The notes under the pieces: model-generated
The model's database searches: none
Told to the model about the DNA's origin: nothing
What the model saw: only the letters and a program-made list of their open reading frames with translations
Assembly (NCBI GenBank): GCA_021778415.1
Contig: JAJYCL010000030.1
Coordinates: 1-34,019, forward strand
DNA from: a bacterium
GTDB taxonomy: Bacteria; Vulcanimicrobiota; Vulcanimicrobiia; Vulcanimicrobiales; Vulcanimicrobiaceae
DNA: 34,019 nt
Direction: 5' to 3'
In this document: positions 1-34,019 of the stretch, piece after piece
Layout: each line of letters begins with the position of its first letter
Position numbering within the stretch: position 1 is the stretch's first letter
Translations under genes and position numbers: made by a program

Positions 1-136
1 GACGCATTTGTAGCGGCTGAAGATGTAAGAGAAAGCCAACGATGATAGCGAAACAAAGATGAACGATGCACGAAATGACGACCGCAAGCGCGACGAGATC
101 GAGGCGACGTTTTGGGGCCCGCGGCTCACTGATCAA
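1..136 (-). CDS. Partial membrane protein, TonB-like N-terminus
   Basis: Only the first 45 codons lie in the window; the gene runs off the left edge. Reading the minus strand from a TTG at 136 gives a short basic cytoplasmic head (MISEPRAPKRRLDLVAL) and then one long hydrophobic helix (about residues 13-39). This is the layout of TonB-family energy transducers and other single-pass anchored periplasmic proteins. No convincing ribosome binding site is visible before the TTG, so the start is uncertain. The rest of the domain is missing and the TonB suggestion is inference from topology only. It diverges from the lipoprotein gene at 182. Confidence 0.45.
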   Translation of the reverse strand, partial: MISEPRAPKRRLDLVALAVVISCIVHLCFAIIVGFLLHLQPLQMR

Positions 137-181
137 ACGATGTGCCGGAGGCCTGGAGAACGCAAAACATAATTAGCACGC

Positions 182-736
182 ATGAACATACCGCGACTCT
201 CTCATACCGCGCTGAGCATGGTTTTGGCGATGACCGTCGTCGGATGCTCGCAATCTTCCACCACGCCGGCCTTCACTGCGAACTTCATCGGGGCCGGTTC
301 GACGCAAACGCTCGCGGGATTGCCGATCCAGGTGCCGCTTACCGGTTCCGGGCTGACGGGCAGCGTTGGAATTCCGGCGCCGGCGGGCTCGGATGCGGGA
401 GTCGTTGTTGGCGCCTCGATCTCGACGGCCGTTCCCGTTGGGTTTTCCCCGCCCGCAATTCCAGCAGGGGCAACGCTAGTGGGCTTTATCAGCGTGGGAT
501 TTTCCCAACCGGTCAACTTGCTCGCTCCGCTCTCGCTAACGTCATCACTCGGTTCGGCCACCGCGCCGTCGACCGTCTTTGCATATACGTTCTCAGGGGG
601 CTCGTGGGTTCCAGCGGCCTTCAATCCTGGGACGATTTCCGGCGGTGCGCCTTATGTCGGCGTCCTCGTCCCTACAGCAGTTCCCACGACGTACAGCATC
701 GGGACAACCTACGTGTACGCGATCTTCCGGCAGTAG
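182..736 (+). CDS. Small secreted lipoprotein, unknown function
   Basis: This 184-residue protein has a lipoprotein signal: basic start, hydrophobic stretch and the lipobox VVGC with Cys22 as lipidation site. The mature part is rich in Gly, Ala, Ser, Thr and Pro, has no charged catalytic-looking motif, and looks like a small beta-rich envelope protein. I do not recognise a family. No Shine-Dalgarno sequence precedes the ATG, but a CATAAT hexamer at 168-173 ends eight bases before it, so the message may be leaderless. Overlapping frames in both directions are long, but only this frame gives a signal peptide with a lipobox. It converges on the binding-protein gene at 765. Confidence 0.75.
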   Translation: MNIPRLSHTALSMVLAMTVVGCSQSSTTPAFTANFIGAGSTQTLAGLPIQVPLTGSGLTGSVGIPAPAGSDAGVVVGASISTAVPVGFSPPAIPAGATLVGFISVGFSQPVNLLAPLSLTSSLGSATAPSTVFAYTFSGGSWVPAAFNPGTISGGAPYVGVLVPTAVPTTYSIGTTYVYAIFRQ

Positions 737-764
737 CCGCTACGGGGCTTGGGGGCCTGTCGGC

Positions 765-1556
765 TTATCGATACACGAGGCCGGCGTGTTCGAGGATTGC
801 GCGGCCGGGGCCGTGGATGATGAACACGGCGAAGGCTTGCGCAGCGTGAGGATGCGGAGCGTTCCGTAGAATCGCCAGCGTGTAGGTGATCTTCTCGGCG
901 AGATCGGCCTTGCCGGGGAGCGGCAGAAAGTGCAAGCCTTTGGCCACGGCTTCCGTGCGATAGAAGAAGCCGACGTCGATTTCGCCCGTCTCCAGGCGCG
1001 CCAAGAGCGTTTCTTCCGGGAACGTTTGGGCCGGGTTTTCATCGGTTCCCAGCAGGCCGCGCTCGCCGCTATCCCCGGCGAGGAGCTGCATGCCTTCGAT
1101 GGTGTAGCCGCCCTTCGGGTCGATGCGCGGGTCGGTGCGGCCGATGCGCAGGCCGGGAGTCGCCAGCGCGGCGAGCAGGCTGGATTTGCCCGCCGCCACC
1201 CGCGCGAAAAGCGCGGCATCACGCGATTGGTCCGTCCAGCCGATCCCGAGCTGGGTGGAGGCGAACGTCGTCGCCGATACCACGCGGTTTCCGAGGCCCG
1301 AAACGAGGGACGGATCGACGCTGATGAACACGTCGGGAGTCCGAAGGCCGCTGGCAATAAGGTGGGCGAGGGCCTTGCTGCCGCCGGGCTCTCCCTGCAG
1401 ATCGATGCCGTCGAGGCGCATCGCGGCGCGAATCGGCCCCTCCATTTGGGTCACGAGCGAGCCCGCGTAGAGAACGCTCACCGGTCGCGGCGCAGGGGCG
1501 ACACCCAAGAGCGCGAGTATGAGAACGGAGCCGATGAGCGTGCGAAGCATGGGCAT
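765..1556 (-). CDS. Periplasmic molybdate/tungstate-type substrate-binding protein
   Basis: The 263-residue product has an N-terminal signal segment (MPMLRTLIGSVLILALLGVA) and then VSVLYAGSLV. The AGSL motif near the mature N-terminus is typical of WtpA/ModA-class oxyanion-binding proteins of molybdate or tungstate ABC transporters. Later segments (DVFISVDPSLV; GRTDPRIDPKGGY; DVGFFYRTEA) fit the two-lobed SBP_bac_11 fold, with Asp and Tyr positions that usually line the pocket. Start: ATG at 1556, preceded on the minus strand by AAGGA about seven bases upstream; a second ATG lies two codons in. No permease or ATPase gene is next to it, so it is an orphan here. Ligand choice (Mo, W or another anion) cannot be decided from sequence. 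Confidence 0.8.
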   Translation of the reverse strand: MPMLRTLIGSVLILALLGVAPAPRPVSVLYAGSLVTQMEGPIRAAMRLDGIDLQGEPGGSKALAHLIASGLRTPDVFISVDPSLVSGLGNRVVSATTFASTQLGIGWTDQSRDAALFARVAAGKSSLLAALATPGLRIGRTDPRIDPKGGYTIEGMQLLAGDSGERGLLGTDENPAQTFPEETLLARLETGEIDVGFFYRTEAVAKGLHFLPLPGKADLAEKITYTLAILRNAPHPHAAQAFAVFIIHGPGRAILEHAGLVYR

Positions 1557-1627
1557 TTCGTTCCTTTGGTCTTGCGATGCGCCCTTCGAGAGTGTTGGGA
1601 GCGTTGCGACGCGAAGAGGAGCATCAC

Positions 1628-1633
1628 AAGGAG
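1628..1633 (+). promoter_or_regulatory. Ribosome binding site deciding a TTG start
   Basis: AAGGAG ends seven bases before the TTG at 1641. It shows that the small membrane protein begins there rather than at any of the upstream in-frame starts of a much longer open frame, which is antisense to the binding-protein gene. Confidence 0.75.
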
Positions 1634-1640
1634 AGTACCG

Positions 1641-1877
1641 TTGGCTGACCATCTCAATGACGATGTGCCGTTTGAAGATGCACAATCGCAGGATCATCGT
1701 CTCGTGCGCACGCTCATGTGGATCGGCATCGCCGGTCTCGGCGCTGCCGTGGCGTATACCGCCGTTCGCGTCTTGATGTCGCGCCCGGCGCCGGATCCGA
1801 CAACGCAGCGCATTCAATCGCTCATCGACGAAGCCAACGAACTGTTGCGAACGCTTGACGACCGACGTTCCTCCTAA
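1641..1877 (+). CDS. Small single-pass membrane protein
   Basis: This 78-residue protein has an acidic N-terminus (MADHLNDDVPFED), one transmembrane helix at about residues 26-47, and a short soluble tail (SLIDEANELLRTLDDR) that looks helical with coiled-coil spacing. Start is TTG with an optimal AAGGAG. It overlaps the rlmD start by 23 bases in another frame, so it is probably the first gene of the rlmD-gatCAB transcription unit and translationally coupled to it. The same frame stays open back to 930, but that part is antisense to the binding-protein gene and is not coding. No family recognised. Confidence 0.7.
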   Translation: MADHLNDDVPFEDAQSQDHRLVRTLMWIGIAGLGAAVAYTAVRVLMSRPAPDPTTQRIQSLIDEANELLRTLDDRRSS

Positions 1878-3354
1878 ACGCGCCGTCTCTCCAAAGCTGC
1901 GCCCCGGTAGCGAAGTTGAGATCGAGTTTCTCGATCTTCTTGCCAATGGTCAAGGCGTTGGACGAGTGTACGGTGTCGTCGTTTTTTGTTTTGGCCCGCT
2001 TCCCGGTGAGCGGGCGTTAGTTCGCATTGAGACGATCAAGAAAACCTATCTCGTTGGGCGCGCGGTGAAGCTCCTGAGCCTCTCCCCCAATCGTGTGAAA
2101 CCGTTTTGCCCGGCGTTCGGTGCCTGTGGCGGCTGCCAAATTCAACATCTCGCCTATCGCGCGCAACTGGAATGGAAACGCGATTTGGTTCGCAATGCGT
2201 TAGAGCGAATCGGCGGATTTGCCGAAGTCGATGTGCGCCCAACGGTTGGGATGTTATTCCCGCGTGCGTATCGCAATAAGATGGCGTTAGTCGTTGATAA
2301 TCGCTTTGCGCCGCCGGCTTTGGGGTTTTATCGGCAACGGTCGCACGACGTTGTGCCGATCGGCGAATGCGGCATCGTTGCGCCACCGCTATCGGAGTTT
2401 ATCGCGCGGCTCGATGAAGCCCGTCGCATGCCGGCCACCGCACCTGCGTTTCGCAACGCACGGCATATTGTTGCTCGTACGGCGCGTTCGAGTAAGCAAA
2501 CCGTCGTGACATTCACCACCCCTGCGGTCTCCGATGACGTGCAAAATGCTTCGGGAGCACTCGCTGCGGCGCTTCCCGGCGTAACGGGAATCGCGAATAG
2601 CTATGATCTTCCGAGTGCGAATAGCGTGATCGGTCGGCGCATTCGCCCTGTCGCGGGAGGGATCGATATCGAAGAGACGATCGATGATGTGCGCTACGTC
2701 GTTTCTCCGTCATCGTTTTTTCAAGTCAATGTTGAAATCGTCGGACGAATTTTTAGCTTTATGCGTTCGGGGCTGGGCCAGCCACGGAAGATCGTCGATT
2801 TGTATTGTGGTGCCGGGACGTTTTCGCTCTTTTTTGCCAAGCGCGGTTGCACCGTCCTCGGCATTGAAGAGAATCCGCAAGCGATACTCGAGGCGGAATA
2901 TAATGCTCAGCTCAACGATGTCGCCGATGCCGTTGCATTTGTTTCCGGAAAAGTCGAAGAACTCGTTGCGACGGATATCGTTGGAGCGCGCTTGCAAGGT
3001 TGCGATATCGTCTTTTTAGACCCGCCGCGCAAAGGCAGCGACGAGGCGACGTTGCGCGCCATCGTTGAGCGTAAAGTGCCCAACGTCTGGTATCTCTCGT
3101 GCGATCCGGCCACGCTGGCCCGGGATTTACGCTTTCTTGCGTCCAATGGTTACGCGATCGGAGTCGTGCAGCCGTTCGATATGTTCCCGCAAACGGGGCA
3201 TGTCGAAACGCTCGTCACCCTCTATCATCGTGGCGATGCCGTGGCACGTGAAATCGCCGTTGCGTTTTCGGATGTCCCGGTGCCGCAATGGCCCATCGAT
3301 GAGTTACCACAAGAACGACCGGAGTACCCAGAGTTTGTCTTCACCGAAGATTGA
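1855..3354 (+). CDS. rlmD: 23S rRNA (uracil-C5)-methyltransferase, RlmD/TrmA family
   Basis: This 499-residue enzyme transfers a methyl group from SAM to C5 of a uridine in 23S rRNA (U1939 in E. coli for RlmD). Order: TRAM domain (about 15-75); iron-sulfur cysteines Cys85, Cys91, Cys94 (CPAFGACGGCQ) with Cys172 as likely fourth ligand; Rossmann methyltransferase domain with motif VDLYCGAGTFS near 314; DPPRKGS near 390; catalytic Cys416 in YLSCDPATL; and the HVETLVTL general-base motif near 450. All key residues are present. The TTG start at 1855 overlaps the upstream small gene; no strong ribosome site is seen, which fits coupling. RlmD, RlmCD and TrmA cannot be separated with certainty by motif; the TRAM plus four-Cys layout favours the RlmD-like group. 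About 35 residues beyond the HVETLVTL motif form an acidic, Pro-rich C-terminal tail. Confidence 0.92.
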   Translation: MTTDVPPKRAVSPKLRPGSEVEIEFLDLLANGQGVGRVYGVVVFCFGPLPGERALVRIETIKKTYLVGRAVKLLSLSPNRVKPFCPAFGACGGCQIQHLAYRAQLEWKRDLVRNALERIGGFAEVDVRPTVGMLFPRAYRNKMALVVDNRFAPPALGFYRQRSHDVVPIGECGIVAPPLSEFIARLDEARRMPATAPAFRNARHIVARTARSSKQTVVTFTTPAVSDDVQNASGALAAALPGVTGIANSYDLPSANSVIGRRIRPVAGGIDIEETIDDVRYVVSPSSFFQVNVEIVGRIFSFMRSGLGQPRKIVDLYCGAGTFSLFFAKRGCTVLGIEENPQAILEAEYNAQLNDVADAVAFVSGKVEELVATDIVGARLQGCDIVFLDPPRKGSDEATLRAIVERKVPNVWYLSCDPATLARDLRFLASNGYAIGVVQPFDMFPQTGHVETLVTLYHRGDAVAREIAVAFSDVPVPQWPIDELPQERPEYPEFVFTED

Positions 3355-3628
3355 TGTTGCTTACGTCGCAAAGCTCGCTCGCATTGCGCTGACCGACGAA
3401 GAGATCACCCGATTTGGCTCGCAATTAGGCGATTTGCTCGAACACGTTGCCGCGCTGGAAAAACTTGATGTGAGTGCCATTGCGGCGACGGCGCAAGTCG
3501 TTGAATCGCGCAATGTCGATCGACCGGATATCGTTGGCGAATCGCTAAAGCGCGATGTTGTTCTGTCGATGGCTCCCTCGAAGCAAGGGGCGTTTTTCCG
3601 CGTGCCGCAGATTATCGGTGAGAGCTAG
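3335..3628 (+). CDS. gatC: Asp-tRNA(Asn)/Glu-tRNA(Gln) amidotransferase subunit C
   Basis: GatC is the small belt-like subunit that holds GatA and GatB together. The 97-residue length matches the family (about 95). The N-terminus (DVAYVAKLARIALTDEEI) is the family signature helix, and the segment around NVDRPDIVGESL matches the loop that usually reads LRxD. Start: TTG at 3335 with GGAG at 3321-3324, ten bases upstream; it overlaps the end of rlmD by 20 bases. No ATG in frame gives a complete protein. It is followed after one base by gatA, so the three subunits are made from one message in order C-A-B. Confidence 0.93.
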   Translation: MSSPKIDVAYVAKLARIALTDEEITRFGSQLGDLLEHVAALEKLDVSAIAATAQVVESRNVDRPDIVGESLKRDVVLSMAPSKQGAFFRVPQIIGES

Positions 3629-3629
3629 T

Positions 3630-5114
3630 ATGCATCCGTTCTTAATGAAATCCGCTCGGGAAATGCGCGACGCGATTTGGCAGCGTGAAATTTCGGCCGT
3701 CGAATTAACGGAAGCGACGCTCACTCATGTGGCCGCGGTGGAACCCGAAATCGGTTCCTATATTAGTGTGCTCGACGAACATGCGCGCACGGCCGCAGCG
3801 AAATTGGATGCGCGGGTTGCCGCCGGTGAGAAGCCGCTGCTTGCAGGTATTCCAACGTCCGTAAAAGACAATATGTGTTTGACGGGTACGCGTACGACCT
3901 GCGGTAGCAAAATTCTCGAGCATTGGGTGGCCCCCTATACGGCGACGGCCGTGGAACGCTGCATCGATGCCGGTGCCATTCCGATCGGTAAATCTAACAT
4001 GGATGAGTTTGCCATGGGATCATCGTGCGAGAACAGCGCACTCATGGTGACGCGAAATCCCTACGATGTCTCGCGTGTCCCGGGTGGGTCGTCGGGCGGC
4101 TCGGCCGCTGCCGTGGCCGCGTACGAGGCCGCGCTCGGTTTTGGGAGCGATACGGGTGGCTCGATTCGCGAACCCGCGGCGTTTTGTAATCTAGTCGGAT
4201 TTAAGCCGACGTATGGTCGTGTTTCGCGCTATGGTCTTATCGCCTTTGCATCGTCGCTCGATCAAATCGGTCCGCTCACGCGGACGGTTGAAGACGCGGC
4301 GTTGATGTATGATGCGATCGGTGGGCACGATGCTCGCGACGCAACATCCGTGAATGTTCCGTTTGAAACGACGGCCGATCATTTGCGTACGGATTTACGT
4401 GGCGTGCGTATTGGAATCGTCAAGGAATTTGCGACGGATGGGCTTGGGGCCGAAATCAACGGCGTGTATGCCAAGGCTTATCAGGATCTTGCTGCGCTCG
4501 GCGCTGAGTTAGTCGATGTCACATTGCCGACGGCAGAATATGGATTGGCAACGTATTATCTGATCGCGCCGGCGGAATGTTCGTCTAACCTGGCTCGCTT
4601 TGATGGCGTACGCTACGGTTTGCGCGTCGATGGGGGCAATATCGGGGAGATGTATGAGCGGACGCGGGCGCAAGGTTTCGGCCCCGAAGTGAAGCGCCGT
4701 ATTCTCATCGGCACCTATGCGCTTTCGTCCGGCTACTATGATGCCTATTACGTGCGCGCGCAGAAGGCACGCACGCTGATCAGTCAGGATTTTGCGCGGG
4801 CGTTTGCCTCATGCGATCTTATTGCTTGCCCTGCGGCGAGTTCTCCGGCATTTGGTTTTGCCGCAAAATCGGATCCGTATAGCATGTATCTCATGGATTA
4901 TTATACGATTCCGATGTCGCTTGCGGGATTGCCGGCATTGTCCGTTCCATGCGGTTGGGTCCAGCCGGATGGGGCGTCGCAGCCGATGCCGATGGGCTTG
5001 CAACTGTGCGCGCCATTGTTTGCAGAACGGCCATTGTTGGGTGCTGCGCATGCCTATGAGCAGGCAACGCATCATGCGCGGTTGCGCACGCCCGGCCTCG
5101 GAGTATCGGCATGA
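3630..5114 (+). CDS. gatA: Asp-tRNA(Asn)/Glu-tRNA(Gln) amidotransferase subunit A
   Basis: GatA is the glutaminase subunit: it hydrolyses glutamine and sends ammonia through a channel to GatB. In the 494-residue product the amidase-signature Ser-cisSer-Lys triad is complete: Lys79 (TSVKDNM), Ser154 (PGGSSGGSAAA) and nucleophile Ser178 (GSDTGGSIR), the same numbering as in S. aureus GatA. GFKPTYGRVSRYGL follows the triad as in the family. The ATG at 3630 comes one base after the gatC stop; an in-frame upstream start at 3555 lies inside gatC and is not credible. The last bases overlap gatB (ATGA). Presence of gatCAB implies that Gln-tRNA and/or Asn-tRNA is made by transamidation. Confidence 0.96.
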   Translation: MHPFLMKSAREMRDAIWQREISAVELTEATLTHVAAVEPEIGSYISVLDEHARTAAAKLDARVAAGEKPLLAGIPTSVKDNMCLTGTRTTCGSKILEHWVAPYTATAVERCIDAGAIPIGKSNMDEFAMGSSCENSALMVTRNPYDVSRVPGGSSGGSAAAVAAYEAALGFGSDTGGSIREPAAFCNLVGFKPTYGRVSRYGLIAFASSLDQIGPLTRTVEDAALMYDAIGGHDARDATSVNVPFETTADHLRTDLRGVRIGIVKEFATDGLGAEINGVYAKAYQDLAALGAELVDVTLPTAEYGLATYYLIAPAECSSNLARFDGVRYGLRVDGGNIGEMYERTRAQGFGPEVKRRILIGTYALSSGYYDAYYVRAQKARTLISQDFARAFASCDLIACPAASSPAFGFAAKSDPYSMYLMDYYTIPMSLAGLPALSVPCGWVQPDGASQPMPMGLQLCAPLFAERPLLGAAHAYEQATHHARLRTPGLGVSA

Positions 5115-6574
5115 GCGTCATGGAGAAGTACGAGGCGGTCATTGGCATCGAGTGCCACGTCGAGCTCAAAACCGAGAGCAAGATGTTTTGCGGATGTCGC
5201 AATGTCTTTGGCGCCGAGCCAAATACCAACGTTTGCCCCGTTTGCCTAGCACTACCGGGAGCCTTGCCCGTTCCTAATGCCGCGGCAATCGAGCATATGA
5301 TTCGTGCGGGGCTGGCTGTCGGCGCGACGATTCCGACGTTTTCAAAATTCGATCGGAAGAATTATTTCTATCCCGATATGCCCAAGGATTATCAAATATC
5401 GCAGTTCGATATGCCGATTACGCAAGGCGGCGTAATTCGTTATTGGTTGGAAGACGGACGCATCGGCGAGTGTCGGCTCACTCGTATCCATCTGGAAGAG
5501 GATACCGGAAAATCGACACACGCGGGATCAACCGATGGACGCATTGCCGGTTCCACGTTTTCGCTGGTCGATTATAATCGCGCCGGCGTTCCGTTGATGG
5601 AATGCGTGAGCGAGCCTGAGATTCATTCTGCTCAGGAAGCCGTTGCGTTTCTCGAATCGTTTCGCCGGACGCTCCTTGCGCTGGGCGTAAGTGATGTCAA
5701 AATGGAAGAAGGCTCGCTGCGTTGCGATGCCAACGTTTCCATTCGACCGCTCGGCGCAACCGAGCTTGGAACGAAGGCGGAGATTAAAAACATGAACTCC
5801 TTTCGCTCCGTGCAACGCGCGATCGAAAGTGAAATTGCTCGGCAAATCGAGATCGTCGAATCCGGCGGCCGGGTCGTTCAAGAGACGCGTGGATGGGATG
5901 AAGCGCGTGGAGTTTCCGTTTCGATGCGAAGCAAAGAGCAGGCCCACGATTATCGTTATTTCCCGGATCCCGATCTCGTTCCGCTGGAAATCGGCGCCGA
6001 ACGTGTGAACGCATTACGCGCAACGATTCCGCCGCTTCCGATAGAGCGCTTCGAGCGTTATACGGGAACGTACGGCCTTAACGTCAAGCAGGCGACGCAA
6101 CTCATCGATAACGGATCACTCGCCGAATTTTTTGATGCATGCGTTCGTGTCAGTAAGAATCCGCAATCGGCGACCAATTTTGTGCTTGGCGATCTTTCGC
6201 GCCTCGCAAATGAATCCGGAATTGCCGTTTCGGATTCGGGTGTATCGCCGGAACACGTCGGCGAACTGATTGCCCTCGTTGAAAGCAAAACAATCAACTC
6301 GAAAATCGCCAAAGACCTCGTCGAACGGATGTGGAAGGGCGATGGCTCACCGAAAGCAATTGTTGAGCGCGAAGGTTTAGCACAAACAAGTGATCCAAGT
6401 GCCATCGAAGGCTTTGTCCTGGCCGTCATTGAGGCCAATCCAGGGCCCGTCGCAGAATATAAAGCAGGCAAAACGAATGTTGCGGGTTTTCTCGTTGGGC
6501 AGATCATGAAAGCATCGAAGGGGAAGGCCGATCCGGCGCTCGTTCAATCACTACTCAAAGCAAAGCTGGAGTAG
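5111..6574 (+). CDS. gatB: Asp-tRNA(Asn)/Glu-tRNA(Gln) amidotransferase subunit B
   Basis: GatB binds the misacylated tRNA and activates the side-chain carboxylate with ATP before amidation. Length, 487 residues, is normal. Visible hallmarks: IGIECHVELKT at the N-terminus; zinc cysteines Cys27, Cys29, Cys42, Cys45 (CGC and CPVC); the DMPKDYQISQFDMPI segment; IHLEEDTGKSTH; DYNRAGVPLMECVSEPEI; and a C-terminal YqeY-like tail domain (about 335-487) that contacts the tRNA elbow. The start overlaps the gatA stop by four bases (ATGA), so translation is coupled. Downstream mutS2 follows after 12 bases. Confidence 0.96.
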   Translation: MSVMEKYEAVIGIECHVELKTESKMFCGCRNVFGAEPNTNVCPVCLALPGALPVPNAAAIEHMIRAGLAVGATIPTFSKFDRKNYFYPDMPKDYQISQFDMPITQGGVIRYWLEDGRIGECRLTRIHLEEDTGKSTHAGSTDGRIAGSTFSLVDYNRAGVPLMECVSEPEIHSAQEAVAFLESFRRTLLALGVSDVKMEEGSLRCDANVSIRPLGATELGTKAEIKNMNSFRSVQRAIESEIARQIEIVESGGRVVQETRGWDEARGVSVSMRSKEQAHDYRYFPDPDLVPLEIGAERVNALRATIPPLPIERFERYTGTYGLNVKQATQLIDNGSLAEFFDACVRVSKNPQSATNFVLGDLSRLANESGIAVSDSGVSPEHVGELIALVESKTINSKIAKDLVERMWKGDGSPKAIVEREGLAQTSDPSAIEGFVLAVIEANPGPVAEYKAGKTNVAGFLVGQIMKASKGKADPALVQSLLKAKLE

Positions 6575-6586
6575 CGCGGCCGGAAA

Positions 6587-8938
6587 ATGAACCGAGATCT
6601 CGCCGACGAGCGAACGCTCAATGCGCTTGATTTCATGGCCATTCGCGATCAGCTTTGCAGGTACGCGCGAACTGCACGGGGTCGAGTGCGCTGTGAAGCC
6701 ATCGTGCCGCTCCGCGATCCGTCGCACATTCGTCTTGCCTACGCGCGACTTTCCGAAGTGCGCCGTTTACTCCAAGCGAATCTCTTACGCGTGGGGCAAG
6801 CTGCAGATACGAGCGATGCCACCGCGCGAGCTGTACGTGGTGCGAGCCTTGCTCCGAGTGAATTACGCAGCCTCGGCGATAGTTTGGTGTGTGCCTCCGT
6901 CGTTGCGACATCGTTGCGGCAGCGGCAGGGCGATTCGCTCGATGCGATTCTTGCGCCGTATTCATCACTGACTTCGCTTTCTCGAAGCATTGCCGAGGCT
7001 ATCGACGAGCGCGGTGTCGTGCAAGACCGGGCTTCCCAGGCACTGAGTAAAATACGCCGCGATCTGAATCGTTCGCAGGGAGAAGCCCGTGATCGGGTTA
7101 CCGCATTAGCGCGATCGTCAACGTATGAGCGAGCAATTCAAGATGCCGTCGTTACGGTGCGCTCGGGGCGCTACGTTGTTCCGGTAAAAGCCGAATTTCT
7201 TGGCGAGTTTCCGGGGGTTGTTCACGATACATCGGGCTCCGGACAAACGTTGTTCATCGAACCCCTTGCTGCAATGGAAGTGAACAATCGCGTTCGCACG
7301 TTGCAAATTGAAGAAGAACGTGAAATTGCGCGGATACTCGAAGCGTTATCGCGAGATGTGGGCGCAAACGCCGTTGCCATTGAGGCAAATATCGAGATGC
7401 TTGCGGCAATCGATGAGCTTTGTGCGAAGGCCGAATTGGCAAGCCGACAGAAGGCGGAGATTCCAGAGGTTTCAGAAAAGCCGATCGCCGCAATTGTAAA
7501 CGGGCGGCATCCGTTGCTCGGGGAGCGTGCAATTCCGCAGTCCTTGGAGATCAGCGACGACCTTCGGATCATCGTCGTGAGCGGGCCGAATATGGGTGGG
7601 AAAACCGTTGCGTTGAAAATGCTCGGGTTATTTATCGTGATGGCTGCATGTGGGTTGGCGATACCGGCAGATTCGGGAACGCGAATTGGATATTTCACGC
7701 ACGTGATTGCCGATATTGGCGATGCGCAATCGATCCTTGATGATGTCTCGACTTTTGCGGCGCATCTTGCTCGCATGCGAGAGATCTTAACCGTAGCAGA
7801 CGCCCATACGCTTGCGCTGATCGATGAAATTGGCGGCGGGACGGAACCGTCTGCCGGTGCGGCACTTGCAGTGGCAATGCTCGAACGCCTCTTGAGTGTG
7901 GGGGCCGCCGCTCTTGTGACGACGCACGCAACGGAGCTCAAACTGTTTGCTCACTCGCATTCCGGTGCGATCAACGCTTCTATGCGATTTGATGCGCAGA
8001 CGTTTGCTCCAACTTATCGCTTCGATCTTGGTACGCCGGGGCAATCGCTTGCGTTTCCCCTTGCGCGTACTATGGGAATCGACCCTGCTGTTATTGGGCG
8101 CGCCGAAAAACTTCTCGATTCGCGAGAACGTCATTATGAAGCAGCGTTGGCAGATGTGGCGCAACGAGCGGCGGATCTGTCGGATGATCGCGATCGTGTC
8201 GCTCGTGAACGTTCGGCGCTGTTGATTCAACGAGAATCGTTGCAGCGCGATCGCGCTGCATTTGATGCGCAGCGTCAGGCGTTTGCTCTTCGTGCGGATG
8301 AAACGCTTCGAAAAACCGTTCGCGAATTTCTTGATGATGTGCAAGCAAAAGCACGTGAACGCGAGCAGGTGCGAGCAAAACTCACCAGCGGCCAAGCAAG
8401 CGCGATGGATCGCGCCGCAGCGCAGATTCGTGCGACGTTGGGCATCGACGAGGCGACGCAGCACGACGTTGTGGCGCCGGATGCTCCGCTGACCGCGGGC
8501 TTACGCGTGAGAAGCACCTCGCTTCATAGCGATGGGGAAGTTGTGGAAGATTATGGCGATCGCGTGCTCATCGCCTTGGGTGCGATGAAGACCGTCGTCC
8601 CGAAGGGCGATCTCACTGCGTTACCTGTGAAAAAGTCAGCCAAGCGGCAAGCCGGTGCCGGTGTTGCCGCCCTCGCGGCTGCAACGCATGCGCGGACGGA
8701 ACTTGATGTGCGCGGGCAGCGCTTTTCCGAAGCCGAAAGTGTCGTTGAACGTTGGCTCGATGAAGCGGCGATGGCCGGATTAACGCACGTTCGGCTGATT
8801 CATGGCAAAGGTACCGGTCAACTCGGCCGTGGTTTGCAAGCGTGGCTTGCCGATGTGGAGTCGGTCGTCTCTTATCGTTACGGAAACGCCGATGAAGGCG
8901 GCTCCGGCGTTACCATTGTCGAATTGCAAGGATCATGA
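6587..8938 (+). CDS. mutS2: MutS2 ATPase with C-terminal Smr domain
   Basis: MutS2 lacks the mismatch-recognition domain of MutS. In characterised bacteria it suppresses homologous recombination, and in B. subtilis it also acts on collided ribosomes. The 783-residue protein shows the core and clamp helices (about 1-300), Walker A GPNMGGKT at 333-340, Walker B within ALIDEIGGGTEPSAG near 410, a long coiled coil (about 510-620), a KOW-like segment (about 640-680), and a Smr domain (about 705-780) with LDVRGQRF and HGKGTGQLGRG. The Smr nuclease motif LDxR is intact. ATG start; the stop overlaps the tyrS start by four bases. Co-transcription with translation genes fits a ribosome-quality role, but that is inference. 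Confidence 0.95.
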   Translation: MNRDLADERTLNALDFMAIRDQLCRYARTARGRVRCEAIVPLRDPSHIRLAYARLSEVRRLLQANLLRVGQAADTSDATARAVRGASLAPSELRSLGDSLVCASVVATSLRQRQGDSLDAILAPYSSLTSLSRSIAEAIDERGVVQDRASQALSKIRRDLNRSQGEARDRVTALARSSTYERAIQDAVVTVRSGRYVVPVKAEFLGEFPGVVHDTSGSGQTLFIEPLAAMEVNNRVRTLQIEEEREIARILEALSRDVGANAVAIEANIEMLAAIDELCAKAELASRQKAEIPEVSEKPIAAIVNGRHPLLGERAIPQSLEISDDLRIIVVSGPNMGGKTVALKMLGLFIVMAACGLAIPADSGTRIGYFTHVIADIGDAQSILDDVSTFAAHLARMREILTVADAHTLALIDEIGGGTEPSAGAALAVAMLERLLSVGAAALVTTHATELKLFAHSHSGAINASMRFDAQTFAPTYRFDLGTPGQSLAFPLARTMGIDPAVIGRAEKLLDSRERHYEAALADVAQRAADLSDDRDRVARERSALLIQRESLQRDRAAFDAQRQAFALRADETLRKTVREFLDDVQAKAREREQVRAKLTSGQASAMDRAAAQIRATLGIDEATQHDVVAPDAPLTAGLRVRSTSLHSDGEVVEDYGDRVLIALGAMKTVVPKGDLTALPVKKSAKRQAGAGVAALAAATHARTELDVRGQRFSEAESVVERWLDEAAMAGLTHVRLIHGKGTGQLGRGLQAWLADVESVVSYRYGNADEGGSGVTIVELQGS

Positions 8939-10128
8939 ACCCGCGATTTTCTGATATTGACTATCTGCTCGATGGCTTCGACCGTGTAGAATCCGTGCCG
9001 GAGTTTCGAGCGCGTGTCGCAACAGGGGTACCGCTCAATGTGAAACTGGGCATCGATCCCACATCCCCTGATTTGCATCTCGGCTTCATGGTTGTCTTAG
9101 GGCAGTTGCAAAAATTTTCTGAAGCGGGTCATAACGTCACGCTTATTATCGGCGATTTTACCGCTCGCATCGGCGATCCCAGCGGAAAAAACGTGACGCG
9201 TCCAACGCTCACGACAGAAGAAATCGAAGCAAATATGCATACGTATCGTGAGCAAGCTGGGAAAGTGCTTGATCTTGAGCGTGTGAGTATTCGCTATAAT
9301 TCAGAATGGCTTGGAACGCTCGGCTTAAGCGATCTCATCCGTTTGCTCTCGCATACGACGGTCGCGCAAATCCTGGAACGCAATGATTTTCACAATCGCT
9401 ACAACGCCGGGACGCCGATCTCGCTCCATGAATTTTTATATCCGGTTGCCCAGGCCTACGATTCGGTGGCTATTCGTGCCGATCTTGAATTGGGCGGGAC
9501 GGATCAACTTTTTAACTTATTACTCGGTCGCCACTACCAAGAGCGCATGGGGCAACGAGCCCAAATTTGTGCGACGGTACCATTGCTTGTCGGTCTTGAT
9601 GGCGAGAAAAAGATGAGTAAGTCGCTCGGAAATTATGTCGGAATCGCAGAGCCGGCGAACGTCCAGTTCGGAAAGCTGATGTCGATCCCCGATGCGGTGC
9701 TTCCAACCTATCTGCGTTACGCGGCATTTTCAACGCAGCAAGAAGCCGATGCATTGGCCCAACGATTACGATCGGCAGCAACGAATCCCATGGACGAGAA
9801 AAAACAGCTCGCCGAGCAGATCGTTGCGCGCTATCATGGAGCGGGTCAAGCCGCTAGCGCACGAGACTATTTTGATCGGACGGTCGTCCGCAAAGAGATT
9901 CCAACCGAAAACATCCCGGAAATGTCGCGAGACGGGCGTGAACGGATTACCGATTTGCTTGTCGGGGCCGGGTTTGCAGCCAGCAAGCGAGAGGCCGAGC
10001 GACTTATCTCGGGGCATGGGGTCAAAGTCGATGGTATCGTCATCAGCGATCCCCGAGCTCTGTGGACGGCGACGCAAGATGCGGTGCTTTCCGTCGGCTC
10101 TCGAAAATTCGTTCGCATTGTATCGTAA
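8935..10128 (+). CDS. tyrS: Tyrosyl-tRNA synthetase
   Basis: Charges tRNA-Tyr with tyrosine using ATP. The 397-residue class I synthetase has GIDPTSPDLHLGF near 39-51 (HIGH-type motif as HLGF), the tyrosine and tRNA region GGTDQLFNLLLGRHYQE, the signature loop KMSKS at 226-230, and an S4 RNA-binding domain at about 330-395 (KREAERLISGHGVKVDG). Length and the S4 tail match the shorter TyrZ-like branch. The last residue of the HIGH motif is Phe where many orthologues have His; compare the finding. ATG overlaps the mutS2 stop (ATGA). The zinc-ribbon gene starts 14 bases after the stop. Confidence 0.95.
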   Translation: MNPRFSDIDYLLDGFDRVESVPEFRARVATGVPLNVKLGIDPTSPDLHLGFMVVLGQLQKFSEAGHNVTLIIGDFTARIGDPSGKNVTRPTLTTEEIEANMHTYREQAGKVLDLERVSIRYNSEWLGTLGLSDLIRLLSHTTVAQILERNDFHNRYNAGTPISLHEFLYPVAQAYDSVAIRADLELGGTDQLFNLLLGRHYQERMGQRAQICATVPLLVGLDGEKKMSKSLGNYVGIAEPANVQFGKLMSIPDAVLPTYLRYAAFSTQQEADALAQRLRSAATNPMDEKKQLAEQIVARYHGAGQAASARDYFDRTVVRKEIPTENIPEMSRDGRERITDLLVGAGFAASKREAERLISGHGVKVDGIVISDPRALWTATQDAVLSVGSRKFVRIVS

Positions 10129-10142
10129 AAACGGAGCGATCT

Positions 10143-10391
10143 ATGGCTGATCCAGAAGTGACCTACACCTCGTCGGTGCCGAAAATCGAAGGCAAACCGT
10201 TTGTTTGCAAGCGTTGTCATCGTGTGTACGCGCAGCCGCATACGGACGATCGCCCGATCCGTTGCGAGTGCGGATGGTGGTATTACAATAACGGCGTATC
10301 GATTCGCGAAGTTTTTTGGCCGCGCTTAGCGCCCTATCGCATGCCGGGCGAGTTAGCCCGGTTCTTCGGTCCCACCGATATTTTCGGCTAA
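10143..10391 (+). CDS. Small zinc-ribbon protein
   Basis: This 82-residue protein carries a compact zinc-ribbon pattern: Cys22 and Cys25 (VCKRCHRVY), then Cys41 and Cys43 (IRCECGWWYYN), that is CxxC-x15-CxC. The C-terminus is aromatic and Pro-rich (FWPRLAPYRMPGELARFFG). A GGAG at 10133-10136, six bases before the ATG, supports the start. The ribbon resembles those of RNA-polymerase-associated or ribosomal small proteins, but I cannot name the family. It is probably the last gene of the rlmD-tyrS transcription unit. Its 3' end overlaps the 3' end of hslO, on the other strand, by 39 bases. Confidence 0.8.
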   Translation: MADPEVTYTSSVPKIEGKPFVCKRCHRVYAQPHTDDRPIRCECGWWYYNNGVSIREVFWPRLAPYRMPGELARFFGPTDIFG

Positions 10392-11255
10392 AGCGAGAAT
10401 CTGCTCTCTGGTAAAGATCCACGGATGCTTGCAGTATTCGCAAATGACTTCTGCTTCGTTGCGCTCCGTGGCGATTGCGCGCAGCTCCTCGACGCCTAAA
10501 CCTCGAAGAACGCGCTCAACTTTTTCTTGCGTGCATAAACACGCAAAGCGAATATCAACGCTGCGATGGGCGCGCAATTCAAGTGGTCCGGCGAGCGCAT
10601 GGAGTAACGCATGTGCATCAGCACCATCGCGAATGAGTGTTGTAATCGGTGGCATGGCCCGTGCGCGTTCTTCGAGTAATGCGATGGTTTTTTCGTCGGC
10701 GCCGGGGAGAACTTGGGCAATAATGCCGCCGGCAGCCTGTACTCCTTGCGGGTTCGCCAGCACACCAAGGGCAACAACGCTCGGAATCTGCTCCGAGGCG
10801 ACGAGGTACGCAGCCAAATCCTCGGCAATTTCTCCGCTATGCAATGGGACGACCGACGAGTACGGATTGCCTGCGTCATAGGATTTCATGACTTGTAGGT
10901 TGCCTGCTCCGACGATTCCGGCGACATCGAATTTTCCTCGGCTATTAAGCGGCAAATCGGCCCGCGGATCCCGAGCATAGGCACGAGCCCCGACGGCTCC
11001 GTCGGCAAGCATCCATGATTCGGCCGAGAGCCCACCGATGGGGCCATCACCAACGATCTGCAAGGTGACGCGTTCGCTCCCTTTGAGCGTTCCGCCGAAC
11101 AATGCGGCACCCGTGATGAGGCGGCCCACTGCTGCCGTCGTCGTCGGTGCAAAGTCGTGTCGATCGCGAGCTTCGGTCACGAGCCGTGTCGTGATGGCGG
11201 CGACGATGGCGATTCCCGCGTCGGGTGCTGCGGCTGAAACGATGATATCTTGCAT
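10353..11255 (-). CDS. hslO: Hsp33 redox-regulated chaperonin
   Basis: Hsp33 is a cytosolic holdase that is switched on when oxidation releases zinc from its C-terminal cysteines. The 300-residue product has the N-terminal Hsp33 fold with hallmark segments AVGRLITGAALFGGTLK and SRGKFDVAGIVGAGNLQV. The zinc centre is Cys239-x-Cys241 and Cys272-x-x-Cys275 (ACLC; CEYC). Both pairs are intact, so redox control should work. The ATG at 11255 is chosen because GGAAAGAG lies before it and family N-termini begin there; the frame stays open upstream but that part is antisense to aroQ. It diverges from aroQ (51 bases between starts) and overlaps the zinc-ribbon gene tail to tail. Confidence 0.93.
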   Translation of the reverse strand: MQDIIVSAAAPDAGIAIVAAITTRLVTEARDRHDFAPTTTAAVGRLITGAALFGGTLKGSERVTLQIVGDGPIGGLSAESWMLADGAVGARAYARDPRADLPLNSRGKFDVAGIVGAGNLQVMKSYDAGNPYSSVVPLHSGEIAEDLAAYLVASEQIPSVVALGVLANPQGVQAAGGIIAQVLPGADEKTIALLEERARAMPPITTLIRDGADAHALLHALAGPLELRAHRSVDIRFACLCTQEKVERVLRGLGVEELRAIATERNEAEVICEYCKHPWIFTREQILALAENIGGTEEPG

Positions 11256-11306
11256 GCGTCGCTCTTTCCGAGGTCGGCTCCGGTTCCTTCCCGAAGTCGC
11301 CGAGAC

Positions 11307-11735
11307 ATGCGCCTGCTTATCATTCACGGCCCAAATCTCAATCTGCTCGGCGAGCGAGAACCCTCGATGTACGGGACGCAAACGCTTGAGCAATTGAATA
11401 CGTGCATTACGGACGAAGCGCGAGAGCTCGGAATCGCAGTGCGGTGTATGCAAAGCAACAGTGAAGGCGCCATCATCGATGCGTTGCACGAAGCTCGGCT
11501 GAATTGCGATGGCGTCATTATCAATCCCGGCGCCTACTCGCATTATTCCCTGGCAATCGCTGACGCAATCCGGTCGATAGCGATTCCCGTCGTGGAGGTG
11601 CATCTGTCGAATACCGCAGCGCGCGAAGAGGCCAGGCGCATATCCGTCGTCGCCGCGGCGTGTCGCGGAAGCGTCGCCGGGTTCGGTTGCGATTCCTACC
11701 TCCTTGCGCTTCGGAGTTTTGCAAAAAAAGCCTGA
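11307..11735 (+). CDS. aroQ: Type II 3-dehydroquinate dehydratase
   Basis: Catalyses the third step of the shikimate pathway, 3-dehydroquinate to 3-dehydroshikimate. The 142-residue length is typical of the dodecameric type II enzyme. Motifs: IHGPNLNLLGEREPSMYG with Arg17 and catalytic Tyr22; MQSNSEGAIIDALHEA; INPGAYSHYSLAIADAI; and VVEVHLSNTAAREEARR with His99 and Arg106. ATG at 11307 gives the canonical start; the longer in-frame start at 11250 would overlap the hslO start. Ribosome site is weak. No other aro genes are nearby. Confidence 0.93.
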   Translation: MRLLIIHGPNLNLLGEREPSMYGTQTLEQLNTCITDEARELGIAVRCMQSNSEGAIIDALHEARLNCDGVIINPGAYSHYSLAIADAIRSIAIPVVEVHLSNTAAREEARRISVVAAACRGSVAGFGCDSYLLALRSFAKKA

Positions 11736-11840
11736 AAAATAAGGCGATTTCACGCATTTGCGGGAGGAACGTGCGATAAACTCTCGTAACGATGCGCCTC
11801 AGGCGGCTTGGCCGCAATTGCACTATCCCGTATTTGCTCT

Positions 11841-11846
11841 GGAGGA
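11841..11846 (+). promoter_or_regulatory. Strong ribosome binding site of the HU gene
   Basis: GGAGGA lies eight bases before the TTG at 11855 and fixes that codon as the HU start; the in-frame ATG at 11792 would add 21 residues that HU proteins do not have. Confidence 0.8.
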
Positions 11847-11854
11847 ACATCGTT

Positions 11855-12211
11855 TTGACGAAAGCCGACCTTATTCAAGTCGTGTCGGAAGAGGCCGAAC
11901 TCAGCAAGCGCCAGGCTGGCGAAATTGTCGACCTCATTCTCGACGAGATTAAGACCGCGCTACAGAAGGGCGACCGCGTCGCGCTGACGCCGTTCGGTAG
12001 CTTTGTCGTTCGTGCGCGTAAAGCACGCGAAGGACGCAACCCAAAAACCGGTGAGAAAATCAAAATTGCCGCGCGTAAGGTTCCGGCCTTCGTCGCGGGC
12101 AAGGGGCTCAAAGAGGCTGTCGGCGGCGCCAAAAAGGCTGCTGTTGCCAAAAAAGCTCCCGCCAAGAAAGCCCCGGCCAAGAAGGCCGCAGCAAAGGGCC
12201 GCAAGCGCTAA
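11855..12211 (+). CDS. hup: HU-family nucleoid protein with Lys/Ala-rich tail
   Basis: HU bends and wraps DNA as a dimer. Residues 1-90 are the canonical fold: MTKADLIQVVSEEAELSKRQ, then LTPFGSFVVRARKAREGRNP with the beta-arm and NPKTGEKIKI, followed by VPAFVAGKGLKEAV. Residues about 93-118 form an extra basic tail built of KKA and PAKKA units (KKAPAKKAPAKKAAAKGRKR), as in actinobacterial HupB or histone H1-like tails, expected to add non-specific DNA binding. Start is TTG with a strong GGAGGA. The gene stands alone, upstream of tRNA-Pro, and no clear intrinsic terminator with a T tract follows it. Confidence 0.93.
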   Translation: MTKADLIQVVSEEAELSKRQAGEIVDLILDEIKTALQKGDRVALTPFGSFVVRARKAREGRNPKTGEKIKIAARKVPAFVAGKGLKEAVGGAKKAAVAKKAPAKKAPAKKAAAKGRKR

Positions 12212-12226
12212 ATTCTTGCGCTGACG

Positions 12227-12235
12227 TGCTATGAT
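12227..12235 (+). promoter_or_regulatory. Putative extended -10 promoter of tRNA-Pro
   Basis: TGCTATGAT combines an extended TG motif with a TATGAT -10 hexamer. Predicted transcription start is near 12242, about 30 bases before the mature tRNA, as expected for a pre-tRNA leader. No clear -35 box is seen, which extended -10 promoters tolerate. Confidence 0.5.
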
Positions 12236-12238
12236 GTC

Positions 12239-12265
12239 GGACGCGATCGCTTTGCGGTCGCGTCC
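12239..12265 (+). other. Perfect inverted repeat in the tRNA leader
   Basis: GGACGCGA at 12239-12246 pairs with TCGCGTCC at 12258-12265, leaving an 11-base loop. There is no T tract after it, so it is not a classical terminator for the HU gene. It may be a leader hairpin of the pre-tRNA or help end HU transcripts by another route. Confidence 0.5.
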
Positions 12266-12271
12266 GCTCGT

Positions 12272-12349
12272 CGGGCTGTAGCGCAGCTTGGTTAGCGCGC
12301 TTGACTGGGGGTCAAGAGGTCGCAAGTTCGAATCTTGTCAGCCCGACCA
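12272..12349 (+). tRNA. tRNA-Pro (anticodon GGG)
   Basis: The acceptor stem CGGGCTG pairs with CAGCCCG, followed by A and an encoded CCA. D arm is AGCTTGGTTA with GCGC stem; anticodon arm CTTGA-CTGGGGG-TCAAG gives loop CT-GGG-GG, so the anticodon is GGG, reading CCC and CCU proline codons. T arm GCAAG-TTCGAAT-CTTGT is canonical. Length is 78 bases including CCA. It stands alone between a promoter-like element and a strong terminator, so it is probably transcribed singly. Confidence 0.96.
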
Positions 12350-12353
12350 TTTG

Positions 12354-12395
12354 AAACTCCCTCCATCTCACATTGAGATGGAGGGAGTTTTTCTT
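12354..12395 (+). terminator. Strong intrinsic terminator after tRNA-Pro
   Basis: A perfect 16-bp stem (AACTCCCTCCATCTCA at 12355-12370 with its complement at 12374-12389) closes a three-base loop and runs into TTTTTCTTC. It begins five bases after the CCA of the tRNA. A matching A-run is nearly absent on the other side, so it works best in the plus direction. Confidence 0.93.
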
Positions 12396-12595
12396 CATAT
12401 CTTCCCGCAGGGGCGCATTTTCTATGATAGATTTGTCGGTGATTCGTTGAAGGGGTGTCCTGTGCAGCTTGTTGCTTTTCCTGAAAATCTCAGCGATCTG
12501 ACCGGACGAGGTGCCCCTTCAGCGTCTCTTTTCCGCCGCGCCCTCCTTGAGCCGAAGGGCCGGATGTTTGTAACGCAACGACGAGGCTCAACACA
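12396..12595 (+). other. Non-coding leader before the STAND regulator
   Basis: About 200 bases with no supported gene. A TATGAT hexamer at 12423-12428 could be a -10 box, but there is no good -35. An 8-base inverted repeat, TGAAGGGG at 12448-12455 and CCCCTTCA at 12514-12521, could fold over 58 bases of loop. GAGG at 12583-12586 is a plausible ribosome site for the TTG at 12596. The region may be a regulatory 5' leader, but nothing is conclusive. Confidence 0.35.
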
Positions 12596-15157
12596 TTGTT
12601 AGAACCGAAATACCTTCCGTCCGATAATGCCCTTTTGTCCCGCCTAGACGCAGTATTTCATTACAAAAGCGAATGTATACTTGCTGCGATTACGAGTGCT
12701 GAGGAACCGGACATTGTGGTTGTCGGCTTGCCGGGTTCCGGACGCACGCATGCAATGCATCTGATCATTGAAAATTTTAAAAATTACCGCATGCGCGATC
12801 TCGATGTTTTGCCCGTCTTAGCACAAATCTCGGGCTTTCAAAGTGAGCCAAAAGATTCGCACTTTCGTTCGGTGACAAAAACGCGCGTAAATGGCGCGTC
12901 GTATCTTCGCCTTTATCCGTTTGCCGATAGCTTGCTCATCGACGAATCCTATCTCTGGCTGAATTCCGGCGATATTGCCGATATTTTTCCGCCAGTTCGC
13001 TATTCAAATGAATTTCGCTCCGCGCTGGATGATCGCTTTGGTGGATGGCCTGCGGGAGTATCTGCCGTAGTAAAGAGAATCGCGCTTGGTGAGAAAGCGT
13101 TACAGCAAACAATTGATGATGCGACGGATGACCTTGCGACGCGTTATTTTGCAAAATTTTTCTATGGTTTGCATGATAGTCTCATCGACGATATTCTGTT
13201 TTGTGTGGCCGCACGCGGGTGCACGCTAAAGTTGCTGAATGAACTCGGATTCGCAGGCAAACGTGAAAGCGTCGAGCGGTTCAGGCTAAAGGGATTAGTC
13301 GATGTTGTTGGTGCCGATGAGCGGATTGCGATACCGCGTCCAGTCGTAGCCGCAAGCCACCATCAATTCGGACGTCTTTCTGTTCTCGGCTTTGAACTGG
13401 CCGATTCCCTGAATCGACATGGCAATATTGTTGACGCGGCGATGGTGCTGCAAAATGTCGGGGCAACGCTTGCGGCATTATCTTTACTGCAAACCGAGAA
13501 GAAACTGCCGTATTTGGCGCTCTCGGACGACACCGCCGAACGTGAGTGTCTTCGACTCGATGATGCTGTGATTATTCACGATCCATTTCTCTGGCTCAGC
13601 GTTTATACGCATCGATCCCGGCTGGTATCTGGGCAGCAACTTTTAGCCGAGGTGGAGAACCTTCTCGCCGCTACTGACGAAGATCTCGATGGAAAGCTAC
13701 TGCTGCGCGAAATTTTGCTTCTCATTCGAGATATTCATTTGAGCGAAATAAAGCGACCACAACTTGATGAGCAACATGTACGACGCGTTGTCGAACATTG
13801 GCAAGAGACGCCATATGCTGTAATGGTAGCATTTTTAGCGGGCTCGCATTGTGCCATAAATGGATTGTATAAGGAATCTGAAACTTATTTCGTTTTAGCA
13901 CAATCGCTCGCGAATCATGAGGCGAACGTTGTTACGTACGGAAATGAGCGATTATTACGATTGGTTCGTTGCCAGGGCGATATGATCCACGAGGCGGAGT
14001 TTTCGAAGTATGTCTTTCATTTGACAAAATTTGCAAGCTCTCCGAGTGCTCAGAATAGTGCATACTTTGAAGTGGCAACGAGTGCTTGGCTTCTTGGAGA
14101 TGAGGAGCTCTTCGATGCGGCCATTGTGAAATTGGAACGCATCGACGGGTCTCGGTTTTTAGCTCCTTACAAGGAGTTTACTCGTGCCGCTCGCGGCCTG
14201 AATTTCGATGAGCGCTGCGGCTCATCATATTTCCAATCGTGGATGTTGCTCGTTGCGGGCTTGTTGCCGAACAGAGAGCAGGCGGATGCGGAACTTCTCA
14301 AGCGCGCGTATGATCTGTCAAGAGTTTCCGGTTCTCGCTTCCTCGAAGGAATTGCGGGGATGGCGTATGCGCGGACATTGAGCGGTCCACAACGTGAGCA
14401 TCTTCTTGAATCCATTGTGGTTACGGCGGATGAATTCGGGCAATATACACTTGCGTCGCGCGCGAAGGAACTCATGGCAGGTCAAGAACTTGAATCCGAG
14501 TTGCATCCCGGATGGCTCAAGCGCTACGCTACCGATCGGTTTTTTGGCGACCAGTCGATTCCACACTTGGCGCTTTTTGAAGGCGTAGCAACGATTGATG
14601 GCGAGCGGGTTTCACTTGGCGAAAAAACTCATATGCTCTTGACGTTGCTGTCGGTGGCACCTGGAGATGTGAGTGCCGCATCGTTAATGAGCGCAATATG
14701 GCCCGATGCCACAAATGAATCGGCGCGAAATGCCTTAAAAATGTGCGTCCGACGAACTCGCAATGTCTTGCGCTCAGAAAATGCCATTACAAAAACGCAC
14801 TTGGGATATCAAATCGATCCGTCGTTGCGTAGCGATATTGGCGAAATGCAAAAATGGATAGAGGATATTTCGGAATCGGAAGCCGCGAGCTCCATGATCG
14901 AAACGGGAGCCGAATTTTTGCTCGCCCTCCTCAAAGGGCTCCCGCTTGAGTTGCAACGCTATGATGCATTTGATGACATTCGTCCGATGCTCACTACGTT
15001 GGAACGGGATGTAAAATCGCGACTAATGGACCGGCTGTCGCGGCACGCATGCTCCGGACGAACCCGAGATATAGTCAGACAGATGTCGCAGTTCGACCCT
15101 GAAACTGCCGAAGAATTTCATGCTGCCATAGAATCCCATGTACATACGACACCGTAG
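12596..15157 (+). CDS. STAND-type ATPase regulator with C-terminal winged helix
   Basis: This 853-residue protein looks like a signal-integrating transcription factor of the MalT/SARP type. N-terminus: P-loop GLPGSGRTHAM (residues 44-54) with Arg50 where the Walker lysine is expected; Walker B SLLIDESYLWL around Asp116-Glu117; and FGGWPAGVSAV, typical of the MalT-like arm. Residues about 260-640 are helical and TPR-like. Residues about 655-750 resemble an OmpR/SARP winged helix (ERVSLGEKTHMLLTLL, then SLMSAIWPDATNESARNALK and VRRTRNVL), followed by a BTAD-like helical tail. The TTG start has GAGG nine bases upstream. Codon use is richer in A and T than its neighbours. Its target genes are unknown; the adjacent small gene at 15244 is a candidate. 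Whether it hydrolyses ATP despite the Arg is open. Confidence 0.75.
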   Translation: MLEPKYLPSDNALLSRLDAVFHYKSECILAAITSAEEPDIVVVGLPGSGRTHAMHLIIENFKNYRMRDLDVLPVLAQISGFQSEPKDSHFRSVTKTRVNGASYLRLYPFADSLLIDESYLWLNSGDIADIFPPVRYSNEFRSALDDRFGGWPAGVSAVVKRIALGEKALQQTIDDATDDLATRYFAKFFYGLHDSLIDDILFCVAARGCTLKLLNELGFAGKRESVERFRLKGLVDVVGADERIAIPRPVVAASHHQFGRLSVLGFELADSLNRHGNIVDAAMVLQNVGATLAALSLLQTEKKLPYLALSDDTAERECLRLDDAVIIHDPFLWLSVYTHRSRLVSGQQLLAEVENLLAATDEDLDGKLLLREILLLIRDIHLSEIKRPQLDEQHVRRVVEHWQETPYAVMVAFLAGSHCAINGLYKESETYFVLAQSLANHEANVVTYGNERLLRLVRCQGDMIHEAEFSKYVFHLTKFASSPSAQNSAYFEVATSAWLLGDEELFDAAIVKLERIDGSRFLAPYKEFTRAARGLNFDERCGSSYFQSWMLLVAGLLPNREQADAELLKRAYDLSRVSGSRFLEGIAGMAYARTLSGPQREHLLESIVVTADEFGQYTLASRAKELMAGQELESELHPGWLKRYATDRFFGDQSIPHLALFEGVATIDGERVSLGEKTHMLLTLLSVAPGDVSAASLMSAIWPDATNESARNALKMCVRRTRNVLRSENAITKTHLGYQIDPSLRSDIGEMQKWIEDISESEAASSMIETGAEFLLALLKGLPLELQRYDAFDDIRPMLTTLERDVKSRLMDRLSRHACSGRTRDIVRQMSQFDPETAEEFHAAIESHVHTTP

Positions 15158-15215
15158 CTTTCTCGTAGGACACGAGACGCCGGGATTGAGACACGTTTGT
15201 GACCCCCGACGTCTC

Positions 15216-15221
15216 TATACT
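15216..15221 (+). promoter_or_regulatory. Putative -10 box for the small gene at 15244
   Basis: TATACT lies 22 bases before the ATG at 15244, with a predicted start near 15228 just before the ribosome site. A TTGAGA at 15186 is too far (24-base spacer) to be an ordinary -35, and a closer one is not obvious, so the promoter may need an activator. Confidence 0.4.
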
Positions 15222-15243
15222 CATTCACGAGGAGGATACAGAG

Positions 15244-15558
15244 ATGTCAACGACAGCTACCCACACGCGATTCGATGACGTCGACGTTGAGTTCGAGCAT
15301 ATTCGCGACCATAGTTCGCAAATCAAGAAATTTGTGGCTCGGCACGGTGAGCACTCTGCGATGATCTTTGCGCGCGCCTTAACCGCCAGCTCGAAGCAAG
15401 GTGACGAGTATTTTCGGTTCCTCGTGGGCGCGCCGCGAGATGACGACTTCGATGAAGCGTGCCAGATCGTTCGTTCAATTGGCCGTGACGCCGCCGCGCT
15501 GCTCCCACAACTCGTCTTCACGTACTACCATCGGGCCCAGCTCGATTTGTACGTCTAG
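15244..15558 (+). CDS. Small acidic soluble protein, unknown function
   Basis: This 104-residue protein starts at ATG 15244, eight bases after a strong GGAGG (15231-15235); an earlier in-frame start at 15199 would place the ribosome site inside the coding region. It has no signal peptide or membrane segment. It is predicted mostly helical (FEHIRDHSSQIKKFVARHGE; ALTASSKQGDEYFRFL; DEACQIVRSIGRDAAALLP) and ends in aromatic HRAQLDLYV. I recognise no family. The strong translation signal suggests good expression. Position 86 bases after the STAND regulator with its own -10-like box suggests it could be that regulator's target. Confidence 0.75.
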   Translation: MSTTATHTRFDDVDVEFEHIRDHSSQIKKFVARHGEHSAMIFARALTASSKQGDEYFRFLVGAPRDDDFDEACQIVRSIGRDAAALLPQLVFTYYHRAQLDLYV

Positions 15559-15603
15559 CATAAATTTGACCATGTGCGAGTAGGTACGCGAGTCACGCGA
15601 GAT

Positions 15604-15638
15604 ACGGCTTGGAATTGGGGTGTCCGATTCCAAGCCGT
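15604..15638. other. Perfect 12-bp inverted repeat upstream of the RNase H-like gene
   Basis: ACGGCTTGGAAT at 15604-15615 and ATTCCAAGCCGT at 15627-15638 frame an 11-base loop. No T tract follows on the plus side. It lies 46 bases after the small gene and 44 bases before the RNase H-like start, so it could be a weak terminator, an mRNA-end stabiliser or a leader hairpin. Confidence 0.6.
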
Positions 15639-15681
15639 CGGGGGGCGGAGACTCGTTCTTCGGCGCGAAGAGTCGTCGGCG

Positions 15682-16134
15682 ATGGCGAATCTCTTGGATG
15701 CTCTTCCCGTTGACGCGACACTGTTTGCCGATGGCGGATCCCGCGGGAACCCGGGGCCGGCCGCCTCGGGCGCGGTCCTCTTTGCTGCCGACGGACGTAT
15801 CGTGCGCGAGGTCGGGGAGTACATCGGTATCAAAACCAACAATGTCGCCGAATGGAATGCGCTCGTCATCGGCTTGCGTGCAGCCAAAGAAGAAGGCTTT
15901 CGCTCACTAGCCATTCGCATGGACTCGGAACTTGTCGTCAAGCAAGTTCGAGGTGAATATCGCGTGAAACATGTCGACCTTCAGCCGCTGCATCAGGCAG
16001 CGATGCGATTGCTTCGCGGCTTTGATCGGATCGATATCGCACACGTTCCGCGCAATCAGAATAAAGATGCCGATCGCGTTGTGAATCGCGTGCTCGATGC
16101 GGTGGCGCAATCTCAACGGGAGCAAGCCTTATGA
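15682..16134 (+). CDS. RNase HI-family protein
   Basis: This 150-residue protein has the RNase H fold and acidic residues: first Asp in LFADGGSRGNPGPAASGAVL, Glu in NNVAEWNALVIGL, Asp in IRMDSELVVKQVRGEY, and the late Asp in NQNKDADRVVNRVLD. It belongs to the short RNase HI-like group without the basic handle of E. coli RnhA and would cut RNA in RNA-DNA hybrids. ATG at 15682 gives a compact family-length protein; a GTG 36 codons earlier would include the inverted repeat at 15604 and is unlikely. The last bases overlap the next gene by four (ATGA), so the two are coupled. Confidence 0.87.
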   Translation: MANLLDALPVDATLFADGGSRGNPGPAASGAVLFAADGRIVREVGEYIGIKTNNVAEWNALVIGLRAAKEEGFRSLAIRMDSELVVKQVRGEYRVKHVDLQPLHQAAMRLLRGFDRIDIAHVPRNQNKDADRVVNRVLDAVAQSQREQAL

Positions 16135-16799
16135 AAGGCGCTCGCTTTGGATTCATCTTGTTTCTTTTCTCGATTGTCGTCGTCGTCGCCGTCTTTATTG
16201 CGTATTTCCCCGGCGAGGTGAAACGTCTCGACGTCAGTCGTCGCGCGGTCGATGCGCCAAGTGTGCTCTATGCATCGTTGACCATCACCTACGATAACCC
16301 ACCGATCGTTAGCGAAACGTACGTGACGAAGGATGATAACGGCCTTTCCTCGTTCTCATATCGAATCCGCGGATTCAACGGCCGTCAGGTAACGGTCTCG
16401 GCACCGCCACGAAAAATGACCGATGTTTCATACTTTTTCGGCGCGCTGGTGGAAGACGGTATTTGGAATCTCACCAGTCTCCCGATTCGTGGAAATTCGA
16501 GCATCCATTATCGTATCGATGTTCGACAAACGGCCGATTACAAACACGGCGAACATATCGTGACGTTTACCGACCCGCATTGGTGGGCTACCACCGCCGG
16601 CCGGCAATACAGCATCTCCCTCGATAAAAGCAAACCCGTACCCGATCTCATGACGCTCAAATCGACAACGCTAGCCGATCCGCACTACGAAAAAATCGTC
16701 AACGCATTTCGCGCTTTCGGCTCCGACGTGTTTCACAAAAATGTCGCCAATGCTCGGCGCTGCGTGATCACGGGGAAAGATTGCCCGCCCAACCATTGA
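16131..16799 (+). CDS. Membrane-anchored periplasmic protein, unknown function
   Basis: This 222-residue protein has a basic N-terminus and one strong hydrophobic segment (residues about 7-26, GFILFLFSIVVVVAVFIAYF) without an evident cleavage site, so it is probably a signal anchor. The outer part is beta-rich with a conserved-looking DPHWWATTAGRQYSISLD segment and two cysteines near the C-terminus (RRCVITGKDC). No family recognised. It overlaps the RNase H-like stop by four bases and the deacetylase start by 19 bases, so all three are one translationally coupled unit. Its link to the deacetylase suggests an envelope role, which is inference. Confidence 0.8.
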   Translation: MKGARFGFILFLFSIVVVVAVFIAYFPGEVKRLDVSRRAVDAPSVLYASLTITYDNPPIVSETYVTKDDNGLSSFSYRIRGFNGRQVTVSAPPRKMTDVSYFFGALVEDGIWNLTSLPIRGNSSIHYRIDVRQTADYKHGEHIVTFTDPHWWATTAGRQYSISLDKSKPVPDLMTLKSTTLADPHYEKIVNAFRAFGSDVFHKNVANARRCVITGKDCPPNH

Positions 16800-17650
16800 T
16801 CCGTCGAAGCATCGCGGCATTTCTCGCTTTGGGTGTCTGCGCGTTCCTGGTTTTTGCAGCCTTTAAATGGTCGCAACGTACCGATAATATGCTCCTCGGA
16901 CCGTTCTTCGCGCACGGCGCGCGAAATGAACGCGTCGTCGCCCTCACGTTTGACGATGGACCGAATCCGCCATATACGGACAAGATCCTGACGATACTCG
17001 AGCACGACCACGTCCATGCCACGTTTTTTGCCGTCGGGCGCGCAGTGGTTGCCCACCCGGCAACCATTGCGCGCGAAGCGCGCGACGGCGATGCGATTGA
17101 AAATCACTCCTGGTCGCACGAACACCTCATCCTCGAATCGCCGTCGTCCGTGCGTCGCAGTTTGCGGCGCACGAGCGACGCGATTCGTCGGATCACGGGC
17201 ATGGCGCCGACATTGATGCGCCCGCCGTTCGGGCAACGCGATGGGTGGGTGCTGGCCGCAGCATTCCGCGAGCACGTGATACCGGTGATGTGGTCTGTTC
17301 CGCTGGCGTATGATTGGGAGAGCCCGCCACCGGCGGTGATTGCTGCGCGCATTCTTTCGCATGTGCGTCCCGGCGATATTATCGTGCTTCACGATGGAAA
17401 TCGCGGCGAGCCGGCAAATCGGCAGGCCTCCGTGCAGGCGACCGCGTTGATCATCGCCGCCTTGAAGGCGCGCGGCTTTGCCTTCGTGACGGTGCCCGAT
17501 CTTATGCATAGATCTTGCCGCCAACCCGAAGAAAGCCGTCCGCGTGGGTGTGCTGCGGATCGTGATGAACAAAATGCACGCACGGCAATCGCCCCGGATC
17601 GTGAACCATCTCGCCGCGCACCGAAATCGCATCGCCCGGATGCACCGTGA
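16781..17650 (+). CDS. Polysaccharide deacetylase (NodB homology domain)
   Basis: Metal-dependent deacetylase of the CE4 family, likely acting on N-acetylated cell-envelope glycans such as peptidoglycan. The 289-residue product has a signal anchor (about residues 9-29), then the CE4 motifs in order: LTFDDGPNP with Asp58-Asp59, HSWSHEHL with metal ligands His109 and His113, RPPFGQRDG, and the late IIVLHDGNR. All catalytic and zinc residues are present. TTG at 16781 with GGGGAAAG just upstream is the start. The NodB domain ends near residue 240; the last 45 or so residues (after VPDLMHRSC) are Arg/Pro-rich, low complexity, and antisense to the DUF3465-like gene for 149 bases. That tail looks like a frame extended past the ancestral stop. 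Confidence 0.9.
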   Translation: MPAQPLIRRSIAAFLALGVCAFLVFAAFKWSQRTDNMLLGPFFAHGARNERVVALTFDDGPNPPYTDKILTILEHDHVHATFFAVGRAVVAHPATIAREARDGDAIENHSWSHEHLILESPSSVRRSLRRTSDAIRRITGMAPTLMRPPFGQRDGWVLAAAFREHVIPVMWSVPLAYDWESPPPAVIAARILSHVRPGDIIVLHDGNRGEPANRQASVQATALIIAALKARGFAFVTVPDLMHRSCRQPEESRPRGCAADRDEQNARTAIAPDREPSRRAPKSHRPDAP

Positions 17651-17837
17651 CGGGCTTTCCGATCTCCACGTTATCGACGATTTCCAATGGCCCGGACGCG
17701 GTGGCGACGGTAAACGCCTCGTGTTCTTGTTTGGTCCGACTGCCGAAGAAGAATCGCTCGGGTGAACTCACCCGCCCCGAAAACTCGACTTCCGTCGGCG
17801 TATGCATGCTGTAGGCCACAGCGAGCGGTGTCGTCAT
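17502..17837 (-). CDS. DUF3465-like small protein
   Basis: This 111-residue protein resembles the DUF3465 family: a small beta-barrel-like protein ending in a His/Asp-rich block, here CVHFVHHDPQHTHADGFLRV with GGKIY following. Family function is unknown. There is no signal peptide, although most relatives I know of are exported, so the N-terminal portion (MTTPLAVAYSMHTPTEVEF) deserves caution. ATG at 17837 is preceded on the minus strand by AGGGGAG, a strong ribosome site. It converges with the deacetylase gene and overlaps its 3' end by 149 bases, which could give antisense interference. Confidence 0.75.
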   Translation of the reverse strand: MTTPLAVAYSMHTPTEVEFSGRVSSPERFFFGSRTKQEHEAFTVATASGPLEIVDNVEIGKPVTVHPGDAISVRGEMVHDPGRLPCVHFVHHDPQHTHADGFLRVGGKIYA

Positions 17838-17924
17838 GCGCTGTCTCCCCTTTCGCCTCCTTAATCACGCCGCTGGCGTACGCTGACAAGGGGTGAACCA
17901 ATATGCGCGGCAATAGGCAATGGC

Positions 17925-18488
17925 TTGCAGACTATTAAAACCGAACGCTTACGACTCGTTCCCGTTACAATGCAGAATTCCGATGCGTTGTGGGATGTCA
18001 TGCAACAGCCGGAACTGCGCGACTATCAAGAACTTCCCGACGCATCGCGCGAGGAATTTGCAGCGATGGTCGCCGGACGCTCCCAAAAACTCAGCGCGAC
18101 GGCACTCGGGCGCTTCGAATGGCTCATCTATTTTGGCGATCATCGCGCACCCGTCGGTTGGGTTTCGTTGCGCATCGGTGATGCCCGACCGCGCGGCGCG
18201 GAGATCGGCTACAGCGTGCTCGTTGCGTACCGCAAACGCGCCATCGCAACCGAAGCGATTGAAGCGCTCATTCCGCTCGCGTATGACATTGCGCGCGTGC
18301 ACACCGTGCGAGCCTACACACTTCCGGGAAATCTCGCGTCGCGCCGCGTGCTGGAAAAACTCGGCTTCACGCAGGATGGCGTTTTGCCGCGCGGCGCGTC
18401 CGTCGGCGGCCGCCCGGTCGACGTGCTCACCTATCTCGCCCCGGAACGAAACGAAGCGGCCCACCGTCGAAACGATGGGCCGCTCTGA
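17925..18488 (+). CDS. GNAT acetyltransferase, RimJ/RimL type
   Basis: This 187-residue protein starts with the RimJ/RimL-type signature TIKTERLRLVPVT, continues with PVGWVSLRIGD and GAEIGYSVLVAYRKRAIATEA (acetyl-CoA pyrophosphate loop), and ends with NLASRRVLEKLGFTQDGVL. Such enzymes acetylate protein N-termini or small amines; the substrate is unknown. The loop reads YRKRAIA where QxxGxG/A is usual. TTG at 17925 is the only start giving the family N-terminus, with a weak ribosome site. An 11-codon frame beginning ATG 17903 with a strong AAGGGG site overlaps it. The last 11 codons form the terminator-like stem of the opposite gene. Confidence 0.8.
   Translation: MQTIKTERLRLVPVTMQNSDALWDVMQQPELRDYQELPDASREEFAAMVAGRSQKLSATALGRFEWLIYFGDHRAPVGWVSLRIGDARPRGAEIGYSVLVAYRKRAIATEAIEALIPLAYDIARVHTVRAYTLPGNLASRRVLEKLGFTQDGVLPRGASVGGRPVDVLTYLAPERNEAAHRRNDGPL
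18456..18483 (-). terminator. Terminator-like hairpin for the minus-strand lipoprotein gene
   Basis: Read on the minus strand, a 12-bp stem (GCGGCCCATCGT with ACGGTGGGCCGC, one U-G pair) closes a TTCG tetraloop and is followed by T-rich TTCGTTTCGTTCC. It begins 29 bases after the stop at 18513. On the plus strand the same position has a C-A mismatch and no T tract, so the structure favours minus-strand transcripts. It lies inside the 3' coding end of the GNAT gene. Confidence 0.6.
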
Positions 18489-18512
18489 TGCACGTCTCGC
18501 GCTAGCGAGCGT

Positions 18513-19739
18513 TTAGCACCACCATGCCCACCATGGGCACCACGGAGTCGGCGTCGGTTGCGGCGTCGGAGCCGGGGTTGCCGTCGGTTGTGGCGTCGGA
18601 GCCGGAGTTGACGTCGGTTTCGGCGTTGGAGCCGGAGTGGACGTCGGCTTCGGCGTCGGTGCCGGAGTTGTCGTCGGTTTCGGCGTCGGTGCCGGAGTTG
18701 CCGTCGGCGCAGGCGTTGGAACCGGAGTTGCCGTCGGCGCAGGCGTTGGCGGTGGCGTCGAAACGCTCCCGTAGCTCGTCGCGCATCCCGAAATGGCGTT
18801 CGACCAAATCGGTTGAACCGGATACGTGCTTCCGTTCGGGAAGCTGTAGTTTTGCAGGTTCGTCCAGGCGCACTTGTCGCCGTTTTCTGCACCGCTGGAA
18901 TCTACCCAACCGTTTCCGGCACCCGGATCCGAATTGGTTTCTTCCTCTTCGTGTCCGCCGACGACGGAAACGCCATCAAGCGTACCCGGCGAGTTGACGG
19001 AACCGCTGCCGCAGCCACTTCCGGCATCGGGCGTGTACGGAAGGTTCGTGTACGCATATGCGCGGCCACTCGAATCCGTTGCGGTGTTGTGATAGCCGCA
19101 CCATTGGCTTCCAAAGCCCGATTGCGTGTATCCGGTCGGCGTGACGACAACGTAGTTGGCATTCACGTCGTAGCCGAAATGCGCAATCGCATTTGCTGCT
19201 TCGTTCGCAACATCTGAATCGGCGTAAGTTTGCGCTGGAACCGAAGAGTCGTACCAAACACCGAGCAATTGCGCGTTCGGGTTGGTGACATACTGATTCG
19301 AACCGTTGGTCGTTTGGTAATATTGCGTATCGACATTGGCCCAATTGCTTCCGCCGATGGCGGTATAGTAACCGGTGAGATACGACGCTAATCCATCAGG
19401 ATCGGCGTTGGTGTCGTTTGAAGATTGCCATCCCCAGAAAATCAAATAGATGTGCGGCGTGGTTTGCACCGGTCCGCCACCATAAATGAGATTATTGCTG
19501 GCTGCAGCTCTGTGTGCCATCGTCCGCGTCCCGTTGATCGGGAAGTGCGGATTCGGGTGCGCTGCCAAATATGGCTTAGAATAGAAGACGTGTCGCTGAC
19601 CAATGGACGCGACATGGGTTGGAGATTTCTGCGTGCCTACGCCCGTTGGCAGCACCGTGGATGCTCCGTGATTTCCGGAACACGCGGCGAGCAACGAACC
19701 GATCAGCAACGCCGAAAAGACGCCCTTAGATACCTTCAA
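18513..19739 (-). CDS. EXORDIUM-like secreted lipoprotein with Pro/Thr repeat tail
   Basis: The 408-residue product begins with a lipoprotein signal and lipobox LLAAC (Cys20). The core resembles bacterial relatives of plant EXORDIUM/PHI-1 proteins: [58 protein letters not shown] and [12 protein letters not shown]. The HExxE-type HEEEE segment suggests a metal site, but no activity is established. From about residue 330 there are seven APTPxPTxTP decapeptides and a final WCPWWAWWC with two cysteines. The repeat is probably a flexible spacer through the cell wall or envelope, and the tip might be an adhesion or disulfide cap (inference). TTG at 19739 has GGAGG six bases upstream; the in-frame TTG at 19754 would place that site within the gene. 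Confidence 0.75.
18543..18752 (-). repeat. Seven 30-base tandem repeats encoding APTPxPTxTP
   Basis: Seven in-frame 30-base units near the 3' end of the lipoprotein gene encode decapeptides that vary only at a few positions (A/V/P at 1, A/K/Q at 5, A/T/S/P at 8). High DNA similarity between units predicts copy-number variation by slippage without a frameshift. Confidence 0.88.
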
Positions 19740-19745
19740 AGAAGA

Positions 19746-19750
19746 CCTCC
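19746..19750 (-). promoter_or_regulatory. Ribosome binding site deciding a TTG start
   Basis: GGAGG on the minus strand lies six bases before TTG 19739 and rules out the longer in-frame start at 19754 of the EXORDIUM-like lipoprotein. Confidence 0.75.
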
Positions 19751-19763
19751 ACAAAACGGCTCA

Positions 19764-19791
19764 GTTATAACGACACGCCGGACGCTCACAA
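19764..19791 (-). promoter_or_regulatory. Promoter of the EXORDIUM-like lipoprotein gene
   Basis: On the minus strand TTGTGA (19786-19791) and TATAAC (19764-19769) are separated by 16 bases, close to a housekeeping sigma-70-type promoter. The predicted start near 19757 leaves a short leader with the GGAGG ribosome site. Confidence 0.6.
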
Positions 19792-19852
19792 AGCGAGCAA
19801 CCGGATGTCTACCGACAAATGTTAGGAGTCGGTTAAGAAGTTCCCTTTTGTC

Positions 19853-20338
19853 TCAGATGAGATTTTCGTCGGCTTCGAGCGCCGGGGGCTCAAAATCACT
19901 CTCCGGGTAGCCCGCGTAGTGCATCGGGAGCGCATCGCACAAATGCGCAAAAAGCGGCTCCCACAAGGCTTTTACGCCCATGCGCGAGCGCAGCGAGGGG
20001 ATCGGAACGAAGGCGAGATCGACGATATGATCGCTCCCGGCCGCAGGCAGCTGGGGCTCACCGTCGGCCTCGATGCCGAAGGTCGTGTTCACAATATGGA
20101 CCCCACCCGGGGAGATCGATTCGCTGACATAGCGCAACCCGATGACGCGGGCGACCAAGCCCGTCTCCTCGGCCGTCTCGCGCACCACGGCTTCGTGGAG
20201 CAACTCGCCATCCTTAGGCCGCCCGCCCGGCAAAAACCACAGCGGCTCAGGCTTGCCTTCGTAGCTCGATGCTACAAGCAGAACGCGTCCGGTGCGAACG
20301 AGGAGGGCGGATGCGACACGAATGATTGGGTGCGACAC
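19853..20338 (-). CDS. Nudix hydrolase
   Basis: Hydrolyses a nucleoside diphosphate linked to another moiety; the substrate is unknown. The Nudix box is complete: Gly-x5-Glu-x7-Arg-Glu-x-x-Glu-Glu-x-Gly in two halves, GGRPKDGELLHEAV and VRETAEETGLV. The fold begins at PIIRVASALLVRTGRVLLV. I use GTG at 20338 (161 residues), which gives a typical N-terminus; ATG at 20392 would add 18 residues and overlap the divergent GNAT start by nine bases. Neither has a clear ribosome site, so the start is uncertain. C-terminal tail is acidic (ESDFEPPALEADENLI). Confidence 0.87.
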   Translation of the reverse strand: MSHPIIRVASALLVRTGRVLLVASSYEGKPEPLWFLPGGRPKDGELLHEAVVRETAEETGLVARVIGLRYVSESISPGGVHIVNTTFGIEADGEPQLPAAGSDHIVDLAFVPIPSLRSRMGVKALWEPLFAHLCDALPMHYAGYPESDFEPPALEADENLI

Positions 20339-20383
20339 GTGTGGGAGGATGCTTGCTGTACTCGGCGATACCCTCGTTGCACC

Positions 20384-20851
20384 ATGATCCATGTCGAACT
20401 TTTTGCCGTCGACGATGCCGAACAAATGCGCAGCGCACGCGCTATTCGTTTCGCAGTGTTTGTCGACGAACAAAAGGTTCCGGCGGATATCGAAATCGAC
20501 GAACACGATTGCGACGATGCGACTGCCGTTCACGCCTTAGCGCTGATCGACGGCCAACCCGTCGGTACCGGGCGCTATTTCGTGCGGCGCGATGGCGGCG
20601 TGCAAATCGGCCGCATGGCAGTGTCGGCCGATCGTCGCGGGCAGGGCATCGGCCGTGCGCTGCTCGATGCGCTCGTCGCCGAGGCGCAGAAACGTTCGAT
20701 GACGCACGTGGTCCTTCACGCCCAAACGCACGCCATCGGCTTTTATGAACGCGCCGGGTTTCTCGCGCACGGGCCGGAGTTCGATGATGCCGGAATTGCG
20801 CACGTTGAGATGGTTCTCAGGTTTGCCGATTCGAGCAGGAGCGCCCGCTAG
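20384..20851 (+). CDS. GNAT acetyltransferase, ElaA-like
   Basis: This 155-residue protein has the ElaA/YjcF pattern: IRFAVFVDEQKVPADIEID near the N-terminus, HALALIDGQPVGTGRY, then IGRMAVSADRRGQGIGRALL with the acetyl-CoA loop RRGQGIG, and FYERAGFLAHGPEF. Substrate unknown. The ATG at 20384 lacks a clear ribosome site and is divergent from the Nudix gene, whose start region it shares. The frame is open upstream to 19919, but that part is antisense to the Nudix gene. The next lipoprotein gene starts 19 bases after its stop. Confidence 0.88.
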   Translation: MIHVELFAVDDAEQMRSARAIRFAVFVDEQKVPADIEIDEHDCDDATAVHALALIDGQPVGTGRYFVRRDGGVQIGRMAVSADRRGQGIGRALLDALVAEAQKRSMTHVVLHAQTHAIGFYERAGFLAHGPEFDDAGIAHVEMVLRFADSSRSAR

Positions 20852-20870
20852 CTTCGCGACAGTACGCCGC

Positions 20871-23054
20871 ATGCGTCGCGTACTCTTGGGAGTCGTCGTC
20901 AGTTGCATGTTTGCTGCGTTCATTGCGTGCGGCGGCGGCGGAGGCGGAACCGTGCCCAACGCTCCAAGTGCGTCCAATCCGAGCCCGCCGTCGCCACCGA
21001 TCCCAAGCCAGGGCCAAACGGCCGTCGTCAGCATCGTTATCCCGTCGGCAACCACCCAGTCATCGTCACGTCGGCCGCTCTTCGTCTCCTCGGGTGTCAA
21101 CGGCGCGCGCATTCAAATTTTTGCGCAGGGTACGACGACGCCCGCACTCGTCTCCGATGTCTACGATCTCTCGGCGACATCGACGCTGTGTCATCTCGTC
21201 TCGGGCGGGCGGAGTTGTACCCTCACGATCAACCTGCCGATCGGCGCCGATACCATCGTCGTCGGTCTCTTTGATACGGCTCCGGTTTCCGGCGTTATTC
21301 CGGCGACGGCAAAGCAGCTCGGGACGGCCTCGCAAAATCAAACCGTCGTCGCGGGTTCGCCGCCGCTGTCGATCACGGTGCCCGTCCTCCCGATTGTCGC
21401 CGGAGTCACCGTTTCAGCTCCGACAACACAATTTTACGCGCTAAAATCCGGGCAAGGGACGCAGACGGTCCCGTTCGCTCTGCTCGAATCGGATGCGTCG
21501 GGTAGCGTGGTCAGCGGCCCCCTCGCCACGCCGATTATTGTCAAAGTCACCGAATCCGGCGGCACCGGCTTTGCGTCACTTTCCCTTGGCAGCACAACGG
21601 GCGCCAATCAAGTGACGCTCACAAAATCCACCGATGCACCCTCGTTCGTCTATACCGGAGGCGGGGTCGCGGGCTATTCGGCCACCGTGACGTTCACCGT
21701 GCAGGGGAGTTCGACGCCGCAATACACCGAGCAACTTTCCCCGGTGTTCGTCGCGCCCTCGGCGCCCTCGCCGCTCTTCACGGCAGCAACGCAGACGGCC
21801 GCGATGCAAGGCTGGCCGTCATCGCTGGTGCTCACGGCCAGCGCCGTCGCAGCACCCGCCGGCACCGTTTTTACGCCGGTCATCGCCCCCGCGTGCGCGA
21901 CCGTCGCGACGATCATTCAATCGGGTGCCAACTTCACGCTCACCGGTGGGAGCAGCAACGCGAGCGGCTGTAGCGTCACCATCACGATGTCGGGTGGCAC
22001 CGGCAGCACGATCGTGAACATTCAAAATACGCCCGCGGCTCCTGCAACCGGTTCGGGGCCGGTAACGCTGGGCGGAGCCAGCGAAGCCGTACTCCCGATC
22101 GCGCTTCCAACGCCGACTGCGCCTCCGTTTCTTCACTACGGCCAATCGGCGCTGGCCGCCGATGGATCGCTGTGGTTTACCATCGTCGATTCGTTGTCGG
22201 GATTCTTGCAACAGGTGGTGCCCGCGGCCACGTTCGGCTCGGGAACTCTCGGGACTCCGGTGCATGTAGCGATCAGCGGCATCGGCAGTACCGTGATGAT
22301 CGGGCCGGATGGAAATTTGTGGTTCCCTTCGGTCAGCGATGCCGGCTCGCACCTCGTCGATCAGAATGTGTTGTCAACGATTCAATCGCAGTTCGTGCTT
22401 CCCGGGCTCTCTTTGAGTTCGAATGTTTCGGGCTTGGCGAACGGATCGGATGGGCAACTCTGGGGCGCGGTTTCCAGTCCCGCGGAGTTCTTCTCGGCAT
22501 CAACGGGCGGCATCGTGCTGACCTATTCGCAAACCCTGATTCCGGTGTATCTTGTCGCCGGCGTTCCGTCCACGAACAGCGCGAATGCCCTGTGGGCGCT
22601 CGATTCCGTTGGCGATATTCTGACCTTTGCTCCGGCAACGCCGACAACGGTGACGAAAGCGGCAACGGCCTGTGTCGGCGCACCGTCTCTTTCGAACACG
22701 CCGGTCGGCATGGTGATCGATCCGTCAGGAAACCTCTGGGTCGTCAATGGTTTGTCGGGCCTGAGCAAAGCGACGATCGCCGTCGGTGGCGCGGCCACCT
22801 GTACGCCGATTACCGATACGTTGCCGGGGTCAACGGGAATCGTTGCCTTGGCCGCCGGGCCGGACGGCACGATATGGGGCCTCGATAACGGCGTCGGCCT
22901 GGTCGCCGTTCTTCCCGGCACGACAACGGCGATTCACGCGCCGCAAGATGCGCACGCTACGGGTGCAAGTTACGGCGGCCTCGCAGTCGATACGCTCGGC
23001 AACGTGTGGTTTGCCGATGCAAGCACCGGCAAGATCTACGAGTATCATCCATGA
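20871..23054 (+). CDS. Large secreted lipoprotein with beta-propeller-like half
   Basis: The 727-residue product has a lipobox FIAC followed by six glycines and a Pro/Ser-rich linker, a usual flexible tether after the lipidated Cys. The first 400 residues are Thr/Val/Gly-rich, beta-sandwich-like and without recognised catalytic residues. The second half repeats a propeller-blade pattern of the Vgb/NHL/SMP-30 type: ALAADGSLWFTI, IGPDGNLWFPS, GSDGQLWGAV, IDPSGNLWVVN, AGPDGTIWGLD, VDTLGNVWFAD. Such propellers bind ligands or partners. ATG at 20871 has no clear ribosome site but gives the signal peptide directly; the open frame before it is in the GNAT region. It is coupled (ATGA) to a related lipoprotein gene. 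Confidence 0.82.
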   Translation: MRRVLLGVVVSCMFAAFIACGGGGGGTVPNAPSASNPSPPSPPIPSQGQTAVVSIVIPSATTQSSSRRPLFVSSGVNGARIQIFAQGTTTPALVSDVYDLSATSTLCHLVSGGRSCTLTINLPIGADTIVVGLFDTAPVSGVIPATAKQLGTASQNQTVVAGSPPLSITVPVLPIVAGVTVSAPTTQFYALKSGQGTQTVPFALLESDASGSVVSGPLATPIIVKVTESGGTGFASLSLGSTTGANQVTLTKSTDAPSFVYTGGGVAGYSATVTFTVQGSSTPQYTEQLSPVFVAPSAPSPLFTAATQTAAMQGWPSSLVLTASAVAAPAGTVFTPVIAPACATVATIIQSGANFTLTGGSSNASGCSVTITMSGGTGSTIVNIQNTPAAPATGSGPVTLGGASEAVLPIALPTPTAPPFLHYGQSALAADGSLWFTIVDSLSGFLQQVVPAATFGSGTLGTPVHVAISGIGSTVMIGPDGNLWFPSVSDAGSHLVDQNVLSTIQSQFVLPGLSLSSNVSGLANGSDGQLWGAVSSPAEFFSASTGGIVLTYSQTLIPVYLVAGVPSTNSANALWALDSVGDILTFAPATPTTVTKAATACVGAPSLSNTPVGMVIDPSGNLWVVNGLSGLSKATIAVGGAATCTPITDTLPGSTGIVALAAGPDGTIWGLDNGVGLVAVLPGTTTAIHAPQDAHATGASYGGLAVDTLGNVWFADASTGKIYEYHP

Positions 23055-24979
23055 TGCGTAAGCCCATCGCTCTTGCAATGATTGCGCTGCTCACTGCCTG
23101 CGGCGGAGGCGGCGCGGGCGCATCGCTCACGCCGGTCGCAGCACCGCATCTCCCGACGCAAAACACCGTGTCCATTCGCGTTGTGGTGCCGACTGCCGGC
23201 GCATCGACATCGTCGCGCCTTCGCCATATCCTCGATGTCGCCGCATCAACGCAAAGCGGATCGGTGACTCCCTATCTCTCCACCGATACCTCACGCACGT
23301 CACCGCTGGAATCGCCGCAAGCATTCAGTCTCGCAGCCGGAAGCCCCAATTGCACGGCAACTGCCGGAACATCAGGTCGTGTCTGCACGTTTAGCGTCAC
23401 CATCCCCAGCGAACCGGCAACCGTTTCTCTGGATTTAATTCTGCGAACCTACGACGGCCCGATCGTCGGCGGTGCCGTTTCCGGAACGCAAATCGGTGCG
23501 GGTTTCACCACGATGGCAGGCCCCGCGCCTGGCGCAACACCGAGTGTCAACTTCACGCTCGGGTCCGTCGTCAGTAAAGTCACGCTCTCGATGCCGACGA
23601 CGACACTGCATCAAATTCTCGCATCGAATACGCCGCTCTACTTTAGCGCGCAAGATGCCGACGGCAATGCAATCGTTTCAACCGCGTATACTGACGCACT
23701 CGGAAATCCGGCGACAATAACGCTCAACGCTACCGTCACCACTGGCGGTGTATCGTCGCCGAGCGCCTTGCTTATTGGCGTCGGCACATCAACGCCGTTG
23801 CAATCGGTACCGCTAACCACTCCGCCGACACAAGCACTCTACCTGCAAAATGTTGGTTCGAACTCTGTGATCGCATCCGGCCAAACCGTGAATGCAAACG
23901 TCGCTCTCGTAAGCGGCTCGGTAGCATCGGCAACCTTGCCACTCACCATCATTCCCTGGAGTGTCACCTCCATCGCGATAACGAATGGCTCGATCACGCC
24001 GACATTTAGCCCATCGAATTACACCCCGGGAAGTGTCGCGATCACCAATAAACTTGTGGCCGATTCGTCGGGCGGTCCGTATCTTTATTTCGCCGATCAA
24101 GATACGACGCAGTTCAATATTTGGACGGCAACAATCAGCGGTGGAACGCTAACGTTCGCCGCCTTTCCGTGCGCAACGGCCTGCACCGGCATCGGATCAT
24201 TCGGTGCGCTCTCCGATTATGGCGGGACGTTGTATGTGAATACGACAGGAAGCACGACTTCCGCAGCCGTTTCGCTGCCAGTCGCCGCCGGTGTTCCGAA
24301 TTTTGGCTCACCAACATCGTATAGTTCAACCTACGGCTTTCTCCATGGCGGCTCCGCCGCAATTCCAAGCGGTGGGTATCTTGCTACCGGCGGAAGTACG
24401 TTCTCCGACTATATTGAATGTGCCGCATTGGGAACAACGTTCACGGAAACGCCGCTCTATGGATCCTATGCACCGGTCGGCAACATTGGCGATATACTCA
24501 TCGATCCGAGTGGCGTGGCCTGGTTTGCCGATGGTAGCGCGGGTGTCGGAACGATGGGCGTAAGTTGCGGAACACTCGCAGCCAGCCCAATCGGCGGATT
24601 TGCCGGCCCCGTCGCGCGCTTAGCGATTCAACCGTCGGGTATCGGGGCAAGCGCGCACGAACTCGTGTGGGCGACCGAACCCTCAAATGGCCAATCACAG
24701 GCATTGGATACCGTGACAAATACCATCGTCGCCACCGATGTCAGCGGAGGCAATCCGAGTGCCATCGTTTATGACAACGGCTACCTGTGGGTTGCCGATC
24801 CCAATCCCAGCAGTCCCGGATTGCATCATGATGCAACGAGCGGCGCGCCGAGCTACGCAACGCAACAAAATTTTTATGCGATCGGTTCCAGTCACATCGA
24901 CGCGATGACGCTCGGCGCCGACGGCGCCCTCTACGCCCTCGACACCGCCACCGCCACCATCTACCGCGTCACCTATTAG
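23051..24979 (+). CDS. Second large lipoprotein, relative of the upstream gene
   Basis: The 642-residue product has a lipobox LLTAC followed by Gly-rich CGGGGAGA. The layout parallels the preceding protein: beta-rich N-terminal half with a similar opening (SIRVVVPTAGAS here, SIVIPSATTQSSS there), a SxxCTxTI-type segment, and a C-terminal half with blade-like repeats (ILIDPSGVAWFADGS, IVYDNGYLWVADP, MTLGADGALYALD, TATIYRVTY). It probably arose by duplication of a common ancestor. The ATG overlaps the upstream stop (ATGA). The stop is followed within three bases by the first REP-like block. Function unknown; they could form paired surface sensors or binding proteins (inference). Confidence 0.82.
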   Translation: MMRKPIALAMIALLTACGGGGAGASLTPVAAPHLPTQNTVSIRVVVPTAGASTSSRLRHILDVAASTQSGSVTPYLSTDTSRTSPLESPQAFSLAAGSPNCTATAGTSGRVCTFSVTIPSEPATVSLDLILRTYDGPIVGGAVSGTQIGAGFTTMAGPAPGATPSVNFTLGSVVSKVTLSMPTTTLHQILASNTPLYFSAQDADGNAIVSTAYTDALGNPATITLNATVTTGGVSSPSALLIGVGTSTPLQSVPLTTPPTQALYLQNVGSNSVIASGQTVNANVALVSGSVASATLPLTIIPWSVTSIAITNGSITPTFSPSNYTPGSVAITNKLVADSSGGPYLYFADQDTTQFNIWTATISGGTLTFAAFPCATACTGIGSFGALSDYGGTLYVNTTGSTTSAAVSLPVAAGVPNFGSPTSYSSTYGFLHGGSAAIPSGGYLATGGSTFSDYIECAALGTTFTETPLYGSYAPVGNIGDILIDPSGVAWFADGSAGVGTMGVSCGTLAASPIGGFAGPVARLAIQPSGIGASAHELVWATEPSNGQSQALDTVTNTIVATDVSGGNPSAIVYDNGYLWVADPNPSSPGLHHDATSGAPSYATQQNFYAIGSSHIDAMTLGADGALYALDTATATIYRVTY

Positions 24980-24982
24980 TCT

Positions 24983-25403
24983 GTCACCCTGAGGAGCGCA
25001 CAAAGTGCGCGTCGCCCCCCGTCACCCTGAGGAGCGCACGCAGTGCGCGTCGCCCCCGTCACCCTGAGGAGCGCACGAAGTGCGCGTCTCGAAGGGCCAA
25101 TGTTGCACGCTACGCGTGCTCCGTTTGATCATGCTTCGAGACGCGATGCTTCGCATCGCCCCTCAGCATGACAGAAACCCGTCACCCTGAGGAGCGCACG
25201 AAGTGCGCGTCTCGAAGGGCGCATCGCTCCTCATGCTTCGAGACGCGATGCTTCGCATCGCTCCTCAGCATGACAGAACCCCCGTCACCCTGAGGAGCGC
25301 CCAAAGGGCGCGTCTCGAAGGGCGCATCGCTCCTCAGCATGACAGAACCCCTGTCACCCTGAGGAGCGCACGCAGTGCGCGTCTCGAAGGGCGAGACGCG
25401 ATG
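24983..25403. repeat. REP-like block A
   Basis: Fills the whole gap between two convergent gene ends. Direct units start GTCACCCTGAGGAGC at 24983, 25021, 25058, 25181, 25284 and 25353, with inverted partners ending in CTCAGCATGACAG after three of them. The unit core is GAGC plus a small palindrome (GCGCAC-x3-GTGCGC or GCGCCC-x3-GGGCGC) and GTCTCGAAGGGC. The first two units are cut short at GTCGCCCC. No gene is supported here; short open frames inside are translated repeats. Confidence 0.92.
25058..25174. repeat. Composite BIME-like element, copy 1
   Basis: A complete composite: left unit (CACCCTGAGGAGC-stem-GTCTCGAAGGGC), a middle hairpin GCACGC-TAC-GCGTGC followed by TCCGTTTGATCATG, and an inverted right unit (CTTCGAGACGC-stem-CCTCAGCATGACAG). 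The right stem is GCGATGC-TTC-GCATCGC. Confidence 0.85.
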
Positions 25404-26900
25404 TTATTCGGCGATTGCGACGGCTTCGGCGAGTGCGGGATTTGCGCGCGGTGCGCGCATGAAGAAGACGAGCGGCGTCGCGATCACAAAGACGATTCCC
25501 ACAAGTCGGAAAACATAATCATACGAAATCATCGTCGCCTGCTGCACCACCATGCCGCTTAAAACACCCAACGGCACACCGTGCGTTTGCGTCACGCCGC
25601 CGGCTAATACGTTCTGCGCGATCGCTCCCTCATGCGTGAGCAACGTCGTCAAGATCGCAATACCGAAACTTCCGCCGAGCTGACGAACGAGCGTAAAGAC
25701 GCCGGTCGCGCCGGCCATCCCGGCAATCGGCACTTCGCCAAGCGAAGCCGTCGTCAGCGGAACAAAAAGCGCACCAAGGCCGAACCCTTGAATCATACGC
25801 GGCCAAAAGACATCCCAAAATCCGGATTCGGAGGTGAGCCCGCCGAGCCACCACGCCGAATACGCAAAGATCAACATTCCCGCTGCAACAAGGACGCGCG
25901 GATCAAATTTATGCCCGAACCTCCCCAGCACAAACATCGTTAGCGCAGTTGCAAGCGCACCCGGCAAAAGCACAAGTCCCGTATCGAACGCCGTGAGATT
26001 CAGCATCACTTGTAAAAACAGCGGGAGAATAAGTGTCACACCAAAGAGCCCGAAGCCCGAGATGAATCCAACGATATTTCCCACCGCAAATGTGCGAATA
26101 TGAAACATTTTGAGATTTACCAGCGGCTCGCGCTCGCGAATCATCTTCCAGATAAAAAACGTCAGCGAAATCACGGCAACACCGGTGAGTAGCACGATGG
26201 TCGAAGAATCCCACCAGCCATCATGCTCGCCGCGCTCAAGCACATACTGCAGCGATGAAAGCCCGGCAACGAGCAACGTCAACCCAGTCCAATCCACACC
26301 GCCCTTCGGCTTTTCGAGATAATGCGGATTCGGAATAAACATAAGCGTCATAATGAACGCGGCAATACCGATGGGGATATTAATGTAGAAGATCAACGGC
26401 CACGTTGCATTATCAACGAGATATCCGCCAAGCGTCGGCCCTACGGCCGGGCCAACCATCGCCCCCAAACCGAAGATCGCCATCGCCTGCCCACGTTTTT
26501 CTTTGGGAAACGATTCAAACAAAATCGATTGCGCAGTCGGCTGCAGTGCGCCGCCGCCAATGCCTTGCAGAACGCGATAAAACACCAGCTGCCAAATCGA
26601 TGTCGCCGTTCCGCAGAGTAGCGATGAAAGCGTAAAGATCGCCAGCGACACCGCGTAGAAATTCTTGCGACCAAAATACGCCGTCAGCCAACCATTCAGC
26701 GGCATGACGCAGACGCTCGCTAAAATGTACCCGGTGGCAACCCAGGAAACTTCATCGACGGTCGCCCCAAGATTGCCGGCGATGGTCGGAAGCGCCACAT
26801 TCACGATCGTGGCATCGATAATCGCCATGATTAATCCGAGCATAACGGTCACCGTGATAATAGCGACGTTTTTGCGCTCGCCCGCTTGCCCAGTTGTCAC
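25404..26900 (-). CDS. DHA2-family drug efflux MFS transporter (EmrB/QacA type)
   Basis: This 498-residue inner-membrane proton antiporter has about 14 transmembrane helices. Hallmarks: MAIIDATIVNVALPTIAGNL in helix 1, VSWVATGYILA in helix 2, the loop motif GWLTAYFGRKNFY, QGIGGGALQPTAQSILFESF, and the antiporter motif C GLGAMVGPAVGPTLGGYL. Substrates are probably hydrophobic drugs or cations. No EmrA-type membrane-fusion gene is adjacent, so it may act alone or with a partner elsewhere. Start is GTG at 26900 without a ribosome site, but with a -10-like TATTCT eight bases before it, consistent with a leaderless message. An inverted repeat covers the start codon. The 3' end abuts REP-like block A. 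Confidence 0.92.
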   Translation of the reverse strand: MTTGQAGERKNVAIITVTVMLGLIMAIIDATIVNVALPTIAGNLGATVDEVSWVATGYILASVCVMPLNGWLTAYFGRKNFYAVSLAIFTLSSLLCGTATSIWQLVFYRVLQGIGGGALQPTAQSILFESFPKEKRGQAMAIFGLGAMVGPAVGPTLGGYLVDNATWPLIFYINIPIGIAAFIMTLMFIPNPHYLEKPKGGVDWTGLTLLVAGLSSLQYVLERGEHDGWWDSSTIVLLTGVAVISLTFFIWKMIREREPLVNLKMFHIRTFAVGNIVGFISGFGLFGVTLILPLFLQVMLNLTAFDTGLVLLPGALATALTMFVLGRFGHKFDPRVLVAAGMLIFAYSAWWLGGLTSESGFWDVFWPRMIQGFGLGALFVPLTTASLGEVPIAGMAGATGVFTLVRQLGGSFGIAILTTLLTHEGAIAQNVLAGGVTQTHGVPLGVLSGMVVQQATMISYDYVFRLVGIVFVIATPLVFFMRAPRANPALAEAVAIAE

Positions 26901-26920
26901 TTACGAAGAATAGGTGACAA
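26894..26920. promoter_or_regulatory. Inverted repeat over the exporter start codon
   Basis: TTGTCAC at 26894-26900 and GTGACAA at 26914-26920 are perfect 7-base arms with a 13-base spacer, centres 20 bases apart (about two helical turns). The arms flank the -10-like hexamer (26907-26912) and include the GTG start, a good position for a dimeric repressor operator. Confidence 0.5.
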
Positions 26921-27026
26921 TCCCCCAAACCCCTGCCAACTGCGTAGCACCCTCCATGCCTCGTGTCATCGACTCCGTCACCCTGAGGAGCGCACGACTC
27001 TGTCACCCTGAGGAGCGCACGACTCT

Positions 27027-27164
27027 GTCACCCTGAGGAGCGATGCGAAGCATCGCGTCTCGAAGGGTCGAAGGGTCGAAGGGCCGGGCCAATGTTGCAC
27101 GCTAACGCGTGCTCCGTTTGATGATGCTTCGAGACACTCGCTGCGCTCGTTCCTCAGCATGACA
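27027..27164. repeat. Composite BIME-like element, copy 2
   Basis: Same order as copy 1: left unit with stem GCGATGC-GAA-GCATCGC, expanded TCGAAGGG run, middle hairpin GCACGC-TAAC-GCGTGC, then a right unit with ACTCGC-TGC-GCTCGT, whose arms are not fully complementary, ending in CTCAGCATGACA. Confidence 0.8.
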
Positions 27165-27180
27165 AAGCCCCATGTCATTC

Positions 27181-27260
27181 TGAGGACCGCGCGCCCCCGT
27201 CACCCTGAGGAGCGCACAACTGAGGACCGCGCGCCCCCGTCATCCTGAGGAGCGCACCAC
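27181..27260. repeat. 40-base tandem duplication inside block B
   Basis: Two adjacent 40-base copies (27181-27220, 27221-27260) begin TGAGGACCGCGCGCCCCCGT and differ at few positions. Their high identity points to a recent local duplication. Confidence 0.75.
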
Positions 27261-27373
27261 TCTGTCATCCTGAGGAGCGCAGCACTCTGTCATCCTGAGG
27301 AGCGATGCGAAGCATCGCGTCTCGAAGGACGGCTCTGTGATCCTCCCGGACGCGGAAATAACGTGGAGCGTGA

Positions 27374-28426
27374 TTACGACGAAGGGAGATTGTGCGCAAC
27401 CGTCACGTCGAAGGATATGATGCCGATATGATGCCGGTCGGAGGCTTCCAGATCCACCGTAACGCCGGTCTGCGCATCCGTCCATTTCGTGTTGCCATAC
27501 CGATGCCCGCAGTATCCTGGAGTCGAGCACGAAGGAATCGTTGCATCGAGTCGGTCGCTGGTAATGCGAAAGTCGGTAGGCAACCTAAGCGAGATGGCAC
27601 TTCGCAGCGATCGATATTCCGAGCCGAAATCTCCAAAAAAGCGAGCGGATGAACACGTGATATCCCAGTAGGCGTGCTGGTTATATTTTCCCGTGGGCTC
27701 GAACGTCACAAAACACGGCCCGGTATGGTTGAGATAGCGCCACGGAACGCCGGGCGCTGCAAGGTACGTGAGTTGACCGGCAACCCACTTCGATGTTTGC
27801 GGCGCATCGAGACGAAAGCGAGCAAAATTCGTTGCCGCTTGTGCAACGGCGCGGCGAGCATACGCTCCATACGCCATTGCCGTGCGCGTGAAAGCAATCG
27901 AGGCGAGCGGCGGTGCCGCGCGCGTTGTCGCTTGAGTCACCACAAACCTCACGCGCGTCGAGTTCGGGTCGCTCGTCGCGAGGATCGTCGGATCGCCGCT
28001 ATGCGTCCACAAAAAACGCAATTGCCCGGGATGATCGAGCTTGGGGAAGTGCAACGTCGCCTTCGGAAATAGTTGGCTAATATCATACGCCATCGAGTTT
28101 CCTTCGGATCCGATCGGCAATTCTGCTCTCGTCATCACCGCGTCAAAACGCACAACCCACGGCCCTGTTTTCGATGTCCGTTCGATACTGCAGGAAAAGC
28201 GCGTGCGGCATGAGAGCGAGGGTAATTTCTTCCTTTGCAATGCATACACGGGGCCATAGGCGTTGTGAGCAATGATCGCGCCGCGGAATGGCAGAAAGGC
28301 AGAAGCGCTTGCGCGAGCGACGAGAAAAAGATCGGCGAAGCCGCGCGGCTCGGGAGTTTCTTTGGCGAGGACCGCTTGCGCGGCAAACGCCGCTACAAGA
28401 AAGGCAATGACGACACGACGTTTCAT
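27374..28426 (-). CDS. Secreted protein, unknown function
   Basis: The 350-residue product has a cleavable signal peptide (MKRRVVIAFLVAAFAAQAVLA, then KE). The mature protein is rich in aromatics and has six or so cysteines, including SCRTRFSCS and CSTPGYCG, suggesting periplasmic disulfides. No known domain is recognised. ATG at 28426 is preceded by AAGGAA. It starts 12 bases after the DUF4010-type gene, so the two are probably one operon, with the membrane protein first. Its role with that protein is unknown. Confidence 0.78.
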   Translation of the reverse strand: MKRRVVIAFLVAAFAAQAVLAKETPEPRGFADLFLVARASASAFLPFRGAIIAHNAYGPVYALQRKKLPSLSCRTRFSCSIERTSKTGPWVVRFDAVMTRAELPIGSEGNSMAYDISQLFPKATLHFPKLDHPGQLRFLWTHSGDPTILATSDPNSTRVRFVVTQATTRAAPPLASIAFTRTAMAYGAYARRAVAQAATNFARFRLDAPQTSKWVAGQLTYLAAPGVPWRYLNHTGPCFVTFEPTGKYNQHAYWDITCSSARFFGDFGSEYRSLRSAISLRLPTDFRITSDRLDATIPSCSTPGYCGHRYGNTKWTDAQTGVTVDLEASDRHHIGIISFDVTVAHNLPSS

Positions 28427-28438
28427 GTAAATTCCTTA

Positions 28439-29893
28439 CTACGGACGAAACGAAACAAAGACGGTTGCAACGAGCGTGACGATCGCGATAATGATGAGCG
28501 CGAGCGCCGCGAGCCACTGGCGTCGCCCACCGAAGATCAGTGCATAGACGGCTTTGAGTGCGTCGTTCGATGCTGCGGCAATAAGAATCGCAACCGCGGC
28601 ACCGCCCGCCTGCATGCCGACAACGCTGCCCTGCGCAAGAGAGAGCACGAAAGGATCGATATCGGTAAAGCCGACGATCGCCGCAAGAATATTGATTCCG
28701 GTATGCCCGTAATTCGCTTGCGCCCATTGCGTTGCCAGTGTGACGAGTACAAAGAGAACGGCGAACGTCAATGCCGTCCCAAGTTGCAGCGGATTGCCGG
28801 CTGCAATGGCAAGCGGCTCCCCATCGAATTTCTCGCGCGCAAAAAAGTACAACGCCGAAGCAATCGCAAGAGAAAAAACGAACAGCGCAAGCGACGGGAC
28901 CAGCAGTCGCTCAGCGTCGGCGAGATTAAAAACCGCGACAACCAGGAGCAGACGAATATACATGAGTGCCGTCGCCAAAATAATTCCGGCGCGTTCGCTG
29001 CGAATATTGTGGCCGTCATGCGCGCGGCGGGCAAGCACGACCGTCGTTGCCGTCGAAGAATAGAGCCCGCCAAGCGCCGCCGCAATCAGCGCGCCGCCTC
29101 TGGGCTTAAGATACGTTTGTACCAGATAACTAAAATACGAGAGCGCTGAGATCACGACGACGGCCAGAAGCATTCGTTGCGGTGAAATCGCACCGAGCCA
29201 GGCAATCGGCGTTGTTGGAAGCAGCGGTAAGGCAACGCCTGCGAGTAAGAGAAATTGCGCCGCCGTAAAAACTTCGTCGGCGATGACGTTATCGGCAAGT
29301 CGATGCAATTGCACGCGTCCGGCGAGCAATAACGCGGAGATCGTTGCCACCGCGATCACTACCCACGGCGGTTGCGCTAAGGCGACGCCGCCGATCGTAA
29401 AAGCCAGAAGATTTGTCGCCGGCACGACCAATTCGGCCCGCAGCGCATCGGCTTCTTGTGCTTGGAGACGTTTAGCGTAAAACACGCCGAGCCATCCGGC
29501 GACGGCAAGCATGCCGATAACAAATGGCAGATGCGTCGTCGGATCCAACGTCCAAAGCATCGCTCCGAGAATGGCGAGCAGCGGAAACGTGCGAATGCCG
29601 CCCGGCGGTCGAACGCTCTCTTGCTTGTAAAACTGTTCAAACGCGAGCCCGAGAAAGACTCCCATAAACAACGCGAGCGCAAAACGCTCCGGCGCAAGCA
29701 CGAGCGAGGAACTCATATCCGTGCCGCTTCGCAGTGATCCCATGATCCCCTGGTCCTCATCGTTAAGAGGGGAACCCAAACCCGCGAAATTCACACCGCC
29801 GTCGCCGAGATGCACGTCGAGGAAGAAGATGAAGACGGCGATTTCGACGAGGAAGATGATGAACACGAGGCCGAAGTCGCGCCTGAGACTCAT
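28439..29893 (-). CDS. MgtC/DUF4010-type membrane protein
   Basis: The 484-residue protein has about 12 hydrophobic segments. Near residue 60 a MgtC-like domain begins: ERFALALFMGVFLGLAFEQF, then GIRTFPLLAILGAML. The second half matches DUF4010 (ALGGLYSSTATTVVLARRA; VVGFTDIDPFVLSLAQG). Related proteins have been linked to Mg or other cation homeostasis, but the activity is not settled. An extra N-terminal hydrophobic segment (FGLVFIIFLVEIAVFIFFL) precedes the MgtC part, if ATG 29893 is the start. ATG 29956 would overlap the divergent gene, and a later Met (GIMGSLRSGTDM) is another choice. First gene of a two-gene operon. Confidence 0.82.
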   Translation of the reverse strand: MSLRRDFGLVFIIFLVEIAVFIFFLDVHLGDGGVNFAGLGSPLNDEDQGIMGSLRSGTDMSSSLVLAPERFALALFMGVFLGLAFEQFYKQESVRPPGGIRTFPLLAILGAMLWTLDPTTHLPFVIGMLAVAGWLGVFYAKRLQAQEADALRAELVVPATNLLAFTIGGVALAQPPWVVIAVATISALLLAGRVQLHRLADNVIADEVFTAAQFLLLAGVALPLLPTTPIAWLGAISPQRMLLAVVVISALSYFSYLVQTYLKPRGGALIAAALGGLYSSTATTVVLARRAHDGHNIRSERAGIILATALMYIRLLLVVAVFNLADAERLLVPSLALFVFSLAIASALYFFAREKFDGEPLAIAAGNPLQLGTALTFAVLFVLVTLATQWAQANYGHTGINILAAIVGFTDIDPFVLSLAQGSVVGMQAGGAAVAILIAAASNDALKAVYALIFGGRRQWLAALALIIIAIVTLVATVFVSFRP

Positions 29894-29954
29894 CTCGGAG
29901 ATCCGAACGCGTAAACAGGAATCGTGATTTCGCAGCGAGGAGTGAAGCAATGTC

Positions 29955-30680
29955 ATGAAATTGCTTACAACACTCCTTGCTGCTTTTTGCTTCGCAGCGC
30001 TTTTGCCCGCATGTGCCGGACAAGCCGCAAACGCCTCAGTCTGCGATATGCCCTATGCGCCGGTGCATATCGGTGCGCGGTGGGTCTATTCGATGGCAAG
30101 CCAAATCCCGACGATGAACGGAACGATCACGACATCGATTCTCTCGGCATCAGCAACGTCGTTTGTGATGCAAACGGTCACATCGCTGCATGGTGTAAAA
30201 CCGGCAACGGTTATCCGTACAACGGTTGCGTGTTCGAATAGCGCGCATGATCGCGGTATGCTCCGCCCAAAATCCGGCGTCACGATTGCGTTCAATAGCA
30301 AAAATAGCTTCTCGTTTACGAATGTTGCCGGGACGATGATACCGCCGGAAAATCATTGGGTGACCGGGTACTCATGGGTGTATGTAACCACGTCGAAGGC
30401 CAAAGGCTATGGTCCGCACGCCAACATTTCCGGAACGGTGACGACGCGTATGCATTATCAGGTGCAAGCGCCGGTGAGTATTTCCGTGCCATTCGGGCAT
30501 TTCACGGCGATCCCCATCACGAGCATTACCCTTGCTAGCGAGGATATGAAAATCAATAAACTGCCAATCACCGGCAATAGCATGATGCCGACCACGACGT
30601 ATTACTATGTCAAAGGCATCGGCATGGTGAAAAGTGTCTCGCCGATGGTGATCAGCGAACTGCGTTCCTACACACCCTAG
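29955..30680 (+). CDS. Lipoprotein or secreted protein, unknown function
   Basis: The 241-residue product starts with a signal peptide and lipobox LLPAC (Cys20). It has a single further Cys pair (SVCDMPY; TTVACSN) and beta-rich segments such as GARWVYSM, ENHWVTGYSWVYVTT and YYYVKGIGMVKSVSP. The last resembles the end of small DUF-type lipoproteins that read out as WYAKGVGLVK, a pattern found in proteins of unknown role. AGGAG at 29938-29942 is 12 bases before the ATG. It diverges from the MgtC-like gene with 61 bases between starts, so they may share control. A GC-rich hairpin (30691-30722) follows the stop. Confidence 0.78.
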   Translation: MKLLTTLLAAFCFAALLPACAGQAANASVCDMPYAPVHIGARWVYSMASQIPTMNGTITTSILSASATSFVMQTVTSLHGVKPATVIRTTVACSNSAHDRGMLRPKSGVTIAFNSKNSFSFTNVAGTMIPPENHWVTGYSWVYVTTSKAKGYGPHANISGTVTTRMHYQVQAPVSISVPFGHFTAIPITSITLASEDMKINKLPITGNSMMPTTTYYYVKGIGMVKSVSPMVISELRSYTP

Positions 30681-30724
30681 CGCCCGGCATAGGAGCTTGC
30701 CCGCGTTTCGTGCAAGCGCTCGGC

Positions 30725-31708
30725 ATGCAAGCATTAACGTATTCCACCTTCGGCGAACCCTCCGACGTTATTCGTCTGACGGATCTTCCCGATGGGCAAC
30801 CCGGCGTCGGTGAGGTGCGGCTGCGCATCGTACAAGCGCCAATTCACAACCACGATCTCGCGACGATTCGCGGCCGTTACGGTGTACGTCCGGAATTACC
30901 GGCGTCGGCGGGTTCCGAAGCACTCGGCATCGTTGAAGCCTGCGGCGATGGTGTCAGCAACGTCAAGGTCGGCCAACGCGTCGCATCATCCGGAATTCGC
31001 GGCGCATGGGCGCAGCATGCCATCGTGCCGGCGCAAGGTGTCGTCCCTGTTCCCGATGGCATGCCCGATGATGCGGCCTGTCAGTTGCTTGCGATGCCGC
31101 TTTCGGCGCTCGTGTTGCTCGATGAGTTGCATTTGCCGGAGGGAACATGGATCGTACAAACGGCCGCTGGTGGTGCGGTCGGACGCTTGTTAGAGAGCAT
31201 CGCCGCGCGAAAAAATATTTCTGTCATCAATTTGGTGCGTCGAGAAGAAGCGGCGCAAGCATTACGCAACGACGGTGCGCGTCACGTTGTCTCCACGGAT
31301 GCCGATGATTGGACGACGCACGTGCGCGCGATCGTTGGTGACGGCAAAATTTCGCGCATCGTCGATTCCGTCGCCGGCCCACTCGCACTCAAACTCGTGC
31401 GCTTACTAGCCGACCGTGGCGAATTCGTCGTCTTCGGTGCGCTCGAACCCAAGCCGCTGTCGATCGATCCCGGCGCGTTGATCTTCAATCACATTATCGT
31501 GCGCGGCTTCTGGATGACGAAGTGGATGCAAGAAGCAACGCCGCAACAGCGCGGTGCCGCGTTCGCCGATCTCTTTGCTCTCGTGCAGGCCGGAGCACTC
31601 GATCTACGCGTCAGCGCCCACTTCCCACTCAGCGATGCCAAAGCCGCCCTCATAGCCGCCGAAACCCCCGGCCGCCAAGGCAAAGTAACCTTCCGCCCGT
31701 CACCCTGA
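30725..31708 (+). CDS. MDR-family NADPH:quinone/enoyl reductase (MECR-like)
   Basis: This 327-residue medium-chain dehydrogenase/reductase lacks the catalytic zinc ligands. Visible: MQALTYSTFGEPSDVIRL, APIHNHDLATIRGRYG, SEALGIVEACGDGVSNVKVG, WAQHAIVPAQGVVPVPDGM, and the NADPH loop TAAGGAVGRLLESIAARKN. This resembles the MECR/2-enoyl-thioester reductase and quinone reductase branch; the substrate is not predictable. ATG at 30725 gives the family N-terminus; GTG at 30710 is an alternative, and neither has a well-spaced ribosome site. The gene ends with Ser-Pro-stop taken from the first REP-like unit of block C, after the usual GKVTFRP ending. Confidence 0.88.
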   Translation: MQALTYSTFGEPSDVIRLTDLPDGQPGVGEVRLRIVQAPIHNHDLATIRGRYGVRPELPASAGSEALGIVEACGDGVSNVKVGQRVASSGIRGAWAQHAIVPAQGVVPVPDGMPDDAACQLLAMPLSALVLLDELHLPEGTWIVQTAAGGAVGRLLESIAARKNISVINLVRREEAAQALRNDGARHVVSTDADDWTTHVRAIVGDGKISRIVDSVAGPLALKLVRLLADRGEFVVFGALEPKPLSIDPGALIFNHIIVRGFWMTKWMQEATPQQRGAAFADLFALVQAGALDLRVSAHFPLSDAKAALIAAETPGRQGKVTFRPSP

Positions 31709-32164
31709 GGAGCGCACGCCCCCTGTCACCCTGAGGAGCACGCGAAGCGTGCGTCTCGAAGGGCGAGACGCGATGCTCCGCATCGCTCCTCAGCATGACA
31801 GCACGTTGTCACCCTGAGGAGCACGCGCAGCGTGCGTCTCGAAGGGCGCTTGTCACCCTGAGGAGCGCACAAAGTGCGCGTCTCGAAGGGCACTTTGTCA
31901 CCCTGAGGAGCACGCGAAGCGTGCGTCTCGAAGGGCGAGACGCGATGCTCCGCATCGCTCCTCAGCATGACAGAACGCTGTCACCCTGAGCCCCCTCGTC
32001 ACCCTGAGGAGCGCCCAAAGGGCGCGTCTCGAAGGGCACTTTGTCACCCTGAGGAGCACGCGCAGCGTGCGTCTCGAAGGGCCGCGGGCCAAGGTTGCAC
32101 GCTCCGCGTGCTCCGTTTGATGATGCTTCGAGACGCTCGCTTCGCTCGCTCCTCAGCATGACAG
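31699..32164. repeat. REP-like block C
   Basis: Begins inside the last codons of the oxidoreductase gene and extends to 32164. Units use stems GCACGC-GAA-GCGTGC, GCACGC-GCA-GCGTGC, GCGCAC-AAA-GTGCGC and GCGCCC-AAA-GGGCGC, and two inverted partners carry GCGATGC-TCC-GCATCGC. No gene is supported within it. Confidence 0.92.
32043..32164. repeat. Composite BIME-like element, copy 3
   Basis: Left unit with stem GCACGC-GCA-GCGTGC, middle hairpin GCACGC-TCC-GCGTGC, and right unit with GCTCGC-TTC-GCTCGC (arms not complementary), ending CTCAGCATGACAG. Confidence 0.85.
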
Positions 32165-32188
32165 AGCATGAGTGCGCGGGGAAGGTGC

Positions 32189-32215
32189 TTGTGAAACCAA
32201 GCGCTGCGTGATAAT
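32189..32215 (+). promoter_or_regulatory. Putative promoter just after block C
   Basis: TTGTGA (32189-32194) and GATAAT (32210-32215) with a 15-base spacer, slightly short. The predicted start near 32222 leaves only about five bases before the ATG at 32228, so the message would be nearly leaderless. Confidence 0.4.
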
Positions 32216-32227
32216 GTTACGACGACT

Positions 32228-32440
32228 ATGGGCCACCACATCCACCCGATTCACGTGCAGAACGCTGCGTTTCTCCTGACGACGATCCCAGCATGGCTAG
32301 TGCTCGGCCTGATTATCGGCGCCGTTCGCGAGCGCACGCGCCGCGGCGTTGCGCGACTCGTACCGCAACCGGCGGTTGCCCCGCGCCGCTCGCCGGCCGC
32401 CGCGCGAGCACGCATTCTCGGTAGCACAAGCCTCCTGTAA
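32228..32440 (+). CDS. Possible small membrane protein
   Basis: This 70-residue frame has a His-rich start (MGHHIHPIHVQ), one hydrophobic helix (AAFLLTTIPAWLVLGLIIGA) and an Arg/Ala/Pro-rich tail. No ribosome site precedes the ATG, but a -10-like GATAAT ends 12 bases before it. Third-position G and C are frequent in the first half, as in true genes nearby. No family recognised and the tail could be non-coding, so the call is weak. Confidence 0.4.
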   Translation: MGHHIHPIHVQNAAFLLTTIPAWLVLGLIIGAVRERTRRGVARLVPQPAVAPRRSPAAARARILGSTSLL

Positions 32441-32468
32441 CCAGCCGAAAGAAAAATCCACGGCGGGC

Positions 32469-32497
32469 TTGACCCGCCTTTGTTTCGCCGCTATAGT
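32469..32497 (+). promoter_or_regulatory. Sigma-70-type promoter of the ArsR-type gene
   Basis: TTGACC at 32469-32474 and TATAGT at 32492-32497 with an exact 17-base spacer. The predicted start, about seven bases downstream, falls at 32504-32505, which is the A of the ATG, so the transcript should be leaderless. Confidence 0.75.
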
Positions 32498-32514
32498 TCA
32501 CCATATGGTTAACT
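32495..32514. promoter_or_regulatory. Palindromic operator over the ArsR start codon
   Basis: The 20-base sequence AGTTCACCATATGGTTAACT is a near-perfect dyad: inner ACCATATGGT is exact and the outer arms AGTTC/TAACT match at four of five pairs. It overlaps the end of the -10 box, the predicted start and the ATG, ideal for autorepression by the ArsR-type protein. Confidence 0.65.
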
Positions 32515-32852
32515 ATGCGCCCCCGGAACTCGACCGGACATTTTCCGCGCTCTCGGATCCCACGCGGCGCCGCATCCTGACGCAGCTGCTCCAAGGCAAG
32601 CGCTCGATCAGCGAACTCGCAAAGCCGCACCGAATGTCGCTGCCCGCGGTGATGAAACATCTCGATGTTCTGTCCGATGCAGGCCTCATCGCGCGCAAAA
32701 AAACGGGCCGCACCGTTGTCTGCACTCTGCAAGCCAAGCCGCTGCAAAACACCGTCGATTGGCTGCTGCAATACCGTCGTTTCTGGGAAGAGCGCTTTGA
32801 CCGCCTCGATGCCTATCTCGCACACGTCCAGCAAGGAGAATCCGATTCATGA
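32505..32852 (+). CDS. ArsR-family winged-helix repressor
   Basis: This 115-residue protein matches ArsR/SmtB-fold repressors that travel with SRPBCC genes: LDRTFSALSDPTRRRILTQL, RSISELAKPHRMSLPAVMKHL (recognition helix) and DVLSDAGLIARKKTGRTVVC. There are no metal-binding CxC or His clusters in the recognition helix, so it is probably a ligand- or partner-sensing or constitutive repressor rather than a metal sensor. ATG 32505 has no ribosome site but sits at the predicted transcription start. An upstream in-frame start at 32349 would put the promoter inside the gene. It overlaps the SRPBCC gene by four bases (ATGA). Confidence 0.9.
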   Translation: MVNYAPPELDRTFSALSDPTRRRILTQLLQGKRSISELAKPHRMSLPAVMKHLDVLSDAGLIARKKTGRTVVCTLQAKPLQNTVDWLLQYRRFWEERFDRLDAYLAHVQQGESDS

Positions 32853-33772
32853 CATCGCAAAACATTGCCGCCGATCCCCTCACGCTAACGCTCGTGCGCG
32901 AATTTGCGGCGCCGCGCGCGTTGCTCTTTTCCGCCTGGACGGATCCGAAACATCGCGTTCAATGGTTCGCCCCGCGCGGATACACCGTGACACACTTTGA
33001 GAGCGATGTCCGCCGCGGCGGAGCATGGCGTTCCTGTATGCACAATGATGAAACCGGGGAAGATATGTGGCACGGCGGTGCGTACGTTGAAGTCGTCTCC
33101 CCCGAACGCTTATCGTTCACCATGGCCTGGGACGGCGACGACGGACTTCCCGAGACGGAATTTCTCATCACCATTACGTTCACCGAACACGCCGGAAAAA
33201 CGACGATGACGTTCGTGCAAACCGGCCTGATTAGCGCGCAATCGCGCGATAACCACGGTTCCGGATGGTCGAGCGAATTCGATCGTCTTAGCGACATCAT
33301 TGATGCAACGCCGACGATCACGATCACCCGCCGCTTTCACGCATCGCGGGAACGTGTCTACGCTGCATGGTCTGATGCACAGCAACTCGCACAATGGTGG
33401 GGCCCGGAATCGTTTACCAACCCCATCTGCGATCTTGATTTTCGCGTCGGCGGCCACATGTATATCGTCATGCGCTCACCGGAAGGCCAGGATTTCCCAT
33501 GCTATTTCGCATTCACGGAAATCGACGCGCCGCGCCTCCTCGCGTATCGCGACGTTGATCCACCGGAAGGACCGCTCCCATGGACGTCCGCGATGCCGCG
33601 CCCACCAAAGCAACATACCACGGTGACATTCGATGAGCGCGACGGCATCACAACCATGATCGTGCAATGCACACTCGCCACACCCGCCGATCGCGACACC
33701 ATGGTAAAACTCGGCTTCATTGAAGGCATGTCCTCAAGCCTCGACACCCTAAAAAATATCTTGTCACCCTGA
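32849..33772 (+). CDS. Tandem SRPBCC (AHSA1-type) protein
   Basis: The 307-residue product contains two AHSA1-like START-fold domains in one chain. Domain 1 (about 10-152): LVREFAAPRALLFSAWTDPK, VQWFAPRG, WHGGAYVEVVSPERLSF. Domain 2 (about 153-305): ITITRRFHASRERVYAAWSD, LAQWWGPESFTN, RVGGHMYIVMRSPEG. The family binds hydrophobic ligands; the ligand here is unknown. AAGGAG at 32833-32838, ten bases upstream, supports the ATG at 32849. It is co-expressed with the ArsR-type gene. The protein ends with Ser-Pro-stop supplied by the first REP-like unit of block D. Confidence 0.88.
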   Translation: MTSQNIAADPLTLTLVREFAAPRALLFSAWTDPKHRVQWFAPRGYTVTHFESDVRRGGAWRSCMHNDETGEDMWHGGAYVEVVSPERLSFTMAWDGDDGLPETEFLITITFTEHAGKTTMTFVQTGLISAQSRDNHGSGWSSEFDRLSDIIDATPTITITRRFHASRERVYAAWSDAQQLAQWWGPESFTNPICDLDFRVGGHMYIVMRSPEGQDFPCYFAFTEIDAPRLLAYRDVDPPEGPLPWTSAMPRPPKQHTTVTFDERDGITTMIVQCTLATPADRDTMVKLGFIEGMSSSLDTLKNILSP

Positions 33773-33884
33773 GGAGCGCCCAACGGGCGCGTCTCGAAGG
33801 GCCGCACAAAATGTTGCACGCTTCGCGTGCTCCGTCTGATGATGCTTCGAGACGCGATGCTACGCATCGCTCCTCAGCATGACA
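33763..33884. repeat. Composite BIME-like element, copy 4
   Basis: Left unit with stem GCGCCC-AAC-GGGCGC, middle hairpin GCACGC-TTC-GCGTGC, right unit with GCGATGC-TAC-GCATCGC, ending CTCAGCATGACA. Same order and spacing as copy 3. Confidence 0.85.
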
Positions 33885-34019
33885 AAACCCCTGTCACCCT
33901 GAGGAGCACGCGCAGCGTGCGTCTCGAAGGGCGCTCGCACAGGATGACATCGTCTCGAAGGGCCCCCGTCACCCTGAGGAGCGCACAAAGTGCGCGTCTC
34001 GAAGGGCGAGACGCGATGC
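33763..34019. repeat. REP-like block D, running off the window
   Basis: Starts inside the last codons of the SRPBCC gene and continues to the right edge. Units use stems GCGCCC-AAC-GGGCGC, GCACGC-GCA-GCGTGC and GCGCAC-AAA-GTGCGC. A fragment (33945-33962) has GATGACATCGTCTCGAAGGG, apparently a fusion of two broken units. Confidence 0.9.

Follow-up and report, generated by a model that had tools for sequence, protein, structure and literature searches.

Four blocks of a short palindromic repeat in the window (the whole 34,019-nt stretch of bacterial DNA that was analysed) raise two main puzzles: how both arms of the hairpin change together beside fixed shoulders, and what moved the element. The blocks are probably BIME-like arrays whose unit is a non-autonomous element of REP type, akin to the CGTC/TGTC REP superfamily; it would work as a single-stranded DNA hairpin and would have been spread by an enzyme other than Y1/RAYT.

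Architecture of the hairpin unit

The unit is an imperfect hairpin of 37–41 nt, arrayed behind genes in the window and in the rest of the genome. It consists of TGTC, the outer stem, the fixed shoulder GAGGA, the variable stem, a GNA loop, the second arm of the variable stem, the fixed shoulder GTCTC, a GA bulge and the closing arm of the outer stem. The outer stem is of two types, Y (ACCCT/AGGG) and Z (ATGCT/AGCAT). The whole stem of ~14 bp contains a mismatch and the 2-nt bulge, the loop is 3 nt long and no CCA tail follows. A G.T pair is fixed beside an A.G mismatch in the copies of this genome and in the alphaproteobacterial copies. The tag before the stem is TGTC in 270 and CGTC in 57 of the 338 full copies of this genome (97% together), and the tetranucleotide GTAG is absent as a tag at the hairpin foot; copies in other genomes mostly carry CCTC. 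GNA accounts for 291 of 330 loops (88%) and AAA for 28 (8%), and both kinds form compact DNA triloops according to literature cited by PMC6479982. The GNA loop, tandem G.A and conserved bulge make the strand polarity of the unit clear.

The stems GCGCAC, GCACGC, GCGCCC and GCGATGC and the loops GAA, AAA, GCA and AAC are all present as given in a preliminary description of this DNA, and the loop GTA occurs in the window as well. Column entropy is near zero in the shoulders and reaches 0.6–1.6 bits in the stem and at the loop centre.

Four repeat blocks in the window

The four blocks reported earlier are found at 24983–25402, 26977–27331, 31699–32163 and 33763–34019, all listed on the plus strand. 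Block 1 lies between two convergent genes and combines Y units on the plus strand with Z units on the minus strand. Two truncated Y units are followed by full ones at 25058–25097, 25181–25220, 25284–25323 and 25353–25392, and the Z units are at 25131–25171 and 25233–25273. Block 2 contains 25-nt tandem partial units with a full Y unit (27027–27068) and a Z unit (27124–27163), then more partial units and a full unit at 27289–27330 with the outer pair TC/GA. In block 3, a truncated Y unit and six full ones (starting at 31725, 31808, 31852, 31897, 31998 and 32043) are accompanied by two half Z units and a full Z unit at 32123–32162. Block 4 reaches the end of the window and holds Y (33763–33802), Z (33842–33883) and two further Y units (33893–33932 and 33968–34007). 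Truncated units, absent from the preliminary description, occur at 24983, 25021, 26977, 27002, 27199, 27239, 27264 and 31699. Y and Z are separated by a structured spacer, TGTTGCACGCTACGCGTGCTCCGTTTGAT at 25099–25130, which itself forms a hairpin whose loop on the minus strand is GNA; spacers of the same type lie at 27092–27123, 32091–32122 and 33810–33841. Two blocks overlap the genes in front of them. The stop codon TGA of a zinc-binding dehydrogenase gene (30710–31708, plus strand) falls within the first repeat of block 3 (TCA CCC TGA GG), and that of an AHSA1-domain gene (32849–33772, plus strand) within the first repeat of block 4.

Copy number and placement in the genome

A strict pattern, used for the genome-wide count proposed in the preliminary description, finds at least 243 copies in the 2.59-Mb assembly, while the reversed-pattern control gives 0. 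The 595 kb of stretches around the pattern matches contain 338 full copies. None of the 66 arrays found lies within a called gene. They occupy 19 convergent, 28 co-directional and 2 divergent gaps (Fisher test, convergent vs divergent, p=2e-5), just 3' of genes at a median distance of 37 nt from the stop codon. With 13 in sense and 14 in antisense, the arrays show no preferred orientation towards the gene, and the orientation of Y units against GC skew, as a test for the replication strand, gives no signal (34/63). The assembly is incomplete (61 contigs, 95.6%) and some contigs end in repeats, a known trouble spot of assembly. Chance, low complexity or an assembly artefact nevertheless has practically no probability as the source of the family: the control is empty, covariation exceeds that of shuffled copies and an identical design occurs in independent genomes and phyla, so that we regard this explanation as already refuted.

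Alternation of Y and Z units

Y and Z units alternate in opposite orientation within arrays, which is the BIME architecture, and Y units of mixed orientation occur in 0 of 66 arrays. Y and Z have a stem in common in 1 of 57 arrays, as compared to a permutation mean of 5.9 (P=0.003), and the 58 dimers taken from other genomes include no homodimer. This near-absence of identical inverted neighbors quantifies a published, unexplained preference for heterodimers. We propose that the difference between Y and Z persists because inverted neighbors of the same sequence would form long palindromes and then be lost. In this genome dimers are present and large clusters are also common. An identical stem is found in 73% of comparisons within an array and in 37% between arrays. 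The arrays would grow locally, by tandem duplication.

Covariation of the stem arms

Covariation was measured on 35 distinct 39-nt copies of this genome, with shuffled copies and copies slid by 1–3 columns as controls. Standard pairs make up 95.9% of the pair cells (87.0% when shuffled), and both sides have changed in 55 pair cells against 17.6 in the shuffled set. The covariation score is 0.294, compared to 0.125 after shuffling and at most 0.098 after sliding. A second set of 46 copies, mostly from Alphaproteobacteria, contains 80 double changes, against 19.5 when shuffled. The co-varying arms of the preliminary description are confirmed in both sets; neither a lack of covariation nor a majority of unpaired stems was found.

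Two stems had been described as breaking the pairing rule. They are indeed present, in Z units on the minus strand at 27124–27163 and 32123–32162, but they are not random failures: both belong to a single recurrent class, GCGAGC-GNA-GCGAGC, in which tandem G.A mismatches, flanked by G-C pairs, can be read at the centre. The unit at 32123–32162 has the stem GCGAGC-GAA-GCGAGC with this tandem G.A centre, and that at 27124–27163 (ACGAGC-GCA-GCGAGT) differs by an outer A-T in place of G-C. GCGAGC/GCGAGC ranks third in frequency among the stem classes, with 39 copies in 22 arrays, while stems with other mismatches appear in 1–2 arrays each. The tandem-G.A stem disperses like the paired stems; the rarity of the unpaired types could simply reflect young age.

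The working form of the unit is most likely a hairpin of the CTGAGG...CGAAG strand in single-stranded DNA. A putative protein would recognize the bulge and the fixed shoulders and require only pairing in the stem, so that stem bases could drift or be exchanged with pairing kept.

Evidence on the RNA or DNA level

The unit might instead act chiefly at the RNA level, as a hairpin at the 3' end by which transcripts are terminated or protected, with pairing selected copy by copy. The position directly after stop codons, the enrichment between convergent genes and the fixed G.T pair beside the A.G mismatch would fit this role, and so would one intergenic slot in 14 Bradyrhizobium-type genomes where the palindromic family differs by species, as if any hairpin were wanted. 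However, orientation relative to the gene is unbiased, opposite orientations alternate within a single array, no T run follows the unit and many relatives among the 60 examined have no copy at all. Among distinct stems, a wobble test found 6 G.T and 5 A.C mismatches, no G.T excess. We consider the RNA role unlikely. For stems with perfect pairing, folding energies did not distinguish one strand from the other. Intrinsic terminators were rejected, the scan excess (24 vs 13.4) being ascribed to hairpin-rich sequence, and Rfam gave sub-threshold microRNA families only, treated as chance matches.

Comparison with known repeat families

Besides the lineage of this genome, many Alphaproteobacteria and a scatter of other bacteria carry the hairpin family. 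A literature search by sequence strings found no published description of it. The REP/BIME-like reading of the preliminary description holds: the unit is a short, mostly intergenic palindrome that numbers hundreds of copies, its inverted pairs alternate and its stems covary. The REP/BIME of E. coli (GTAG tag, Y/Z units, TnpA-REP/RAYT; PMC8266576) are likewise imperfect bulged hairpins of similar size (29–37 nt), intergenic, with many copies and unit types that alternate inverted. In contrast, the family here has no GTAG, no Y1/RAYT gene found in this genome or its relatives with the repeat, and a far more variable stem. Br-REP1 and Br-REP2 of Bradyrhizobium (PMC5082802) are also repeated palindromes in 3' regions in Alphaproteobacteria, but their consensus sequences differ, and the CTGAGG/CGAAG family, which is present in Bradyrhizobium, is not described there.

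The CGTC-tagged REP superfamily includes neisserial dRS3 and rickettsial RPE-4/RPE-6, with CGTC, TGTC or CCTC tags, predominant dimers (including heterodimers), rare clusters and no dedicated transposase (PMC3733652). Shared with it are a CGTC/TGTC tag just before the stem, an A at the start of the stem (AT in Z units), complementary alternatives among the stem bases of the family, heterodimers, a location in convergent and co-directional gene gaps, and no dedicated transposase. The superfamily differs in its stem of 8–9 bp, loop of 4–5 nt and CCA tail, and large arrays are usual here and rare there. The tag, the failure to find a transposase and the heterodimers match this superfamily, while the longer bulged stem and the 3-nt loop do not.

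Search for a mobilizing enzyme

The preliminary description suggested a link to RAYT, the usual mobilizer of REP elements, and a search for a RAYT gene flanked by the units. The search was negative and lends that link no support: this genome gave no Y1_Tnp match, and no Y1/RAYT was found in the 15 repeat-bearing genomes (this one and 14 relatives) among 60 relatives examined. Y1 is present in 15 of the 45 repeat-free genomes, a comparison confounded by kinship. Alphaproteobacterial carriers have five Y1 loci. Near just one of these lies a unit, single and on one side only; this was judged to be at chance level, and these loci were rejected as mobilizer. The arrays could still be canonical REP/BIME whose Y1 transposase was lost or is hidden in an assembly gap. 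The BIME architecture speaks for this, and a repeat-flanked gene could be missing where contigs end in repeats; yet the relatives also lack a match, the tag is TGTC/CGTC rather than GTAG and the carriers' Y1 loci have at most a single unit nearby, which makes a RAYT origin very unlikely. Long-range spread of the non-autonomous element would then involve an enzyme other than a detectable Y1/RAYT.

The sole IS110 element of the genome sits inside a repeat unit. IS110 was also rejected as mobilizer: it is a single gene here, absent from most repeat-bearing relatives, and was inserted into the repeat and is not its carrier.

Stem change at orthologous sites

The family is useful for the hundreds of copies that one small genome provides, its clear polarity and alphaproteobacterial orthologous sites where stems change and shoulders do not; these make a shoulder reader, and stepwise versus unit change of the stem, directly testable. 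Stems may have been swapped as a unit, by copying one arm from the other within the hairpin or by exchange between copies through the fixed shoulders, with no stepwise compensation. Some orthologous sites keep the shoulders and differ in both arms, sometimes also in stem length, such as GCATCGC to GCCCGC at 78.5% flank identity and GCCTGC versus GCCGC. Two genomes have ~13 different stems in 18 parsed units, all fully paired, and within arrays of this genome 30 differences change both arms from perfect to perfect pairing and 10 change one arm. We nevertheless find wholesale swapping rather unlikely, and it is quite doubtful that an active process rewrites the stems in place, both arms matched and shoulders unchanged, in a family moved by a non-Y1/RAYT enzyme class. 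The orthologous pairs are few and exact shoulders served as seed for many of them, single-arm mismatches are present as intermediates, and stepwise pairs occur too, with C-G changed to T-A at 82.7% flank identity (L249/L317).

Repeat unit and stem covariation

The four repeat blocks of the preliminary description are present at positions 24983-25402, 26977-27331, 31699-32163 and 33763-34019. The full unit is 37–41 nt long. Folded in isolation, it runs from CCCT-GAGG through an A.G mismatch and a 6–7 bp stem to a 3-nt loop, then back along the second arm to TCTC, a GA bulge of 2 nt and AGGG. The assembly, 2.59 Mb in 61 contigs, has 243 copies by a strict pattern; the reversed control gives 0. 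A looser pattern finds 338 full copies in 595 kb fetched from the same genome, including 205 Y units (outer stem ACCCT...AGGG), 128 Z units (ATGCT...AGCAT) and 5 others.

The stems had been described as co-varying, and paired double changes far above shuffled controls confirm this in two copy sets. Among 35 distinct 39-nt copies of the own genome, standard pairs fill 95.9% of pair cells (87.0% shuffled), both sides change in 55 cells (17.6 shuffled) and the covariation score is 0.294 (0.125 shuffled, 0.098 for the best slid control), although these cells are not independent events because they come from one genome with only about eight main stems. The outer pairs co-change as well, from C-G, C-G in Y to T-A, G-C in Z. 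The second set, 46 copies mostly from Alphaproteobacteria, is more independent but was seeded on exact shoulders; it is 97.8% paired, with 80 double changes versus 19.5 and a score of 0.355 versus 0.089.

Two copies, GCTCGC-TTC-GCTCGC and ACTCGC-TGC-GCTCGT, had been set apart as breaking the pairing rule. Both instead belong to one recurrent class, GCGAGC-GNA-GCGAGC (39 copies in 22 arrays), in which two G-C pairs on each side enclose 5'-GA-3'/5'-GA-3'. These can form tandem G.A mismatches, which are generally stable. No stem with a different mismatch occurs in more than two arrays, whereas perfect stems and the GCGAGC class are widespread, so this class behaves as paired for dispersal. In the copy at 27124-27163 its outer G-C is replaced by A-T, and relatives carry the tandem-G.A motif with altered neighboring pairs (e.g. 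GCGAGCC/GGCGAGC and GCGAAC/GTGAGC).

Of 330 own-genome copies, 291 have a GNA loop triplet and 28 have AAA; at columns 11/29 of the unit alignments, G.T is invariant in both copy sets. The GNA/AAA loop, the tandem G.A and the fixed G.T are asymmetric, and all three pick out the same strand. In literature as cited in PMC6479982, DNA mini-hairpins with GNA loops are very stable and AAA is a further compact DNA triloop. We infer rather than observe that single-stranded DNA is the working form of the unit, since the folding programme does not tell the two strands of perfectly paired stems apart.

Array architecture and placement

Within arrays, Y units alternate with oppositely oriented Z units, all Y units of an array share one orientation, and the Y-Z junction is often a structured spacer bearing its own GNA-loop hairpin. 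Same-type unit pairs have identical stems in 73% of cases inside arrays and 37% between arrays, and units along some arrays have private mutations in common, such as the GCAGCGC arm at one fetched locus (L016). Together, this uniformity and these shared mutations fit tandem duplication. Y and Z have a stem in common in only 1 of 57 arrays, whereas permuting the Z sets across arrays gives an expectation of 5.9 (P=0.003); in two arrays the stems are swapped, with GCGATGC in Y and GCGCAC in Z, the reverse of the usual arrangement. At loci of other genomes there are no homodimers among 58 dimers, where stems are so diverse that only 0.7 are expected. The same heterodimer preference is reported, unexplained, for the CGTC-tagged REP superfamily (PMC3733652), with the suggestion that homodimers form long palindromes and are removed.

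None of 66 arrays lies within a gene called by a simple hexamer score. Arrays with both neighbors known occupy 19 convergent, 28 co-directional and 2 divergent gaps (convergent versus divergent, p=2e-5), at a median of 37 nt from the stop codon. Four array edges reach 10 nt into the end of the neighboring gene. Two of these edges are in the window, at genes 30710-31708 and 32849-33772, both of which use the TGA within CCCTGAGG as stop codon. Arrays have no sense or antisense preference (13 versus 14) and none relative to GC skew (34/63). At 26970-27042 and 27239-27304, 25-nt tandem repeats consist of the unit's 5' half alone and suggest that arrays undergo local decay and slippage. Separately, a 30-bp unit is repeated in tandem (6.5 copies) at 18543-18760, probably within a coding sequence.

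Occurrence in other genomes and stem change at fixed sites

Of 60 related genomes searched with a covariance model built from the unit, 15 have matches, the own genome among them. Several sister genera carry 30–62 copies with different stem and shoulder sequences (e.g. TCACGCCGAGTAGAGCGC-GAA-GCGCTCGTATCGAGGCGC). A compact 15-nt form, CTGAGCGNAGCGAAG, containing GCGNAGC, has 227 copies in one distant phylum member (G144) and 68 in another (G142). Alphaproteobacteria often match the strict shoulder pattern, with Bradyrhizobium, Reyranella, Bosea and Methylocystis among the matches listed; the 196 alphaproteobacterial copies among these carry at least 99 distinct stems, with full pairing in 158 copies. 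When the 3' shoulder is not required in the search, it is still intact in 15 of 20 matches from two alphaproteobacterial genomes, and the 18 parsed stems comprise about 13 different sequences, every one of them fully paired. Exact shoulder-pattern copies also occur in 79 stretches of IMG/VR viral contigs (L242-L320), at most 6 per stretch; these contigs may be host, prophage or phage.

Aligned loci carry different stems at the same unit position: GCATCGC versus GCCCGC with 78.5% flank identity, GCGGC versus GGCGCG with 76%, and a clean double change from C-G to T-A with 82.7%. Among 14 Bradyrhizobium-type genomes, one orthologous intergenic slot (L326-L348) holds a CTGAGG heterodimer of the present family in five (stems e.g. 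GCCTGC, GCCGC and GCGGC), an unrelated CGTCATTGCGAG palindrome in six and variants in the remainder. Different palindromic families thus occupy one slot, by species. This slot may be a hotspot, or there may be a functional need there.

Relation to transposases and known repeats

The preliminary description noted that known REP/BIME elements spread with a RAYT transposase and that the window has none. The own genome has no match to Y1_Tnp (PF01797), in an assembly that is 95.6% complete and has some contigs ending in repeats. Y1_Tnp is found in 0 of 14 related genomes bearing the repeat and in 15 of 45 others, a comparison confounded by kinship, and no Y1 gene was found in either distant compact-form genome. 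Y1 genes occur in 4 of 14 alphaproteobacterial carriers, with the unit near only 1 of 5 loci and on one side.

The repeat works like a REP/BIME, as first proposed. Among REPs, the CGTC-tagged superfamily is closest, having in common the tag, the heterodimers and the lack of a transposase. The present repeat differs from it in stem, loop and tail as defined in PMC3733652, and we therefore do not count it as a plain member. Alternative complementary stem bases, heterodimers and 3' placement are already known. New are the repeat family itself and its occurrence across phyla, the G.A stem class and the GNA loop rule, the heterodimer rule in numbers, a distribution disjoint from Y1, and stems changing at fixed sites with constant shoulders.

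The sole IS110-family gene of the own genome (L007:7434-8405) lies in an element (L007:7228-8420, contig C4) inserted in one repeat unit; the insertion point lies between GTCACC and GAGG, and the core is CT. The flanks of the element, GCCGTCACCCT and CTGAGGAGCGCAC, make a perfect unit when joined. Upstream of the gene, the non-coding stretch has a 7-by-7 internal loop and a better fold than shuffled sequences (z -4.6). This leader has guides matching the 5' shoulder of the repeat: TCACCCT reproduces the left target, and TCCTCAG is complementary to the right one. TCACCCT followed by CCTCAG occurs in 9 of 20,000 shuffles. The leader is laid out like a bridge RNA whose core is CT. IS621 inserts into REPs (PMC11208160). 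Nothing points to the IS110 element as the spreader of the repeat; its insertion within a unit, with guides matching that unit, identifies the repeat as a target of this element.
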